Shown: piece by piece, positions 1-61,685 of the stretch | Position numbering within the stretch: position 1 is the stretch's first letter | Layout of the letters: each line of letters begins with the position of its first letter | Source of the DNA: an uncultured Verrucomicrobia subdivision 3 bacterium | Lineage (GTDB): Bacteria > Verrucomicrobiota > Verrucomicrobiia > Limisphaerales > UBA11358 | Length of the DNA: 61,685 nucleotides | NCBI GenBank assembly: GCA_903884535.1 | Contig: CAISEZ010000049.1 | Span: forward strand, 1 to 61,685 | Direction: 5' to 3' | The notes under the pieces: model-generated | The model's input: the letters and a program-made list of their open reading frames with translations, nothing else | The model's database searches: none | Told to the model about the DNA's origin: nothing | Position numbers and translations under genes: made by a program

Positions 1-110
1 AACACACCAGCCCGCCATTGCGCGGCTCCTTCTGAAGACTACTTCCACGCAGGAGGGCTGGAGGCTCGGCTTTTTCGCGAACAAGGCGACCGACGGATGA
101 GGGGCGAGCA
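1..110 (+). other. Window edge, possible 3' end of an upstream gene
   Basis: Two forward frames are open from the window edge. One runs to a TGA at 98-100 and the other to a TGA at 130-132. Either could be the tail of a gene that begins outside the window, and the sequence seen is too short to choose between them. A purine-rich AGGGG stretch just before position 111 looks like the ribosome binding site of the next gene. Confidence 0.2.
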
Positions 111-545
111 GTGCCAAAAAAAAAGACTATGAAAACTACATCACAAAAAAAATCGAACAGGCTCCCTCAAGAATCGAAGCTAGTAGTGCCGCAGGCGCAG
201 ACACCGGAGGCACCGCAGCCAGAGCGCGTTGACACGCGTTTGCCGATTGATTCGGAAGCGCGGAAGGCTAACCGGACTTTGCCCACCGAGAAGGTTTTGA
301 CCTTGCTCCAGCAGCATGACCGCCGCTTGTGGGAATTGGCCGAGGTTGTCGGCAAGTGGATTTGGGTTTCATTCAGTGAGCAGCCCGCGCCCACCGTCCG
401 CCAGACTTTGGCGCAGCTTGGCTTTCACTGGAATCGCACCCGCCAAGCGTGGCAGCACCCGTGCGGCCAGTTCCGTCTCTCCAGCGCAGGCGACCCGCAC
501 GAGAAGTATCCCACCTACAGCCCCGCCGACACGCGCACCAACTAA
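111..545 (+). CDS. Hypothetical protein of an integrated element
   Basis: This is a 144-residue protein with a GTG start, chosen because an AGGGG ribosome binding site lies about 8 nt upstream; an ATG at 129 is the alternative. The first 50 residues are Lys-, Pro- and Gln-rich and probably disordered. The rest is a compact domain with the pattern WIWVSF followed by LGFHWNRTRQAWQH. That arrangement (Trp-rich strand, then a 'GF.WN...W' strand) recurs in small plasmid and ICE proteins sometimes labelled DnaJ-like, but no J domain is present. It sits 37 bp before another element gene and the two may be cotranscribed. The biochemical role is unknown. Confidence 0.55.
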   Translation: MPKKKTMKTTSQKKSNRLPQESKLVVPQAQTPEAPQPERVDTRLPIDSEARKANRTLPTEKVLTLLQQHDRRLWELAEVVGKWIWVSFSEQPAPTVRQTLAQLGFHWNRTRQAWQHPCGQFRLSSAGDPHEKYPTYSPADTRTN

Positions 546-582
546 CCCACACGGGCACGGTGACAGCGTGCCCACCTTTTTT

Positions 583-1266
583 ATGACTTCTCTTTCCGAT
601 ACTTCCACCCAGCCAGCCGCCCGCAAGCATGACGGCGAGATCATCACCGCCCGTTACCAAGCCGCTTGGCTTTCATTCGAGGCAGGCATTCACCAGAACG
701 ACAACTTGCGCGCCCGTGTTTCGCGTGCCCTAGACCGCTTTGGTTTGGGCAGCAGCACCGCCACCGTTGACGAGGCGCTCGACTATCTCATCAACAAGGA
801 GCTTGGCCAGTCGGCTAGATATTTCAACCAGACCGGCAAGGCGCAGTTCAATCAGCAGCAAATCACCCACGCCGTTTTGAGCTTCATGGCCGGCAAAGAG
901 CAGCAGCGCCACATGACCGACTTGGCGATTCACGAGGAAGACCACGACGACGCCAGCACCGAAGGCGTCCGCGCTTGTCACTTGGCCGACCCCGGACACA
1001 TCCGCCCGGATGAATACGCCGCCCGTCGTGATGCCCTTCGCGCCATTGATGCGATGATTCCCGACACCGAGCGCGAGCTTTACAGTCTCATGCTCGCCGT
1101 CCGCGAGCCTGGCATGCTAGACCGGATTCATGCCTACGCCGACCGCCACCAGATTGGCCGCAGCACCGTTTATTTCCGCATCAAGAAATTGGCGGAGGCA
1201 ATCCAGCTCCACCCGTGGTTCGACGAAATCACCGCCCCATTCCGCACGGCCAGTCGGACAGCGTAA
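583..1266 (+). CDS. Hypothetical protein with a C-terminal helix-turn-helix, sigma-like
   Basis: I place the start at the ATG at 583 (227 aa). The open frame extends upstream, but that part overlaps the previous gene and has shadow-like composition. The N-terminal half is helical with no motif I recognise. Residues about 165-210 contain IPDTERELYSLML and then QIGRSTVYFRIKKLAEAI, which resembles a region-4-like helix-turn-helix of sigma factors or a phage-type regulator. It directly follows the 111-545 gene and ends before a strong terminator, so the two likely form one accessory operon. A regulatory or DNA-binding role is inferred only. Confidence 0.6.
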   Translation: MTSLSDTSTQPAARKHDGEIITARYQAAWLSFEAGIHQNDNLRARVSRALDRFGLGSSTATVDEALDYLINKELGQSARYFNQTGKAQFNQQQITHAVLSFMAGKEQQRHMTDLAIHEEDHDDASTEGVRACHLADPGHIRPDEYAARRDALRAIDAMIPDTERELYSLMLAVREPGMLDRIHAYADRHQIGRSTVYFRIKKLAEAIQLHPWFDEITAPFRTASRTA

Positions 1267-1279
1267 CCGGCCACACACG

Positions 1280-1376
1280 CGCCCGGTGCCGAAAGGTGCC
1301 GGGCGTAAAATTTTTTCGCGGCTTCGCCTTGATGGCTCGCCGCGATATTTTTTCCATCGGGGATTGCGCATCCCCG
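1280..1376 (+). terminator. Intrinsic terminator followed by two more hairpins
   Basis: The first hairpin has arms 1280-1290 and 1295-1305, which pair over 11 bp (two G-U pairs) around a GAAA tetraloop, and a T-run follows. A second hairpin (1316-1322 with 1339-1345) also leads into a T-run, and a third (1358-1364 with 1370-1376) is a perfect 7-bp stem. The first is a convincing rho-independent terminator for the preceding gene pair. The triple arrangement may be a mobile-element end signature. Confidence 0.75.
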
Positions 1377-1461
1377 AACCCCAACGCCAAAGGTCAGCGA
1401 CCTCTGGACTCCATGCCTCAAAATTCTCGACAACGCAGTTTCAGCGGCGCAGCCTAATCAC

Positions 1462-1956
1462 ATGAATCCGCGCGTAGATTTAGTGTGCCTCAAGTGTGGA
1501 AAAGCAACGCAACTATTGCGAATGCCTTTGCTGAATTATGCTTGGATCTGCGACGATAAATGTCTTCCGCCAGTTGATACTGGTGTCCCCGCAGTCGAAG
1601 AAATTGCCGACCTTGAAGGTCGTTCGCCGGTTGAAATAATCTTTTCGGACAAACTCAGCGATGTCCAAATCAGGACGTTGAAGGTTTATTCGCCACAAGT
1701 CCTCATTCACTTCATAGACTGCTATACTCCGGGATGCTATATGCAGATACACAATAAATTCCTTGTTCCCCATTTCGATAGTGTCGCTGTCCTGGATTAT
1801 GTTTTAAGGACGCCAATTGTCAGAGGTGAAAACATTCTGATGGATGGCATTCCAGAGCCAAAAATGTATGGGCAGTTATTGAGTCGTCTCCAAGAAGTCA
1901 AATCATCCAAAATCCAAGAATACCTATTGAAGCAGTTTGGTCATCGCCTTGAATGA
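1462..1956 (+). CDS. Hypothetical protein with N-terminal CxxC
   Basis: This 164-residue protein starts with MNPRVDLVCLKCGK, giving one CxxC pair, and more cysteines lie at about residue 30 (CDDKC) and in the middle (CYTPGC). This could be a small zinc-binding protein. There is no signal peptide or membrane segment. It is clearly less GC-rich than its surroundings, which suggests separate acquisition within the integrated element. No family recognised. The start is the first ATG of the frame, and nothing downstream is closely linked. Confidence 0.5.
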   Translation: MNPRVDLVCLKCGKATQLLRMPLLNYAWICDDKCLPPVDTGVPAVEEIADLEGRSPVEIIFSDKLSDVQIRTLKVYSPQVLIHFIDCYTPGCYMQIHNKFLVPHFDSVAVLDYVLRTPIVRGENILMDGIPEPKMYGQLLSRLQEVKSSKIQEYLLKQFGHRLE

Positions 1957-2177
1957 CATAGTGACCGGTTGCGTTTTCACAACCTCCGCAATTTCCGTTG
2001 CGTCACCGCTCGCAATTTCGACGCCACCAGAAACAGCAGCGCATCCAACTTCCCCAGCCTCAATCGCCGGCCAGGCTCCTGCTAATAGTGTTCGCGTTGC
2101 TCAATAGTGACGGCGCGCAACCCATCCCCGGTTTCCCTTGGCGGATGATGTGGGCCGCGCGCGGTTGCCGACGCTCA

Positions 2178-2215
2178 TGCACGGCCAGTCGGCTAACGCC
2201 GACTGACGCCGTGCA
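2178..2215. repeat. Long hairpin with a 4-nt loop
   Basis: Arms TGCACGGCCAGTCGGC and GCCGACTG-AC-GCCGTGCA form 16 bp of perfect pairing, broken only by a 2-nt bulge at 2206-2207, around the loop TAAC. There is no T-run, so it is not a typical terminator. It could be a recombination or folding site of the integrated element. Confidence 0.75.
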
Positions 2216-2217
2216 CC

Positions 2218-2260
2218 GGCCAGCCATCGCAGGTGTGCGAATGGTTTCTCACGGCTGGCC
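2218..2260. repeat. 8-bp inverted repeat next to the hairpin
   Basis: GGCCAGCC at 2218-2225 and GGCTGGCC at 2253-2260 are perfect reverse complements separated by 27 nt. The repeat directly follows the 2178-2215 hairpin, giving two consecutive stem-loops in non-coding DNA. Confidence 0.6.
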
Positions 2261-2770
2261 TTTCGCTACCCCGCGCGCGCCATGGGCGTCGCAGGTTATC
2301 AAATGGTTTTCGTTCCTGCCGACCGTTCAGGTTGGCGGATGATTCAGGCGCGGGGTCGGCAAGAAAAGTCAGTGAATTGCTGACTCGCCGCTGCGCGGCT
2401 CGCGGCGGCGAACCGTCGCTGTGCTCCCGGCTCGCCTTGGTGATATTGGCGCCAGGCATCCGGGGCGTGGTCCCGGACGCTTGGCGAAGACGGGAACCTC
2501 GACGCTGGCGCGTCTCGCGCCGGCGAACGGCTCATACTTCGCCGCTCGCCACTGGCGCTCGACTTGCCAATCACGCTGCATCAAAACCCTGGCGTCACAG
2601 AGTCAGCGCTTAAGCTCGTGCCTCGCTTCAAGTGCCGACCCTGTTCCGCCCGCGGCCTGGCCGGACTCGGCAGTTTGCCGCCTCTCCATTCCGCTCCATT
2701 GCGGCTACAAAGATTCCGCCTCCATCCCGAAACCAACTGAGGAGCCACCTTCACTGGTCAATCATCCGAC

Positions 2771-3181
2771 TCACTTCCCCGCCAGCTGCCGCAGAAATTC
2801 CGCCGGGCTGACAATCGGGATGCCTTGATATTGCCGCAGCACGAGCAGATGTTTTTTATCGCCGCTCACGATGAAGTCGGCTTCCGCCGCCAGCGCACAT
2901 TCCAAAATCATTTCGTCGTCGGGATCTGGTGTTGCGCCGGACGCGCGTTCCACCGGAAAAACCAGTTCGGCAGCTTCGGTCAGGGCGGCCACCCATTCCA
3001 CGCATTTCAGGTTGGGATAATCCAAACGAAGTTCTTCAACGGTTTCGTGGTATTCGGCGAGCAGGGCGGAACTGACCACCGCCACACATCGGCCTTGCGC
3101 CCACGCCGCCAGGCAGTCAAACGGTGCCCCCCGCCAAAAACTGGCGCTGGCCACGACATTGGTGTCGAAAACAACTTTCAC
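2771..3181 (-). CDS. PIN-domain toxin
   Basis: A 136-residue PIN-domain protein, a predicted metal-dependent ribonuclease of the 'putative toxin, PIN family' group. The N-terminal strand carries VFDTNVVASA with the first acidic residue (D6). Further acidic residues follow in PDPDDEMILECAL and in ADFIVSGDKKHL, the conserved PIN pattern. The start is GTG (complement of 3179-3181) and overlaps the antitoxin stop as GTGA, implying translational coupling. Pairing with an AbrB-type antitoxin immediately upstream supports a toxin role. The module is the distal part of the integrase operon. Confidence 0.88.
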   Translation of the reverse strand: MKVVFDTNVVASASFWRGAPFDCLAAWAQGRCVAVVSSALLAEYHETVEELRLDYPNLKCVEWVAALTEAAELVFPVERASGATPDPDDEMILECALAAEADFIVSGDKKHLLVLRQYQGIPIVSPAEFLRQLAGK

Positions 3182-3435
3182 GCGGCGACGCGGCGACGAA
3201 CACGTTGCACGGCCGCCGCGACCGCCGTTTCATCCTTCGCCGTCATTGCTGGCAGTCCGCGACCGCCCAGCAGCAGTGACCGCACCCGCGCCGGCGTGAG
3301 GGATTGGCGTTTGCGCATGACAATGAGTCCGCCGGAAAAGCCGACATCCAGCTGGTCCCCGGCTTTGATCCGCGCCATTTCGCGGATGGCTTCCGGAATG
3401 ACTGTCTGGCCTTTGACTGATACTTTTGCAATCAT
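3178..3435 (-). CDS. AbrB/MazE-type antitoxin
   Basis: An 85-residue protein whose N-terminal half is a swapped-hairpin AbrB fold: AKVSVKGQTVIPEAIRE followed by IKAGDQLDV and a GGLIVMRK strand. The C-terminal half (LTPARVRSLLLGGRG and beyond) would bind and neutralise the PIN toxin encoded directly downstream. Its ATG overlaps the integrase stop (ATGA, 3432-3435) and its own stop overlaps the toxin GTG. Antitoxin, toxin and integrase are therefore likely read from one transcript, with possible autoregulation by the AbrB domain. Confidence 0.88.
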   Translation of the reverse strand: MIAKVSVKGQTVIPEAIREMARIKAGDQLDVGFSGGLIVMRKRQSLTPARVRSLLLGGRGLPAMTAKDETAVAAAVQRVRRRVAA

Positions 3436-4727
3436 GTGGTAAGACTAGCCTTACTTTGGAAAGAATCAAGCTGTTTCCGCTCAGCGACGCTGACCGGCTT
3501 GACCGGTTTCTGGGCTTGGGGTTGTGGTCGCGGGACACCAGAACTCGGCCGCAGCGCATAAAACTTCTTTGTGTCCGCGCTCGTGACGCGGCCCTGGTAA
3601 TGTTTTTTGATGATGCCTTCCGAGTTCCCGAACTGTTCCGCTGTTCGGCCATAGCTGCCCGTCAGGCGGAAGTAATGCGAGATTGCCGTGTGCCGCAACA
3701 CATCCGGCACCCATGGCTTCAAGTCCGGCTGCGCCTCCGTCTTCGGCCCATAACCGATGCTGGCGCGCACCTTTTTGAGATCGGCATCATACGTCGAGCG
3801 GTAAATCTCACCGGCCTTCCGATACTTGGATAACCACGCCTTGAGCGTCTTGCAGATCACCACAACCCGGCCCTTGCCGGTCTTGGTCTGTATGCCTTTC
3901 AAGCGGATTTCGCCATCAGTCAAGTTGACTTGATCCCAAGTCAATCGCGCCGCCTCAAACGGCCGCAGCCCGCCGAACAGACACAGCGACACATACGGCA
4001 CCAGATGACCTTTTTCAAAGTTCTCCGCCGCGCGCAGTAACGCCTCACAATCACTCAATGGCAACACCACCGGCTCGCGATCATCATCGCTTGTCAGCCC
4101 CTCGATCTCGACGGCATAACAAGGATTATTCACGCACCAATGCCGCTTACCCTTCATGCACCAGGTGAAGAAACTTGAAATCGCCCGGCAATAAGCATCC
4201 TTGGTGTTCGCTGAAACATTCTGCTGCGCCAGATATTTCTCAATGTGCTCCGGCAACACATCAGTCACCCGCAGGTTGCCGACGTTGTTCACGAAGTGCG
4301 TCGCCCGGTTGCGCAGATGGTATTTGGTCAGTATCCGCAAATCGGTGGTGGTGGTCAGCCAGTCCACATAAGTTTTCAACGCCTCATCCAACCGGGGAGA
4401 TTCCTTGATGGTTTTCGGCTTCCCAGTTCGCAGCCAATGATCCACCGCCGTGATCAAATCCCCATCCTGTTCCAGCCGCTTGAAAGCCGCTTCGGCGATG
4501 CCGACTTGCTCATCAGTCAGCCGCGTGGCTCGCAGCGCGGCCACCCCGTTGGCCGCATGAAACTCGCCTTCCAACTCCGTGTGCCGATACTGCGCCTCCT
4601 CGGCGCGGGCAAAGTTCTCGCGGATGCGTTCCCCGTTGCGGCGCGTGCCGGTGACCCGCCAGCTTGGGGTGCCCGTCCGGGGATTGGTGTAGGGCAAAAT
4701 CTTGAACCGTGCCTTCGGTGTTTTCAT
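3432..4727 (-). CDS. Tyrosine recombinase / integrase
   Basis: A site-specific recombinase of about 431 residues, using the internal ATG at 4727; an upstream ATG at 4775 adds 16 unlikely residues. A SAM-like core-binding domain spans about 110-200. The catalytic domain has Arg255 in GGLRPFEAARLTW, a Lys in IQTKTGKGR, Arg345 in PDVLRHTAISHY and the nucleophile Tyr377 in IIKKHYQG. The first residue of the usual HxxR motif is Asp here, as I recall for some members of this subfamily. The C-terminal 40 residues are Pro/Gln/Lys-rich. Its stop overlaps the antitoxin start, so element mobility and addiction are coupled. It most likely integrates the 1-4.9 kb element. Confidence 0.9.
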   Translation of the reverse strand: MKTPKARFKILPYTNPRTGTPSWRVTGTRRNGERIRENFARAEEAQYRHTELEGEFHAANGVAALRATRLTDEQVGIAEAAFKRLEQDGDLITAVDHWLRTGKPKTIKESPRLDEALKTYVDWLTTTTDLRILTKYHLRNRATHFVNNVGNLRVTDVLPEHIEKYLAQQNVSANTKDAYCRAISSFFTWCMKGKRHWCVNNPCYAVEIEGLTSDDDREPVVLPLSDCEALLRAAENFEKGHLVPYVSLCLFGGLRPFEAARLTWDQVNLTDGEIRLKGIQTKTGKGRVVVICKTLKAWLSKYRKAGEIYRSTYDADLKKVRASIGYGPKTEAQPDLKPWVPDVLRHTAISHYFRLTGSYGRTAEQFGNSEGIIKKHYQGRVTSADTKKFYALRPSSGVPRPQPQAQKPVKPVSVAERKQLDSFQSKASLTT

Positions 4728-4876
4728 TGCCACCCAATATACCCGATTTGAAAAGCATTGGCAACCGTCAGGCAACTATTTTTTATAGATTAGTATTATA
4801 TTGATTATAGCAAGTTTTATCAAATCCCGTTGGGATTGTTAGTGGCCACGTCGAATCTCAGAGTCATTTTTGAACG

Positions 4877-4946
4877 CAAACCGCATTTTCCCGCTCCATT
4901 TCCTTGCCCAAGCTGATTAACTGTTTGCAAACGTGCATGCGGTTTG
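4877..4946. repeat. Inverted repeat and palindrome upstream of integrase, possible att or operator
   Basis: CAAACCGCAT (4877-4886) and ATGCGGTTTG (4937-4946) are perfect reverse complements 50 nt apart. Between them lies the perfect palindrome GTTTGCAAAC (4923-4932). The location, between the integrase start and the first chromosomal gene, is where an attachment core, recombinase arm sites or an integrase operator would be expected. There is no tRNA here and no second copy is evident in the window, so the att role is a guess. Confidence 0.45.
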
Positions 4947-4964
4947 TAAGCTATTCGGAAGTTC

Positions 4965-5927
4965 ATGCGTCAATTTAGAAACATTGCGGTCAACGCGTTC
5001 ATGGAACTCATCCGGCAGCCGATTTTTCTGCTGCTGATGACGGGTTCCGTGCTGTTCGAGATTTTTCTCGCGGTGCCGTATTACTTCGCGTTCGGCGACG
5101 AAATGAAGCTCGTCAAAACCAGCGCGCTGGCGGTGATGCTGCTGACCGGTTTGTTCGGCGCGGTGCTGAGCGCGTCGGCTTCGCTGGCGCGGGAAATCCG
5201 CTCCGGCACGGCGCTCACCGTTTTGTCCAAGCCGGTGGGCCGCGCGCAATTTCTTTTCGCCAAATTCGCCGGCCTGGCGGGCGCATTGACCGTGCTGGCG
5301 TATGTCAATTTCATCGGTGTGCTGCTGGCGAGTTGGCTGGCGTTTGACGCCTACGGCAAAACGGACGTTTCGGCCATCGGCATTTTTGTCGGGGCCATCG
5401 CGCTGGCCTACGCGCTGGCCGGCTGCAGCAATTTTTTCCTGCGCCGGCCGTTTGTAAGCGACGCGGTGTTCGGGGTCGTCGTCATGTCCACGCTCGCGAC
5501 GTTCATTATTTTGCAGTTCACCAGCCAGATGCAAAGCCTTAGCCAGATGGCGACGGTGGACTGGCGCCTGTTGCCGGCCGGCATTTTGATTTTGTTTGCG
5601 CTGTGGATTCTCGCGGCGCTCGCGCTGGCGTGTTCCACGCGGTTCGACACAATTCCCACGCTGGCGATCTGCTCCGCGGTTTTTCTGGTCGGCTTGATGT
5701 CGGATTATTTCTTCGGTTTGCCTGCGGCCAAAGGCAGTTGGTGGGCTTCGACGCTTTACACGGTGGTCCCGAACTGGCAGCTTTTCTGGCTCGCCGACGC
5801 GCTGGAAACGGGTAAAAACACGTTTCAATGGGCCTACGTCGGCAAGGCGCTCGGTTACGCCGTCTGCTATGTCGGCGCGGCGCTGGCGCTTGGCGCGGCC
5901 TTGTTTGAAGAACGCGAACTGAATTAA
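4965..5927 (+). CDS. ABC-2 type transporter permease
   Basis: A 320-residue polytopic membrane protein with about six hydrophobic segments. It begins MRQFRNIAVNAFMELIRQP, the usual cytoplasmic leader of ABC-2/NosY-type permeases, and has the EIRSGTALTVLSKPVGRAQ loop typical of that family (ABC domain contact). No ATPase gene is adjacent upstream; the nearest is at 12514, past the SPFH genes. It is the first gene after the integrated element, whose insertion may have separated it from an earlier partner or promoter. The substrate is unknown. Confidence 0.8.
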   Translation: MRQFRNIAVNAFMELIRQPIFLLLMTGSVLFEIFLAVPYYFAFGDEMKLVKTSALAVMLLTGLFGAVLSASASLAREIRSGTALTVLSKPVGRAQFLFAKFAGLAGALTVLAYVNFIGVLLASWLAFDAYGKTDVSAIGIFVGAIALAYALAGCSNFFLRRPFVSDAVFGVVVMSTLATFIILQFTSQMQSLSQMATVDWRLLPAGILILFALWILAALALACSTRFDTIPTLAICSAVFLVGLMSDYFFGLPAAKGSWWASTLYTVVPNWQLFWLADALETGKNTFQWAYVGKALGYAVCYVGAALALGAALFEERELN

Positions 5928-5931
5928 ATGA

Positions 5932-6018
5932 AAAGTTCAAAATTGAAAATGCCAAACGGCGGTCCGGTCGGCGCGGCCCGCGTCGCCCCATTTTTAATTT
6001 TTAATTTCTAATTTGGCA
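5932..6018. repeat. Heptamer-repeat inverted pair between two genes
   Basis: The left arm has three 7-bp units (AAAGTTC, AAAATTG, AAAATGC; 5932-5952). The right arm has TTTTTAA twice, TTTCTAA and TTTGGCA (5991-6018). AATGCCAAA on the left matches TTTGGCATT on the right. The GC-rich spacer is about 35 bp. The right arm contains the TTG start of the next gene. Confidence 0.7.
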
Positions 6019-7920
6019 TTACTTATTCCTGTGGAACGCAACACCCAAAAAAACGGACTGGTCAATCTTGGCGCGGCGGCGGTGATCTTTCTTGCCACGT
6101 TCGGCGTCACAATTTTCGCCCGCTCGCTGGCAGGGCAGGTGGCGGTGGTGTTTCTCGGTCTCGGCGTGCTGGTCGCTTTCATGAGCTGGTTCCAGATGCG
6201 GCTTGAAGAAAATGAGCGGCTGGAAAAACTGGAGCTCGACGAGCTCGCCCGCAGCCGCACCGGCGTGTCGCTGTTTGAGAACAAGGACGAAGGCAGTTTC
6301 CCGGCGCAGAACGCGCGGGTGCAGTTTGAGAAATTTTTCGTGCCCGGCTTCAGCGTTTTATTGCTGCTGCTTTCCAGCGGCGGCGCGTGGCTGCTCTGGC
6401 GCTGGACGGCCAAGACTCCGGCCGGTTTGATTCCCGAACGCGCGATGGAATCGCTGTCGCTCTTTTCGATTTTTGCGCTGCTGCTGTTTTTGCTCGGCCG
6501 TTTTTCCGTGACGATCGCGCGGCTGGAAAATCTCCGGCTGCTCCGGCCCAGCGCGAGTTTTCTGTTGGCGGGCGCGTATGTTTGCGCGTTCACGGCGCTC
6601 GGCATCGCGGGTGTCGAGGCGAAATATCTGAACGCCGATTTGTGGGTGGCGCGCGGCTTGTGCCTTCTGCTCGGCCTGCTCGCGGTGGAAATCCTGCTGA
6701 CGCTGCTGCTGGAAATTTATCGGCCGCGCGTCAAAGGCAAGATCGCCCGGCCGCTTTATGACAGCCGTCTCGTCGGTTTGCTAGGCCAGCCGGAAAGTTT
6801 GTTCGCGACCGCCGCGCAGACGCTGGATTATCAATTCGGCTTCAAGGTTTCCGAAACCTGGTTTTTTCAGGCGCTCCAAAAAAATCTGGCCGGCCTGGTC
6901 CTCGCGCAACTCGCGGTTTTGCTGCTTTCCACGTGCGTGGTGTTCATTGACGCGGGCGAACAGGCCGTGCGCGAACATTACGGCCGGCCGGTTGCGCCGA
7001 TTTTGGAAGCGGGCGTGCATTTCAAATGGCCGTGGCCGGTGGATAAAATCTACCGCTACCGCACGGATCAAATCCAGTCGTTTGCCGTCGGCTACACGCC
7101 GGACGAAAAAAGCCCGGATGCGAATATTATTCTTTGGAAGATCAGCCACATGAAGGAGGAGAATTTCCTCGTTGGCAACCGCGCCACGGCGACCGTGAAC
7201 AGTTCCACCGCTGATGCGAGCGACACCAACGACCTACTCAAAGCGCCGCCCGTCAGTCTGATTTCCGTCAGCATTCCCGTGCAGTTCCAGATCACCAATG
7301 TGATGGACTGGGCTTATCGCAACGGCGATCCGGCGACGCTTTTGGAAAATGTGGCGACGCGCGAAGTGGTGCATTTCCTCGCCGGCACGGATTTGAATGA
7401 CGTGATGTCGAGCAACCGGTTGGAAGCGGCGCAGTCGCTCTGCGATAAAATCCAGACTGCAGCCAATGCCCGTCAGCTTGGCGCGAAAATCGTTTTCGTC
7501 GGACTGCAGGACATCCATCCGCCGACCACGGTGGCGGAAGATTATGAAAAAGTCATCGGCGCCGGGCAGACAAAGCTGGCGACCATTCTGAATGCGCAGG
7601 CCGCGGCCATCCGCACGAACGCCTTAGCCGGCGCGCGGTCATTCACGACCACGAACATCGCCGACGCCACCCGCCAGCGGCTCGAAGTTTCCGCCCTCGC
7701 CCGCGCCGCGCTGTTCACGAACCAGATTCCGGCATTCGCCGCCGCGCCGTCGGTTTACCGGCAGCGCGCGTATCTGCTGAATTTTGCCGCCGCGACCGCC
7801 AACGCGCGGAAATATGTTTTGCTCGTCACGAACACTCAAGACGTGATTATTTTCAATCTGGAAGACCAGATTCGTGCCGACCTTTTGAACCTGAACGTGC
7901 CCACTGATAACAAGCCATGA
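6013..7920 (+). CDS. SPFH (HflK-like) protein with N-terminal polytopic membrane domain
   Basis: A 635-residue protein. The first 240 residues hold about six transmembrane segments, which ordinary HflK lacks. Another segment (LAGLVLAQLAVLLLSTCVVF) then leads into a band-7/SPFH domain: INAGEQ-like DAGEQAVREHYGRPV, then GVHFKWPWPVDKIYRY. The C-terminal part is helical and Ala/Asn-rich. The frame opens with TTG at 6013, inside a repeat; GTG at 6031 is an equally plausible start. It overlaps the next SPFH gene by 4 bp (ATGA). HflK/HflC homologues form large membrane cages that can regulate FtsH; here no ftsH is nearby and the partners appear to be transporters. Confidence 0.82.
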   Translation: MALLIPVERNTQKNGLVNLGAAAVIFLATFGVTIFARSLAGQVAVVFLGLGVLVAFMSWFQMRLEENERLEKLELDELARSRTGVSLFENKDEGSFPAQNARVQFEKFFVPGFSVLLLLLSSGGAWLLWRWTAKTPAGLIPERAMESLSLFSIFALLLFLLGRFSVTIARLENLRLLRPSASFLLAGAYVCAFTALGIAGVEAKYLNADLWVARGLCLLLGLLAVEILLTLLLEIYRPRVKGKIARPLYDSRLVGLLGQPESLFATAAQTLDYQFGFKVSETWFFQALQKNLAGLVLAQLAVLLLSTCVVFIDAGEQAVREHYGRPVAPILEAGVHFKWPWPVDKIYRYRTDQIQSFAVGYTPDEKSPDANIILWKISHMKEENFLVGNRATATVNSSTADASDTNDLLKAPPVSLISVSIPVQFQITNVMDWAYRNGDPATLLENVATREVVHFLAGTDLNDVMSSNRLEAAQSLCDKIQTAANARQLGAKIVFVGLQDIHPPTTVAEDYEKVIGAGQTKLATILNAQAAAIRTNALAGARSFTTTNIADATRQRLEVSALARAALFTNQIPAFAAAPSVYRQRAYLLNFAAATANARKYVLLVTNTQDVIIFNLEDQIRADLLNLNVPTDNKP

Positions 7921-8831
7921 AACGAAATTTATTAACCATCATCATCGGCGCCTTGCTCGTCGTGATTTTTGCGCTGCTACTGTTCACTTTTCAAGTGCGC
8001 CAGTCTGAGGTCGCCGTCGTGATGACCTTCGGCAAGCCGGTGCGGAACATCACCGAGCCGGGCGCGTATTTCAAATGGCCGTGGCCCATCCAGAAGGTCT
8101 ATCGCTTCGACCAGCGCGTGCAGAATTTCGAGGACAAGTTCAGCCAGGGCCTGACGTCGGATAATAATAATCTGATCGCGAGTGTTTATGTCGGCTGGCG
8201 GATTTCCGACGCGGCGGTGTTCGTGCCGAAATTTCCCGGCGATGCCGCCGTCTCCATGCCCAACGCCCAGAGCAAGCTCGAAGGCATGTTGCGCAGCGCC
8301 GCGCTCGCCGTCATGGGCAAACATCCGCTGTCCGATTTCGTGAATTCCAATCCGCAGGACTTGAAGTTCGACGCGATTGAAAATGAAATCGAGTCGTCCG
8401 TGCAGGCGCAGTTGCAGGCGAATAATTACGGCATCAAGATTGAATTTCTCGGCCTCAAAAAGCTGGGTCTGCCGGAAAGCGTCACGCAGACGGTGTTCGA
8501 CCGGATGAAATCCGAGCGGCAGGTGCTCATCAGCCGCGCGCAATACGAAGGCGAAGCCGAGGCGCAGAAAATCAAATCCGCCGCCGACCGGCAGGCTGCC
8601 GAAACCGTGGCCAACGCCGACGCCGCCGCCACGCGCATCCGCGGCGAGGGCGAGGCTGAAGCCGCCAAGACCTTGCCGGTGTTCCAGCAAAATCCCGAGC
8701 TGGCGAATTTTCTGCTGCGCGTGGACGCGCTCAAGCAGTCGCTCAACTCGCGCGCCACTTTGATTTTCGACGAGCGCACGCCGCCGTTTGATTTGTTCCG
8801 CAACCTGCCGGCCAATCCGGCTGACAAATGA
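7917..8831 (+). CDS. HflC-like SPFH protein
   Basis: A 304-residue protein with one N-terminal transmembrane helix (residues 5-25), then an SPFH domain starting VRQSEVAVVMTFGKPV with GAYFKWPWPIQKVYRF. A long coiled-coil follows (QYEGEAEAQKIKSAADRQAAE) and a short tail containing LIFDERTPPFDLF. Length and layout fit HflC. The ATG overlaps the stop of the preceding HflK-like gene, consistent with stoichiometric assembly of a two-component ring. The operon continues after an intervening toxin-antitoxin pair into a third SPFH gene. Confidence 0.88.
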   Translation: MKRNLLTIIIGALLVVIFALLLFTFQVRQSEVAVVMTFGKPVRNITEPGAYFKWPWPIQKVYRFDQRVQNFEDKFSQGLTSDNNNLIASVYVGWRISDAAVFVPKFPGDAAVSMPNAQSKLEGMLRSAALAVMGKHPLSDFVNSNPQDLKFDAIENEIESSVQAQLQANNYGIKIEFLGLKKLGLPESVTQTVFDRMKSERQVLISRAQYEGEAEAQKIKSAADRQAAETVANADAAATRIRGEGEAEAAKTLPVFQQNPELANFLLRVDALKQSLNSRATLIFDERTPPFDLFRNLPANPADK

Positions 8832-8839
8832 TTTGCGAT

Positions 8840-8858
8840 GTATATTTAATAGATATAC
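8840..8858. promoter_or_regulatory. Palindrome upstream of brnT-like gene, candidate operator
   Basis: GTATAT and ATATAC form a perfect 6-bp inverted repeat with a 7-nt centre in a locally AT-rich patch 12 bp before the BrnT start. BrnA-type antitoxins autoregulate their operons, so this is a reasonable operator/promoter site; no direct proof. Confidence 0.45.
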
Positions 8859-8870
8859 TTTTGAGAGACG

Positions 8871-9194
8871 ATGCCGCCGCCTGAATTCAACCCGCTGGAG
8901 TTTGAAGGGTTTGACTGGGATGTCGGCAACGTGACGAAGAACAGCAAGCATGGCGTGGAACCGGAAGAGGCGGAAGCGGTTTTTTTGAACGAGCCGTTGC
9001 TGGTTTTGCCGGATGCAAAACATTCGAAGTCGGAAGCGCGCTGGCAGGCGTTGGGGCGGACGGCTGAAAGACGGTTGCTGGTGGTATTTACGGTTCGCCG
9101 GAAATTGATCCGCATCATTTCCGCGCGGGCGATGAACAAGAAAGAAAAAGCGGTTTATGAAAAAGAAACTTTACGTTCCGGACGCAAGTCCTGA
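8871..9194 (+). CDS. BrnT-family toxin
   Basis: A 107-residue protein of the BrnT (DUF497) family, predicted RelE-like ribonucleases. The family layout is visible: FEGFDWDVGNVTKNSKHGV at the N-terminus (W-D..N..K...HGV signature), EEAEAVFLNEPLLVLPD, a central ARWQALGRT motif with catalytic-type Arg, and the C-terminal strand RKLIRIISARAMNKKEKAVYE. It overlaps the downstream BrnA-type antitoxin by 38 bp, the usual toxin-first order of brnTA. The pair is embedded within an SPFH operon, between hflC-like and a third SPFH gene. Confidence 0.9.
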   Translation: MPPPEFNPLEFEGFDWDVGNVTKNSKHGVEPEEAEAVFLNEPLLVLPDAKHSKSEARWQALGRTAERRLLVVFTVRRKLIRIISARAMNKKEKAVYEKETLRSGRKS

Positions 9195-9399
9195 TGAGGC
9201 GCGGGATGCCGATTGGGGCAGGGCGCAGCGCGTCGTGTTTCCCAATTTGAAGCCGTCGCGCCAGCCGATCAGCCTGCGTGTGCCTGGTGTGACGCTGCAA
9301 AAGATCCGCCGCGTCGCCAATCGCCAGGGTGTGCCGTATCAAAGCCTGATCAACATCTGGCTGGCCGAACGTGCCGAATCCGAATGCAAAATTGCTTAA
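9157..9399 (+). CDS. BrnA-type antitoxin
   Basis: An 80-residue protein. The N-terminal half is toxin-binding-like (Asp/Arg-rich, DARDADWGRAQR order), and the C-terminal half is a ribbon-helix-helix domain (PISLRVPGVTLQKIRRVANRQGVPYQ-type: a beta strand then two helices). It should neutralise the preceding BrnT and repress the promoter upstream of 8871. Its stop is 2 bp before the ATG of the next SPFH gene, leaving no room for a separate promoter there. Transcription of that gene therefore depends on reading through the toxin-antitoxin pair. Confidence 0.82.
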   Translation: MKKKLYVPDASPDEARDADWGRAQRVVFPNLKPSRQPISLRVPGVTLQKIRRVANRQGVPYQSLINIWLAERAESECKIA

Positions 9400-9400
9400 C

Positions 9401-10474
9401 ATGAGCCACGATCACGATCATCCCGACCATTCGCCGGAAATCCAGGACGCCGGTTCGCAGGCGATGGCCGAGGCGCTGAAGAGTAGCTTCGCCATCGTCA
9501 AGGTGGCGATGGTGCTGCTCGTGGCCGTGTTTTTCGGCTCCGGATTTTTTCAGGTCGGCTCGTCGGAAAAAGCCGTCATTTTACGTTTCGGCAAACCGGT
9601 CGGCGAAGGCCAAAAGGCGCTGCTCACCGCTGGCCTGCACTGGTCATTTCCTTATCCGATTGATGAAGTCGTCAAAATTCCAATTTCCGAAATCCAAAAA
9701 GTTTCGTCCAGCGTCGGCTGGTTTTTGACCACGCCAGAGTTAGAGCTCGCCGGCACCGAGCCGCCCGCCGGTCCGTCGCTCAATCCCGCGATTGACAGCT
9801 ATGCGATCACCGCCGACCGCAACATCATCCATACCCGCGCAACGCTGTATTTCCACATCAAGGATCCGATCCGCTACATATTCGAATTCGAGAATGCGTC
9901 CAATTCCGTCCAGAACGCGCTGAACAACGCACTGATTTACACCGCCGCGAAATTCAAGGTGGACGACATCCTGACGCGCGACGTCGCCGGTTTTCAAGAC
10001 GCCGTGCAGCAGCGCGTGACGGAACTGACCGACCGCGAGCAGTTCGGCATCAGCATTGATCAATGCCAGGTGCAGAGCATGGCGCCGCGGCAGTTGAAGG
10101 ATGTGTTTGCGCAGGTCACGACCGCGCGCGAAAATCGCAACAAGTTGCTCAACGACGCGCACAGCTACGAAAACAAGGTGTTGAGCGAGGCCGGCGCGCA
10201 GGCGTCGTCCATCACCAACGTCGCGGCGTCCGACCGCGCGCGGTTTGTGGAATCGCTCACGGCCGAGGCGAAACGGTTCAGCGCCTTGCAGCCGAATTAC
10301 GAACGCAATCCCGGCCTGTTCGCGCAGCAGCAGTTCGTCGAAGTCATGGGCCAGGTGCTGACGAACGTGCAGGACAAAATCTTTTTGCCTGAGCGCGCCG
10401 ATGGCAAGCCGCGCGAACTGCGGCTACAGTTGAACCGCGAACCGCCGCAGCCGAAAACGGCGGCGAATCCGTAA
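9401..10474 (+). CDS. Third SPFH (HflK-like) protein with His-rich N-terminus
   Basis: A 357-residue protein; start chosen at ATG 9401, after the antitoxin stop. It begins MSHDHDHPDH, a potential metal-binding tract. A transmembrane helix follows (about 37-57), then an SPFH domain (VGSSEKAVILRFGKPV, GLHWSFPYPIDEVVKI), a coiled-coil region and a Pro-rich tail (REPPQPKTAANP). An inserted acidic/Pro segment follows the first SPFH strand (TTPELELAGTEPP). The next gene is a P-type ATPase that also has His-rich ends, so the two products may share a metal or assemble together. The exact function is unproven. Confidence 0.8.
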   Translation: MSHDHDHPDHSPEIQDAGSQAMAEALKSSFAIVKVAMVLLVAVFFGSGFFQVGSSEKAVILRFGKPVGEGQKALLTAGLHWSFPYPIDEVVKIPISEIQKVSSSVGWFLTTPELELAGTEPPAGPSLNPAIDSYAITADRNIIHTRATLYFHIKDPIRYIFEFENASNSVQNALNNALIYTAAKFKVDDILTRDVAGFQDAVQQRVTELTDREQFGISIDQCQVQSMAPRQLKDVFAQVTTARENRNKLLNDAHSYENKVLSEAGAQASSITNVAASDRARFVESLTAEAKRFSALQPNYERNPGLFAQQQFVEVMGQVLTNVQDKIFLPERADGKPRELRLQLNREPPQPKTAANP

Positions 10475-10491
10475 CAAAAATTTAAATTTGT

Positions 10492-12495
10492 ATGCAAGTC
10501 ACGTCCCTTTTAAGCCAGCACGAACACGATGACAATTGCGGCTGCGGCCACGACCATGAACATTCCGTCGTGCATCTCTGGCAGGCCGTTCTCGGTGTCG
10601 TTTTTGTTCTCAACGCCTTTCTTGTGGACTGGCTGTTTGAATCCGGCACCACCCTCGCCAGCGCCAGCGCCATGATCGGCTCGCTCATCCTTGGCTATCC
10701 CATCATCGTCACCGCCGTGAAGGATTTGCGGCGCGGCAATCTGAGCATCAACGAACTCGTCGCCATCGCCGTGCTCGCCGCGTTTGCGTCCGGCAATTAT
10801 GAAACCGCCGGCATCGTCGCCTTTTTCATGCTCACCGGCGAAATCATCGAGACGCGCACTGCCCAGGGTGCCCGCGATTCCATTGAATCTTTGATTAAAT
10901 TAACTCCGACCAAAGCGCGCCGCATTTTGAAGGACGGCAGCGAGGAAGAAGTCGCCGCCAGCCAGCTCGCGGTCGGCGATGTCATCCGCATCCGTCCCGG
11001 CGACAACGTCGCGGCAGACGGCGTCATTTTGAAAGGCCAGGGTTCATTCAATCAGGCGACCATCACCGGCGAATCCTTGCCGGCCGAGAAAGCTGCCGGC
11101 GACGAAGTTTTTGCCGGCACGCAAAATCTCACCGGCGTTTTGGAAATCAAAGTCAGCCGCGCCGGCACCGACACCACGCTCGGCCGCGTTCGCGAACTCA
11201 TCATCGCCGCCGAAAAAACCAAGCTGCCGATCCAGAAAATCGTGGATCAATACATGGGCTTTTACACGCCGCTGGTGCTGGTCATCGGCGCGCTGGTCTG
11301 GGCGTTCACGCACGATTTGAACCGCGTCATCGCGGTGTTTGTCGTGTCTTGTCCGTGCGCGTTTATTTTGGCGACGCCGACCGCAATGGTCGCCGCGCTG
11401 TCTGCCGCCGCGCGTCTGGGAATTTTGATCAAGAACGTCGCTGACATTGAACTCGCGGCAAAAATCAATGCCTTCGTCTTCGACAAGACCGGGACGCTGA
11501 CGACCGGCCAGCTCGCCGTCAGTCGCCTCGCCCCGATTGGCGAAACGAAGCCCGCTGAACTTTTGTTGCTCGCCGCCTCCGCCGAAAAATACAGTAATCA
11601 TCCAACGGCCAAAGCGCTGGCCACGCTTGCCGGTGAAGCCGGCGTGCCGCTGGCCGAGCCGAAAGATTTTTCCGAAACCGCCGGTCGCGGCGTGAAGGCG
11701 GAAATCAACGGAGCAAAAATTTTGGTTGGCCGCGCGCAATGGCTCAAGGACAACGGCATTGACGCGAGCTTCGAAAAATCCGTGGACTTGAAAGAGACAG
11801 AAGGCTGGAGCCTGATTTTCGTAGCGCAAAACGGCCAGTGTGTCGGCTGGGTCGGCATGCAGGACCAGACGCGGGCCGATGCGAAGGAAGCTTTGGCGGA
11901 ATTGAAGGAAGCCGGCGTCCGCCGCATTGCGATGATTTCCGGCGACCGGCAAGTGGTCGCCACGCGCGTCGCCGCCGAGATCGGCTGCGAAGAAGCGAAG
12001 GGCGATTGCCTGCCGCAAAACAAAGTGGAATTTGTCCGCGCGATGAAAGCGAAAGGCTACAAAGTCGCGGTCATCGGCGACGGCGTGAACGACGCGCCCG
12101 CGCTCGCGGCCGGCGACATCGGCATCGCGATGGGCGCGGCCGGCAGCGAAGTGGCCATCCACAGCGCCACGATTGCGCTGATGAATAATGATCTCCGCCG
12201 CCTGCCGTTTTTGGTGAAGCTTTCGCGCAGCACGCGCGCCGTCATCAACCAGAATTTTCTTTTCGGCGTGGTGTTCATCATTGTCGGCCTCGGGGCGACG
12301 GCATTTGGTTACATCGGCCCGATCGTCGCGGCGCTGCTGCACAACGTCGGTTCGTTGATCGTGATTTTCAACAGCGCACGGCTCGTGCGCAAAGGCGAGG
12401 AACTGGAACATTTCCATCCCGAAGCTGTCGCCGGCAAGCACGACCACGGTTCGCACTCAAAACCAACCGGCGAACTGACGCCGAAACTGGCGTAG
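10492..12495 (+). CDS. P1B-type heavy-metal translocating ATPase
   Basis: A 667-residue ATPase with all P-type signatures: TGES actuator loop, transmembrane metal site SCPCAF (CPC), phosphorylation motif DKTGTLT, the HP dipeptide in SNHPTAKAL, and the hinge GDGVNDAPAL. There is no HMA domain. Instead the N-terminus is His/Cys-rich (HEHDDNCGCGHDHEH) and the C-terminus carries HFHPEAVAGKHDHGSH. The last membrane helices contain HNVGSLIVIFNSARL, closer to Zn/Cd/Co-type than Cu-type pumps, but specificity is uncertain. It lies 17 bp after the third SPFH gene and 18 bp before an ABC ATPase, so cotranscription is likely. Confidence 0.92.
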   Translation: MQVTSLLSQHEHDDNCGCGHDHEHSVVHLWQAVLGVVFVLNAFLVDWLFESGTTLASASAMIGSLILGYPIIVTAVKDLRRGNLSINELVAIAVLAAFASGNYETAGIVAFFMLTGEIIETRTAQGARDSIESLIKLTPTKARRILKDGSEEEVAASQLAVGDVIRIRPGDNVAADGVILKGQGSFNQATITGESLPAEKAAGDEVFAGTQNLTGVLEIKVSRAGTDTTLGRVRELIIAAEKTKLPIQKIVDQYMGFYTPLVLVIGALVWAFTHDLNRVIAVFVVSCPCAFILATPTAMVAALSAAARLGILIKNVADIELAAKINAFVFDKTGTLTTGQLAVSRLAPIGETKPAELLLLAASAEKYSNHPTAKALATLAGEAGVPLAEPKDFSETAGRGVKAEINGAKILVGRAQWLKDNGIDASFEKSVDLKETEGWSLIFVAQNGQCVGWVGMQDQTRADAKEALAELKEAGVRRIAMISGDRQVVATRVAAEIGCEEAKGDCLPQNKVEFVRAMKAKGYKVAVIGDGVNDAPALAAGDIGIAMGAAGSEVAIHSATIALMNNDLRRLPFLVKLSRSTRAVINQNFLFGVVFIIVGLGATAFGYIGPIVAALLHNVGSLIVIFNSARLVRKGEELEHFHPEAVAGKHDHGSHSKPTGELTPKLA

Positions 12496-12513
12496 TGTTT
12501 CCAAATAGAAATT

Positions 12514-13686
12514 ATGTCCGCCGCTCAAACATCCAATGGTGAGGTCGTCGTGTCCGTGCGTGGGCTGACGAAAGTGTTCAAGGACTTTTGGAATCGCCCG
12601 AAGGCGCGCGCGGTGGACAACGTGGATTTTGAAGTGCGCCGCGGTGAAGTCTTTGGCCTGCTCGGGCCGAACGGTTCCGGCAAGTCCACCACGGTCAAGC
12701 TGCTGCTTGGCTTGTTGAATCCCACGAAGGGACACATCGAAGTTTTCGGTCATTCGCCGCGGCATGTGCAGACGAAAGCGCGCATCGGTTATCTGCCGGA
12801 AGAATCTTATTTGTATCGCTATCTCAATTCGCGCGAGACGCTGGATTTTTTTGGCAACCTGTTTCATCTCTCGAAAAGCGACCGCGAAAATCGCGCGGAA
12901 CAATTGCTGGAAATGGTTGGTCTGGGCAAAACGCAGACGCGCGCGGTGGGCGAATTTTCCAAGGGCATGCAGCGCCGCATCGGCTTGGCGCAGGCGCTGA
13001 TCAATGATCCTGACCTCATCATTCTTGACGAGCCGACGGCGGGCCTCGACCCGATTGGTTGTCGCGAGGTGAAAGATTTGATTGTCGCGCTGGCCCGGCG
13101 CGGCAAGACGGTGATTTTGAGCAGTCATCTTTTGTCGGATGTTGAAGACGTGTGCGATCGCGTGGTGATTTATTATGGCGGAAAAATTCAAGCCGCCGGC
13201 ACGCTCAAGGATTTGCTGGCGACGCCGGATACGCTGCAAATCACGACACCGGTATTGCCGCGCGAAACGCTGGAACGTGTTTTGGAAATCATCCGCAAGG
13301 ATGTTTCCGCCGGCGAAGTGCGCGTGGACAATCCGACCCAGAATCTCGAAAGCTATTTCCTCGACGTCGTGGCGAAGGCGCGCGCGGCGAATGAAACCAG
13401 CGGCGCGCAGTCCGGTGCGCGCGTGGCCGAATATTTGCGCGGCGGCATGGAAGCCGCGCCGGCGGCGGACAAAATTTTGGAGAAGCTGGCCTTGCCGCAG
13501 GTTCATACAGCGGCTCCGGTTGCCGCTGCGGAAACCAACCCGTCGGTGAACGAAAGCAAACTAGCCGCGCTGGGCAAAGCCGCCGAAGTGTCGCTGGCCA
13601 AAGCGGAATCCGTGGCCGCCGTAAAACCGGCTGATCTGGCAAAGGTGGATGAAAAATTGTCGTCGCTGCTCGGGAATAAAAAATAG
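12514..13686 (+). CDS. ABC transporter ATP-binding protein with C-terminal extension
   Basis: A 390-residue protein. Residues 1-245 are a standard ABC ATPase: Walker A GPNGSGKST, Q-loop region GYLPEESYLY, signature FSKGMQRR, Walker B LIILDEPTAGLDP, and the H-loop SSHLLSDVEDVCD. The remaining 145 residues are an Ala/Lys-rich extension of low complexity, unusual for this class. It precedes a 461-residue ABC-2 permease gene by 36 bp and is the likely energiser of that permease, and perhaps of the permease at 4965. Confidence 0.92.
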   Translation: MSAAQTSNGEVVVSVRGLTKVFKDFWNRPKARAVDNVDFEVRRGEVFGLLGPNGSGKSTTVKLLLGLLNPTKGHIEVFGHSPRHVQTKARIGYLPEESYLYRYLNSRETLDFFGNLFHLSKSDRENRAEQLLEMVGLGKTQTRAVGEFSKGMQRRIGLAQALINDPDLIILDEPTAGLDPIGCREVKDLIVALARRGKTVILSSHLLSDVEDVCDRVVIYYGGKIQAAGTLKDLLATPDTLQITTPVLPRETLERVLEIIRKDVSAGEVRVDNPTQNLESYFLDVVAKARAANETSGAQSGARVAEYLRGGMEAAPAADKILEKLALPQVHTAAPVAAAETNPSVNESKLAALGKAAEVSLAKAESVAAVKPADLAKVDEKLSSLLGNKK

Positions 13687-13722
13687 CCACGGCTTGACGG
13701 ACTTTCGCCTCACCGAAAAAAA

Positions 13723-15108
13723 ATGCAAAGACTGCTCGCCATCGTTTGGTTGACCTGGAAGGCCGCGCTGCGGTTCAAGCTGTTCCTGGTCATCGCGGTG
13801 TTGTTGCTGGCGGCGGTAGTCGGCCTGCCGCTGCTGATCAAGGACGACGGCACGGCGAGTGGTTTTACCCAGATCATTTTGACTTACACGTTGAGCGCGG
13901 TGACGGGCTTGCTCGGCATTTCAACCTTGTGGCTTTCCTGCGGAACACTCGCCCGCGACATCGAGGAATGCCAGATTCAAGTGGTGGCGACAAAGCCGAT
14001 TGCGCGCTGGCAGATCTGGCTAGGCAAATGGCTGGGCATCGTTTTGCTGAACGCGGTTTTGCTGGCGCTGGCGGGCGCGTGCATTTTTGGATTGCTGCAA
14101 TGGCGCGCGACAAAATTGCCGCCGGACGAGCAGGCCAAGCTCCGCAGCGAAGTGCTGGTGGCACGCGGTTCGGCCAAAGAAGCCAGCATGGATGCGGACA
14201 TTAACACGGAGACGGAGCAGATTTTGCAGAACCGGCTCAAGACCAGTCCGGTGGAAAAGGCGGATTTGCCGGAGGTTCGCAAACAAATCCGCGAGCGGGT
14301 GAAGGCGGATTTTCAGCTGGTGCCGCCGACCTATCAGCGCGTCTGGCAGATTGACCTGGGCTTTGCCAAAAATTATCTGGCCGGCAAACCGCTCCAGTTG
14401 CGGGTGAAATTTAACACCGCGCAGAAAAACGCTTCCGGGACTTTCCTCGCGATGTGGCAGGTGGGCCTGCCGGAGAAAACCAAATTCTGGCAGAGCGAGC
14501 CGATGAGTCTCTCGCCGGATACGTTCCATGAATTTTCCATCCCGCCAGATTTGTTCGACGCGAACGGCCTGCTCACCATCACGGTTGCCAATCCCAACAA
14601 CACGGCGCTGCTGTTTTCGCTCGATGAGGGCATGGAAGTTTTGTATCCCGAAAGTGGCTTCCCGCTGAATTTTGCGCGCGGGCTGGGGATCATTTTTTGC
14701 TGGATGGCGTTGCTCGCCGCCGTTGGTCTGTGCGCCGCCAGTTTTCTGTCCTTTCCCGTGGCCACTTTTTTCGCGCTGTCGCTGATGCTGGTGGTGATGT
14801 GCAGCGGCACGCTGGCGGAATCGGTGGACTCCGGTTCGGTGGCGGCGGGGGATGAAGAAACCGGCACGGCTGGGCATTCCTTTGCGGATGCGTTTTTGAT
14901 TCCGGCGTTCAAAGGCGTGCTGGTGGTGGTGGAACTGGCCAAGAATTTTTCGCCGATTGATTCGTTGAGCAGCGGCCGCAGCATCACCTGGACGGAACTG
15001 GGCACGGCCTTTGCGCAAATCGTCCTGCTGCTCGGCGGGGTTTTCGCCGTGGCTGGAATCATATTCTTCAACCGGCGCGAACTGGCGATGGCCCAGGGAA
15101 CGCAATGA
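13723..15108 (+). CDS. ABC-2 permease with large extracytoplasmic domain
   Basis: A 461-residue membrane protein. Three to four membrane segments lie in the first 130 residues (KLFLVIAVLLLAAVVGLPLL and following). A soluble segment of about 180 residues (charged helix, then beta-rich part) is probably extracytoplasmic, and further membrane segments occupy the C-terminus. The DIEECQIQVVATKPIARWQ loop matches ABC-2 permeases of the 'GldF/NosY' type. It follows its ATPase and overlaps the TPR gene (ATGA at 15105-15108), defining an ATPase-permease-TPR unit. Confidence 0.85.
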   Translation: MQRLLAIVWLTWKAALRFKLFLVIAVLLLAAVVGLPLLIKDDGTASGFTQIILTYTLSAVTGLLGISTLWLSCGTLARDIEECQIQVVATKPIARWQIWLGKWLGIVLLNAVLLALAGACIFGLLQWRATKLPPDEQAKLRSEVLVARGSAKEASMDADINTETEQILQNRLKTSPVEKADLPEVRKQIRERVKADFQLVPPTYQRVWQIDLGFAKNYLAGKPLQLRVKFNTAQKNASGTFLAMWQVGLPEKTKFWQSEPMSLSPDTFHEFSIPPDLFDANGLLTITVANPNNTALLFSLDEGMEVLYPESGFPLNFARGLGIIFCWMALLAAVGLCAASFLSFPVATFFALSLMLVVMCSGTLAESVDSGSVAAGDEETGTAGHSFADAFLIPAFKGVLVVVELAKNFSPIDSLSSGRSITWTELGTAFAQIVLLLGGVFAVAGIIFFNRRELAMAQGTQ

Positions 15109-16619
15109 ACGCGCGTCTTAAAAAAATTATTTTGCTCGGCCTCGCCGCCGCGCTGCTGTTCGGCTCCGGCCGGATGCAGAACGCGTTGAACCGCGACCGC
15201 GACATGCTCGGCTTGACGCACACGGCGGTGTTGGAAAATGCGCCGCCGGTGCTGGCATTCACCACGGTGGCGCTCGGCGGCTTTCGCGGCTTGATCTCCA
15301 ATTTTCTCTGGATCCGCGCCAACGATCTGCAGCAGGACGACAAGTTTTTCGAAGCGGCGCAGCTCGCGGACTGGATCACCAAGCTGGAGCCGACGTTCAC
15401 CCAGGTCTGGCTGTTTCAGGGCTGGAACATGGCCTACAACATTTCGGTGAAGTTCAAGGATTTTCCCGACCGCTGGCGCTGGGTGGAGCGCGGCATCGAA
15501 CTGCTGCGCGACGACGGCCTGCGCTACAACCCGAACGACATTTTGATCCACCGTGAGCTGGCGTGGTTTTACCAGCATAAGATGGGGCAGAATCTCGACG
15601 ACGCGAACATCTATTACAAGGAACAGTGGGCCGGGGAGATGATGCCGTTCTTCGGTCCGGACGGAACCAATTTTACTGAACTGCTTTCCGCGCAAAATAC
15701 CAACGCGGTGGTGCTCCGGGAAAAATTCAAGATTGATCCCGCGTTCGCGGAAAAAGTGAACGAGAAATACGGGCCGTTCGACTGGCGGCTGCCCGAAGCG
15801 CACGCCATTTATTGGGGCGCGCAAGGGTTGGATGCCGCCGCCAAACATCCCGACAAGGTGAAAGCCGATGACCTCATCACGCTGCGCCGGATTGTTTATC
15901 AGTCCATGCTACAGGCGTTTCATCACGGCCACATCATTTCCAATCCGTTCACGCACGGGTATTCGCTCGGCCCGAATCTGGACCTGACCGCCAAGGTCAA
16001 CGAGGCCTACGAGGAGATGATGCGCGACGACGCGCAGATGCGTGAACACATTTCGCTCGCGCACCGGAATTTTCTACGGGACGCCGTTTATTTTCTTTAC
16101 GAGGACAACCGCATGGCCGAGGCGAACCAGTGGTTCAAGGTGCTCGGTGAGCGGTATCCAAACAAACCGATCATTGACGACGAACCCGATTCCTTTCCGA
16201 AAAACGTGACGCTGGACGAATATGCCGTGGCGCGCGTGCAGGTGGACATTGGGGAAACATCGCAGGAACGCGTCACCGCCGCGTTGCAGGGCCTGATGGT
16301 GCGGTCTTACTACGAACTGGTCACCGGCCGCGAGGACCGCTATCAAAACTTCCGGCTCTTGGGTAAAAAAGTTTATCAGCGGTATGTGGACAAAGCTTAC
16401 GGCTTCAAAGGCAACACGCGCATTCCGCTGCCGCCGTATGACACGTTGAACCGCGAAGTGGTCACCGGCCTGCTGGATCAGCAACGCGGCTTGCCGTATG
16501 CCGCCCGCGCCATTCTGCGCACCCAACTCGGCCTGCCGGCGGAAACGGTGGCCACCAACGCGCCCGCCGTCAGGACCAACGCCGTGGCAGAAGTTCCGAC
16601 CAATTCCGCCGCGAAATAA
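15105..16619 (+). CDS. Membrane-anchored TPR-like protein
   Basis: A 504-residue protein with an N-terminal signal anchor (KKIILLGLAAALLFGSG). Helical segments follow with TPR-like spacing (KFFEAAQLADWITKLEP, VWLFQGWNMAYNIS, HRELAWFYQHKMG). The C-terminal tail is Thr/Asn/Ala-rich (TNAVAEVPTNSAAK). The translational overlap with the permease gene suggests it is an extracytoplasmic partner of the ABC transporter, for example an assembly or substrate-guiding factor. No enzyme motif is visible. A shorter analogue occupies the same position in the second ABC triad (34579-35442). Confidence 0.75.
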   Translation: MNARLKKIILLGLAAALLFGSGRMQNALNRDRDMLGLTHTAVLENAPPVLAFTTVALGGFRGLISNFLWIRANDLQQDDKFFEAAQLADWITKLEPTFTQVWLFQGWNMAYNISVKFKDFPDRWRWVERGIELLRDDGLRYNPNDILIHRELAWFYQHKMGQNLDDANIYYKEQWAGEMMPFFGPDGTNFTELLSAQNTNAVVLREKFKIDPAFAEKVNEKYGPFDWRLPEAHAIYWGAQGLDAAAKHPDKVKADDLITLRRIVYQSMLQAFHHGHIISNPFTHGYSLGPNLDLTAKVNEAYEEMMRDDAQMREHISLAHRNFLRDAVYFLYEDNRMAEANQWFKVLGERYPNKPIIDDEPDSFPKNVTLDEYAVARVQVDIGETSQERVTAALQGLMVRSYYELVTGREDRYQNFRLLGKKVYQRYVDKAYGFKGNTRIPLPPYDTLNREVVTGLLDQQRGLPYAARAILRTQLGLPAETVATNAPAVRTNAVAEVPTNSAAK

Positions 16620-16710
16620 TTTTGGCCGCAAATTTTTGGTGGGGCGAGCGTCCCCGCGAGCCGTTCCGCAAGATTGCTTCACGCCGAAACTCTGCTAACC
16701 TCCGCCGACT

Positions 16711-18408
16711 GTGACGAAGAAAATTTCCAGTTCCCGGCCGTTGCGTGTCGGCTTGATTTCCCTCGGCTGCGCCAAAAATTTGGTGGACGCCGAGATCATG
16801 CTCGGCTCGCTGATGAAAAGCGGCGTCGAGATTACCAACGACGCGTCGTCGGCCGATGCCGTCATCGTCAACACCTGCTCCTTCATTGATTCCGCGCAGG
16901 AAGAGAGCGTGGACACCATTCTCGAATCCGTCGAGTTGCGCGATGCCAACCAGCGCGGTCAGGCGGTGATCGTTTCCGGCTGTCTCTCGCAACGATTTCG
17001 CGAAGAACTGCCCAAGCTCATGCCCGAAGTGGATGCGTTCATGGGCATTGACCAAGTTGCGCAAGTCGGCGACATCGTGGGCCGGGCGATTGCCAGTCGT
17101 GCGTCCAAAGTCCAAAGTCCAAAGTCCAAAGTTGAAAAAGGCAAAGTCGTTTCGCGCCTGAACGAATTGGAAAAATCCCGCGACCTCTCCGATCACGACA
17201 AAGAAGAATCCCTGCGCGGCTCGGAAAAATTCGGCAAAACCAAAACGGTTGTCGGCGCAAAATCCCCAACTTCCAACTTCCAACTCCCAACTGCTCCCAT
17301 TCTGGACGTCACCGCGCGCCCCGTTTTCATTCCTGATTTTGAGACGCCGCGTTTTCGTCTGACGCCAAAGCATTTTGCGTATCTGAAAATCGCCGAGGGT
17401 TGTAATCATCCGTGCAGCTTCTGCATTATCCCGCGCATGCGCGGTTCGCATCGCAGCCGCACGCAGAAGGACATCGTGGCCGAAGCCAAGGCGCTCATCG
17501 CCGACGGCGTGAAGGAGATCAATCTCATCTCGCAGGACTCGACTTACTACGGTCTTGATTTGCGTCCGAATCATTCGCGCGCCATTTCTTCGCCCGAAAA
17601 ATTCAACGCCGCGACGAAATCCCTTTCCGCCGATGCCACGACCATTTGCACGCTGCTGCGCGAACTGAATGCGCTCAAGGGCGATTTCTGGATCCGCCTG
17701 CTTTACACGCATCCCGCGCACTGGACCGACGAACTCATTGCGACCATCGCCGCGTGCAAAAAAGTCGCGCGCTATGTGGACATCCCGCTGCAACATATCC
17801 ACGAAAACATGCTCGAACGGATGCGCCGCGAGACCTCGCAGGAATACATCGTCGATCTCATCCAGCGCATCCGCGCGGGGATTCCCGGCATCGCGCTGCG
17901 CACGACCTTCATTGTCGGTTTTCCTGGCGAAACCGAGACGAGTTTTAATGCGCTGCTGGATTTTATCCGCGACACCAAGTTCGAGCGGCTCGGCGTATTT
18001 GCGTATTCCAAGGAAGACGGCACGCGCGCCGGCGCGATGGCCGGCCAACTTTCCGATAAGGTGAAACAGAAGCGCCGCGAATTGGCGATGGCCGCGCAGC
18101 ACAAGGTCGCCGTGGCGGTCTCGGAAAGTTTTGTGGGCCGTGAAATCAAAATTCTTGTCGAAGGCCAAGCAAATGAAAAGCAGTTGCAGTCCGCCAATGT
18201 GAGTTCGTGGGAACACGGCCTGATGCGCGAGAAGGAAATTCAAAATTCAAAATTCAAAATTCAAAATTTCCTTGTCGGCCGTGGCGAAGCCGATGCGCCG
18301 GACATTGACGGCCGCGTTTATGTGCGCGGCAAATTGCCCGTCGGCAAATTTGCACAAGTCAAAATCATCGGCCACACGGATTATGATTTGATTGCGGAGC
18401 CGGTTTGA
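16711..18408 (+). CDS. rimO: Ribosomal protein S12 methylthiotransferase, enlarged
   Basis: A 565-residue radical-SAM methylthiotransferase that adds a methylthio group to an Asp of ribosomal protein S12. The N-terminal MTTase domain has cluster-binding Cys in SLGCAKN, NTCSF and SGCLSQR. The radical-SAM motif is CNHPCSFC, and a TRAM domain ends the protein. RimO is normally about 440-460 residues. The excess is an Arg/Lys/Ser-rich insert at about residues 131-195, a smaller one near 285-310, and a short one near 510. The first and last coincide with heptamer-repeat DNA and keep the frame. The start is GTG at 16711. Function is probably retained because all catalytic residues are intact. Confidence 0.93.
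   Translation: MTKKISSSRPLRVGLISLGCAKNLVDAEIMLGSLMKSGVEITNDASSADAVIVNTCSFIDSAQEESVDTILESVELRDANQRGQAVIVSGCLSQRFREELPKLMPEVDAFMGIDQVAQVGDIVGRAIASRASKVQSPKSKVEKGKVVSRLNELEKSRDLSDHDKEESLRGSEKFGKTKTVVGAKSPTSNFQLPTAPILDVTARPVFIPDFETPRFRLTPKHFAYLKIAEGCNHPCSFCIIPRMRGSHRSRTQKDIVAEAKALIADGVKEINLISQDSTYYGLDLRPNHSRAISSPEKFNAATKSLSADATTICTLLRELNALKGDFWIRLLYTHPAHWTDELIATIAACKKVARYVDIPLQHIHENMLERMRRETSQEYIVDLIQRIRAGIPGIALRTTFIVGFPGETETSFNALLDFIRDTKFERLGVFAYSKEDGTRAGAMAGQLSDKVKQKRRELAMAAQHKVAVAVSESFVGREIKILVEGQANEKQLQSANVSSWEHGLMREKEIQNSKFKIQNFLVGRGEADAPDIDGRVYVRGKLPVGKFAQVKIIGHTDYDLIAEPV
17103..17293. repeat. Heptamer-repeat element inserted in frame in rimO
   Basis: The left end is GTCCAAA repeated four times (17103-17130). 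The right end is CCAACTT twice, then CCAACTC and CCAACTG (17266-17293). Between them lie about 135 bp encoding a hydrophilic linker. The whole insert separates the MTTase and radical-SAM domains and keeps the reading frame. It has the same architecture as the intergenic heptamer hairpins elsewhere in the window. Confidence 0.75.
18236..18263. repeat. Four tandem AAATTCA heptamers inside rimO
   Basis: Four perfect copies of AAATTCA, followed by a partial fifth, lie in the 3' part of rimO and encode EIQNSKFKIQNF just before the TRAM domain. No second arm is apparent, so this is a one-sided member of the heptamer family. Confidence 0.8.
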
Positions 18409-18426
18409 ACCATTTAGCGTTGGCTC

Positions 18427-20016
18427 ATGCAACCGGAGCTTGCGCCAAAAACTTCAGGGCGTCGGGGGAGATATTTTCTTCTCGGAGCGGCGGTGGAACT
18501 GTTCCTCTTTGCCTGTTTTTTCGCGCCGGAAAACTGGTTGTCGGTGGAGGCTCGCAATTTTGCAATGGTGACGCATTCTCCGCTCCTTTTTCTGTTGGAA
18601 TCCAAGCTGGTTAGGGGGCTGGTTAGAACTGGCGACGCTGAATTTTTGACTATGCTCGCCGGATTCGTGGTGATGTCTTGCCTTTGGGGCTTCTTGATTT
18701 TTTTCATCAAAAATGGTGTGGGCCGGTTTCTGGCGCGGTTGAGCCGAAACCAAAAAATTGCTGCCGGGTGTGCCGCTGGTGTCGCCGGACTGGCGTTGCT
18801 GGTTGATGCAACGATTTCTTTGCTGCCGCAAACCACCGTCCCGTTTGCGGCTTCGGTGGAGACTAAATCGGTGGTGACGGCCAACAACGCCTTCGCGCTG
18901 GACTTGTATCAAAAGCTCAAGGATCAGCCGGGCAATTTGTTCTTTTCGCCCTACAGCATTTCGGCGGCGCTGGCGATGACCAGCGCCGGTGCGCGCGGCC
19001 AGACGGAAGTGGAAATGGCCAACACGCTGCACTTCGGCCTGCCGCCGGACAAGCTGCATCCGGCCTTCAAAGCTCTGGCTGGGCGGATGGACAAAATTCA
19101 GCGGTGGAACCGGATTGTGCTTAAATCCGCCAACTCGCTCTGGTGCCAGAAGGATTATCATTTCAACGATGCCTTTTTAAAGCTCGTCCGGGAAAATTAT
19201 TTTGCCGAGGCGAAGCCCGTGGATTTTCAAAACGGTGCCAGTGCGGCGGCGGATGAAATCAACCGCTGGATGGACGAGAAGACAAATTACAAAATTCCCA
19301 ATGGCATCGGGCCGGAACAGCTCGCGCCGGCCACGCGGCTGGCCTTGTGCGACGCGATTTATTTCAAAGGCAAATGGCTGTATCAGTTCAAGCGGAAGGA
19401 CACCAAGTCGGCAACATTTCAAGTGGCCACCAACGAAACCGTGACTGTGCCGATGATGTGGCAGAGCGCACGTTTCAAACACGCGATGACCGAAGACAAT
19501 TCGGTGGAGATGCTGGAACTGCCCTACATCGGCCAGGATTTGTCCATGGTGATTTTGCTGCCGAGCCGGATCGAATACATGCCCGACGCCGAACACAACG
19601 ACGTGCATGATTTGGAACCGAAGCTGACCGCCGAAAATCTCCGCACCTGGCTGGCAAAATTGGATCAGGCGGAACCGCACAAAACCTCCGTCCGTCTTCC
19701 GCGTTTCACCACGTCGAGCAGTTTTAATCTGGTGACCGAGTTGAAAGCGCTGGGCATGAATACGGCATTCGACGACACGGCTGATTTCTCCGGGATGGAC
19801 GGGACGAAAAACCTTTATTTGTCCGATGTTTTTCACAAAGCGTTTGTCGAAGTGAATGAAACCGGCACGGAAGCGGCGGCGATAACTGTGGCGATGGCCT
19901 CCATGGCGGGCATGGACGATCGTTTCATCGTGGATCATCCGTTCATTTATTTGATTCGCGACAATGGCAGCGGCAGCATTTTATTCCTCGGCAGAATCAT
20001 TGACCCCACCAAATAA
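18427..20016 (+). CDS. Serpin with N-terminal membrane domain
   Basis: A 529-residue protein. Residues 1-135 contain three hydrophobic segments (about 16-33, 72-95, 112-132). From about residue 152 there is a full serpin fold: NAFALDLYQKLKD, then NLFFSPYSISAALAM, AGARGQTEVEM, DAIYFKGKW and the shutter/breach elements. The reactive-centre hinge is EVNETGTEAAAIT and the C-terminal DHPFIYLIRDNGSGSILFLGR is typical. The hinge has small residues (GTEAAA), as in inhibitory serpins. The membrane tether would hold a protease inhibitor at the cell surface or in the periplasm. It starts 18 bp after rimO. Confidence 0.9.
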   Translation: MQPELAPKTSGRRGRYFLLGAAVELFLFACFFAPENWLSVEARNFAMVTHSPLLFLLESKLVRGLVRTGDAEFLTMLAGFVVMSCLWGFLIFFIKNGVGRFLARLSRNQKIAAGCAAGVAGLALLVDATISLLPQTTVPFAASVETKSVVTANNAFALDLYQKLKDQPGNLFFSPYSISAALAMTSAGARGQTEVEMANTLHFGLPPDKLHPAFKALAGRMDKIQRWNRIVLKSANSLWCQKDYHFNDAFLKLVRENYFAEAKPVDFQNGASAAADEINRWMDEKTNYKIPNGIGPEQLAPATRLALCDAIYFKGKWLYQFKRKDTKSATFQVATNETVTVPMMWQSARFKHAMTEDNSVEMLELPYIGQDLSMVILLPSRIEYMPDAEHNDVHDLEPKLTAENLRTWLAKLDQAEPHKTSVRLPRFTTSSSFNLVTELKALGMNTAFDDTADFSGMDGTKNLYLSDVFHKAFVEVNETGTEAAAITVAMASMAGMDDRFIVDHPFIYLIRDNGSGSILFLGRIIDPTK

Positions 20017-20020
20017 ATTT

Positions 20021-20740
20021 ATGGCCACACTCGTATTCGACATCGAAACCTCCGCGCAACCGCTGGAAAATTTTGACGAGGCGCAGCAGGAATATCTCTT
20101 TCGCGAGACCGAGAAGATCGACGACGCCATCGCCAAGCAGGCCAAGCGCGAGGACATCACCCGGTTCATGAGCTTGTGGCCGCTCACGTCGCAGGTCGTC
20201 TGCATCGCCATGCTCAACGCCGAATCCCAGCGCGGCCAGTCCCTCTTCGTGGCGGATGATTTTGACGAGGTCGAAGAGGAAAATGCGCCGGTGAAATTCA
20301 TTCCCTGCGCGGATGAAACCGAATTGCTCACGCAGTTCTGGGACGTCGCGAAAAAATACGATCACATCGTCACCTTCAACGGCCGCGGTTTCGACGTGCC
20401 GTTCATCTACCTGCGCTCCGCGCTGCTCAACGTGCCGATCTCCAAGAAGAACTGGCTCGGCTACCGTTACGCCTGCGAGCCGCACTGCGATCTTGCGGAA
20501 CAGTTCACGTTTTATTCCGTGGGCGGGCAGGGCGGCGCGGCGCGGCGGTTCAATCTGGATTTTTACTGCAAAGCCTTCGGCATCGAATCACCCAAGAGCG
20601 CGGGCGTGACCGGCAACGATGTGTCCGCGCTGATGGCGGAGGGGAAATTCCGCGAGATCGCCGAATACTGCCTGCGCGACGTCCGCGCCACCGTGGAGCT
20701 TTACAAAATCTGGAAGGAACGGCTGGCGGGGATAAAGTGA
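20021..20740 (+). CDS. Predicted 3'-5' exonuclease (RNase H fold, PolB-exonuclease-like)
   Basis: A 239-residue protein starting MATLVFDIETSAQP, which gives the DxE exonuclease I motif. Exonuclease II-like IVTFNGRGFDVPFIYLRS (N-x-x-x-F-D) and Exo III YCLRDVRATVELY (Y-x-x-x-D) follow. This set defines DnaQ-like exonucleases of the DUF/PolB-exonuclease family. It starts 4 bp after the serpin stop and is followed 1 bp later by the next gene, suggesting an operon. The role could be DNA or RNA processing; there is no polymerase domain. Confidence 0.82.
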   Translation: MATLVFDIETSAQPLENFDEAQQEYLFRETEKIDDAIAKQAKREDITRFMSLWPLTSQVVCIAMLNAESQRGQSLFVADDFDEVEEENAPVKFIPCADETELLTQFWDVAKKYDHIVTFNGRGFDVPFIYLRSALLNVPISKKNWLGYRYACEPHCDLAEQFTFYSVGGQGGAARRFNLDFYCKAFGIESPKSAGVTGNDVSALMAEGKFREIAEYCLRDVRATVELYKIWKERLAGIK

Positions 20741-20741
20741 A

Positions 20742-21671
20742 ATGATGAAATCAAAACTAATCATCGCTCTGGTGGCTTTCGCTGGCGGAATAATTCTGTT
20801 TACAAATCAAATCTTCGTAGCAGATTCGGCTGCAAATTCTGTTGCTGAACCGTTCAAAGTCACCGTGGTGCCATCGAAAACACGCCTGCGAATTCAAGAA
20901 CCTTTCGAGATTAATTTTGAGGTAAAAAACATCACTCATACAAACTTACAGTTCATAATAATGAGCGACGATTTATATTCGTCGTGGCGAACAGACAACC
21001 CAGACATTCGATTGTTTCGTTATCAGGAAGTTTGGCACAACAACAACAACAATCATCCGTTGGAAATCATTTTAGCTCCCGGCAAATCGTTTAGGAAAAG
21101 CGTGAAGGTTTGGACGCTGTCCTCGGTTCAAACCAATCAAGCTTCATTTAGAATGGGATTTACACCTTTTGTTGACAAAGAGCGGCCTTATTCCAATCGC
21201 TTAAAGAGAAATTCCTACTGGAGCAACGAAGTGAAAATTGTCTTGGATGAACCGGCCAAAGAAATCGCACCTTTCAAAATCATTGTGACGCCGGCAACCA
21301 ATCAAGTTCACATCGGAGACAAATTCAAAGTTCATCTCCAAGTGAGAAATGTCACGAACACGAATCAGTATTTTGATACGATGACTTGCAGTTGGGATGA
21401 AAATTGGACCACCGATAGCCTTTTTGTAGGTTCTGAATCTTGGGGCTGTGACAGGAATGTTCCAGTGCATGTTGAACTTGATCCCGGCAGACCGGGTAGA
21501 ACATGGGCGAATGATATGGATCTAGTAGTAAACCAATCTGTGCGAACCAACAAATTTACATTTCGCATGGGATTTACACCTATATGTCATCATGCGCCTC
21601 ATGATTCAAATCCAGAAAAGTGGAAATTTTACTGGAGCGACTTTGTTGCAATGAATTTGATTCCAAATTAG
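20742..21671 (+). CDS. Hypothetical exported protein with two tandem repeats
   Basis: A 309-residue protein with an N-terminal signal/anchor helix (KLIIALVAFAGGIILF). Two homologous repeats of about 135 residues follow. The first starts EPFKVTVVPSKTRL and the second APFKIIVTPATNQV; each has a VKNITHTN/VRNVTNTN strand and ends with FRMGFTP and an Y-W-S motif. This looks like a duplicated beta-sandwich (Ig-like). The gene is much richer in A and T than its neighbours, suggesting recent acquisition. The function is unknown. The first ATG of a tandem ATGATG was taken as start. Confidence 0.65.
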   Translation: MMKSKLIIALVAFAGGIILFTNQIFVADSAANSVAEPFKVTVVPSKTRLRIQEPFEINFEVKNITHTNLQFIIMSDDLYSSWRTDNPDIRLFRYQEVWHNNNNNHPLEIILAPGKSFRKSVKVWTLSSVQTNQASFRMGFTPFVDKERPYSNRLKRNSYWSNEVKIVLDEPAKEIAPFKIIVTPATNQVHIGDKFKVHLQVRNVTNTNQYFDTMTCSWDENWTTDSLFVGSESWGCDRNVPVHVELDPGRPGRTWANDMDLVVNQSVRTNKFTFRMGFTPICHHAPHDSNPEKWKFYWSDFVAMNLIPN

Positions 21672-21675
21672 GCTC

Positions 21676-21798
21676 ATGTTCACGATCATTTGCTTCGCCG
21701 TGAAAGAAAAAGCCGCGCCGTTTCGGAAATTGGCGGCGGGCAAGGCGGTCAGTCCGCGCTTGCGGTCTGAAAACAACCCCCGTAGTTTGACCGCATGA
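21676..21798 (+). pseudogene. 5' fragment of nucleoside phosphorylase gene, copy A
   Basis: The sequence from the ATG at 21676 reads MFTIICFAVKEKAAPFRK, closely matching the start of the intact phosphorylase at 23166 (MPSTLVCFALKEEAAPFRK). It then diverges and stops at 21798, overlapping the hicB start as ATGA. Nucleotide similarity is confined to the first 54 bases or so. I read it as a displaced 5' end left when the following cassette was inserted. Confidence 0.7.
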
Positions 21799-22007
21799 AA
21801 GAACTGGTGTTTGAAGTGACCCAAGAAGAGGACGGCGGCTATTGCGCCGAATGTCTGACGGAAAACATCTTCACGCAGGGCGACACTTGGGAAGCCGTGC
21901 GCACAAATGTCCAGGAAGCCGTGCGCGGATTCTTTTTTGATCAACCGGCAACTCCGCGCCGCATCCGCCTGCATCTGGTGCGCGATGAAATTCTGGCCGA
22001 CGCATGA
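21795..22007 (+). CDS. hicB: HicB-type antitoxin
   Basis: A 70-residue single-domain HicB-like protein (partial RNase H fold): LVFEVTQEEDGGYCAECLTENIFTQGDTWEAVRTNVQEAV is the typical pattern, with GGYCAE replacing GGYxAx and the GDTxEEA-like helix. It lacks the extra DNA-binding domain seen in larger HicB proteins. Its stop overlaps the hicA ATG (ATGA at 22004-22007). It would bind and inactivate the HicA RNase. The pair sits between two 5' fragments of the phosphorylase gene. Confidence 0.9.
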   Translation: MKELVFEVTQEEDGGYCAECLTENIFTQGDTWEAVRTNVQEAVRGFFFDQPATPRRIRLHLVRDEILADA

Positions 22008-22246
22008 AAGTCCCGCGCGATTTGAGCGGCGCGCAACTGGTCAAAGTTTTGTGCCGGGACTGGGGCTATCGCATCGTGCATCAGGAAGGCAGCCACATCA
22101 TTCTGCAAACCGATACGCCGGCGCATCAACGGCTTTCCATTCCGAACCACAATCCACTGCGCGTCGGCACGCTGAACAGCATCGTGCGCGCCGTCAGTGC
22201 CCACAAAGGTGTGGAGCGCCAGCAATTGCTGGAGGCTTTGCGCTGA
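22004..22246 (+). CDS. hicA: HicA-type mRNA interferase toxin
   Basis: An 80-residue dsRBD-like HicA toxin. The pattern KVPRDLSGAQLVKVLCRDWGYRIVHQEGSHIIL carries the conserved G-S-H with catalytic His, followed by LSIPNHNPLRVGTLNSIVR (P.H..L..GTL..I). Order is antitoxin-toxin, the less common hicBA arrangement, but frequent outside Proteobacteria. The stop is 2 bp before the second phosphorylase 5' fragment, so the cassette boundaries are sharp. Confidence 0.9.
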   Translation: MKVPRDLSGAQLVKVLCRDWGYRIVHQEGSHIILQTDTPAHQRLSIPNHNPLRVGTLNSIVRAVSAHKGVERQQLLEALR

Positions 22247-22248
22247 AA

Positions 22249-22341
22249 ATGTCCACGCTTGTTTGCTTCGCCCTGAAAGAAGCCGCCGCGCCGTTTCGGA
22301 AAATCTCCCGTGGCGAAAACCTCTCGACAGCCGATTTCTGA
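22249..22341 (+). pseudogene. 5' fragment of nucleoside phosphorylase gene, copy B
   Basis: Reads MSTLVCFALKEAAAPFRKISRG and stops at 22339-22341 after 30 codons. It is nearly identical in protein to the start of the intact gene at 23166, and identical to copy A over the last 18 bases of the matching block (GCCGCGCCGTTTCGGAAA). It directly follows hicA and precedes a pseudopilin gene, so it looks like a second displaced 5' end. Confidence 0.72.
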
Positions 22342-22358
22342 AGCGCCAGAGTTGATTC

Positions 22359-23093
22359 ATGAAGCGCGGCAGCGGCTTTACGCTGGTGGAACTGCTCGTG
22401 GTGATCGCCATCATCGCCATCGTGGCGGCGTTGTTGCTGCCGGCTTTATCCGGCGCCAAAGCCCGCGCCCAACGGACGGCGTGCTTGAACAACCTGCGGC
22501 AAATCAATCTCGGCGTGCATTTGTATGCCGGTGACAACTGTGACACCTTGCCCAACTTGGGCACCACCACCTACATTTTTTTCAAGGAGGCGATGCAAAG
22601 CTATCTCGGCCTCAACCCAACCTCATCGCCGGCGGATACGATTTTCGCCTGTCCCGCCGATACCTATTATTATGCGGACGATTTGTTCGTCATCTATGTG
22701 CCGCACGGCCGGTATGAACAGGCGGCGTTTGATTATTCGAGCTATGTGTTCAACGGGCTGAACCTCGTCACCAATTACGCGAATGCTGCTTACAACGGCG
22801 TGTTGCCCGGCCTAGGGGGCAAGAAGCTGAGCGCGGTCAAAAATTCCACCCGCTCCGTTTTGGTGGCCGAAGCGCAGGCCATTTATCCCTATTCCTGGCA
22901 TCAGCCCCGGCTGGCGGCGACCGGCCTGCCGATGTTCAATGATGCAAAAAATCTGGTGGGCTGCGTGGATGGCCATGTCAGTTACCTCAAGATTTATTGG
23001 AACAGCGCGCTGCGTTATCCGAACGGCAATTATTCCTGCGCCGGATATTACGACCCGCCGAATGGATACGAATATCAATGGAGCGAAAATTAG
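22359..23093 (+). CDS. Pseudopilin-like protein with prepilin-type N-terminus
   Basis: A 244-residue protein with a class III prepilin signal, [23 protein letters not shown], cleaved before Phe. A helix ([27 protein letters not shown]) and a C-terminal domain with FACPAD and [10 protein letters not shown] follow, the latter being the typical 'H-x-G-x' tail of the large verrucomicrobial/planctomycete pseudopilin family. Processing would need a prepilin peptidase encoded elsewhere. It lies alone between phosphorylase copy B and the intact phosphorylase, so it may be cargo rather than part of a secretion operon. Confidence 0.85.
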
Positions 23094-23165
23094 GCGTCCG
23101 GTTGAGTGCTGTTCATCAACCCAGCCTTGAAAGGCCTGATAATAATCGCAACACTTCGCCAACTT

Positions 23166-23795
23166 ATGCCGTCCACGCTGGTTTGTTTTGCGCTGAAAGA
23201 AGAAGCTGCGCCGTTTCGCAAAACGGCATCAGCGGCATCTGTCGACATTCTCATCGTCGGCATCGGCCGGCAGAACGCCGAAACATCCGTGCGCGAATTT
23301 CTGGCCACGCATGCACCGGAACAGGTGTTGACCTGCGGGTTCGCAGGCGGCCTAAATTCAGCATTGAAGATCGGCGCGGTTTGTTTTGAAACGCCGGACG
23401 CAAATCTTCGCGCCAAGCTGCTTGCCGCCAGCGCGAAGTCGGCGAAGATTTTCTGCGCCGACCGCATCGCCACGACCGTCGCCGAAAAGAAAAAGCTCCG
23501 CGCCGAAACCGGCGCGGACGCGGTGGAGATGGAATCGGCCGCGATTCAGGCCGTTTGTGCGGAGCGCGGGATTCCGAGCGCCACCGTCCGCGTGATTTCC
23601 GATACGGCGGACGAGGACCTGCCGCTGGATTTCAACGCGCTGTCCAAGCCGGACAAGAGTTTGGATTTCTGGAAATTATTTCTGGCCATCGCCAAGTCGC
23701 CCGGAAAGATCGGCGCGCTGATGCGGTTGCAGAAAAAAACCAGCTTCGCAGCCAACCAGCTTGCCGTCGTGCTGGAGAAAATTATTTTCCCATGA
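23166..23795 (+). CDS. Nucleoside phosphorylase-I family protein, possibly HpnG-like
   Basis: A 209-residue protein; start taken at ATG 23166 because copies A and B begin at the same point. It has the PNP/UDP-phosphorylase pattern: LICFALKEEA-type start, IVGIGRQNAE, LTCGFAGGLN (phosphate/ribose loop), and AVEMESAAIQAVCAERGIPSATVRVISDTADEDLP, whose Met-Glu pair binds ribose. Convergent neighbours include HpnK and HpnD homologues, which favours the hopanoid-associated phosphorylase (HpnG) role of removing adenine from adenosylhopane. A futalosine- or MTA-type hydrolase remains possible. It is slightly shorter than typical family members. Confidence 0.75.
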   Translation: MPSTLVCFALKEEAAPFRKTASAASVDILIVGIGRQNAETSVREFLATHAPEQVLTCGFAGGLNSALKIGAVCFETPDANLRAKLLAASAKSAKIFCADRIATTVAEKKKLRAETGADAVEMESAAIQAVCAERGIPSATVRVISDTADEDLPLDFNALSKPDKSLDFWKLFLAIAKSPGKIGALMRLQKKTSFAANQLAVVLEKIIFP

Positions 23796-24224
23796 TTATT
23801 TTTCGGTGACCGGTGCTTGAACCGCCGGTGGCGCCGGTTTTTCCTTGGCGTGTTCGCTGTAGCTGATGAACGCCGCCCCGATCACGATGAACACCACGCC
23901 AATCCAGCGTGCCGGCGCGACGTGCTCGTGCAGAAACCAGATGGCGGAAAAAGTGGTGAAGACGAAGCTCAACGCGGTGAGCGGCCAGAGAAAGCTGATA
24001 TCGCTCTTGGCCATCAGCACCAGCAGGCCGATGAAAAACAGCGCCTCAAAAAAGATGCCCAGCCAAATGGTTGGGCTGGTCAGGCCGGATTTCACAACGC
24101 GGAAAATCTCGGCGGCAGTGTAGCCGTTCACGTCGCCGATCTGGTCGATGCCTTTTTTCAACAACACCACGCCGGCAGATTCGCAGACGAGGCCGGTGAG
24201 CAAAATCAACAATAGTTTCAACAT
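23796..24224 (-). CDS. EamA/DMT-type small membrane transporter
   Basis: A 142-residue protein with four hydrophobic segments arranged as one EamA half (KLLLILLTGLVCESAGVVLLKKG, then WLGIFFEALFFIGLLVLM, FLWPLTALSFVFTTFSAIWFL, WIGVVFIVIGAAFISYSE), followed by a Pro/Ala tail. This half-size form presumably dimerises, like SMR proteins. Its start is 1 bp after the HpnK stop; similar genes accompany hpn genes in other bacteria, suggesting lipid or sugar export across the membrane. The gene ends tail-to-tail with the phosphorylase. Confidence 0.75.
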   Translation of the reverse strand: MLKLLLILLTGLVCESAGVVLLKKGIDQIGDVNGYTAAEIFRVVKSGLTSPTIWLGIFFEALFFIGLLVLMAKSDISFLWPLTALSFVFTTFSAIWFLHEHVAPARWIGVVFIVIGAAFISYSEHAKEKPAPPAVQAPVTEK

Positions 24225-24225
24225 A

Positions 24226-25056
24226 TCACAAATCCTGGTAACGTATCAGTTCGACGCCGAGTTTTTTTATTTCTTCCCGCACCCGCGGACTGACCAAGGC
24301 GTCGAATTCAGGTTTAAATTTGTCGAGCGACGGGTGGGAGTAAAGCTCGGAATCGCCGGGCGGCAGCTCGGGCAACAGCTTTAAAATATAATCCTCGTCC
24401 ACGCGGGAATCTTGCAGCAGGCCAAAAGTGATCTGTGCGTGCCGGATGCCGCGCTGGCGGAGCGGTTCGCGGACACGCCGGGAAAGGATTTCGTAAATCG
24501 CCGCGTGCGAAATGCGGTAAAACCAGCGTCCACCGGCCATGCGCCGGCTGCGGGCGAAACAGTCGCGCGTGAGTCGCAAATGCCGAATGCGCAATTCATC
24601 CGCGTCAGCCATTAATATTTCAAAAATGACCGGATGCAGGTGCAGATGCAAGTGGCCGTTGACATGGTCCAGCGGCAGGCCGATGGCGTGGAATTTTTCA
24701 AACTGCGCGTGGATTTCGGCGCGGAGTTGCTCACGCAGGCTGCGTTTGAAAAAATAATTCAGGCCGGCACCGACGGGCGAGTTGCTAAATTCGCCGCGTG
24801 CGTTGACGAGACCTGGAATTTTTTCTGCCGGCAAAGTGGCGTGGCCCATCAGCAACGTGAGGTGCAGGCCGACGCCGAGTTTTGGATTTTCCTTCGCCAG
24901 CGTCACCGCTTCGGCGAAGCCGGGTTCGTTGACCATCAAGCTCGCGGTGGTCAAAATGCCTTCGCGGTGCGCGCGGATGACGGCGGCATTCACGCAAGCA
25001 GAAAGGCCGAAGTCGTCGGCGTTGACGATCAGCCGGCGCGGTTCAAGGCTGGCCAT
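24226..25056 (-). CDS. hpnK: HpnK-type hopanoid-associated YdjC/ChbG deacetylase-like protein
   Basis: A 276-residue YdjC-family protein. The metal-site pattern is visible: RLIVNADDFGLSACVN (D-D), GVGLHLTLLMGH (H), and LDHVNGHLHLHLHPVIF (H-x-H-x-H). The family removes acetyl groups from carbohydrate moieties, and the HpnK branch is encoded with squalene/hopanoid genes. The gene overlaps hpnD by 14 bp upstream and the EamA gene follows after 1 bp, so they share a transcript. Length is normal. The true substrate is not established. Confidence 0.88.
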   Translation of the reverse strand: MASLEPRRLIVNADDFGLSACVNAAVIRAHREGILTTASLMVNEPGFAEAVTLAKENPKLGVGLHLTLLMGHATLPAEKIPGLVNARGEFSNSPVGAGLNYFFKRSLREQLRAEIHAQFEKFHAIGLPLDHVNGHLHLHLHPVIFEILMADADELRIRHLRLTRDCFARSRRMAGGRWFYRISHAAIYEILSRRVREPLRQRGIRHAQITFGLLQDSRVDEDYILKLLPELPPGDSELYSHPSLDKFKPEFDALVSPRVREEIKKLGVELIRYQDL

Positions 25057-25912
25057 AACTGGACGCGGTGGAACCCGTCGCGTAACGGACCCAGGAACCG
25101 AAAATGAGCGCGAGCTTGTGCGGCTTGCTCAAGCGCACGGGTTGCGGACCAAAAACATTAAAACGGTTCGCCTCCAATTTTTGCAGGAGCTGCCAGTAAA
25201 CCGACGCCATCAACTCGGCAGCGACCATGGATTTACGATCTTCAGCGGGCAAAGTTTTTCGGGCGAGTTGGTAAAAATATTTTGCGCGATCGGCGATGCT
25301 GGTGGCGAGCGCGAAATAATTTTCCGAATATTTGGAGTTTAAGATTTCCGCTTCCGTGACGTTGAATTTTTTGAGTTCGGCCAGCGGCAGATAAATCCGG
25401 CCGCGCGCGGCGTCATTTTTCACGTCGCGCAAAATATTGGTGAGCTGCAGCGCCTTGCCGAGCTGAACCGCGTAGTCGTGGCACGCCGGATTCTGGTAGC
25501 CGAAAATCTCAATACTCAACAGGCCGACGACGGAGGCAACGCGGTAGCAGTAAAGTTCAAGCGCCTCGTCATTTTCGTAACGCAGCGTGTCCAGGTCCAT
25601 TTCACAACCTTTGATCAGCTCGTCAAACAGCGCGAACGGCAATTTGAATTGGCGGATGACCGGCTGGAATTCCTGGTTGAGGATGAATTCCGGTTTTTGC
25701 TGGTCGCAGGCGCGGCGGATATCCGCGCGCCAGGCGGCCAGCTGTTCGCGTCGATTTTCGGTGGGCACGGAATCTTCGTCGGCCACGTCGTCCACCGCGC
25801 GGCAGAAGGCGTAAAGCGCGGACATGGCGTCGCGTTTTTCGCGCGGCAGCAGGATGAAAGCGAGCGCGAGATTGGAGGCGCTTTTTTTGGTGATCGCGCG
25901 GCTGTGCTGCAT
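25043..25912 (-). CDS. hpnD: Squalene/presqualene diphosphate synthase family (HpnD-type)
   Basis: A 289-residue trans-isoprenyl diphosphate synthase that condenses farnesyl diphosphate to presqualene diphosphate, the first step towards squalene. The two Asp-rich motifs are CRAVDDVADE and NILRDVKNDAARGRIYLP. The start was set at MQHSRAITKKSASNLALAF (25912), because the upstream extension overlaps the previous gene and is Pro/Arg-rich shadow sequence. It overlaps hpnK, and 2 bp separate it from the small membrane protein gene upstream. HpnC, HpnE or a cyclase are not in the window. Confidence 0.87.
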   Translation of the reverse strand: MQHSRAITKKSASNLALAFILLPREKRDAMSALYAFCRAVDDVADEDSVPTENRREQLAAWRADIRRACDQQKPEFILNQEFQPVIRQFKLPFALFDELIKGCEMDLDTLRYENDEALELYCYRVASVVGLLSIEIFGYQNPACHDYAVQLGKALQLTNILRDVKNDAARGRIYLPLAELKKFNVTEAEILNSKYSENYFALATSIADRAKYFYQLARKTLPAEDRKSMVAAELMASVYWQLLQKLEANRFNVFGPQPVRLSKPHKLALIFGSWVRYATGSTASSYGQP

Positions 25913-25914
25913 GG

Positions 25915-26160
25915 TTACAAACCGGCAGGCGGCTGGTTTGGATCGCGCTTGGGCGGCAGGCCGCCGGTCTGGGCGAGCGTGGGATTCCGTTGGCGGCTGT
26001 GCCGTTGCCGGCGTTTGCGGTGCTGTTTTTTTGTTTTTTGGCGGAAAACCGCCCACCAGATCACAAAGCCGCCGACAGGCAGGGCGATGGCCAGCAGCAT
26101 GGCGCCGAAGATCAGCCAGTCGGACGATTTGCCGGTTGCGGGCAGTTCAAAAGGATTCAT
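25915..26160 (-). CDS. Small single-span membrane protein
   Basis: An 81-residue protein with one transmembrane helix (WLIFGAMLLAIALPVGGFVIWWAVF) and then a strongly basic, Gln/Arg-rich cytoplasmic tail. The ATG overlaps the response-regulator stop (ATGA at 26160) and its stop is 2 bp before hpnD. It is therefore a true part of the operon linking the two-component genes to the squalene synthase gene. No family recognised. Possible roles are anchoring HpnD-type enzymes at the membrane or interacting with the sensor kinase. Confidence 0.65.
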   Translation of the reverse strand: MNPFELPATGKSSDWLIFGAMLLAIALPVGGFVIWWAVFRQKTKKQHRKRRQRHSRQRNPTLAQTGGLPPKRDPNQPPAGL

Positions 26161-27578
26161 CAGTGGGTCGGGCTGACAGCGGCGTCACCGGCCGCGGTAT
26201 GGGCGAATTTTATGTTCAATCGTTGCATCCGATAGCGGAGGGCATGCCGGGTAAGCTTAAGCTGTTCGGCGGCGTGTGTCAGGTTGAAATTATTCTGTTC
26301 GAGCGTGGTCTGGATGACTTCGCGTTCCAGCCGTTCCAGCGCGGTGTCGAGCGATTCGCCGGGCGCGGGCGCGGCCCCGTCGGTTTTTTGCAGCCGCGTT
26401 TCCGCGGCGAACACCGGCAGGCAGCCGGGCTGGATTTCATGGCCGGTCTCCAGAATCAACGCGCGTTCCACGGCGTTGCGGAGTTCGCGGACGTTGCCGG
26501 GCCAATGGTGCGCCAGCAGTTTCTGCCGCGCGGCGGGCGTAAAGCCGCCGATATTTTTGCCCATCTTGGCCCGGAAGATTTTCAGAAAATGATCAGCGAG
26601 CTGCAGCACGTCCTCGCCGCGTTCGTGCAACGGCGGCAGGTTGAACTGCACCACGTTGAGCCGGTGAAACAAATCCTCGCGGAACTCGCCGGCGGCGATG
26701 GCCTGGACGATGTCGCGGTTGGTCGCCGCGACGAGGCGGACATTCACGCGCAATTCCTCCGTGCCGCCGACGCGCGTGAACGAGCCGTCCTCCAGAAACC
26801 GCAGCAGTTTCGCCTGAAGCGGCTTGCCCATGTCGGCGATCTCATCCAGGAAAATCGTGCCGCCATCCGCCTCCTCGACGCGGCCGAGTTTCTGTTTCAC
26901 CGCGCCGGTGAACGCGCCTTTTTCGTGGCCGAACAATTCGCTTTCCAGCAGCGTTTCCGGAATGGCGGCGCAGTTGATGCGCACATAACTTTCATTTCGC
27001 CGCGCGCTCAAACTGTGCAACGCACCGGCGACCAGTTCCTTGCCGGTGCCACTTTCGCCGAGCACCAGCACGCGCGCGTCCGTGGCGGCCACGGTGCGGA
27101 CGAGCTGGCGGATTTCGCGCATCTTTTCCGAGTCGCCGACGATTTGTTCCAGACTGAAAACTTCGCCGGCGCGTGAGCGCAGCGCGGCATTTTCGCGGAG
27201 CAGACGATGGCGTTCGGCGCAGCGCGCCACGGCGAGAAATAATTCCTCCGGCGCGAACGGCTTGGCGAGATAATCCATCGCGCCGGCCTTGATCGCCTCA
27301 ACCGCGAGCTTGGGCGTGGCGTAGGCGGTGATCATCAACGCCGGCAGGTCCGGCCAGTGGCTGCCGATTTTGCCCAGAAATTCGTAGCCGGTCATGCCGC
27401 CGAGCCGCGCGTCCGTGATGACCATGAAAAAATCCTCCCGGCCCAGCAGTCCCAGCGCCTCCTCGGCAGATTCGGCGGTCCGCACGGCGTAGCCTTCGTC
27501 GCCGAGCATGGTTTGGAGCGAACGACGCATGTTATTTTCGTCGTCCACGACCAGAATGGGTGGCAGCGGCAGGCTCAT
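26160..27578 (-). CDS. NtrC-family sigma-54 response regulator
   Basis: A 472-residue activator. The receiver domain (residues 1-120) has [11 protein letters not shown], phosphoacceptor Asp in VITDARLGG and the K of YLAKPF. The AAA+ domain has Walker [10 protein letters not shown], the sigma-54 contact loop GAFTGA, Walker [13 protein letters not shown] and arginine finger [11 protein letters not shown]. The C-terminal Fis-type helix-turn-helix ends in [15 protein letters not shown]. It overlaps the kinase gene by 4 bp. Two sigma-54-like promoters upstream of pilin genes at 31.6 and 32.3 kb are plausible targets (PilR-like role), inferred only. Confidence 0.93.
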
Positions 27579-28975
27579 GTGATGAAGGGTTTGGGCGACG
27601 CCTTCGCCGGAAAGACTACCGTAAATTTCGCACCCTGTCCAAGCACCGATTCCACGCGCACCGTGCCGCTGTAAAGTTCCACGTTGTGTTTTACAATGGC
27701 CAGGCCGAGGCCGGTGCCTTTTTCCTTGGTGGTGAAATAGGCTTCAAAGATGCGCTCTAATTTGTCGGGAGCAATGCCGGGGCCGCTATCGCGCACGCAA
27801 ATTTCCACGGCGTGATCGCGGTGGCTTTGGGCGATAATGAGAATTTTTCCCTGCTCGCCCAGCGCTTCGCGGGCGTTCTGGAGCAGGTTTACCAGAATTT
27901 CGGCCAGATGCCCGCGCTGCATCAGCAACGGCGGAAACGGCCCGCGCAGATCTTTTTGCACGACGATGCCCGACGGCAGCGCGCCGGGAAACACCTGCGT
28001 GGCAGCCCGCTCGATTTCCGCAACGACGTCCAGTTTTTCCACGCGACCCTCGCTCAATTCCGCGTAGCCCATGATCTGCGTGATGGCGCGGTCAGCCCGC
28101 GCGACTTCCTCGCGGATGATGTCCAACTGTTGCGCCGCGGCGACTTTGTTTTCCGTCAGCGACCGTTGCAGCGAAAAGGCGGCGTTGTTGATGACCGTCA
28201 GCGGATTTTTAATTTGATGCGCAAACTCGGCGGCCAGCCGACCGGCGGAATGCAACTGCCCTTCGCGGGCGGCAAATTCCTGCGCCTCCTCATCCGCCAG
28301 CCGTTGCCGTTCCAGAAACGCCTGCACGCCGTAACAGCTCAAGGCCGTCAGCCCGAGCACCAGCAAGCGCAGCACAAACGGCTCGCCCAATTCTTCGTGG
28401 GCCTGCAAATCTCCCATCGCCTTGCGCGTGGTGTCGTCTAAGTTGGCGGTGATTGTAATGTCCAGCCCCGCCACGAGGACATAGCACAAGCTGGTGGCGA
28501 AATTCAAAAAGAGCTGGGAAAATCCGGGCGGCACGCTTACCGAGTTGCGCAAAATTAAACCGATGAACAGCCAGAACAAAATGCTGTCCAGGCCGCCGGT
28601 GATCACGGTCATCGCCGCCAGCAGCAGCGCGTCCACCAAGCAGCTCGTCACCGTCGTCCATTGCAGCAACGCCAGCGGCAGCCGCCGTGAAAAAAATAAC
28701 GGCACCGCCAGTGCCGCGCTGGCCGCGATGTAAAAGCCAAAAAAAAACTGCACCGTCTCCACCGTCACGTCGAGCGTGCTGGAAATCTGGCCCATCCACA
28801 GCGAATGCGAGTAGTCGAAGGATTGCAGGCAGATGCCGATGAACACGGCCTTTACCAGCAGCATCAGATCCCGCTCCATCAGCAGAATGCGGCGCAAGGC
28901 TCGGGCCGCGTCGGGTGCCGGAATTTCAAACAAGGCCGGCAGGCGCTTCAGCAGAGGCTCGCGGCGCGGATTCAT
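27575..28975 (-). CDS. Membrane sensor histidine kinase, PilS/NtrB-like
   Basis: A 466-residue kinase. About six hydrophobic segments fill residues 30-225 with no large periplasmic loop, which resembles PilS. The H-box EFAHQIKNPLTVI follows (phospho-His), then the N-box NLLQNAREAL, G1 DSGPGIAPD and G2 GTGLGLAIVK. It directly precedes and overlaps its sigma-54 regulator. A heptamer repeat begins 7 bp upstream of its ATG. The signal sensed is unknown; membrane lipid state is conceivable given the downstream squalene genes. Confidence 0.92.
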   Translation of the reverse strand: MNPRREPLLKRLPALFEIPAPDAARALRRILLMERDLMLLVKAVFIGICLQSFDYSHSLWMGQISSTLDVTVETVQFFFGFYIAASAALAVPLFFSRRLPLALLQWTTVTSCLVDALLLAAMTVITGGLDSILFWLFIGLILRNSVSVPPGFSQLFLNFATSLCYVLVAGLDITITANLDDTTRKAMGDLQAHEELGEPFVLRLLVLGLTALSCYGVQAFLERQRLADEEAQEFAAREGQLHSAGRLAAEFAHQIKNPLTVINNAAFSLQRSLTENKVAAAQQLDIIREEVARADRAITQIMGYAELSEGRVEKLDVVAEIERAATQVFPGALPSGIVVQKDLRGPFPPLLMQRGHLAEILVNLLQNAREALGEQGKILIIAQSHRDHAVEICVRDSGPGIAPDKLERIFEAYFTTKEKGTGLGLAIVKHNVELYSGTVRVESVLGQGAKFTVVFPAKASPKPFIT

Positions 28976-28981
28976 GGAAAT

Positions 28982-29057
28982 GAAAAATGAAAAATGAAAA
29001 ATGAAAAATGCGTCGGCCTGGTCGCTCCATTTTGCATTTTTAATTTTTAATTTTTAA
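28982..29057. repeat. Heptamer-repeat inverted pair between kinase and coaC genes
   Basis: GAAAAAT is repeated four times (28982-29009) and TTTTTAA three times (29037-29057), with a GC-rich spacer of 27 bp. The two halves are A-rich and T-rich and can partly pair. The right arm supplies the last codons and stop of the coaC-like gene on the minus strand. Confidence 0.8.
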
Positions 29058-29597
29058 TTGCGACAAAACGCGCGCCGCGATTTTCTCCACCGGCCACAGC
29101 CGGCCCACGCCTTCGTAACCGCACGACAATATCCCTTTATCCGGCCCGATGAATTCCACGCCGCGCTGTTTCAACACCGCCACGTTCGCCTGCGTCGCCG
29201 GATGGAGCCACATCTTTCCGTTCATCGCCGGCGCAATCAGGATTTTCGCCTTGGGATTCAGCGCCAGCGCGATGCAACTCAACGCATCGTCTGCGAGGCC
29301 GTGGGCCAGCTTGGCGATCATATTCGCCGTGGCCGGCGCGATGAGCAGCAAATCCGCCGCGTCTGCCAGTTCGATGTGCGTCGGCTTCCAGCCTTCGTCC
29401 TCGTCGTAAAGATCCGTCACCACCGGGTTCCGCGTGAGCGTCTTGAACGGCAGCGGCGTGATGAAGCGCTGCGCGTCCGCCGTCATCACCACGCGCACGT
29501 CGCATTTTTGTTTGGTGAGCTGGCTCGCCAGGTCGGCCGCCTTGTGTGCGGCGATGGAGCCGGTCACGCCCAGAATGATTTTTTTCGAAAGGCTCAT
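29040..29597 (-). CDS. coaC: Phosphopantothenoylcysteine decarboxylase-type flavoprotein
   Basis: A 185-residue HFCD-family flavoprotein, with start chosen at the MSLSKK Met (29597). It has the FMN-binding ILGVTGSIAAHKAADLAS, the catalytic-type His in PTHIELADAADL, the PATANMIAKLAHGLADD loop and substrate-clamp APAMNGKMW. It catalyses decarboxylation of phosphopantothenoylcysteine in CoA synthesis. Only the CoaC half is present; no CoaB domain follows. The last residues (LKIKN) and the stop come from heptamer-repeat DNA, so the original C-terminus may have been replaced. It lies downstream of gmk and yicC, as is common. Confidence 0.87.
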   Translation of the reverse strand: MSLSKKIILGVTGSIAAHKAADLASQLTKQKCDVRVVMTADAQRFITPLPFKTLTRNPVVTDLYDEDEGWKPTHIELADAADLLLIAPATANMIAKLAHGLADDALSCIALALNPKAKILIAPAMNGKMWLHPATQANVAVLKQRGVEFIGPDKGILSCGYEGVGRLWPVEKIAARVLSQLKIKN

Positions 29598-29700
29598 GTT
29601 TGACTTTAATCCAAATAAATTTAGCCACAAACCGCAATTTGCACTTATCCGCCAATCATCTTCCGCAATTGTGTCAGCGCTGAAGATCGCCGTTTGGCGG

Positions 29701-30378
29701 TCAGAATTCCGGCTGTGCCGAACGCGCTGAACGCATTTTTTCCGCTTCGAGGATCGCCAGCGTCCGCCGCAAATCCTCGTGTTTGCTGCCGCTGATGAGC
29801 AGGTAGTCGAAATTTTTCCACTGCGCGATTTCCTGCCGCGCCACGGCGAGCCGCTTTTGAATCACGGCTTCCGCATCCAGACCGCGTTTTTTCAACCGCT
29901 GCTCCAGCACCGCCACCGAGGGCGGCGTCAGGAAGATCGTCACCAGCGCGCGTTTCAGTTCCGGCTCGGTCTGCGCCTGCTCGCGGATGGTGGCCGCACC
30001 CTGCACGTCCACGTTGAGCAGCACATCCCGGCCGGCGCGCAGCTTGCCGAGCAGCTCGGATTTCAAGATGCCGTAGCTGTTGCCATAAACCGTGGCGTGC
30101 TCCAGGAAATTGCCCGCATGCAGCCGCTTCAAAAATTCCGCCGCGTCAAAAAAATGATAATCCACGCCGTCCTGTTCGCCGTCACGCGGCGGGCGCGTCG
30201 TGCAGGTGACGGCGCGCGTGAGGTTCGGCTGCGCTTCCAGCAGCAAGTTGACGAGCGTCGTCTTGCCCGCGCCCGACGCGGCGGAAATGAGGATGAGCAG
30301 CGGCGGCGCAGATTTTTTATCGAGCGCAGTTTTCGCCTTCGGGCTTTTAACTTCGGGCTTCTGACTTGGTTTTTTCAT
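29701..30378 (-). CDS. gmk: Guanylate kinase with N-terminal extension
   Basis: A 225-residue kinase converting GMP to GDP. The P-loop is SAASGAGKTTL, and the GMP-binding TCTTRPPRDGEQDGVDYHFF, NVDVQG and VTIFLTPPS segments are intact. The first 25 residues (Lys/Pro/Ser-rich) precede the catalytic core and are encoded by heptamer-like repeats at 30333-30367, so this extension is atypical. It overlaps yicC by 4 bp, the usual gmk-yicC pairing. The rpoZ gene often found after gmk is absent; 103 bp of non-coding DNA separate it from coaC. Confidence 0.93.
   Translation of the reverse strand: MKKPSQKPEVKSPKAKTALDKKSAPPLLILISAASGAGKTTLVNLLLEAQPNLTRAVTCTTRPPRDGEQDGVDYHFFDAAEFLKRLHAGNFLEHATVYGNSYGILKSELLGKLRAGRDVLLNVDVQGAATIREQAQTEPELKRALVTIFLTPPSVAVLEQRLKKRGLDAEAVIQKRLAVARQEIAQWKNFDYLLISGSKHEDLRRTLAILEAEKMRSARSAQPEF
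30333..30367. repeat. Degenerate heptamer repeat inside the gmk 5' end
   Basis: On the plus strand the units TCGCCTT, CGGGCTT, TTAACTT, CGGGCTT and CTGACTT follow with strict 7-bp period and a shared CTT end. They encode the Lys/Pro-rich N-terminal extension of guanylate kinase. Confidence 0.65.
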
Positions 30379-31256
30379 TCCACGTTTTGCGCCTGCTCGC
30401 GGAATTTTTCCAGTTCCGCCTTGAGCGTCACGACTTCGCGCGAGATGACCGCGTCATTCGCCTTCGAGCCGATGGTGTTGATTTCGCGGTTCATTTCCTG
30501 CGCCAGAAAATCCAGCGTGCGGCCGACCGGCTCCTTCGATTTGCCGCAGTCGGCGAACTGGACAAAATGGCTTTGCAGCCGCGTCAGTTCCTCGGAGATG
30601 TCCGAGCGGTCGGCAAACAAAACAATTTCCTTCAGCAGCCGCTCGTCATCCGGCGCGATGTTTTCAATGCCGGCCGCCTTGATGCGTTCCAATAAATTCT
30701 GCCGGTAATTTTCCGCCGTCGTCGGCGCCTGCTTTTGGATTTTTTCCACCGCCAAACGCATGAGGCCGATGCGCGTGGTCAAATCCTTCGCCAGATGCGC
30801 GCCTTCGCGTTCGCGCATTTTCACCAGCGCGGCGAGCGACTGGGTCAGGGCTTTTTCCACCGCCGGCCACAAATCTTCCGTGCCGGCCAGATCCTCGTCC
30901 GTCTGGAAAACGCCCGGTGCCCGCAGCACCTGATCCAGCGTGACTTCGCCGGTGAGTTTTAATTTCTTCGCCAGCCGCGCCAGTTCGGCAGCGTAGGATT
31001 TGGCGAGCGTTTCGTTAATGTGCTGGCGGGCGGACAGTTTGCTTTCCGCCGTGTGCAAGGAAATGCGGGCATTGACGCGGCCCCGCGCGACGTGGCGGTT
31101 GATGGCGTCGCGGATTTGCGCTTCAAGCAGTTCCAGTTCGCGCGGCAATGTGACCGATACCTCGGCCTGCTTGCGGTTCACGGAACTCAGTTCGACCGTG
31201 ATTTTGAAGCCGTCCTGCGCGCATTCGCCACGGCCGTAGCCCGTCATGGATTTCAT
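30375..31256 (-). CDS. yicC: YicC-family endoribonuclease-like protein
   Basis: A 293-residue YicC homologue starting MKSMTGYGRGE (31256), the family hallmark; the frame extends upstream without support. The C-terminal DUF1732 part has DISEELTRLQSHFVQF and PVGRTLDFLAQEMNREINTIGSKAND, with the conserved Glu/His residues. E. coli YicC is reported to act as an RNase affecting small RNAs. The stop overlaps the gmk start, so gmk translation is likely coupled. A 520-bp non-coding region lies upstream. Confidence 0.92.
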   Translation of the reverse strand: MKSMTGYGRGECAQDGFKITVELSSVNRKQAEVSVTLPRELELLEAQIRDAINRHVARGRVNARISLHTAESKLSARQHINETLAKSYAAELARLAKKLKLTGEVTLDQVLRAPGVFQTDEDLAGTEDLWPAVEKALTQSLAALVKMREREGAHLAKDLTTRIGLMRLAVEKIQKQAPTTAENYRQNLLERIKAAGIENIAPDDERLLKEIVLFADRSDISEELTRLQSHFVQFADCGKSKEPVGRTLDFLAQEMNREINTIGSKANDAVISREVVTLKAELEKFREQAQNVE

Positions 31257-31506
31257 CGCGGTGAATATGCAAAAACTCGGCGTCGCAAGCGAATATAATT
31301 TCAACCCCGGCGCGGAAGGCTTCCGCATTGCCATCAAAAGAGGTGGGTGAGTCAAAATTGCAATTCACTGGCGGTGTGGAATTTTTTGCCGCGCGACCGC
31401 CAGCCGCAGGGTCTGGCCAGCCAATATTTCCCGTTGTATCAGTTTTCGACGATGCCGCCGGTAATAAATGACCAGCCACGACCCGCTAACCATCCAGAAT
31501 TGTGTC

Positions 31507-31523
31507 CAGTGTCTTGGACACTG
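31507..31523. promoter_or_regulatory. Perfect inverted repeat in the yicC-pilin intergenic region
   Basis: CAGTGTC-TTG-GACACTG is a perfect 7-bp dyad with a 3-nt centre. It lies in the 520-bp gene-free region between the divergent yicC and pilin genes, about 150 bp upstream of the sigma-54-like promoter at 31655. That is a suitable distance for an enhancer site of an NtrC-type activator. Beyond this dyad, the sigma-54-like promoter and the leader, I see nothing else in the region. Confidence 0.5.
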
Positions 31524-31654
31524 TCCATTTTGCGACCACATTTTTTGCGCGGCGAAGGGAAAGTTGGCCGGCTAATAGCATGAATTACCGGTTTTCTTGC
31601 GTTTTTACCGCGGTTTCTGTCTGGAAATCGAATGAGTGCTATTCTTCTGGACAT

Positions 31655-31670
31655 TGGCATCCCGTCTGCT
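31655..31670 (+). promoter_or_regulatory. Sigma-54-like promoter for first pilin gene
   Basis: TGGCATCCCGTCTGCT matches the -24/-12 consensus TGGCACG-N4-TTGCW at 10 of the 12 informative positions or nearly so. The invariant GG and GC are at the correct spacing. A transcript would begin about 12 nt downstream, right at the leader hairpin. An equivalent site with the same spacing lies at 32298. Confidence 0.65.
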
Positions 31671-31684
31671 TAAAAGAATTACAC

Positions 31685-31744
31685 GCGGTTGCAGCCGGCA
31701 ATCAAGTGAACAAAGTTGCAATCATATAACCCGCCGGCTGCGAC
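31685..31744 (+). ncRNA. Conserved pilin 5' leader hairpin, copy 1
   Basis: It begins GCGGTTGCAGCCGGC. Arms 31691-31699 and 31733-31741 are perfect complements, and G-U, U-A and G-C pairs extend the stem to 12 bp. The 33-nt loop contains GTGAAC and an AT-rich second half (TTGC-AT-ATATAA). A copy with different arm sequence but the same design precedes the second pilin gene. It begins about 16 nt after the -12 GC, so it would form the very 5' end of the mRNA. Confidence 0.6.
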
Positions 31745-31776
31745 GTTCCACCGCGCATTGAAAGAAAGACAAACAA

Positions 31777-32154
31777 ATGAAAGCTAATCAAAACATCCGC
31801 AAGGCGGGTTTCACGCTGGTTGAAATCATGATCGTCGTGGCCATCATCGGCCTCTTGGCGGCCATCGCGATTCCGAACTTCGTGAAAGCCCGTGCGCAGT
31901 CCCAATGCAATGCCTGTATCAACAACCTCCGCCAGATTGACGCGGCGGCCAACCAGTTCGCCCTGGAAAAAGGCAAAAGCACGGGTTACTCGTTCAGCTA
32001 TCCGACCGACTTGACCCCCTACATCAAGTTGAATTCGTCCAGCTCGATCCCGCCGTGCCCGGCTGGTGGTGCCTACACGATGGCTGCGCTCGGCACTTTG
32101 CCGCAGGAATCCTGCTCGCTCAGCACGCTGACCCCGGCGCACGTTCTGCCGTAA
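31777..32154 (+). CDS. Type IV pilin-like major subunit, copy 1
   Basis: A 125-residue prepilin. The signal ends in G before FTLVEIMIVVAIIGLLAAIAIPNF (Glu5 present), and the helix continues as VKARAQSQCNACINNLRQIDAAANQ. The small globular part carries YPTDLTPYIKL, SIPPCPAGGAYT and four Cys that could form two disulfides. Its tail is TPAHVLP. The short length and strong promoter/terminator context suggest a major, highly expressed pilin or pseudopilin rather than a GspG. It is transcribed alone; a paralogue follows at 32414. Confidence 0.9.
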   Translation: MKANQNIRKAGFTLVEIMIVVAIIGLLAAIAIPNFVKARAQSQCNACINNLRQIDAAANQFALEKGKSTGYSFSYPTDLTPYIKLNSSSSIPPCPAGGAYTMAALGTLPQESCSLSTLTPAHVLP

Positions 32155-32173
32155 TCGTCCCGTCCCCCCTTTC

Positions 32174-32204
32174 AAGCCCTAGGCGCAAGCCTTGGGCTTT
32201 TTGT
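32174..32204 (+). terminator. Intrinsic terminator after first pilin gene
   Basis: AAGCCCTAGGC, GCAA loop region and GCCTTGGGCTT form a stem of about 11 bp (one or two non-Watson-Crick pairs) followed by TTTTTG and seven T. It ends the pilin transcript 20 bp after the stop. Confidence 0.85.
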
Positions 32205-32297
32205 TTTTTTCCAAACGGGATTCTGTCCTGACCAATAAAAATCGGGAGGATGGGTCAAAGCCAGATTCCCATTTCCAAATGGTTTCAATTTTGATTC

Positions 32298-32313
32298 TGG
32301 CATTGATAGTGCT
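32298..32313 (+). promoter_or_regulatory. Sigma-54-like promoter for second pilin gene
   Basis: TGGCATTGATAGTGCT shares TGGCAT and TGCT with the site at 31655 at identical spacing, with the -24 GG and -12 GC intact. It lies 15 nt before the second leader hairpin. Confidence 0.65.
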
Positions 32314-32326
32314 ATGTTGACGGTAA

Positions 32327-32388
32327 GCGGTTCCAGCCAGCAATATGTGAACGACTATTGCCATTATATTATAAATCCGCTGGCTGGG
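32327..32388 (+). ncRNA. Conserved pilin 5' leader hairpin, copy 2
   Basis: It begins GCGGTTCCAGCCAGCAAT. Arms 32333-32341 and 32379-32387 are perfect 9-bp complements, and the loop of 37 nt again has GTGAAC and an AT-rich half (ATTGCC then ATTATATTATAAAT). Arm bases differ from copy 1 at positions that change together on both sides (CCGGC/GCCGG versus CCAGC/GCTGG), which supports a conserved RNA structure. Confidence 0.6.
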
Positions 32389-32413
32389 TGTTCACGCCGC
32401 GCAACCATAACCA

Positions 32414-32794
32414 ATGAAACCCACCAGACCTATCGGGGTGGGAGGATTCACGCTCGTGGAAATCATGATTGTCGTGGCCATAATCGGCCTGCTGTCGGCA
32501 ATCGCGCTTCCCAGTTTCCTCCATTCCCGCGCCGCCTCGCAGGCGAATACCTGCATCAACAACCTAAGACAAATTGAAGGGGCCTGCCAGCAGGTCACCT
32601 TTGCCAGAAACATGGCGGCGGGAACGACCGTCAACTATCCGACGGACATTACGCCCTACGTCAAGCTGAACTCGGCGGGCTCAATTCCGCCCTGTCCGGC
32701 CGGTGGCATTTACAGTCTGCTGCCGGTGGGGGCGAATCCCCAAACCCAATGTTCGCTCGGCACCACGCTCACCCCGGCGCATCAGTTGCCCTGA
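32414..32794 (+). CDS. Type IV pilin-like major subunit, copy 2
   Basis: A 126-residue paralogue of the pilin at 31777. The prepilin sequence is GFTLVEIMIVVAIIGLLSAIALPSF with Glu5, then SRAASQANTCINNLRQIEGACQQ. YPTDITPYVKL, SIPPCPAGGIY and TLTPAHQLP mirror the first copy, with the Cys positions largely kept. It has its own sigma-54-like promoter and leader, so the two copies are independently expressed and may be alternative or minor subunits. Confidence 0.9.
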   Translation: MKPTRPIGVGGFTLVEIMIVVAIIGLLSAIALPSFLHSRAASQANTCINNLRQIEGACQQVTFARNMAAGTTVNYPTDITPYVKLNSAGSIPPCPAGGIYSLLPVGANPQTQCSLGTTLTPAHQLP

Positions 32795-32838
32795 CCGCCG
32801 TCGAGGTTTGGCGGGGCTGATCCCGGCAGAGTATTTCG

Positions 32839-32865
32839 GGAGGTTTTGGTTTAGCCAAAACCTCC
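32839..32865 (+). terminator. Hairpin after second pilin gene
   Basis: GGAGGTTTTGG and CCAAAACCTCC pair perfectly over 11 bp around a TTTAG loop, 45 bp after the pilin stop. No T-run follows directly, so termination could be weak or factor-dependent. The rest of the 32795-33050 gap holds only GC-rich inverted fragments. Confidence 0.6.
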
Positions 32866-33050
32866 GCCGCCTTTTCCGCCGGGCACCACCACCGGGCAGA
32901 TGTTTGGCGATGCCCCGTCACCCCGCCGGGCGAAAAGGGCTTTGCCAATTTGGAATTGCGGGGTCGCAAAACAAAAGTCGCAGTTGACTCCCGGCGGCTT
33001 TTCATTTACGAAACACGGGCATTGAAAATGATGAACTGTGACCTGCAGCC

Positions 33051-33803
33051 ATGAGCGCGATTTTGAAGACGGAAAAATTGCGGGTGGAGTTTAAAAGCAC
33101 TGAATTCCGCCAGGCGGTAAAAGTGGCGTTGCACGGGCTGGATTTGGAAGTGAACGCCGGCGAAGTCTTCGGCTTCCTCGGGCCGAACGGCGCGGGCAAG
33201 ACCACCACGATGAACGTCCTGCTCGGTTTCGTGCCGGCCACCAGCGGCACGGCCAGCCTGTTCGGCATTGATGTCCGCCAGCCCATCGCCCGCCAGCGCA
33301 TCGGCTACCTGCCGGAGCTGACGTATTATTACAAATTTCTCACCGCCGACGAACTGCTGCGGTTTTACGCCAAAATTTTCGGCCTGACCCGCGCGGAAAC
33401 CGACCGGCGGATTCCCGAGTTGCTCAAACTGGTCGAACTCGAACACGCCGCCAAGCGGCCGATCAAATCGTATTCCAAAGGCATGCAGCAGCGCGTCGGT
33501 CTGGCGCAGGCGCTGATTAATAATCCCGATCTCCTCGTGCTCGATGAACCCACCAGCGGCCTCGATCCGCTGGGCCGCATGAAAGTCCGCGAGATTATCC
33601 AGCGTTTGAAAAACGAGGGCAAAACCGTTTTCTTTTCCTCGCACGAACTCGGCGAAGTCGAGACCGTCTGCGACCGCGTGGCCATCGTTCATCAAGGCGA
33701 ACTCAAGACCGTCGGCTCGGTCGCCGATGTTTCCGCCGGCAGTGTCAACCTTGAACAGGCTTTCCTCAAAATTGTCGGCGTCCAATCGCAACCCCTGCCA
33801 TGA
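33051..33803 (+). CDS. ABC transporter ATP-binding protein
   Basis: A 250-residue ABC ATPase: Walker A GPNGAGKTT, GYLPELTYYY at the Q-loop, signature YSKGMQQR, Walker B LLVLDEPTSGLDP, and the H-loop SSHELGEVETVCD. It resembles the 12514 ATPase without its Ala/Lys-rich extension. It overlaps the permease gene (ATGA at 33800-33803), forming the first member of a second ATPase-permease-TPR triad. Confidence 0.93.
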   Translation: MSAILKTEKLRVEFKSTEFRQAVKVALHGLDLEVNAGEVFGFLGPNGAGKTTTMNVLLGFVPATSGTASLFGIDVRQPIARQRIGYLPELTYYYKFLTADELLRFYAKIFGLTRAETDRRIPELLKLVELEHAAKRPIKSYSKGMQQRVGLAQALINNPDLLVLDEPTSGLDPLGRMKVREIIQRLKNEGKTVFFSSHELGEVETVCDRVAIVHQGELKTVGSVADVSAGSVNLEQAFLKIVGVQSQPLP

Positions 33804-34579
33804 ATAAAATTATCGCGCTCGCCGGCGTCGTCATCAAGGAGCTTTACCGGCGCAAAGATTTTTACGTCTTGTTCGTGCTGACCGCGCTGCTGACGGTGGC
33901 GGCGGGCGCGGTGAATTTTTTCCACGACGACAAAATTGTCCGCTACGTCAAAGACATCTGCCTGCTGCTGATCTGGGTGTCGGCGCTGGTCATCGCCATC
34001 GTCACCACGGCGCGGCAGATTCCGGCGGAACGCGAGGCGCGCACCATTTTCCCGCTGCTCGCCAAGCCGGTGTCGCGCGGGCAGGTCATCGCCGGCAAAT
34101 TTCTCGGCTGCTGGCTGGCGACGGGCGTGGCGCTGCTGGTTTTTTATTTTTTCTTCGCCGTCATCACCGGCTCGCGCGAGCACCTTTGGCCGTGGGCAGT
34201 TTATTTTCAGGCCGCCTGGATGCAATGGGTCATGCTGGCCATCGTCATCGCCATGGTCGTGCTGGGCTCCATTTATTTTGCCGCGCCGTCCTCGACCTCG
34301 ACGATTTCGTTCATTGTCGTCGTCGGCATTTTGGGCATCGGCTCGCACCTGAAAGTCATCGCCCTGCAACAGCCGGAGCCGATGCAGTTCATCCTGACGG
34401 CGATTTATTTTTTGATGCCGCACCTCGAATGGTTCGATCTGCGCGACTTCGTGGTCTATGACCAGTCGCTGGTTTCGTGGTCCGCGCTGGCGCTGGCCAC
34501 TGGCTATGCGGCGGTTTGGACCGGCATTTTTCTAATGCTCGCGTGGCTCGGCTTCCGCCGGAAAAACCTGACCACCTGA
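33800..34579 (+). CDS. ABC-2 type permease
   Basis: A 259-residue membrane protein with about six hydrophobic segments. The ARQIPAEREARTIFPLLAKPVSRGQ loop is the ABC-2 coupling segment, very similar to the equivalents in the 4965 and 13723 proteins. It is translationally coupled to its ATPase before it and to a TPR-like gene after it (ATG at 34579 overlaps its TGA). The substrate is unknown. Confidence 0.88.
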   Translation: MNKIIALAGVVIKELYRRKDFYVLFVLTALLTVAAGAVNFFHDDKIVRYVKDICLLLIWVSALVIAIVTTARQIPAEREARTIFPLLAKPVSRGQVIAGKFLGCWLATGVALLVFYFFFAVITGSREHLWPWAVYFQAAWMQWVMLAIVIAMVVLGSIYFAAPSSTSTISFIVVVGILGIGSHLKVIALQQPEPMQFILTAIYFLMPHLEWFDLRDFVVYDQSLVSWSALALATGYAAVWTGIFLMLAWLGFRRKNLTT

Positions 34580-35442
34580 TGAAAGCATCTCCGCTGCTCC
34601 TGCTCACGGCGCTGCTGGCGCTGGCATTCACGCTGGCGTCCAGCCTAGTGACGCAGGCGGACGGCTGGAGCCGGCGCGACAAATCCGACAACATTTTCGG
34701 CATGATGTTCGGCGACGGGCGCAAGCTGTTTGCCAACCAGTTTTTCACGATGGCGGACGTTTATTTTCACAGCGGTTATTATCCGTCCATTTACGATCGC
34801 GGCGGCAAGGATTCGGAAATCGTCGAGACCAGTCACGGTCACACCGACACGCCCGACGACGAAATCAAGGAGGATTTTTTTGGCAAGCCCAAAGACTGGG
34901 TGGACGCTTTCGGCCGTCATTTTCGCATCGTATCTCACACGCACTTGGACCGCGGCACCGAACGCGAAATCCTTCCGTGGCTCCGGCTCGCTGCCGACCT
35001 GGACCCGCAAAAAACCGAGACCTACACCGTCGGCGCATTTTTCCTGTCGGAACATTTGCACCAGACCAACGAGGCTGAGGCGTTTTTGCGCGAAGGCCTG
35101 CGGAACAATCCCGACAACTGCGAAATTCTCTTTGCGCTGGGCCGGCTGTATAACGAAAGCGCGCACGACATCACCCGGGCGCGCAATGTCTGGGAACTCG
35201 GCGTCAGAAAATTTCTCCTGCTCCCGTCCGCTGACCAGAAGGAAAATAAAATTGTCTTCGACGAACTGGCGGTGAACCTGGCGCGGCTGGAAGACAAGGC
35301 GGGCAATTACGGCCAGGCCATCAATTGGTTTCATGCCGCGCAAAGAGTTTCGCCCGATCCCGGCGCGCTGCAGCAGCAGATTGATGTCCTCCAGAAAAAA
35401 CTGGATGCGCTGGTTCCCGTCGTGCCGGGCAAACTCTATTGA
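34579..35442 (+). CDS. Exported TPR-like protein of the second ABC triad
   Basis: A 287-residue protein; start at ATG 34579 because it overlaps the permease stop. The N-terminal signal (SPLLLLTALLALAFTLASSL) is followed by a conserved-looking segment FANQFFTMADVYFHSGYYPSIYD. Helix pairs with TPR spacing follow (AEAFLREGLRNNPDNCEILFALG, GQAINWFHAAQRVSPDPGA). It is the positional counterpart of the 15105 protein. An extracytoplasmic scaffold for the ABC complex is inferred. Confidence 0.75.
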   Translation: MKASPLLLLTALLALAFTLASSLVTQADGWSRRDKSDNIFGMMFGDGRKLFANQFFTMADVYFHSGYYPSIYDRGGKDSEIVETSHGHTDTPDDEIKEDFFGKPKDWVDAFGRHFRIVSHTHLDRGTEREILPWLRLAADLDPQKTETYTVGAFFLSEHLHQTNEAEAFLREGLRNNPDNCEILFALGRLYNESAHDITRARNVWELGVRKFLLLPSADQKENKIVFDELAVNLARLEDKAGNYGQAINWFHAAQRVSPDPGALQQQIDVLQKKLDALVPVVPGKLY

Positions 35443-35486
35443 CCGCGCAATTGCGCTTTGCCACACGCTTTGATTTACTGGACGCG

Positions 35487-36146
35487 ATGAAGCGCCAGTC
35501 CAAAATCAAACGCCACACGTTCGAGACCCAGATTTCCCTCCGCCTCAATCTTGACGGCAAAGGAAAATCCAAGATTTCCACCGGCATCGCCTTTTTCGAT
35601 CACATGCTCACGCTGTTCGCCAAACACGCGACCGTGGATTTGGAACTGCACTGCGCCGGCGACCTCGCCGTGGACGCGCATCATACCGTGGAAGATTGCG
35701 GCATCGCGCTGGGGCAGGCGTTTGCCGAGGCGCTGGGCGACAAGCGCGGCATCCGCCGGTATGGCCACGGTTTTGATCCGCGCAATCCGTTCACCGGTGA
35801 AGCCTATGTGCCGATGGACGAATGCCTCGCCCGCTGCGTGGTGGATTTCAGCGGCCGGCCGCACCTCGTCTGGCGCGGGCTGGACAAGTTTTCGCAGAAG
35901 AAAATTTCCGACGCGGAAAAACAACAGGACATTTCCAGCTCCTTCCGCTTCGGCCTCGCCCGGGAATTTTTTCAGGGCTTCACCAACGAGGCGCGCTGCA
36001 ACCTGCATCTGGAACTGCTTTACGGCGACGAGCCGCACCACATCGTCGAGGGTTTGTTCAAGGCGTTTGCGCGGGCGGTGGACGCCGCGCGCCAGCACGA
36101 CCCGCGCATCGCCGGCCAGTTGCCCAGCACCAAGGGAAAACTTTAG
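35487..36146 (+). CDS. hisB: Imidazoleglycerol-phosphate dehydratase
   Basis: A 219-residue HisB catalysing dehydration of imidazole glycerol phosphate in histidine synthesis. The two Mn-site motifs are DAHHTVEDCGIALGQ and DEPHHIVEGLFKAFARA; SGRPHLVW and TGIAFFDHML are also typical. The start is MKRQSKIKRHTFE (35487). A 12-residue segment, HGFDPRNPFTGE, is inserted between GIRRYG and YVPMDECLARC, where ordinary HisB has only a few residues. Catalytic residues are intact. No other his gene is next to it. Confidence 0.93.
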   Translation: MKRQSKIKRHTFETQISLRLNLDGKGKSKISTGIAFFDHMLTLFAKHATVDLELHCAGDLAVDAHHTVEDCGIALGQAFAEALGDKRGIRRYGHGFDPRNPFTGEAYVPMDECLARCVVDFSGRPHLVWRGLDKFSQKKISDAEKQQDISSSFRFGLAREFFQGFTNEARCNLHLELLYGDEPHHIVEGLFKAFARAVDAARQHDPRIAGQLPSTKGKL

Positions 36147-36243
36147 GCGCGCGGGTTCAACCGTGGCTAAAGATTATCGCGCCGCCGGCGCTTTCACTTG
36201 AAGTTCAAACTGGACGCGGTGAAGGTGAAGGCATAGCGTGCAA

Positions 36244-36612
36244 ATGATGAAACGGTTGCTCCAATTTTTCTGCCCTGACCGTGCAATCGTCATCAGCTTT
36301 ATTACGTTTCTCGCCTGCGTGCCGTGTTTCGTGTTCTGCCGGACCCATCATTTCTGCATGGAAGGACACCTGAAGGACGCGGTGACTTTTTGGGACGAGG
36401 CCAACGACGTGATTTGGCGGTCGGGTTTTGTCATTGCCATGATTTTATGTTTCCGAAGCGAAATTACCTTTCGCTACGTATTCGCCTTTGCGATGGGTGT
36501 CGGATTTCTGCTGATTGCTGACCCGCAAAATCTTTGTGGTGCCTTGATCCTGCCCGTCACCGGTGCGCTTGGTTTATTCGCGCTCGCTTGTTTGCTCGGA
36601 TGGATTGATTGA
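36244..36612 (+). CDS. Small hypothetical membrane protein
   Basis: A protein of about 122 residues (ATG at 36244, or 36247) with four hydrophobic stretches (IVISFITFLACVPCFVFC, SGFVIAMILCF, YVFAFAMGVGFLLIA, PVTGALGLFALACLLGWI). No family recognised and no obvious partner. It is slightly AT-richer than its neighbours. A bidirectional terminator lies just after it, so it is a separate short transcript or the tail of the hisB unit. Confidence 0.5.
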   Translation: MMKRLLQFFCPDRAIVISFITFLACVPCFVFCRTHHFCMEGHLKDAVTFWDEANDVIWRSGFVIAMILCFRSEITFRYVFAFAMGVGFLLIADPQNLCGALILPVTGALGLFALACLLGWID

Positions 36613-36642
36613 TGACCAAGAACTCTCCGATCCTTGCGGCAT

Positions 36643-36674
36643 AAAAAAGGCCGCCCGGTTGGCGGCCCTTTTTT
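36643..36674. terminator. Bidirectional intrinsic terminator
   Basis: AAAAAAGGCCGCC and GGCGGCC-CTTTTTT around a CGGTT loop give a 7-bp GC stem flanked by A and T runs on both sides. It serves the plus-strand membrane gene and the minus-strand glycosidase gene. Confidence 0.9.
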
Positions 36675-36681
36675 GGGTTCG

Positions 36682-38337
36682 TCACTGGATCTTTAATGCA
36701 ACCGCGATATCGCTGGGTTTCCGGTCGGGCAGGGTGACGTGCAAACCGGTTTCGTCGCGGGTGAATTTTAATTTCCCGCCGCCCAGCAGCTGCACGCTGG
36801 TGATATCGCCGGGCCAGTTCGCCGCGTGGCTTGCGAGTGATTTGATGGTCACCTGTCCGTCCGCCGGCACCGCCAGCACGATGGCATAAACGGTTTTGCC
36901 ATCCTGAGATTGCGTGAAGCGGATGTCTTCCGCCGTGAACGGTTTTTTCTGCACGTCGGTCTGGCCGCCGAAACGGCCTTTCTCGGCCACCACTGTCGAA
37001 GGGCCTTCGCCGAAAATTTTCCACGGCCGCGTCGCGTAAATCGCGGCGCCGTTCACCTTCAGCCACGCGCCGATTTCACTGACGATTTTGATTTCGTCGG
37101 TGTCCGGCGTGCCGTCGCGCTGCAGCGGCACGCTCAACATCAGGTTGCCGTTTTTGCTGACGATGTCCGCCAGCATCCGCACGACGCTCGCGGCGGATTT
37201 GTATTGGTGCTGGTCGAAAATTTCCTTTTTATAATGCCACGAGCCGATGCAGGTGTCGGTCTGCCACGGCAGCGGCAGAATGCCTTCGGCCTTGCCGCGT
37301 TCGATGTCGTAGGTCATCGCCTGGCGCTGCGTTTCATTGAGCATTTTGTTGTTCATCACCGCCTCGTTGCGGCCATGCAGCTGGATGCTGGAATTGTAAA
37401 AATGCGCGGCGAGGTTGAGGCCGATGTCATCGGTGACGCCGTGAAACGGCAGCACGCTGTCGTCGAAATAAATCATGTCCGGTTGATAATCGTCCCAGAG
37501 TTGTTTGACGCGCTTGAAATATTTTTCCATGTAGGCCGCGTCCGGCGTGCTGCTGCCTTTGGCAGGATCCCAACTCCATTCCAACTTGACGCCCGGCTTA
37601 TGGTTTTGCGCGTAGAGTTCCTGCGGATCCAGCCCGTCCCACCAAAGTCCTTTGCCGTCGGTCTGGGTCAGCTTGCCGTCGTAAGGCACGCCGGCGAACG
37701 GGCCGGTCTTGTCCGCGCCCTGCGCGACTTCATACCACGACCAGGCGCGCGAGGCGTGAACACTCACGGCAAAGCGCAGGCCGTTTTTCCGCGCCGCCTT
37801 TTCCCAGCCGCCGATCAAATCCTTGTGCGGGCCGACCGCGACGGAATTCCACGGCTGATATTTGGAATTAAAATTGTCAAAATTGTCGTGATGATTGGCG
37901 AGCGCCATGAAGTATTTCGCGCCGTTCGCCTTGTAAAACGCCAGCAACTTGTCGGGATTAAAGTTCGCCGCCTGCCATGCGTGAATGACCTCTTTGAAAC
38001 CGTTCGTGGATGGATGGCCGTATTCCGCGAGGTGCAATTTGTAATCAGCGCTGCCTTCCATATACATGTTGCGCGCATTCCAGTCGCCGTCTTCCGGCTC
38101 GCACTGCGGCCCCCAATGCGCCCAGATGCCGAACTTCGCGTCGCGAAACCAGTCGGGCGTTTGATACTGCGAGGTCAGCGAGGCCCACGTCGGCTGGAAC
38201 GGCCCGGTCGCGATGTCGTGTTCGACATTGGCTGAACCCGTGGTTTTAAGTTTTGTGTGCGTCGCGGCACAGCCGGAAAAAAGGACGGTGACGGCGAGCA
38301 AAATCACGGCGTTTCTGAAATGAGTGCGGGTGGTCAT
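36682..38337 (-). CDS. GH29-family alpha-L-fucosidase, lipoprotein
   Basis: A 551-residue exported glycosidase. The lipobox is VLFSGCAA, so a lipid-anchored form is expected. The GH29 catalytic domain shows FGIWAHWGPQC, YFMALANHHDNFDNFNS, GLRFAVSVHASRAWSWY and the nucleophile Asp in PDMIYFDDS. A C-terminal beta-sandwich carries NGNLMLSVPLQRDG. It hydrolyses terminal fucose from glycans or polysaccharides; the exact linkage is unknown. It is a single gene between two terminator regions with no sulfatase or transporter next to it. Confidence 0.92.
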   Translation of the reverse strand: MTTRTHFRNAVILLAVTVLFSGCAATHTKLKTTGSANVEHDIATGPFQPTWASLTSQYQTPDWFRDAKFGIWAHWGPQCEPEDGDWNARNMYMEGSADYKLHLAEYGHPSTNGFKEVIHAWQAANFNPDKLLAFYKANGAKYFMALANHHDNFDNFNSKYQPWNSVAVGPHKDLIGGWEKAARKNGLRFAVSVHASRAWSWYEVAQGADKTGPFAGVPYDGKLTQTDGKGLWWDGLDPQELYAQNHKPGVKLEWSWDPAKGSSTPDAAYMEKYFKRVKQLWDDYQPDMIYFDDSVLPFHGVTDDIGLNLAAHFYNSSIQLHGRNEAVMNNKMLNETQRQAMTYDIERGKAEGILPLPWQTDTCIGSWHYKKEIFDQHQYKSAASVVRMLADIVSKNGNLMLSVPLQRDGTPDTDEIKIVSEIGAWLKVNGAAIYATRPWKIFGEGPSTVVAEKGRFGGQTDVQKKPFTAEDIRFTQSQDGKTVYAIVLAVPADGQVTIKSLASHAANWPGDITSVQLLGGGKLKFTRDETGLHVTLPDRKPSDIAVALKIQ

Positions 38338-38414
38338 GGGCCATTGGATAACAATAATCCACTGACGTTGCCATCGGAATTTCCAGTCGCCACCCGGCCG
38401 ATTCCGGTCGCAGA

Positions 38415-39368
38415 TTATTTATTCTGGGCGCGGAGAAATTTTAGTGCACCCAGAAAATCCGCCGGCAGCGGGGCTTCAAACGTCATCGGCTTTTTCGTGC
38501 GCGGATGAATGAATGAAAGATTTTTCGCGTGCAGCATCACGCGCGGCGCAGCGTAATTCGTCAGTTCTTTAACCCGGGCATTTTGTTTCGCGCCGTAAGT
38601 ATCGTCGCCGAGCAGCGGATGGCCGATGAACTGAAAATGCACGCGGATCTGGTGCGTGCGGCCGGTATGGATCTGCGCCTCCATCAAGGTGGTCGCGTAA
38701 AGCCGTTCCAGAATCTTGTAGCTGGTGTGCGCGGCGCGGCCGTCGCTGTCATCGCGCACCGCCATGCGCTTGCGATGCGTGGGATGGCGCGCGATGGCGG
38801 CGCGGATTTCGCCGGTGGCGCGGCCCGGCTCGCCGCAGACCAGCGCGTGGTAAATTTTTTTCACTTCGCGTTCGGCGAATTGTTCCGCGAGCGCCACATG
38901 CGTCTCGTCATTCTTGGCGACGACCAGGCAGCCGCTCGTTTCCTTGTCGAGCCGGTGGACGATGCCCGGCCGCGCCACGCCGCCGATGCCGCTCAACGAG
39001 CCGTCGCAATGATGGAGCAGGGCATTGACCAGCGTGTGTTCCTCGTGTCCGGCGGCGGGATGCACCACGATGCCGGCGGCCTTGTTGATGACGAGCAGCG
39101 ATTGGTCCTCGAACAAAAGTTCGAGCGGGATTTTTTCCGGCTGCGCCTCGGCGGGTTTCGCCTCCGGCCAATGCACCTCGATTTTTTCCCCGGCGTGCGG
39201 ATGGTGCGTGGGCTTGACGGTCTGGCCGTTGACGCGGATGTGGCCTTCCTCGATCAATCTTTGCAAGGTGCCGCGCGTGGCGGCGGGAAATTTTTCGCAG
39301 AGAAATTTGTCCAGCCGCGCGGACGACAGGGATTTTTCAACGGTGAATTGTTCGGTGCGCAAAGCCAT
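38415..39368 (-). CDS. rluD: Large-subunit rRNA pseudouridine synthase, RluD-type
   Basis: A 317-residue enzyme with an N-terminal S4 RNA-binding domain (ARLDKFLCEKFPAATRGTLQRLIEEGHIRVNGQ spans it) and a RluA-type catalytic domain. The active-site motif is GIVHRLDKETSGCLVV (catalytic Asp). GRTHQIRVHFQFIGHPLLGDDTYG is the family C-terminal motif. It makes pseudouridine in 23S rRNA helix 69. The gene is 26 bp downstream of lspA on the same strand, a common pairing. Confidence 0.94.
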   Translation of the reverse strand: MALRTEQFTVEKSLSSARLDKFLCEKFPAATRGTLQRLIEEGHIRVNGQTVKPTHHPHAGEKIEVHWPEAKPAEAQPEKIPLELLFEDQSLLVINKAAGIVVHPAAGHEEHTLVNALLHHCDGSLSGIGGVARPGIVHRLDKETSGCLVVAKNDETHVALAEQFAEREVKKIYHALVCGEPGRATGEIRAAIARHPTHRKRMAVRDDSDGRAAHTSYKILERLYATTLMEAQIHTGRTHQIRVHFQFIGHPLLGDDTYGAKQNARVKELTNYAAPRVMLHAKNLSFIHPRTKKPMTFEAPLPADFLGALKFLRAQNK

Positions 39369-39394
39369 TTGAAATCAGCCGCGAAAAGGAAAAT

Positions 39395-39928
39395 TCATTT
39401 GGCGGCCGGCGATTCTTCCGGCTTGCGCTCGCTTTCGATCTTCCAGGTGATGAGAAAAATCAGCGCCACGCCGGTGCAGATGGCCGAGTCGGCAACATTG
39501 AAAGCCGGGAAGCCCAATTCGCCGCCACCGCGCGGCTGTAGATAAAAATAAAGGAAATCCACGACGGCGTGGCGGCCGGGCAGCAGGCGGTCGGTGAGGT
39601 TGCCGGAGATGCCGCCGAACACGAGGCCGAAGGCAATCTGTCCGAATAGCGTGTGGGCGTTGAAATGGCGGCGCGTGAAAAACAGCAGCACCAGCGCCAC
39701 CAGCGCGATGATGGCGAGCACGGCGTTGTTGCCGGTAAACAGGCTCCAGGCCGCGCCGGTGTTGTCGCGATGCACGAGATCAAAAAAACCGGGGATGATG
39801 ACGCGCTCGTCGCCGACGGCGATGGAACGCAGCACGATCCACTTGGTCAACTGGTCGAGCACGAACACGGCCAGCGCCAGCGCGGCAATGCGGCGCGTGG
39901 GTTTTTCAAGAATGAACGGGGCGGACAC
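39395..39928 (-). CDS. lspA: Lipoprotein signal peptidase II
   Basis: A 177-residue membrane protein with four hydrophobic segments and the two catalytic-Asp motifs: SGNLTDRLLPG (D) and FPAFNVADSAIC (D). DQLTKWIVLRSI and HRDNTGAAWSLF are also typical. It cleaves prolipoprotein signal peptides, and the GH29 lipoprotein above would be a substrate. The tail is Glu/Arg-rich. It is divergent from the NYN gene, with heptamer-repeat DNA between them. Confidence 0.95.
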   Translation of the reverse strand: MSAPFILEKPTRRIAALALAVFVLDQLTKWIVLRSIAVGDERVIIPGFFDLVHRDNTGAAWSLFTGNNAVLAIIALVALVLLFFTRRHFNAHTLFGQIAFGLVFGGISGNLTDRLLPGRHAVVDFLYFYLQPRGGGELGFPAFNVADSAICTGVALIFLITWKIESERKPEESPAAK

Positions 39929-39936
39929 GGCATTAG

Positions 39937-40019
39937 TTTCAAGTGTCAGGTTTCAAGTTTCAAGCTAGAACGCTGGCTAAACGCCTCGTCCCGCCGCCGA
40001 CTTTGGACTTTGGACATTT
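39937..40019. repeat. Heptamer-repeat pair between lspA and NYN gene
   Basis: Units TTTCAAG, TGTCAGG, TTTCAAG, TTTCAAG (39937-39964) and GACTTTG, GACTTTG, GACATTT (39999-40019) flank a GC-rich spacer of 34 bp. It is in the promoter gap of two divergent genes. Confidence 0.75.
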
Positions 40020-40043
40020 GGTTTTTTAGACTAGGCTTGGCGC

Positions 40044-40514
40044 ATGGCGTTGGTGCGAATTTTGGTGGACGGCTACAGCCTGCTGCACAACTGGCCGGAG
40101 TTGGCGGAGGGCGCGGCGCGTCATTCCGAGGCGGCGCGCACGGCGCTGGCGGAAATGCTCACGCAGTATCAGGACGCCTGCGGCACGCCCATCACGATTT
40201 TTTTCGACGGCAACACCGCGCGCTATTCCAAGCCGAAAAATGAGGCGACCGGCGCGGTGGAAATTATTTTTTCGCGCGCCGGCCAGACGGCGGATGATTT
40301 GATCGAGCGCGCCGCCCACCGCTTCCAGGCTTACGGCGAAGTGCTGGTGGTGACGGACGATTATGCGGAGCGCGACATGGTCACCGGCTTCGGCGGCTCG
40401 GTGGCGAGCTGCGCGAATTTCATCGGCATGATTGATAATGCGCTGGCGAACTTGCAGGAAAACCTGAAGAATCACAACCGCGCTGAGCGAAACCGTTTTA
40501 GCCGGTCGCGTTGA
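40044..40514 (+). CDS. YacP-like NYN-domain ribonuclease
   Basis: A 156-residue protein with an NYN (PIN-like) fold, close to YacP/Rae1. VRILVDGYSLLHNW has the first Asp. ITIFFDGNTARYS, VEIIFSRAGQTADDLIERAA and VLVVTDDYAERDMV carry the further acidic residues. YacP-type enzymes act on RNA at the ribosome. It is followed 7 bp later by a von Willebrand-like gene. Confidence 0.85.
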   Translation: MALVRILVDGYSLLHNWPELAEGAARHSEAARTALAEMLTQYQDACGTPITIFFDGNTARYSKPKNEATGAVEIIFSRAGQTADDLIERAAHRFQAYGEVLVVTDDYAERDMVTGFGGSVASCANFIGMIDNALANLQENLKNHNRAERNRFSRSR

Positions 40515-40521
40515 AACCAAA

Positions 40522-41514
40522 ATGAATTTCTTGTCTGCCCCGATTTATTCCGTCGCCCGCCGCTGGCTGGTCGCGGGCCTGGCCGTTTTGGTTTTGGGTT
40601 CGCGTGCGACGGCGCAAGCGGCACCGGAGGAGCGCTGGCTGTTTATTTTTGACAACTCGGCCGGCATGAAAAAATACCTGCCGGGAACAGAGGCGGAAAT
40701 TAAAAGTCTGCTGGCCGCGTCGGTCGGCGGACAGTTGCACGCGGGCGACAGCGTGGGCGTCTGGACGTTCGGCCGGGAACGGCATGTGGGCCAGTTTCCG
40801 CTGGTGACTTGGGATCCCGAACAGGCGGCGGTGACGGCCTCCAATCTCGCCGCCTTTGTCCACAAACAAACTTACGCCGGCGACACGAGTTGGCCGGCGC
40901 TGCAGCCGCTGCTCGGCCAGGTCATCAAAGATTCGGAGCGCCTGACGCTCGTGATTTTTTGCGACGGCTTGGGCACCGTGGACTGGACGGCCTACAACGA
41001 CGGCATCAACCGGACTTTCGCCCAGACGCTGGCGGAGCGGAAAAAAGCGCGCCAGCCGTTTGTGCTGCTGGTGCGGACGCAGCACGGCCAGTTCACCGGC
41101 TGCACGATTAATTTTCCGCCGGGTGCGCTGAACGTGCCGCCGTTCCCGCCGCTGCCGGAACCGGTCAAAATTATTCCGACGAATCCGCCGCCGGTCGCGG
41201 TCAAACCGCCGCCGGTCGTCGTGCCGTCGCTGGTCATTGTCGGCACCAATGTCGGCACCAACTTGGGCGAGGTGATGAAAAATATTCCCGCGCCGGCGAC
41301 GAATCCGCCCGTTGCGCCGACGAATGCGGCACCGGCAACCGTGGCCGAGGACACCGACCACGGTGGGCAGGTGTTGAAATATGTGGGCGTGGGCCTGTTC
41401 GTGGCGGCGGCCGGGCTGATCGTTTTTCTCTGGGCGCGCGCCGTGCGCCGGCCGCGTGGCAGCCTCATCACCAGTTCGATGCAGAACGATCCGCGTCCGC
41501 CGCCGCGCAAATAA
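40522..41514 (+). CDS. Exported von Willebrand A-like protein with C-terminal anchor
   Basis: A 330-residue protein. A signal peptide (VAGLAVLVLGSRATAQA) is followed by a VWA-like domain with a MIDAS-like start DNSAGMKKYL, then TFGRERHVG and LTLVIFCDGLGTVDW. A Pro/Thr/Asn linker (TNPPPVAVKPPPVVV) follows, then a transmembrane helix (VGLFVAAAGLIVFLWA) and a basic tail. The layout suggests an envelope protein with the VWA part outside. The partner is unknown. The second MIDAS Thr is not obvious, so metal binding is uncertain. Confidence 0.7.
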   Translation: MNFLSAPIYSVARRWLVAGLAVLVLGSRATAQAAPEERWLFIFDNSAGMKKYLPGTEAEIKSLLAASVGGQLHAGDSVGVWTFGRERHVGQFPLVTWDPEQAAVTASNLAAFVHKQTYAGDTSWPALQPLLGQVIKDSERLTLVIFCDGLGTVDWTAYNDGINRTFAQTLAERKKARQPFVLLVRTQHGQFTGCTINFPPGALNVPPFPPLPEPVKIIPTNPPPVAVKPPPVVVPSLVIVGTNVGTNLGEVMKNIPAPATNPPVAPTNAAPATVAEDTDHGGQVLKYVGVGLFVAAAGLIVFLWARAVRRPRGSLITSSMQNDPRPPPRK

Positions 41515-41565
41515 TCCAAATTCCGCGCGTGACTTTTGGCTGCGGTTTTGGAAGATTTTGCGGCC

Positions 41566-42174
41566 ATGAAAGCCATTAATTTATTCTGCGCGCTCGGCGT
41601 GTTCGCCGCGGCGTTCGCAATTCAAGCCGGAGAAACATCAACCAACACCCCCACCGCACCCGCCATGAGCACCCCCAATGAAGTCGCCGTCATCAAAACC
41701 ACCGAAGGCGACATGGTCGTCGAGTTTTGGACCGACGCCGCACCCAAGACCATCGAGAATTTCAAGACCCTCGCCAAAAAAGGGTTTTATGACGGCACCT
41801 GTTTTCACCGCGTCATCAAGGGTTTCATGATCCAGGGCGGCGATCCGCTGACCAAGGATCCGGCCAAGGAAGCCGCGTGGGGCACCGGCGGTCCCGGTTA
41901 CCAGATCAAGGCCGAGTTCAACGATCATTCCCACCAGCGCGGTGTCATTTCCATGGCCCGTTCGAATGATCCGGATTCCGCCGGCTCGCAATTTTTCATT
42001 TGCCACGGCGCGCCGACGTTTCTGGACCACCAATACACCACGTTCGGCAAATTGATCAAGGGCGACGACGTGCTGGAAAAAATCGGCACCACGCCGACGC
42101 ATCCGCAGGATCGGCCGGACAAGCGCATGGGCATCATCAGCATCAGCATCGTCCCGCGCGATTCGGTGAAGTAA
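41566..42174 (+). CDS. Exported cyclophilin-type peptidyl-prolyl isomerase
   Basis: A 202-residue protein; start at MKAINLFCALGVFAAAFAIQA, a signal peptide. The cyclophilin domain has FYDGTCFHRVIKGFMIQGGDP (catalytic Arg), GVISMARSNDPDSAGSQFFIC, and LDHQYTTFGKLIKGDDVLEKI. It would assist folding of secreted proteins. A strong terminator follows 12 bp after the stop. Confidence 0.92.
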   Translation: MKAINLFCALGVFAAAFAIQAGETSTNTPTAPAMSTPNEVAVIKTTEGDMVVEFWTDAAPKTIENFKTLAKKGFYDGTCFHRVIKGFMIQGGDPLTKDPAKEAAWGTGGPGYQIKAEFNDHSHQRGVISMARSNDPDSAGSQFFICHGAPTFLDHQYTTFGKLIKGDDVLEKIGTTPTHPQDRPDKRMGIISISIVPRDSVK

Positions 42175-42186
42175 ACGGAGTTTTCA

Positions 42187-42220
42187 AGCGCGGATGCGGC
42201 AACGCGTCCGCGCTTTTTTG
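42187..42220 (+). terminator. Intrinsic terminator after isomerase gene
   Basis: AGCGCGGATGCG and CGCGTCCGCGCT pair over 12 bp (one G-U) around a GCAA tetraloop, followed by TTTTTT. Confidence 0.93.
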
Positions 42221-42227
42221 TTTTATG

Positions 42228-42307
42228 AACCACGAAATACACGAATCACACAAAAACTAGTTTCCTCGATTTTTCCCCGTTTCGTGTAGTTCGTGTATTT
42301 CGTGGTT
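42228..42307. repeat. Perfect 18-bp inverted repeat with 9-bp periodicity
   Basis: AACCACGAAATACACGAA (42228-42245) and TTCGTGTATTTCGTGGTT (42290-42307) are exact reverse complements. The right arm is built from 9-bp steps (TTTCGTGTA, GTTCGTGTA, TTTCGTGGT). The 44-nt spacer continues the CACA/CGTG theme. It lies between a terminator and a small gene and could also form the leader of that gene. Confidence 0.85.
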
Positions 42308-42322
42308 AAACTTTTTTGGAAA

Positions 42323-42508
42323 ATGGAAGTTTCCCAGCTTGCCCAGATCCTCGTGGCGCTCGGTTGCCCGGCGGAAAAATCCGCCGAGATGGCCGCGCAG
42401 CTCGACAAACGCGCCCGCCAGCTCGCCGCCGAAAAAAACCGGCCTTACGACGAGGCGTTGAAACACCTGCTGACGCTGATGCGCCAGGGCTGGGCGGCGC
42501 CGAAATAG
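42323..42508 (+). CDS. Small conserved-looking hypothetical protein
   Basis: A 61-residue helical protein (MEVSQLAQILVALGC start), basic and Ala/Lys/Arg-rich, with no membrane segment. The start at 42323 is preferred because the upstream codons are made of inverted-repeat DNA. The stop codon overlaps the first base of the next repeat (42508), so the gene is enclosed by two repeat elements. Could bind nucleic acid; no evidence beyond charge. Confidence 0.5.
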   Translation: MEVSQLAQILVALGCPAEKSAEMAAQLDKRARQLAAEKNRPYDEALKHLLTLMRQGWAAPK

Positions 42509-42591
42509 AAGCTAGAAGCTGGAAGATGGGAGCTAGAAGTTGGGTGAACGCGTTCAGTTTTTCCTAGCTTCCAACTTCCAACTTCTATCTC
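42508..42591. repeat. Heptamer-repeat hairpin with central palindrome
   Basis: Left units are GAAGCTA, GAAGCTG, GAAGATG, GGAGCTA and GAAGTTG (42508-42542). Right units are CTAGCTT, CCAACTT, CCAACTT and CTATCTC (42564-42591), which are complementary to the left ones. The centre holds the perfect palindrome TGAACGCGTTCA (42545-42556). Confidence 0.85.
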
Positions 42592-42600
42592 CTACACTTT

Positions 42601-43158
42601 ATGATTCAACCTTGGAAAACTCTCCGATCCGTGCCGCTCGGGGATTTTCGCATTTTCAAAATGCGCTCGGACTTCAAGCTTTCGCCGCGCACCGGCCGGG
42701 AGCATGATTTCTACGTCCTCGACAGCGTGGACTGGGTCAACGTCATCGCCGTCACGCCGGACCAAAAGCTGGTGATGGTCGAGCAATATCGCCACGGCTC
42801 GAACACCGTCGAATTGGAAGTGCCCGGCGGCATGATGGACAAACACGAAACGGATCCGGTGGCGACCGCCGTGCGCGAACTGCGCGAGGAGACCGGCTAC
42901 GCAGGCGAGAACGCCCGGCTGCTCGGCCGCATCCACTCGAATCCCGCCATCTTGAGCAACCAAACTTACACCGTGCTGATTGAAAACTGCCGGCTGCAGC
43001 ACGGCGTGGAATTTGATCATGGCGAAGATTTGGAGACGCGATTGGTGCCGGTTGTGGACATTCCGAAACTCGTCGCCGAGGGAAAAATCGGCCACTCGCT
43101 CGTCGTCGTCGCGCTGTATCATTTTGAGTTGTGGCAGCGCGGCCTGAAAAAAGTTTAA
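42601..43158 (+). CDS. NUDIX hydrolase, ADP-ribose pyrophosphatase-like
   Basis: A 185-residue protein resembling ADP-sugar pyrophosphatases. The Nudix box lies at about residues 76-100, GGMMDKHETDPVATAVREL continuing REETGY, with one extra residue between the first Glu and the REL core. The upstream HDFYVLDSVDWVNVIAV and EQYRHG are typical of the ADPRase group. It probably cleaves ADP-ribose or another nucleoside diphosphate. It begins 9 bp after a repeat and is followed 8 bp later by a YkgJ gene. Confidence 0.88.
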   Translation: MIQPWKTLRSVPLGDFRIFKMRSDFKLSPRTGREHDFYVLDSVDWVNVIAVTPDQKLVMVEQYRHGSNTVELEVPGGMMDKHETDPVATAVRELREETGYAGENARLLGRIHSNPAILSNQTYTVLIENCRLQHGVEFDHGEDLETRLVPVVDIPKLVAEGKIGHSLVVVALYHFELWQRGLKKV

Positions 43159-43166
43159 CCGCAGCC

Positions 43167-43529
43167 ATGCCGATTTTTTATGAATGCCAACGTTGCACCG
43201 CCTGCTGCCGCTGGCCCGGTCAGGTGCGCCTGACCGCGGCGGAAATCGCCCGGCTCGCGGCGTTCAAGGGGATCAGTGAAGTTGATTTCATCCAGCAGTT
43301 CACACGCTTGCGGCACGACCGGCAGGGGCTGGCGCTGAAGGAACAGCCGGACGGCGCGTGCGTTTTTCTGGAAGGCGAAAGTTGCGCCGTGCAGCCGGTG
43401 AAACCGCAGCAGTGTCGCGAGTTTCCAAACCTCTGGAATTTTCCCGGCTTCGAAAAAATTTGCCATGCCATTCCGCGCGAAGTCAGCGCGGCGGAATATC
43501 AACGCCGCCTCGCCAAAATCAAACTGTAG
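43167..43529 (+). CDS. YkgJ-family cysteine-cluster protein
   Basis: A 120-residue protein; start at MPIFYECQRCTACCRW (43167). The C-x2-C-x2-CC cluster, plus CVFLEGESCAV, QQCREFP and KICHA, are the eight or so conserved Cys of the CxxCxxCC family, thought to bind Fe or Zn. The role is unknown, perhaps a metal chaperone. It ends 157 bp before the secretin gene, with which it converges. Confidence 0.85.
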   Translation: MPIFYECQRCTACCRWPGQVRLTAAEIARLAAFKGISEVDFIQQFTRLRHDRQGLALKEQPDGACVFLEGESCAVQPVKPQQCREFPNLWNFPGFEKICHAIPREVSAAEYQRRLAKIKL

Positions 43530-43686
43530 TCAGATGGTATGCTTGAATACTGAGCCGGTGCGAAGTCTATGATCATCCGGCTTGGAAAAATGACGTGACC
43601 GGCTTCGTTTTCTGCATTTTTATTTTTAGACGATTCATCGCTACCAGTTCCAGCCTCGCTCGCTTGCGATCGTTCACCTCCTGCGA

Positions 43687-46518
43687 TTATTTTTTGGATT
43701 TTTGTTTGGTTAAGCTTGGTTCCGCATCTTCCTGCCATTTTTTTACCAGGGGAGCTTTATTGTCTACTTCACGCAAAACATTGCTCGCATCTTCCGGTGT
43801 GCGGATGACTCGGGGACGAAGGAAAACCATCAACTCCACTTCATGCGATGACTTGTCTTTTTTATTGAATGCCCACTTCAACCCCGGGATGCTTCCGAGG
43901 ATTGGCGTCTTGCGCAAGGTGTCGGAGACTTGTTTTTGGATGATTCCGCCCACGATCAAGGTCTGGCCGTTTTTCGCGGTCAGGTCGGTGCGGAAGTTGC
44001 GCGTGTCAAACACGGCACCGCCCAGCACCGTTTGCCCAGTCACCACCGTTGAAGATTCGGCGTGAATTTTCAGTTCCACGTCGCCCGCCGAATTGATGTG
44101 CGGCGTGACTTCTAGCACGACGCCGACGTCCTTGTATTTGATGCTCGTGTTTTGCGACCCGACCGACGAAACCTGCGTCGTGTCCGGCACCGGCACCTGC
44201 TGGCCCACGAAGAGTTTGCCGGTTTCATTGTCGCGAATGTTGAGCTGCGGTTCGGCCAAGACGGTGGCGTCGGTGGTCTTGCGCAGAAATTGCACCAGAA
44301 AATCCATGTTGATCGAACCGGAAAGCACGCCGGATCGCAATGAAGCCAGGGATTGGGCAATCGTGGCGGAGGACGGGGTGTTGACCGTCGTGTTCGCCCC
44401 GAACCCTTTTTGATATTGGGCCGCGGCATTGGCGATCAGCGAATTATCATAATCGTCGGCGGTGAACACCTGGCTGCCATTCGGCGACCACCGGACGCCC
44501 AGCTTGTCGAGAAAGTCGCTCGAGACTTCCACCAAACGCGCCTCGATTAAAACTTGCGCGGTCGGGGCATCAAGATCGGCGATCAGTTTTAGAACCTGGG
44601 GAAAAAAATGCACATTCGCGGAGATCATCAGCGCGTTGCTGCGCTCGTCCGCCACGGCGCGGACGCGGCCCACCAAATCGCTGACGGGCCGGACGGTGCG
44701 GTTGTCCGAGGAACGCGTGCTGTTGTCAATTTGTCCGCCCAGCCAGGGGAAGTAACCATCAATCTTCGTTTCCACCCCGAGATCGAAACCGGTTTGAGAC
44801 AATGTTGTTTGCGCTTGCTGCTGCGGCTGTTGGGCGCTGTTATTATTTTGCTGGGTTTGTTGTGCCACCGCGCGTAACGGCGGCGAACCATTCTTGGCGA
44901 AAATAATATTGATGCTGTTCGCCAGATCAATCGCCTTGGCAAACTTCAAGCCGACGTGCAAGGTGCTTTCCGCGGCCTCGGGCGGCCGGTCCAACTGATT
45001 GATGATTTCCTCCACCGCCGTCAGGTTCTCTTTGGAGTTGGCGGTGACGATGAGCGCGTTCGAATTCGGCTCACTGGTAATGCGGACCTTGCCATAAAGC
45101 CGGCCAACATCCCGGTCGGGCGTGGAGGAACTGGAAGAATCATCAAAAAAGTCCCAATAACTCCGCTGCTGCTGCTTCTTCAAAAACAATTCGTTCAATA
45201 CGTCTTCAATGTCCGTGGCGCTGGCATATTTCATCGGATAAATTTTCGGCGCCAGGCTGCCGTCATTGACCGGGGCATCGAGTTCATTGATCATTTTTTC
45301 GAGGGAATCCATTTGCGAGGGCGGGGCCTGCACGATGACGGCATTGCGCCGGCGGTCGGCCACCACCGTCATTTTTTTGGCGTCATTTCCGGAAGGCGAA
45401 GAGTAATTGAAAATATATCGGGCACTGACATTTTGCTGCTGGTTGAGATCTTGCAATTGCTTGGCGACGTCCTGCGCATCGGCATTTTTAAGGCTGAAAG
45501 TGCGCATGATTTTTTCCTGCGCATCCGCCGTGTCGAGGGAAGTGATAAATTGCTGGATGATTCTGAAATTAGCCTCGCTGGAAAGGATCAGCAGCGTGTT
45601 GGACTGTTCATCCGCTGACACTTCCACCGTGTCTTTGAGCGTTTTGCCATTCTTTTTCTGATACAGCGGTCCGATCTCTTTCATCAAATCCGCCGCCGAC
45701 ACGTGCTTGATGGCAATGACCCGCACCGTCACATCTTCCGGCTTGTCCGTGTCCAGCGCGGCGATGAGTTCGCCCACGACGCGAATGTTGTCGTTGTAAT
45801 CCGTGATGATGATCTGGTTGGCCTGCTCGTCCAGATAAATGGCGGCCTTGTCCGAGAGCGCGGTGCCAATGCGGTCTTTCACATCCGCCGCCTGAAGATG
45901 TTTGAGTGCGAAAACTTTCACCAGCCGCTGCCGGCCTTCGGGCACATTGGTTTGCGAACTACCCAGCAATTCCGGGCTCATTCTCGGTTCCTTGTCTTGC
46001 GGCACGATCAGAATGGAGTCGCTGAACTCAATCGCCGAAAAACCTTCCAGCGCCAGCGCGCGATAAACCAGATTGATGGCCTCGCGCGGCGTCACTTTTT
46101 TGGAACTCGTGATCGTCAACTGACATTGCACCTGCGGATGTTTCAACACGCTTTTGCCGGTCGTCTGGGACAGCCATTGCACGATCAGGTCAATGTTCGC
46201 GCCTTGAAAGCTCAACTGGATTCCGTCCGTGGCATTGGTGCCGCCGACCGGACTGGTGGAGTTGCCGCTTGTCAACGGCGCCGAGGGAATCCACGGTCCG
46301 GTATCCTTGCTCGATGAATCCGGCTTGGGCGAGGACGGGCCACTGTCCGAATTTCCCGGCGGCGTCCCGAAGGAAACGCCCGGCGGCAGGTTGAAATTTC
46401 TCGGCGGACTTTGCGCCCACGCTGGCGTCGGCGAAAGGCCGATCATCAGCGCGGCGATTGCACCAAACACAATTGTCGCGCGGAAAAACGGCTCGCGTTT
46501 AGGGGTGGTAATTTTCAT
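43687..46518 (-). CDS. gspD: Type II secretion outer-membrane secretin
   Basis: A 943-residue secretin; start taken at MKITTPKRE (46518), just after the gspC-like stop overlap. A signal peptide (VFGAIAALMIGL...AWAQ) is followed by a Ser/Pro linker and N0 domain (IQLSFQGANIDLIVQWLSQ). Several N1-type repeats come next, then the secretin core (MDFLVQFLRKTTDATVLAEP, GQQVPV, VGVVLEVTPHI, GQTLIVGGII). Gln-rich linkers lie within N3. It is large for the family because of these linkers. It forms the multimeric exit pore and is the last gene of the gsp operon. Confidence 0.95.
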   Translation of the reverse strand: MKITTPKREPFFRATIVFGAIAALMIGLSPTPAWAQSPPRNFNLPPGVSFGTPPGNSDSGPSSPKPDSSSKDTGPWIPSAPLTSGNSTSPVGGTNATDGIQLSFQGANIDLIVQWLSQTTGKSVLKHPQVQCQLTITSSKKVTPREAINLVYRALALEGFSAIEFSDSILIVPQDKEPRMSPELLGSSQTNVPEGRQRLVKVFALKHLQAADVKDRIGTALSDKAAIYLDEQANQIIITDYNDNIRVVGELIAALDTDKPEDVTVRVIAIKHVSAADLMKEIGPLYQKKNGKTLKDTVEVSADEQSNTLLILSSEANFRIIQQFITSLDTADAQEKIMRTFSLKNADAQDVAKQLQDLNQQQNVSARYIFNYSSPSGNDAKKMTVVADRRRNAVIVQAPPSQMDSLEKMINELDAPVNDGSLAPKIYPMKYASATDIEDVLNELFLKKQQQRSYWDFFDDSSSSSTPDRDVGRLYGKVRITSEPNSNALIVTANSKENLTAVEEIINQLDRPPEAAESTLHVGLKFAKAIDLANSINIIFAKNGSPPLRAVAQQTQQNNNSAQQPQQQAQTTLSQTGFDLGVETKIDGYFPWLGGQIDNSTRSSDNRTVRPVSDLVGRVRAVADERSNALMISANVHFFPQVLKLIADLDAPTAQVLIEARLVEVSSDFLDKLGVRWSPNGSQVFTADDYDNSLIANAAAQYQKGFGANTTVNTPSSATIAQSLASLRSGVLSGSINMDFLVQFLRKTTDATVLAEPQLNIRDNETGKLFVGQQVPVPDTTQVSSVGSQNTSIKYKDVGVVLEVTPHINSAGDVELKIHAESSTVVTGQTVLGGAVFDTRNFRTDLTAKNGQTLIVGGIIQKQVSDTLRKTPILGSIPGLKWAFNKKDKSSHEVELMVFLRPRVIRTPEDASNVLREVDNKAPLVKKWQEDAEPSLTKQKSKK

Positions 46519-47401
46519 TGGGAGTATTCGTTGGTAACAGGCTGTCGCCGCCATAACCGTCAAAAATCATCAGTTCCTTTTTCTGCCCATCCTGTTCGAT
46601 CAACACCCGGTTGATGCCGATGCGGAGCAGCTTGAGGTCGGCCAGCGAATCGCCTTCTTTCACCAGCCCGGTCTGCCCGCTGGCGGAACGGAGAAACGCA
46701 AAGCCACCGGCGATGCCCAGCAGTCCCATCGGCAACGGGCGGATCACCGGGCCAAGAATCTCGCTGTCAACAATCCGGCTGACTCGCGCCTGCATCGCCG
46801 GCGGTAGTTCCGCGCCCGGCTTTCCTGACGGCGAGAACGGATTAAAATTCATCCCGGCCATTTCCGGCATCGGCCCGGCGCTGGCATTTTTCCTTTCTGA
46901 CTTCAGAGCGGCAGCAGGATTGGTTGCGACCGTTGATGCCGCCATCAATAAATTTGTTCGCGTGTCCACCGAGTTTGTCAGCGGCCCGGAATTCTTCCCG
47001 CTCAATTTAGTTTCGAGCTTCGCGACCGCATTGGTTTCCCCAATGGCATTCGTTCCCGTCAAGATCGCTTGCAGCGTGGAATTGGTTCCATTTTCCACTG
47101 GCGCTTTTTGCAAAGTTAAATTCGTATTCGCGCTCGCCGCCGGCATCGCGGCATTTGTTCCCGGCAGACGCAGTGGGCCGTTGGTTCCCTTGGGCGCCAC
47201 TGCCACGGCCAAATTGGTGCCGCGCGAACTGCCCGCGGGACGGTTGGTGCTGTCCGACAGCGCCGGCAGCGCGGGCACCGTCACGCCGCGAAACGGATTC
47301 CACCGGACGATAATTCCCGCCAGTTGATAAACCACCAGCGCTGCCAGAATGAGGCAGACGATTTTCAAAATCGGCTCGGCGCGTTCGCGAAGTTCACGCA
47401 T
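46499..47401 (-). CDS. gspC: GspC-like inner-membrane protein
   Basis: About 300 residues, start MRELRERAEPILK (47401). One transmembrane helix (VCLILAALVVYQLAGIIV) leads to a long periplasmic linker with eleven Thr-Asn pairs (for example TNRPAGSSRGTN). A C-terminal HR-like domain follows (ILGPVIRPLPMGLLGIAGGFAFLRS, EGDSLADLKLLRIGINRVLIEQDGQKKELMIFDG). No PDZ domain is visible. Its position next to the secretin gene and the HR-like part fit GspC, which links inner-membrane platform and secretin. Confidence 0.75.
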   Translation of the reverse strand: MRELRERAEPILKIVCLILAALVVYQLAGIIVRWNPFRGVTVPALPALSDSTNRPAGSSRGTNLAVAVAPKGTNGPLRLPGTNAAMPAASANTNLTLQKAPVENGTNSTLQAILTGTNAIGETNAVAKLETKLSGKNSGPLTNSVDTRTNLLMAASTVATNPAAALKSERKNASAGPMPEMAGMNFNPFSPSGKPGAELPPAMQARVSRIVDSEILGPVIRPLPMGLLGIAGGFAFLRSASGQTGLVKEGDSLADLKLLRIGINRVLIEQDGQKKELMIFDGYGGDSLLPTNTPNENYHP

Positions 47402-47948
47402 GGGGAATCTCCTTTTGTTGGTCAAAATCCAAAATGAGGATCGTCAAATTCATTTTGATCTGGCCGGGGCGGCTGTTGTCGGCGGTGAATTGCACCGCAT
47501 CCACCACCACCGGAAATCCAATGCGGTTCAGGCTCGCGAGAAACGTCAGCACGGCGGGAACCGATCCGGAGCTTTCCAGTTGCACCGTCGCCAGCGCCTT
47601 GCCGGCACCGTGCGACGGCGATTCGCGGATCGGTCCGAGTTGCAGCCCGCCGGACTTGGCCGCTTTTTGAATGGCCGCGCTGGCATCCGAAACAACCGTT
47701 TCTTTTTTCAACTTTGCCGGGTCCAAGCGGAAATCATCCATCATTTTTTTAACAATCAGCACCTTGTTCTGGTAGGGCTGAATGTTTTGACGAAGTTGCT
47801 GGGCTTCCGTCACAAGCTGCCGGAATTCTGCGCGCTTCCGGTCTAAAAATTTCCAGATCTGAAGCCCGCCAAATAACGCGAGATAAATCGCAATGCCAAT
47901 GCCGGCATACCGGAGGGTGCGTTTTTCACGATCAGCCAGGGGACGCAT
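47394..47948 (-). CDS. gspM: GspM/PilO-like assembly protein
   Basis: A 184-residue protein; start MRPLADREKRTLRYAG (47948). There is one transmembrane helix (GIGIAIYLALFGGLQIWKFL), then a coiled-coil (FRQLVTEAQQLRQNIQPYQNK) and a ferredoxin-like domain (SGSVPAVLTFLASLNRIGFPVVVDAVQFT), as in PilO/GspM. It overlaps gspC by 8 bp and starts 4 bp after gspL. Functions in the inner-membrane platform with GspL. Confidence 0.8.
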   Translation of the reverse strand: MRPLADREKRTLRYAGIGIAIYLALFGGLQIWKFLDRKRAEFRQLVTEAQQLRQNIQPYQNKVLIVKKMMDDFRLDPAKLKKETVVSDASAAIQKAAKSGGLQLGPIRESPSHGAGKALATVQLESSGSVPAVLTFLASLNRIGFPVVVDAVQFTADNSRPGQIKMNLTILILDFDQQKEIPHA

Positions 47949-47952
47949 AAAA

Positions 47953-49443
47953 TTATTTCGTCTCCTTTCGTGAAACCAGCGGCACGCCAGGCGCGGCAGC
48001 TGAAACACCGGTCGGCATCGCGCCGGGTGCAGACGATTTTTCATTTTTGACCGGCTCACCGGCGGGCAGGCTCGCCACCAGCGCCAGCAATTGCGCGGCG
48101 GGTTTTTCCTGAACCTTGATCCGCACATTGACCCGTTGCCGGTCTGGCGTGGGCACCTGTTCTTCAACGGTGACGTTCGCGAAAAAACCGGAGCCAATCA
48201 GCTTGGTGCGAAAATCCGCAACCTGCTGGCCGTCGCGAAACGCGCAGCGCAGTGAAACTTCGCCGTGGCTGTTCAGCGATAGTGCCTCGAAGTGTGTGCC
48301 CGGGGGAACGGATTTTGAAAAAATCGAGAGCACTTCGAGATAAGGCGGCTGGCTTTGTTTCAAATCGCGGAGAAAATCCAGTTCGCGGTCAATCACCGTC
48401 AGGCGCGCAGCCTCGGATTTGAATGCAGCAATTTTTTTGGCCAAGTGCGGTTTCAACAGCAACGCCTCGGCATACGGCAGTAACATCAACGCCAAGACCA
48501 ACCCGCCGACGCGCGTTCCCCATGTTTTTAAATCCAGGGTCGCCAGACTCATAGCCGCGCCACTCTCGGGATTGACGCGGATGAGCAGTGCCGGATCGCC
48601 ACCCGCAGCCGCAATTTGTTGCAGACCGGCAATCGCCGCCGAATGGCCGGCGCTGGCCGTGGCCTCCAATCGCTCGCATTGCCAGCCGTTGCCCAACGAT
48701 TTCGTTAATCGTTCCGGGAAGCCTTCAGGGATGTGGTTGCCGGAAACAAACAATCTGGTTCCGATGGCATTGCCTTTGATGGCTTGCGCCAGCGCGTCGG
48801 GTTTGGCATCCACCGGACTGGCAATATTTTCAACGCCCGAAAAAACAACCCGCGAACTAGTCGGCACCCCATTTTCAAAACGGGTCAATTCGGACTGGTT
48901 GCTGTCCACCTCCAGCATGGTGAACGAATCCGCCGTGGGTGGGCAAAGGCTCCTCCGCGCCAATACCGCCAAAGTAAAAACCGGGGACATTCCGCAGGCA
49001 TGGAGAATGGCGTGATAGTCTGCGACCACTTCCTTTTTCACGGCCGCCACGAGCAATTCCTGTTTGGTCATTGCGCCATTCCCGCCGAGCTGCTGGCTGC
49101 CCCACGCCAGTTCAGCGGGCGGCAGCGGAAATTCACCTTCGATTTGCAACAGCAGCCGCCGATGAAATTCTTCCGGCGTGCCGGCGGGCAGCGACAGCCG
49201 CCGCAGCGAAACGCCCCGCGCGCCGATGGCGCAGACGGCGTGCGCGCGCGGCTGCCAGCTTTTCACCTTCAGAAAATTTTTCAGCGTGGCAATGGTTTTC
49301 TCTTGGCAAGCCGGAGTGAGACGGCCATCCGGCTGGCGTTCCAGCGGCATTTCCTCGCGGTCGTTTTCTCGGACAACCTTGAGACAGGTTTGGCCGATCT
49401 CGACATAAACCGGCGGCGGATTCAAGAATGAGTTTTTTCTCAC
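47953..49443 (-). CDS. gspL: GspL-like (PilM/PilN-type) platform protein
   Basis: A 496-residue protein. Residues 10-280 have an actin-like PilM/GspL cytoplasmic fold (VYVEIGQTCLKVV, RRLSLPAGTPEEFHRRLLLQ, ELLVAAVKKEVVADYHAIL). A transmembrane helix near 310-325 (GGLVLALMLLPYAEALLL) comes next, then a PilN-like periplasmic domain (VIDRELDFLRDLKQSQPPYLEVLSIFSKSVPPG). It couples the GspE ATPase to the platform. The Ser/Pro/Ala tail is low complexity. Confidence 0.82.
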   Translation of the reverse strand: MRKNSFLNPPPVYVEIGQTCLKVVRENDREEMPLERQPDGRLTPACQEKTIATLKNFLKVKSWQPRAHAVCAIGARGVSLRRLSLPAGTPEEFHRRLLLQIEGEFPLPPAELAWGSQQLGGNGAMTKQELLVAAVKKEVVADYHAILHACGMSPVFTLAVLARRSLCPPTADSFTMLEVDSNQSELTRFENGVPTSSRVVFSGVENIASPVDAKPDALAQAIKGNAIGTRLFVSGNHIPEGFPERLTKSLGNGWQCERLEATASAGHSAAIAGLQQIAAAGGDPALLIRVNPESGAAMSLATLDLKTWGTRVGGLVLALMLLPYAEALLLKPHLAKKIAAFKSEAARLTVIDRELDFLRDLKQSQPPYLEVLSIFSKSVPPGTHFEALSLNSHGEVSLRCAFRDGQQVADFRTKLIGSGFFANVTVEEQVPTPDRQRVNVRIKVQEKPAAQLLALVASLPAGEPVKNEKSSAPGAMPTGVSAAAPGVPLVSRKETK

Positions 49444-50756
49444 AGGTTATCCTCCCGCAAGGAAAGGGTGATTTGGTTATTAAGTCCAATGTGAACGATG
49501 GCCTGAATCCGTTGCCGCGCACCGGTGGAACTAATTTTCCCTTCACTCAAAATACGGAAAGTTTCCGACCGCGCCGTCACGAAGGGCGCAATTTGTTTCA
49601 GGAGGTCGCGGGTTAAATCGGGCACCTTCAAGAGTTCACCGGGGTTGGCAAAAAATCCGTTCGACTGGCGCTGCGAAATGATGGCCTGCGCCAACTCGCG
49701 CGTCACGCCTGGCAGACAGACGAGCACGTCGAGGCCGGCAGTGTTGATGTTAATGGCCCCAGTCAGGCTTTGGTCGGTCGCGGTGGTCACCTCGTCGGCG
49801 ATGTCCATGAAAAGATTTTCGCTCACCACATGATTTCCCGATTGATCCGCAGTGTCCGCGCGGCTTGAACCCTTCCTGCCTAGATTTTGCGGCGGCGTGA
49901 CTTCCAGCAAATCGGCGATGCTCTGAAACTGATGCTGCCCGCGATAGGCGACAATCGCCCGCGCAATTTCCGGCGTGATGCCCCGCACGGCGGTCAGCGC
50001 ACTTTCATCGGCGGTCTGGAGGTTGACGCGATCTTCGCCGGCAGCGTTCAAATTTTGCACCGTCGAATCAACCGTTAAAATTCCCGCCCAGCCCAAATCC
50101 GCGCTGTCAATCGAACCGGCCGATTCAATTTCTATTCCCGCCGCGAGCATTCCATTTTGATGGATATCCCTGCCCAAAAGTAAATCGGGCGTGACGCCGC
50201 GAACCATTAACAGCTCGCGCACGGTTTGAAACGCACCGTTGCGCGGCTGATACGGCGGCTGCAATCCGGCGTAATACTGCGCCTCCGCCGCGGTGGTTGT
50301 GCTGTCGCCACCGCGCCAATTGACAATGGCCGTCGCCACGTCCGGGGTCATATTTTGCAGTTTGGCCAGCGCGTCAGTTGTTGCGGTATTTACGTTAAGC
50401 CGGCTTTCCTCATCGCTGACGCCGAAAATAATGCCGCCGCCTTCGTCGGCACGGCCCCGGCGAAGAACACAAAACACTCCGCGCCCGAACGGCACTTCCC
50501 GAAACTGCTGCGCGTCATCGTAAAAATTCCCGGTGTGGTTTTTTTGCGTGCGGCTGCGGTCCTGGGCGTCGCGAAAGAGCAACGCCTTGGCCTTTTCAAT
50601 TCCCGCCAGCGCGAGATAATGCGCCTGAATCCGGTCGCCGTAATTTTTCACCACGAGCAAATCCATCCGCGCCGTGTGCAGCACGCCGATGACAATCACC
50701 GACAACAGCGCCAGGCACCATAGCAGTCCGACCAAGATGGAAGCTTGTCGGCGCAT
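49440..50756 (-). CDS. gspK: GspK minor pseudopilin
   Basis: A 438-residue GspK, with an N-terminal prepilin-like helix (ILVGLLWCLALLSVIVIGVLH) lacking Glu5, as usual for GspK. Two helix-hairpin-helix segments are recognisable (INTAGLDVLVCLPGVTRELAQAI and LQTADESALTAVRGITPEIARAI). It caps the pseudopilus tip with GspI and GspJ. The gene overlaps gspL by 4 bp. Confidence 0.88.
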   Translation of the reverse strand: MRRQASILVGLLWCLALLSVIVIGVLHTARMDLLVVKNYGDRIQAHYLALAGIEKAKALLFRDAQDRSRTQKNHTGNFYDDAQQFREVPFGRGVFCVLRRGRADEGGGIIFGVSDEESRLNVNTATTDALAKLQNMTPDVATAIVNWRGGDSTTTAAEAQYYAGLQPPYQPRNGAFQTVRELLMVRGVTPDLLLGRDIHQNGMLAAGIEIESAGSIDSADLGWAGILTVDSTVQNLNAAGEDRVNLQTADESALTAVRGITPEIARAIVAYRGQHQFQSIADLLEVTPPQNLGRKGSSRADTADQSGNHVVSENLFMDIADEVTTATDQSLTGAININTAGLDVLVCLPGVTRELAQAIISQRQSNGFFANPGELLKVPDLTRDLLKQIAPFVTARSETFRILSEGKISSTGARQRIQAIVHIGLNNQITLSLREDNL

Positions 50757-50760
50757 CGTT

Positions 50761-51561
50761 TTAATTATTACCTCCGGTTCCTATAATTTGATCAGGCGAT
50801 GAGTTGTCGGAACTGCCAGTCGCCGCCGAACTTGAGCTATTTTGCCCCGCTGTCACGAGATTCAACCGTGCAACGGTCTGAAAAACGAGTGGTGGTTCCG
50901 GTTTCTCTTCGCTTGCCGCGGTGTCGGGATTTTTTTTCTTGGGATTGGAATCCATCAGCAGCGTGATGCGCACCGCCTCCGGCAGGCCAGAAAGATTTTT
51001 CTTTTCAGGCGCCGGAGTTTGAACCTTGCCACGCTCCTTCACTTCGCCCCATGAATTATACCAATCCAGTCCGTCAAAATACTCCAGTTTCAAACCGACC
51101 ACGCCCGTCGCAATCTCTTCTTTGCTGCCGCCGTTCAGGGCGTCGAGCGCGATGGTTGGATTGCGTCGCCGCCAGAGGCTGAACTGGCCCGTCTCCAAAT
51201 CTTTGTCGAGATAATAACTTTCCTGACAAAAATCGCCTTCATGGGCGCGGCGCGGGGTGTAATTGTGCGTCGCAAAATCAAGGTTGTCCGCCTCGACGTT
51301 CTCGACGGTCCGCGTCATGCCGAGAAAATCATCTGACTTAGAGAGCGGACACGCCGCGCGCAAATCCGCCGACATGAGTGCCAGCGCGACGCGGGCGTTT
51401 TGGATGATTTCCGCGCGCGGCTCGATCAGTTTTTGGGCGGAAAATCCCGCGCTCAGGCACATATAAGCGCTCACCAAAATCAACGCCATCAAGGCTGAAC
51501 TGATCATCACTTCAATTAAAGTGAAGGCGGCAAAACGTTGCTGGTGCAGGCAAAACTTCAT
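50761..51561 (-). CDS. gspJ: GspJ minor pseudopilin
   Basis: A 266-residue pseudopilin with prepilin sequence AFTLIEVMISSALMALILVSAYM and Glu5. The long globular part (RVALALMSADLRAACPL, LSGLPEAVRITLLMD) is typical of GspJ. The tail is Ser/Gly-rich. It overlaps gspI by 4 bp and lies 4 bp before gspK. Confidence 0.87.
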   Translation of the reverse strand: MKFCLHQQRFAAFTLIEVMISSALMALILVSAYMCLSAGFSAQKLIEPRAEIIQNARVALALMSADLRAACPLSKSDDFLGMTRTVENVEADNLDFATHNYTPRRAHEGDFCQESYYLDKDLETGQFSLWRRRNPTIALDALNGGSKEEIATGVVGLKLEYFDGLDWYNSWGEVKERGKVQTPAPEKKNLSGLPEAVRITLLMDSNPKKKNPDTAASEEKPEPPLVFQTVARLNLVTAGQNSSSSAATGSSDNSSPDQIIGTGGNN

Positions 51562-51971
51562 CGCTGATTGGTTTTTGGTTTTGTTTTTTTTGCCTTGCCG
51601 GATGAATCATCTGGAATCTCAAACAACATGGTTTTTAACTCATAAATTTCTGCGCCCGATTGTGAGTTTTCCACTACGACGTCCACGTCATGCAGTCCGT
51701 CAATGTCCGTGGGACTGACCGTTTGTTTCCATCGGTAAAGTGGCAGCACCGTGCCACAATCACCATTTGCAGTTCCATCTGCAAAATCTTTTTCCGCCCG
51801 TAACAGCTCAATTTGCCCCGCCGCAAATAGCGCGGCGGTAGTTTGCAGTTCCGAATCCTTGCTGGACGCCAGTGCCGTGGTGATGCCCTGCGTGAGCCCG
51901 ACCAGTGCGATGGCCAAAATTAAAACTGCCACCATTACTTCCACCAGCGAGAATCCGGCGTTATGGTTCAT
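51558..51971 (-). CDS. gspI: GspI minor pseudopilin
   Basis: A 137-residue pseudopilin: GFSLVEVMVAVLILAIALVGLTQG with Glu5, then a small domain (AALFAAGQIELLRAEKDFADG). Short length and position between gspH and gspJ fit GspI. Overlaps both neighbours by 4 bp. Confidence 0.87.
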   Translation of the reverse strand: MNHNAGFSLVEVMVAVLILAIALVGLTQGITTALASSKDSELQTTAALFAAGQIELLRAEKDFADGTANGDCGTVLPLYRWKQTVSPTDIDGLHDVDVVVENSQSGAEIYELKTMLFEIPDDSSGKAKKTKPKTNQR

Positions 51972-52540
51972 GGTTGTCCCTCGCGTTCCAACTCGACGAC
52001 GTGGACACGCGCCGTAACTGGGTTGATCTGTAACAACAGCCGAAAACCTGCGCGGTCGCGGAGCGTGATGTCGCCGCCGTCCGCAGTGCCGTCGGGGTAA
52101 AATGCAATCGTTACTCCGTTCCCATCATTTCCTAAATCGGGAGTTTCGGCTGAGGCGTCGGCTTCGGAAGAAATTTCGTCGGGGGAATGAAACGCCACCG
52201 AAATGCGCGAATCAAATTCGCCTTTGCTGCCGGGCACATCATCAGCGGGAACAAAGTTTTCCTGCCCGTTTTCCGTCACTTGTTTTTCAACCAGATACCG
52301 CCCCGTATTTTCATCCAGTCGCACGCGGCGAAGCTGGTTCAAGCTCACCGCCCGGCTGTAGGCAAGGTCAAAAACATTGATCAATTCGCGGCTGGTGGAA
52401 CGCAGCAGCGCGTCCTGAAAAGTCCCCGTCATTTCAGGAATCATCATCGCGGTCATGATGCCGATGATGACAATCACCACCATCAACTCCATCAAGGTGA
52501 AGCCAGCCAATCCGCGTCGCAATGATGGTGCCAAGCGCAT
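51968..52540 (-). CDS. gspH: GspH minor pseudopilin
   Basis: A 190-residue pseudopilin: AGFTLMELMVVIVIIGIMTAMMIPE with Glu5, then TSRELINVFDLAYSRAVSLNQLRRV, the GspH/FimT pattern, and a beta-rich C-terminus. It starts directly after the gspG stop without spacing. Confidence 0.87.
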   Translation of the reverse strand: MRLAPSLRRGLAGFTLMELMVVIVIIGIMTAMMIPEMTGTFQDALLRSTSRELINVFDLAYSRAVSLNQLRRVRLDENTGRYLVEKQVTENGQENFVPADDVPGSKGEFDSRISVAFHSPDEISSEADASAETPDLGNDGNGVTIAFYPDGTADGGDITLRDRAGFRLLLQINPVTARVHVVELEREGQP

Positions 52541-52975
52541 TTACCAATTGCCAACGTCCGCATTCGGGCCTTCGCCGCCGTCCGCGCCATCCGCGCCGCG
52601 CGACCAAATATCAAAACTTGATGGATGATGTGTGCCCGGAAAACTGTATTGATACGGATTGCCCCACGGATCGTTGCGAAGCTGCTTGATGTAAGGACCG
52701 CGCCATTTTTTGCCGTCATCATTCGCCGGCGGATCCACCAGAATTTTCAAACCTTCATCGGCGGTCGGGTAGCGATCCATGTGGATGTAAAAGCGTTCCA
52801 GCGCGGATTCGAGTTCGGCGACCTGCGATTTGGCGGCGCTGACTTTCGCGTCCTGCGTCGTGCCCATGAACTGCGGAATGATCGTCGCCGCCAGAATGCC
52901 GAGGATGATCACCACCACCATGATTTCGATTAGCGTGAAGGCGCTCGAACCGGTTTTCTTCAATTGTATTTTCAT
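52541..52975 (-). CDS. gspG: GspG major pseudopilin
   Basis: A 144-residue GspG. The prepilin helix is SAFTLIEIMVVVIILGILAATIIP with Glu5. The diagnostic DRYPTADEGLKILV, NDPWGNPYQYSFPG and FDIWSRGADG (calcium-site loop) follow. This is the major subunit of the secretion pseudopilus. It needs a prepilin peptidase not encoded in the window. Confidence 0.95.
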   Translation of the reverse strand: MKIQLKKTGSSAFTLIEIMVVVIILGILAATIIPQFMGTTQDAKVSAAKSQVAELESALERFYIHMDRYPTADEGLKILVDPPANDDGKKWRGPYIKQLRNDPWGNPYQYSFPGTHHPSSFDIWSRGADGADGGEGPNADVGNW

Positions 52976-53006
52976 TCGGTTGTCTTTTTTGTTGGTTGAA
53001 ATTTTT

Positions 53007-54251
53007 TTAATGAATGGCCCGACTCATCTTGAAAATTGGCAGCAAAATTGCGATCACCATGAACCCCACCAGCGCGCCGACGACCAAGATCAACGCCGGC
53101 GCGAGCAGCGAAATCAAGATTTTTGTCCGCGCCCGCATCTGGCGCTCCTCGATTTCCGCCACTTTGAGCAACATCACGTCGAGCTTTCCGGTTTGTTCGC
53201 CGACATCAATCATCTGAATCATCGTCCGTGGAAAAATGCCCAGCTTGCGCAACGGCGTTGCCAGCGAATCGCCGCCGCGCGTTTCCTCGGCCACGCTCGC
53301 CACCTGCTGCGCCAAAATCCGGTTGCCAATGGTGTTCTCGACAATTTTCAACGCCGGCAACAGCGAGACGCCGCTTTTCACCAGCGTGCCCAGCGTCCGG
53401 GCAAAGCGGCCCAACGCCGCCGCGCGCACCACCGGACCGATCAAGGGAATGCACAGTTTTATTTTATCCCAATTCTCCGCGCCACGCGGCGTGCGCAGAT
53501 ACCCGCGGCCGCCGAATATTGCTGCGGCCAGCGCGATCAAAAGCCACGGCCAATAATGATGCAGCCCGTGGCTCACTTTCAGCAGAATCAAAGTGGGCAG
53601 TGGCAGCACCGGCAGCATGTCCTGCAGCATCGTGAACAGGCGTGGCAGCACCACGGTCAGCAAAACCGTTACGGTGCAAATGCCGAACACCAAAACAAAA
53701 ACCGGATACGCCACCGCCGACACAACTTCGCCGCGGACTTCGTCCTCGTGTTCGAGCAGGTCGGCCAGATCGGCCATGACTTTGGGCAGCACGCCGCCTT
53801 CTTCGCCGACGCGCACCATGCTGGAATACAGCTTTCCGAACAGTTTGGGATGTTCCTCCAGTGCCGCCGAAAATGCCGTTCCTTTGCGGACCGAGTCGGC
53901 AATTTTTTGAACCACGGTTTTGAGCGCGGGGTTTTCCTCCTCCTCGCCAAGGCTGTCCAATGCCTGCGGAATGGGAATCGCCGCGCCGAGCAGCGCGCTG
54001 ATCTCGCGCGTCAACGCCGTGATGTCTTTTCGCTTAATCCGATTGGCAAAAGAAAAATCCGCCGGTTGATCCGTTTTCGTTTTTGGTGCTGCGCTGGCTA
54101 CGGCACCGTTGGCAGACTTGATTTCCAGGTTGGACGGGAACAGGCCGCGCTGGCCGAGCAGCCGGAGCGCGCTTTGTCGGTCATCAGCTTCGATGACACC
54201 CGCGACACGCGCGCCGTTTTCTTCGACCGCCTGGTAACGGAACTCGCTCAT
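53007..54251 (-). CDS. gspF: GspF inner-membrane platform protein
   Basis: A 414-residue protein with the T2SSF repeat: two soluble domains, each beginning with an EISALLGAAIPIPQALDSL-type segment and FARTLGTLVKSGVSLLPAL, and three transmembrane helices. The N-terminus MSEFRYQAVEENGARVAGVIE is typical. It overlaps gspE by 4 bp and precedes gspG by 31 bp. Confidence 0.94.
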   Translation of the reverse strand: MSEFRYQAVEENGARVAGVIEADDRQSALRLLGQRGLFPSNLEIKSANGAVASAAPKTKTDQPADFSFANRIKRKDITALTREISALLGAAIPIPQALDSLGEEEENPALKTVVQKIADSVRKGTAFSAALEEHPKLFGKLYSSMVRVGEEGGVLPKVMADLADLLEHEDEVRGEVVSAVAYPVFVLVFGICTVTVLLTVVLPRLFTMLQDMLPVLPLPTLILLKVSHGLHHYWPWLLIALAAAIFGGRGYLRTPRGAENWDKIKLCIPLIGPVVRAAALGRFARTLGTLVKSGVSLLPALKIVENTIGNRILAQQVASVAEETRGGDSLATPLRKLGIFPRTMIQMIDVGEQTGKLDVMLLKVAEIEERQMRARTKILISLLAPALILVVGALVGFMVIAILLPIFKMSRAIH

Positions 54252-55840
54252 TCCTGCAAATCTCCCGAGGATACGCGCAGAATTTCTTCGAGCGAGGTAA
54301 TGCCGGCGGCGGCTTTTTGCAGCGCATCCTGGTGCATTGTCATCATGTTCTTTTGCGCGGTGGATTTCAACTCGGCGTTGGAACGCTTCTGCAAAATCAG
54401 TTCCTTCAATTCCGGCGTGAGCGCGAGCAGTTCAAAAATGCCAACGCGTCCACGATAACCGGTGTTGCGACAATGCTCGCAGCCTTTGCCAATGAAAACC
54501 GAGCCTGCAATTTTCCGGCCGCCCAGCGCTTCGATTTTATCACGCACCACGGTCGCGACGGTGGTTTCAGCGCGGCAACTCGGACAAATTTTACGCACCA
54601 ACCGCTGCGCCAAAACGCCTTCGAGCGAGGATGCGATTAAAAAGGCTTCGACGCCCATGTCCACCAACCGCGTCACGGCACCCGTTGCATCATTCGTGTG
54701 CAGCGTGCTGAAAACCTGATGGCCGGTGAGCGCCGCGCGAATGGCGATTTCCGCCGTCTCCGAATCGCGGATTTCACCCACCATCACCACGTCGGGGTCT
54801 TGCCGGAGAATGGCACGCAGGCCGGTCGCAAATGTGAAATTGCGGCTGGGCCGCACTGGAATCTGCGCCACGCCAGGCAGTTCATATTCCACCGGGTCTT
54901 CAATCGTGAGGATTTTCAGTTCCGGCGTGTAGATGCTTTGCAGGATCGAATAAAGCGTCGTGGTCTTGCCGCTGCCCGTGGGGCCGGTGGTCAGAAAGAG
55001 TCCGTGAGGTTTTTCGACCAGGTTGGCCAGCAATTTTGAACGCGGCGCATCCAAGCCGAGTTCCTCGGCGGTGGACACTTTGGAGTTTTTCTCGAGCAGC
55101 CGCATCACGAGACTTTCACCGTAAATAGTCGGCATCGTGCCCACGCGGATATCCACCCGCGCACCGCGATGATTGATTTGAATGTGCCCGTCCTGCGGCA
55201 TGAAGCGCTCGGCAATGTTCATGTCCGCCATGATTTTGATACGCGACACGAGCGCGGCGTGCAGATGTTTCGGCGGCGGCGGATTTTCCTGCAACAAACC
55301 ATCCACGCGATAGCGCAGTTGCAAGGTGTTTTCAAACGGCACCAGATGAATGTCGCTCGCGCGCTCACGCAGCGCGGTGGCGATGATCAAATTGACCAGG
55401 TTAACCACCGTGGGTTCGTTGGCCATCACCTCGATGTCGTGAAGGTCTTTGACCTCGCCATTGGTTTTCGCGGGGTCGAGATTTTCAATCATCTTCTCGA
55501 CTGTCACCTGATAGCACTCGGAGATTTTCGCGGTGATCTCGGCGGCGGGCGCGGGGAATTCCTCCACCTCCAAACCGCTCAACAGCCGGATGTCGTCAAT
55601 CACCCGCAGGTTGCCCGGCGTGGAAGTGGCGATGCGAATGATGCCGTTGGTGATTTCAAACGGCAGGATGCCATGACGTTTGGCAAATTCGGCGGGCAGT
55701 GCGCGGATGATTTCCGGGGGCACATTCAGCTTCGCAAAACTGCTCAATTCCCTTTGAAAGCCACCGAGGGCGTTCGAGGTGTCTTCACCTTTAGCCGCCG
55801 GGCCATTTTGACTTTTCAAACTTCCGGTTGATTGGTTCAT
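54248..55840 (-). CDS. gspE: GspE secretion ATPase
   Basis: A 530-residue ATPase; start MNQSTGSLKS (55840), or 55855 with five extra residues. The N-terminal MshEN-type domain has LNVPPEIIRALPAEFAKRHGILPF. Walker A GPTGSGKTT, Asp box DIHLVPFENTLQLRYRVDG, Walker B DPDVVMVGEIRDSETAEIA and the His box TLHTNDATGAVTRLVDMGVE follow. Two CxxC pairs (CPSC and CEHC) bind zinc. It powers pseudopilus assembly and is the first gene of the eleven-gene operon. Confidence 0.95.
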   Translation of the reverse strand: MNQSTGSLKSQNGPAAKGEDTSNALGGFQRELSSFAKLNVPPEIIRALPAEFAKRHGILPFEITNGIIRIATSTPGNLRVIDDIRLLSGLEVEEFPAPAAEITAKISECYQVTVEKMIENLDPAKTNGEVKDLHDIEVMANEPTVVNLVNLIIATALRERASDIHLVPFENTLQLRYRVDGLLQENPPPPKHLHAALVSRIKIMADMNIAERFMPQDGHIQINHRGARVDIRVGTMPTIYGESLVMRLLEKNSKVSTAEELGLDAPRSKLLANLVEKPHGLFLTTGPTGSGKTTTLYSILQSIYTPELKILTIEDPVEYELPGVAQIPVRPSRNFTFATGLRAILRQDPDVVMVGEIRDSETAEIAIRAALTGHQVFSTLHTNDATGAVTRLVDMGVEAFLIASSLEGVLAQRLVRKICPSCRAETTVATVVRDKIEALGGRKIAGSVFIGKGCEHCRNTGYRGRVGIFELLALTPELKELILQKRSNAELKSTAQKNMMTMHQDALQKAAAGITSLEEILRVSSGDLQE

Positions 55841-56450
55841 ACATCCAGAATCCACCCGACGGACTTTACATGCAAAATCCGCTCTTAAGCGGGATCTAAT
55901 CTCATTTAATTGGAGTGGCTTATATTGACTTCCATATTAAACAGCGATGAAAGGAAAAAGATTCAAAATATTAATCCGGAACTCGATTTCAAGAGGGAGT
56001 TAAGTTTGCGCGCCCATTGCATCAAATCGGTAGAACGGCCAGATCTGTAGGTTTGGCATTTTGACGGCACACGACCAAACTTTACGGTTTCGGGCGGGCG
56101 CAACTCCAGCCCGGGCGTGTTTCGGCGAGGCGAGGGCGCTTTGCAGAAAGTGGAAATGATTCTGTCCAAACTCTGCCAGAGAATTGGTTTTGTTTTCTGC
56201 TCCTTTTAATCCTGCGCGGCAAAATTCTTGATGAAGGAACTGAGTTGGCCGATTTCGTCTTTGATTGACGACAGAATAAATTGAGTGCGTTTCGCTTTGG
56301 GTTCACCCCGCAGGATGATGGCTTCCGAATATGCGGCCTTCGGGTCTACTATTTACGATCCTACCTCGAACTATTGCGGAACTATTATTTTACTGGAGCT
56401 TTTACTGGAGGGCATTCCAATGAAAATTATCATATCAAACCCGCCGCGTT
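55841..56450. other. Gene-poor region upstream of the secretion operon
   Basis: About 600 bp, less GC-rich than its flanks. The gsp promoter should lie here; I see a small dyad (CCGCT-CTTA-AGCGG at 55879-55892) 40-50 bp before gspE but no clear sigma-70 or sigma-54 match. A gene remnant lies at 56206-56352. The rest shows no feature I can support. Confidence 0.5.
56206..56352 (-). pseudogene. Possible C-terminal remnant of a gene
   Basis: The minus-strand frame from 56352 to the TAA at 56206 reads like a genuine protein end (AAYSEAIILRGEPKAKRTQF then ILSSIKDEIGQLSSFIKNFA), with amphipathic helices and balanced composition. A stop codon lies just upstream in frame, so the N-terminal part is lost. 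No family assigned. Confidence 0.3.
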
Positions 56451-57758
56451 TTATTTGGCCGGCAAATCCAACCGGTGATTTTTCCTGATGGTTTTGCGCC
56501 AGTCGTTCATGATGTCTGCCTGTTCGGCATATTCCGGCCATCGTTTTACGGCGGCGCGGACTTCTTCCACGATGATTTCGGCACGGCCGCGTTTCATCAG
56601 GGCGATCTTGGCAAAGGCGCGAAAGTCGGCCAGTGTAAATCCGTCGCGTTTCCCGTTCATCGTCATCTGGTGGCGGTCGGTCCAACTGCCGGTTGGATTA
56701 TAGCTGTAAGTCACGTCGAAGGCAGGTGCGAGCGACCAGCGACCGACCTTGTCCATCAGGAAGGCGATGTTCTTGACATGGTCGTCCTGGTTGCGCGCGA
56801 TGAGGTTGAACGCCATCCGGCGGAACTGTTCCTCCACGTCGGTCATCGGGAGATTCAACTGGCGGATGATGAGCAACGCCTGTTCGTAGGCATACGCACC
56901 CGCCCGGTTGAAATCAAAATGGGCGAGCGCGCACAGCGATTGCATGTGCAATTTCTCGCCGCCGTCAAGCCGGTCAAAACGCCGGGTCATGAAATGCCGT
57001 CGTCCGTTTTCCTCCAGCAGGCGGCATTCGCTCATGTTGATTCCTGCCGCCTTGGCCATGAGATAATACGCATATTCAATCGCGCCGTAACCCTTGGGGT
57101 CTTCCAGTTCTTTGTCCTGGTTGCCGGTGACCCCATCAAATTTCAAAAGCCAATAATCAAAGCCCGCACCGGCCGCGATCTGGCCGGAGCGCACTTCATT
57201 GGTTTCCCGGTTCCAGGCAATCACGGCCTTGGCGCGGGCGCCGCCGGCGGAAGTGCCCACGCGCAAAATATCATTCAGCGCATTTTTGCGGCGTTCGCTG
57301 GCAAAAGTCGTTTTCAGATTTTTACGCTGGCTCAAGACTTCGGAAGCGAGTTTCACCAACGCATTAATTTCAATGTGCTTCGCCGGTTGCGGCTTTGGGC
57401 CTATGGCCGGGGCGAATTCCAATGCCCCCATGCCGCGCGAGCCGGTGTAGCAAAGTCGTTCCACCGCATTAAAACTTTCGGGCGTGCGACCCTGGGTGGC
57501 CAGCCAGGTGTCAATCAGCGCATTGCCGAACTTGTCTGGCAGGGAATCGGCAAGCAGACCGGGAAGACCGTGAAATGTAACGGGCGGCAAATCGGGGAAG
57601 GTATAAATGCGTTCGCTCAATGGCATGGTGATGGGTGACACCTCAATGCCGCTCCGGGCGAAGGCAGGATCATATTGGAAAGCAGCGAAGCGTCCACCAT
57701 CTTCCAGGGAGACGGCTCCGATGGTCCGACCCCAAAGTTTTACTTCCGCCAGGCTCAT
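56451..57758 (-). CDS. hipA: HipA-type kinase toxin
   Basis: A 435-residue HipA-family Ser/Thr kinase. The N-terminal couple_hipA part is LPPVTFHGLPGLLADSLPDKFG. The kinase part has FDYWLLKFDGV with the ATP-binding Lys, HFMTRRFDRL, the catalytic-type FNLIARNQDDHVKNIAFL (N-x-D..H-x-K-N) and LAPAFDVTYSYNPTG (D-F/V). Classical HipA phosphorylates GltX; the substrate of this one is unknown. It overlaps hipB by 4 bp, with the antitoxin first. Confidence 0.92.
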   Translation of the reverse strand: MSLAEVKLWGRTIGAVSLEDGGRFAAFQYDPAFARSGIEVSPITMPLSERIYTFPDLPPVTFHGLPGLLADSLPDKFGNALIDTWLATQGRTPESFNAVERLCYTGSRGMGALEFAPAIGPKPQPAKHIEINALVKLASEVLSQRKNLKTTFASERRKNALNDILRVGTSAGGARAKAVIAWNRETNEVRSGQIAAGAGFDYWLLKFDGVTGNQDKELEDPKGYGAIEYAYYLMAKAAGINMSECRLLEENGRRHFMTRRFDRLDGGEKLHMQSLCALAHFDFNRAGAYAYEQALLIIRQLNLPMTDVEEQFRRMAFNLIARNQDDHVKNIAFLMDKVGRWSLAPAFDVTYSYNPTGSWTDRHQMTMNGKRDGFTLADFRAFAKIALMKRGRAEIIVEEVRAAVKRWPEYAEQADIMNDWRKTIRKNHRLDLPAK

Positions 57759-58108
57759 GGTTCATTCCCCCATTGCCATTTTTTCGTGGAGGTATTTAAG
57801 GCTTTAGGTTTTGAGGCGCGTTTGCGGCGTTTGCCGTCCAGCTTCAGTTGTTCGACCGGACTGGGCACCGGTTCGGGCACAAGCAGATCAAAGCGCTCGA
57901 TCAAATCCAACACGCGGCACACGCGGATGAAACCGGACAACTGGGGCGACACCTCACCTGATTCCAGCCGTTGCACCGTGCTTTTGGAAACCCCGGCCTG
58001 TTCCGCGAGCTGGACCTGGGTAAGGTTCTTTTCCAGCCGCACCCGGGCGAGTCGCTGGCCGATTTCCGTCAGGACGGCCGCGTCAGTGGCTTGCTTGGCT
58101 ATCTTCAT
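57755..58108 (-). CDS. hipB: HipB-type XRE antitoxin
   Basis: A 117-residue protein with an XRE helix-turn-helix at about 15-70 (IGQRLARVRLEKNLTQVQLA, then GVSKSTVQRLESGEVSP), followed by a basic tail (KRRKRASKPK) that is longer than E. coli HipB. It should repress the operon by binding the palindrome just upstream of its ATG and neutralise HipA. Confidence 0.9.
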   Translation of the reverse strand: MKIAKQATDAAVLTEIGQRLARVRLEKNLTQVQLAEQAGVSKSTVQRLESGEVSPQLSGFIRVCRVLDLIERFDLLVPEPVPSPVEQLKLDGKRRKRASKPKALNTSTKKWQWGNEP

Positions 58109-58111
58109 AAC

Positions 58112-58146
58112 GCATCATATATGATGCCAAAAAGAATCAATGTCAA
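58112..58146 (-). promoter_or_regulatory. hipBA promoter with palindromic operator
   Basis: GCATCATATATGATGC (58112-58127) is a perfect 16-bp palindrome immediately upstream of hipB. On the minus strand TTGACA (58146-58141) lies 17-18 nt before an AT-rich -10 (CATATA/ATATAT) inside the palindrome. Binding would therefore block RNA polymerase, the expected autorepression. Confidence 0.75.
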
Positions 58147-58380
58147 GCAAAGAATCATAAAAGAAGCGTTAAAATGAGATTGGTCACAACGAGATTTGGC
58201 GTTGTGTTGCGATTCCCGTTACGTCGGAGGCATTACTACTAGCGGTCCATTAATAAAATAACAGTTGGTGTAAATCGAGGTGATATTTCGTCACACTGAA
58301 AAATTGCAATTAACTGATTACAAGGCTTTTAAACCAGCATCTCAATATATTCCCCGTCAAAGTTTTTTAGAGTCGGTTCC

Positions 58381-58549
58381 AGTATCAATGTTTATCACAG
58401 GGTATCTGTCTTTATTACCTGGTATCCAACTTTATTATCCGGATACAACAGCCTGTATCCGGATAATAAAGTTGGATACTGAAATCTAAGTTAACCCGTT
58501 GATATTCAAGGCGGGTAAAAATGGCGCACGAATAAAAAAGTTAGATACT
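58381..58549. repeat. 20-bp iterons, three direct and two inverted
   Basis: Three tandem 20-bp units start at 58381, 58401 and 58421 and share GTATC-N4-TTTATTA (for example GGTATCCAACTTTATTATCC). Inverted copies lie at 58461-58480 and 58530-58549 (GAATAAAAAAGTTAGATACT). This is a regular binding-site array in a gene-free segment between hipBA and the IS remnant. Apart from this array, 58147-58540 shows nothing. Confidence 0.7.
58423..58478. repeat. Perfect 25-bp inverted repeat
   Basis: 58423-58447 and 58454-58478 are exact reverse complements (arms start TATCCAACTTTATTATCC), separated by 6 nt; a G-C pair extends the stem. It contains two of the iterons. It could extrude as a cruciform or be a recombinase/replication-initiator site; there is no T-run for termination. 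Confidence 0.88.
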
Positions 58550-59272
58550 GACGGCAATATCTGTTGCTCTTGAGGGGTTCACTTTTCTGGACCACTGATA
58601 TGTTAGTCCGAGCACCATAACCATGGCCTCGTCACCTTGGACCACGTTTTCAAATTCCTGGCTGTCATGCACGTTAGCTGCCGTCAGCGTCACCTGCCGG
58701 ATCAGCGTGTGCGTTTCGTCCACCGCGACATGCGCCTTATAACCGTAATGAGGCTGGCCTTTTTTTACTGTATAGCCTGCCTCACCATCACCGCAGGTTT
58801 GATCGTGCTTCGCCGGCGCGCGGCGCGCGGCTTGCAACAACGTCGCATCCACCAGCGTGCAGGTTTTCAAGATCAAGCCCTTGGCTTGCAGTTGCTGATT
58901 GACCAGCGCCAGCAGGTTTTCATGCAACCCATGTTCGCGCAACCGCTGGCGGAAACGCCCCAGGGTGGTTTCATCCGGCACGGCGTCCTACAAATCCAGA
59001 CCGACAAAGCGCCGCCAGCTCAAACGGTCGCTCACCAACTCCTCGCACTGCGGATCGGACAGCCCATAGCAGTGCTGGAGCAGACTCATCTTGAAAAGCA
59101 CCAGCGGCGCGCAGGGCGGACGTCCCGTCTTCGCCGGATACATGGCTTGCAAGGCCTTTTCCAAGGGTTGTCACGCCAGCGTCCGGTCAAGCCGTTCCAA
59201 GAAATCATTCGTGGGCGTGGCGATCATCATATCGTCCAAAAGGCCAAGTTGGGGATTACTCGTCGTTTGCAT
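58541..59272 (-). pseudogene. Decayed IS5-type transposase
   Basis: The reading begins at the ATG at 59272 (MQTTSNPQLGLLDDMM) and follows an IS5/IS1031-type transposase: KTGRPPCAPLVLFKMSLLQH, DETTLGRFRQRLREH (first Asp region), LVDATLLQAARRAP and YGYKAHVAVDETHTLI. Two in-frame stops interrupt it: a TGA where a Trp is expected near 59170 and a TAG near 58990. Homology ends near 58620, after VVQGDEA, so the C-terminal DDE part is missing. Inactive copy. Confidence 0.85.
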
Positions 59273-59490
59273 ATCTGTCGGACGTTTTATTCAAAAAACA
59301 AGTTTCAGGACTTTTGCAGAGATTCCAAATTATCAACTTGATTGTGCCGGGCTGAACGGTAGGTTGAGTTTTAGCCAGATAAAGAAACATTGGGCCGAAA
59401 CTTTTTTTGCGATTTTATATGGTAAGTTGTTTAAGCCGGCGGCAACTATTTTCATTTCCTAGTTGGTTAGGAAGACGGTGCTATTCGGGC

Positions 59491-61539
59491 ATGTCCTCAA
59501 TACTTTTTCACGCGATCGCCGGCATTGTTTTGGTGGCGTTGTCTTCGGTGTCCGCGCAGGAGGCGGCAACCTCAGTCAAATCTGTGCGGGGATTGACCTC
59601 GACGCAGGCTGCAGAACGAAAAATCATTGAAATTGAGGCGACGGTGACGTATGCGATGCTGCCGAGTGGTTTTTTTATCCACGACCAAACTGAAGGCGTT
59701 TATGTCAGTATCCCAACGCTGATACAGTCCAACATGGTTCTACATGCGGGCGACCAAGTTCGTCTCAAAGCCATGACTGATCCGGGAGAATACTTTCCAA
59801 GGTTGCTTTGCCTGTCGTTGACCAACGAAGGCAGCGTGGAGCTGCCCCAGGCTACGCCGGTGACACCGGAGAATCTTTTTTCGCCTGATTTGGATTGTCA
59901 ATGGGTCAAAGTGACCGGGGACATCATCAGTGCCGAAATGGACCCCATAGACCAATTGGTAATGACGCTTGAACTTTACGGCTGGACGTTCAAGGTGGTT
60001 TTGCAAGCGAGTGAAGCTAATGTCCGCGACGTGCAGGCACTCATGATGCGGCAAGTCACTTTTGAAGGAGTAGCAGCCACGGTGTTCAACCAACAACGAC
60101 AGACGACCGGCCGTTTTTTTTATGTGCCGTCGCTGAAATTCATCCACGCCATGGATGAACATCAGGGGACAAACGCTCCAATAGCTTTGGCTGTGGCCGA
60201 CTTGTTGCGTTCCGACACCGCTTCTGCGAGCATGGTGCGCGTGGGTGGCACCGTCACCTATGTCGCCAAGAACGAACTGTGCTTGCGCGGCGAAGGTGGC
60301 AGTCTGCGAGTGCTGTTGGCTGGCGGCAAGACCAACCAGTTGGGTGATTATGTGGAAGTGATAGGCTATGCCACGATTGCCCCGTTCCGTCCTGTGGTGC
60401 GTGCCCGCGAAGTGATTACGTTGCGTTCCGGAGTGCCGCCAGAACCCGTTGACATGGTGACGGCGATGACCAATCTGCCCAACTTGCAGGCGGAACTGGT
60501 TAAAGTGGCCAATGCCGTGTATCTGGGCGCTCAGGAAACCCCGGAGGGAATGGTGATGCATTGTCAGGTGCAGAATCATTTTTTTGAGGCGATACTGCCG
60601 AAACCTTTTTCATTGCCTGTCACTCTCCTGCCCGGATGCGCCATCAATATTGTCGGCACTTGTGAACTCACCACTTCGCACGCTGTAGCCCTCCCGACAA
60701 GGGTGGATGGTTTTCGCCTTCATCTCATCAGTCCACGCGATTTAATGATCGTAAGCCGTCCTTCCTGGTGGACGCCAAAACGATCATTGACCGTGCTGGT
60801 GGTTGCGGCTGGCTTGGGAATTCTGGGCATGGGCTGGATTTGGAGCTTGCGCCGGCAGGTGATCGCCCAGACTAAAATCATCGGCGGCCAAATCCAACGT
60901 GAAGCCACCTTGCAGGAGCGACAACGAATCGCCCGGGAGTTGCATGATAGCATTGAGCAAGAGATGGGCGGTGTCGCCATCCAAATCAGTAATGCCCGCC
61001 GCAGATTGAGTCAGGATCCCACGCAAGCCGATTCGGCGCTCACGCTTGCCCAAGAAATGATCAGGCATTGTCGTGAGGAAGCGCGCACTTCCATTCGGGA
61101 TTTGCGCAGCGTCGCACTGGAACAAGGCGGATTGCCCCGGGCGATCCAAGAATTGCTAACCCCAGCCGCGAGCGAGGCGAATATCAAGCTGACCCTCAGC
61201 GAGCAGGGTTCAGTCGCCCGACTCGATGCGCGGCTCGAAAGCGATCTGTTCCGGGTGGCGCAGGAAGCCGTCACCAACGCCATTCATCATGCGGCACCCA
61301 GCAAGATTGAGATCACCTTGGACTACGCGCCGGATTTCGTGACCCTGACGGTTCAAGATGACGGGTGTGGTTTTGAAGCATCCAGCGCGCCGCCGCGCGG
61401 GCACTTCGGTCTTCTGGGAATGCAGGAGCGGGCGAATCAGCAGCAAGCCCGGTTGGTCGTTGAAAGCCGTCCAGGAGCCGGCACAAAAGTCAGCATTAAA
61501 ACACCAACCATATTGGCGATTAACAGTGTTCTGAAATAA
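59491..61539 (+). CDS. NarL-type sensor histidine kinase with exported sensor part
   Basis: A 682-residue kinase; start at MSSILFHAIAGIVLVAL (59491), a signal peptide. Residues 30-440 are extracytoplasmic and contain repeated OB-like segments (VEIEATVTYAML-type strands, VRVGGTVTYVAKNELCLRG). A transmembrane helix follows (LTVLVVAAGLGILGMGWIW), then HisKA_3 with RQRIARELHDSIEQEMGG (phospho-His) and a HATPase with FRVAQEAVTNAIHHA, VQDDGCGF and GHFGLLGMQERA. A NarL-type regulator would be expected downstream, outside the window. Confidence 0.9.
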   Translation: MSSILFHAIAGIVLVALSSVSAQEAATSVKSVRGLTSTQAAERKIIEIEATVTYAMLPSGFFIHDQTEGVYVSIPTLIQSNMVLHAGDQVRLKAMTDPGEYFPRLLCLSLTNEGSVELPQATPVTPENLFSPDLDCQWVKVTGDIISAEMDPIDQLVMTLELYGWTFKVVLQASEANVRDVQALMMRQVTFEGVAATVFNQQRQTTGRFFYVPSLKFIHAMDEHQGTNAPIALAVADLLRSDTASASMVRVGGTVTYVAKNELCLRGEGGSLRVLLAGGKTNQLGDYVEVIGYATIAPFRPVVRAREVITLRSGVPPEPVDMVTAMTNLPNLQAELVKVANAVYLGAQETPEGMVMHCQVQNHFFEAILPKPFSLPVTLLPGCAINIVGTCELTTSHAVALPTRVDGFRLHLISPRDLMIVSRPSWWTPKRSLTVLVVAAGLGILGMGWIWSLRRQVIAQTKIIGGQIQREATLQERQRIARELHDSIEQEMGGVAIQISNARRRLSQDPTQADSALTLAQEMIRHCREEARTSIRDLRSVALEQGGLPRAIQELLTPAASEANIKLTLSEQGSVARLDARLESDLFRVAQEAVTNAIHHAAPSKIEITLDYAPDFVTLTVQDDGCGFEASSAPPRGHFGLLGMQERANQQQARLVVESRPGAGTKVSIKTPTILAINSVLK

Positions 61540-61685
61540 TTTTGATTCACTGCCAACCAATAGCGATTGAATCCGGCGCAATTTTGCGCGAAATCACCTG
61601 AAAAGCGAATGCGAAAATGAAAAGGCGGTTTAAGAATGCGAGGTTGTGGCGCGGTGGCTGTCCCACAGGATCAGCCAAAGCCCGG
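61540..61685. other. Window end, no gene seen
   Basis: The last 146 bases follow the kinase stop. I find no start codon with a long frame, no hairpin with T-run and no repeat; the next gene probably begins beyond the window. Confidence 0.4.

Follow-up and report, generated by a model that had tools for sequence, protein, structure and literature searches.

Two pilin genes and their leaders

The DNA analysed here, referred to as the window, is a stretch of 61,685 nucleotides of contig CAISEZ010000049.1 (assembly GCA_903884535.1) from an uncultured Verrucomicrobia subdivision 3 bacterium. It harbors two prepilin genes, each preceded by a sigma-54-like promoter and by a leader with a predicted RNA fold (Table 1). 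A preliminary description of this DNA had placed the two promoters, the two leaders and a 9-bp stem in each of them, all of which are located as it stated. It had also taken each leader for a conserved simple hairpin; the stem was retained here and the simple hairpin was not, since both a loop-to-bulge pseudoknot (the knot) and an outer stem had been missed.

Table 1. Features of the pilin region in coordinates of the window
Feature	Position	Strand	Remarks
Sigma-54-like promoter, pilin 1	31655..31670	+	TGGCAT-N6-TGCT, GG-N10-GC
Structured leader RNA 1	31685..31754	+	Outer stem P0, inner stem P1 and pseudoknot
Leader 1, stem P0	31685-31688/31751-31754	+	
Leader 1, stem P1 (9 bp)	31691-31699/31733-31741	+	
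Leader 1, pseudoknot	GUGAAC 31706-31711 with GUUC 31745-31748	+	4 bp
Prepilin gene 1, 125 aa	31777..32154	+	PF07963 E 4.1e-08; TIGR02532 31.8 bits, cut-off 16.3
Terminator-like hairpin with T-run, 3' of pilin 1	32178..32199	+	Terminator scan
Sigma-54-like promoter, pilin 2	32298..32313	+	TGGCAT-N6-TGCT, GG-N10-GC
Structured leader RNA 2	32327..32400	+	P0, P1 and pseudoknot
Leader 2, stem P0	32327-32330/32397-32400	+	
Leader 2, stem P1 (9 bp)	32333-32341/32379-32387	+	
Leader 2, pseudoknot	GUGAAC 32347-32352 with GUUCAC 32390-32395	+	6 bp, complete
Prepilin gene 2, 126 aa	32414..32794	+	PF07963 E 2.1e-05; TIGR02532 26.8 bits, cut-off 16.3

P0 reads GCGG/CCGC in the window leaders, and two pairs of P1 are changed on both sides between the two copies (G-C to C-G and G-C to A-U). 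Folding z values were -3.29 and -1.63 for the full leaders and -2.09 and -3.23 for the trimmed hairpins; given their composition, both hairpins are only moderately unusual when judged in isolation. The terminator-like hairpin after pilin 1 points to transcription of pilin 2 probably from its own promoter; five terminator-like sites were observed in the region compared to 3.1 expected, which is weak evidence on its own.

Fold and compensatory change in the leader family

The leader family is about 75 nt long and its architecture comprises P1 closed by P0, with GUGAAC of the apical loop pairing with GUUCAC, which lies in the bulge separating the two stems. The fold was assessed on an alignment (A5) of 75 leaders with less than 88% identity, kept from 87. 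Its input consisted of 89 matches at E ≤ 0.5 in the fetched loci, 88 after one was dropped by eye (positions 37165-37254 of the window, minus strand, E 0.16, without the conserved core), and L077, cut by a contig end, was left out. Standard pairs fill 93.9% of the 1477 cells of the named structure compared to 84.1% in shuffles, both sides change in 15 of 21 pairs (8.0, sd 1.5, in shuffles) and the covariation score is 0.310 versus 0.132; none of 500 shuffles reached the real value of pairing, both-side changes or covariation score. Control structures slid by 1-3 columns gave pairing in 31-49% of cells, the highest value being 48.6%. When no structure was supplied, RNAalifold returned both stems, slightly displaced at their ends (10-90 instead of 5-95, with 12-80 and 21-71 not called), and compensatory changes were present in 12 of 13 of its pairs. 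Additionally, each loop pairs better with its own bulge than with a swapped partner (a mean of 5.71 versus 4.77 contiguous pairs in A5), and no permutation of partners among 5000 was as good as the real knot pairing. At least five contiguous knot pairs are formed in 61 of the 75 leaders, window leader 1 being among the 14 with fewer.

On the message strand the helices hold 62 G-U against 10 A-C cells (in 15 versus 7 of the 17 pairs counted); these cells are related by descent and not independent, and the ratio therefore matters more than its p-value. Such an excess of G-U indicates that the message strand, as RNA, is the strand under selection. P0, P1 and the knot all covary and are kept through compensatory change on the message strand, so that the selection on RNA structure proposed in the preliminary description is supported both by covariation across the 75 leaders and by the G-U excess. 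Several unpaired letters are nearly invariant among the 75 leaders: A22 (71), A23 (72), U24 (74), G42 (70), U46 (73), A67 (74) and C69 (74). Mean identity in the unpaired core amounts to 0.93 for AAU, 0.72 for GUAAUNAU and 0.79 for UAACCC; values are lower for the centre of P1 (0.49), the short linker (0.33) and the upstream 14 nt (0.29).

Distribution and pilin context

A first covariance model, made from the two window leaders only and comprising P0 and P1, gave 82 places at E ≤ 1, the two seeds among them, distributed over 41 of 59 related genomes. The search suggested at the outset, with a model of the two leaders run upstream of prepilin genes in related genomes, thus gave many matches, and homologous leaders do exist in those genomes. 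Because the two-leader model finds homologues across related genomes, chance no longer suffices as an explanation of the hairpins. It is close to certain that the leaders are members of a structured-RNA family. A second model was built from A5 without encoding the knot; with it the element was detected in 144 members of a 293-genome sample of the window's order, some of which had themselves supplied A5 sequences. In a sample of the class, 26 of 236 genomes had a match at E ≤ 0.01; outside the order five matches were obtained (E 0.002 to 0.010), of which L166 and L168 have no loop-to-bulge pairing and were treated as chance, as was, with less certainty, L167 (a 72% GC match with a long insert). 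The other two of the five, in G349 and G462, are weak as well (E 0.008-0.010). In a phylum sample of 240 genomes, 24 rows were listed, all of the same class, and the other 216 genomes had no match; the matches were only those of the window's own genome and three weak places of the class sample, L166, L167 and L168.

An exact-pattern scan of named species genomes returned 57 loci, 49 of which were confirmed by the model; the other eight had no model match, and one of these, L147, showed no leader when inspected by eye. As the pattern is strict, the scan misses many members. Records of the 49 confirmed loci are named Verrucomicrobia bacterium, Verrucomicrobiales, Verrucomicrobia subdivision 3, Limisphaerales and Pedosphaera, among others; that of L120 reads only 'bacterium', and L143, labelled Omnitrophota, coincides in its positions with G196, a genome of the window's order. 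From these record names the order carrying the element was taken to be Limisphaerales. Spread on viruses was rejected, as the exact pattern was present in none of the IMG/VR contigs searched.

When three result sets were joined, a leader was present in 49 of the 59 relatives, those without a match being G008, G010, G012, G032, G036, G041, G042, G048, G050 and G055. Among the matches listed, no pilin of these ten resembles pilin 1 at an E better than 1.5e-24, whereas 48 of the 49 leader-bearing relatives possess one at E 2.4e-26 or better; the exception is G023, whose leader sits near a contig end. A contig end is only a few hundred bases away from several leader-pilin loci (G034:C28:144, G034:C32:138, G034:C35:269, G009:C49:112 and G025:C182:59, among others), perhaps because near-repeated pilin genes break assemblies.

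Altogether 137 distinct elements were compiled, 113 with enough downstream sequence and 24 too near a contig end. A prepilin gene follows in all 113 evaluable cases (111 by motif, and two of L076 by eye). Sigma-54 promoters have the consensus GG-N10-GC with TGGCA / TGC, and this arrangement is what lies upstream of the leaders: at least 6 of 8 consensus letters were found before 124 of 135 leaders (fewer before the other 11) compared to 25 of 133 stretches further upstream. RpoN is encoded in 57 of the 59 relatives, including the window's genome and all ten relatives without a leader. The pilin genes occur in several copies, often in tandem, and three leaders are present in four of the 27 multi-copy loci having at least two scored ones. 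In five tandem arrays (L029:2176, L152:4031, L155:2066, L161:2283 and L165:3182) the most upstream detected leader scores 4-5 of 8 for its promoter and the next copy scores 8, and perhaps another promoter type drives the first pilin there.

The same associations were seen in 40 held-out leaders from genomes outside the window's genus and absent from A5, some of which are the same places as named loci of the context count, so that the two sets overlap in part. At least 6 of 8 promoter letters were found for 38 of the 40 (36 of these at 13-18 nt), and a prepilin lies downstream in 36 of 36 evaluable cases (35 by motif, and a degenerate pilin in L226), the other four being too short. The knot is complete in 39 of the 40; these leaders were located by a model that knows the letters of the knot columns and not their pairing, and their selection therefore favors consensus letters. 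Knots departing from the common letters nonetheless occur in 13 of the 40, and in L210, L217, L224 and L228 both strands are changed with pairing kept; only 2 of 10000 partner shuffles equalled the held-out result. L226 holds the sole incomplete knot, its pilin motif is degenerate (FTPVK), and gene and leader look as if they had decayed together.

Some close pilins occur without a leader. The set considered comprised 110 rows of at least 105 bits among the matches listed, after nine rows with a match starting past residue 22 (gene start cut) had been left out. Among the matches listed, a leader precedes 68 of 107 evaluable close pilins (63 at known places plus five more, in L248, L249, L251 and twice in L250), and the remaining 39 have none at E ≤ 0.05 with the second model, apart from a 15.6-bit remnant in L175. 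At about 988-1036 of L175 (G016:C123) what appears to be only the 3' end of a leader is kept, the rest being replaced by unrelated, apparently coding sequence, which suggests recombination within pilin loci. Several leaderless pilins keep a sigma-54-like promoter, as judged by eye, and promoter and leader are therefore separable; one of these is L172, a paralogue of 77% identity in the window's own genome. In L172 (G000:C70, upstream of 26738) this promoter lies very near the start, and the message may be almost leaderless. With 39 of the 107 close pilins lacking a leader and several of them keeping the promoter, pilin expression as such does not require the leader. A different upstream arrangement occurs in L179 and L187, from two genomes of the genus, where a leaderless pilin sits downstream of a tRNA-Gly(TCC) gene (L179:585-658 and L187:616-689). 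In a tree of 125 pilins, of which 108 have a leader and the 17 others, all belonging to the window's genus, do not, the leader label requires eight changes and leaderless pilins nest inside leader-bearing groups. This pattern is consistent with repeated loss, in a tree with good support for only 57 of its 122 inner branches.

Position on the message and possible function

The promoter was scored and the start codon was measurable in 97 leaders, of which 93 have 13-18 nt between the -12 C and P0 (median 15, IQR 14-16), whereas the spacing from P0 to the ATG has a median of 23 (IQR 19-25, 5-95% range 8.8-36.2); when leaders are taken without this selection, the promoter distance is 13-18 nt in 117 of 135. 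Transcription from sigma-54 promoters starts 12 nt after the -12 C, and P0 would thus begin at about +2 to +7 if the start is deduced from the promoter. The fold keeps a stricter register with this inferred 5' end than with the start codon, and for that reason the element is considered to be tied to the 5' end.

A Shine-Dalgarno sequence of the GAAAG type is present in 64 of 108 cases. Burial of the ribosome-binding site (RBS) by the element was rejected, as the region is open both with the element (unpaired 0.65) and without it (0.69). A scan for an alternative helix with the RBS or the start of the pilin coding sequence showed none standing out, in an alignment whose knot columns are misaligned, so that the scan says nothing on the knot; the terminator scan reported no terminator-like site between either window leader and its gene. 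An expression platform, whether a terminator or RBS sequestration, was thus not found, although one of a less usual type may exist.

Since the fold turns up before pilin genes in many genomes of this order of little-known bacteria, the leader probably controls how much pilus protein is made. We tentatively propose that it does so as a 5' cap. Transcription would start 1-6 nt before P0, going by the promoter, and the mRNA would open with the folded knot. RNase E/G can enter mRNAs from their 5' end; the cap would block this entry and in doing so would set the lifetime of the pilin mRNA. The conservation of the unpaired core (AAU, GU-AAU-AU and AACCC) next to a varying stem suggests a binding site, and the cap may therefore be gated, the core being the probable site where a ligand or protein tightens or opens it. 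This conservation also counts against a passive cap, as mere protection by a hairpin could do without such strict conservation of unpaired letters. Of the 59 relatives, 50 encode RNase E/G, and the window's genome is one of them; the enzyme is present in 41 of the 49 with a leader and 9 of the 10 without. RNase E/G, like RpoN, is as common where the element is absent, and this also counts against the proposal. The enzyme was not found in the remaining eight leader-bearing relatives, seven of which are rated 69-91% complete; the other genome, G034, is 94% complete and carries three leaders, which counts against RNase E/G as the only target. That the knot might stop RNase J in the manner of exonuclease-resistant RNAs was rejected, since the RNase J model gave no match over its cut-off in the 59 relatives and weak matches in 58 of them.

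A riboswitch, in which the pseudoknot core would bind a small signal other than c-di-GMP and alter pilin translation or mRNA decay, is possible, if rather unlikely. The leader does present a conserved, structured, aptamer-like domain in the 5' UTR, a compact pseudoknot in which several unpaired letters hardly vary whereas those of the stem change freely, and only pilin genes lie downstream, as a signalling input would predict. However, no expression platform accompanies it: pairing with the RBS or coding start is not conserved, the RBS is open and no terminator-like site follows the leaders in the window. As to the signal, c-di-GMP and cGAMP (Hypr) are unlikely as general ligands because GGDEF was found in only 5 of the 59 relatives (4 of the 49 with a leader, and not in the window's genome), and their sensing was rejected. 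The c-di-AMP cyclase family DAC was found in 56 of the 59, so that such a signal is at least available and c-di-AMP is possible; on the other hand, being near-universal in the set, DAC does not discriminate and its presence is no evidence for c-di-AMP. A reading in which the knot represents a novel class of riboswitch, with an aptamer at the 5' terminus that responds to a signal other than c-di-GMP and gates the 5' end to decay without a terminator or RBS platform, is considered doubtful.

Recognition of the knot core by a regulatory protein, be it a translational repressor or activator or a decay factor, would fit the same pattern of core conservation and the confinement of the element to one gene family in one order, and is regarded as improbable. 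CsrA, present in 22 of the 59 relatives, was rejected as the protein concerned because it occurs in only 18 of the 49 that carry the element (and in 4 of the 10 that do not). An element acting as DNA (an inverted repeat for recombination between pilin copies, a cruciform or part of the promoter) is very improbable: the multicopy, often tandem pilin genes and the leader end kept in L175 would agree with it, but the excess of G-U over A-C lies on the message strand (in cells that are not independent), loop-to-bulge pairing is no DNA inverted repeat, and the promoter also occurs before pilins that lack the leader. A translated leader peptide (GUG AAC ... UAA) can practically be dismissed, since leader 1 does read GUG AAC AAA GUU GCA AUC AUA UAA but the frame between the two sites is spread over the three phases (30, 29 and 16 of 75), with start and stop in frame in only 19 of 75.

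The leader does not appear to belong to a known RNA family. At the gathering threshold, none of the 4227 families of Rfam 15 matched the window; at E ≤ 10 the region 31600-32450 gave one match, at 32161-32205 and off both leaders, and at E ≤ 1 a further 18 loci gave five, none of them on an element. A known family was accordingly rejected, as no Rfam covariance model matched any element searched, the models of the GEMM-I and c-di-GMP-II folds included. Families of the 2017 set of 224 motifs are reportedly part of Rfam. The leader is filed as a new family of a known kind, the cis-acting structured 5' leader. Stem-loops of the ompA type, in which a 5'-terminal structure stabilizes the mRNA of a surface protein, are similar in their place at the extreme 5' end (here inferred from the promoter), and differ from the present element, which forms a pseudoknot, has a conserved core and occurs in numerous genomes of one order. 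Control of pilA by sigma-54 and PilSR is well known and involves the same promoter type, to which the RNA leader would here be an added layer, separable from the promoter. The literature searched, which consisted of PMC papers, contains no description of such a leader, in agreement with the preliminary description, which knew of no described element of this kind; PMC2864571, PMC11109978 and PMC8632094 hold no occurrence of pilin, pilus, pili or Verrucomicrob.

Structured 5' leaders that control a major type IV pilin do exist: in Clostridioides difficile the c-di-GMP-II riboswitch Cdi-2-4 lies upstream of pilA1 (PMC6366702). The present leader differs from it by the lack of an Rfam match and of a terminator-type platform, by the rarity of GGDEF (5/59) and by its sigma-54-like promoter. 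In Geobacter, GEMM-I and cGAMP (GEMM-Ib) RNAs also tie RNA signalling to pili, as cGAMP reporter levels change in pil mutants (PMC8835794), whereas the leaders described here match neither model and their genomes have no general cyclase for the ligand. The leader does not show the defining features of these pilin-linked c-di-GMP or cGAMP riboswitches and is not a member of them. In topology it resembles preQ1-II and preQ1-III, described as HLout pseudoknots in which the hairpin loop pairs with a strand outside its own stem (PMC11625349), an assignment that for the pilin leader is our own reading. Unlike in the present element, whose RBS is downstream and open, their knot takes in or docks the Shine-Dalgarno sequence, and their genes and sequences differ from those of the pilin leader.

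Returning to the 5' cap, the full statement would be that an undescribed family of cis-acting structured RNAs occupies the extreme 5' end of sigma-54-driven pilin mRNAs and acts as their cap; we judge it about equally likely to be right or wrong. In any case, an RNA family absent from Rfam and with strong covariation support is found in an order where GGDEF is rare (5 of 59 relatives), and it is seemingly tied to the 5' end of the message and not to the ribosome site. If the knot were a new riboswitch class, surface attachment would be set by a ligand-gated mRNA lifetime in an order whose sampled members are mostly without GGDEF. The question of how such bacteria control the pilus is thereby tied to a defined RNA that can be probed.
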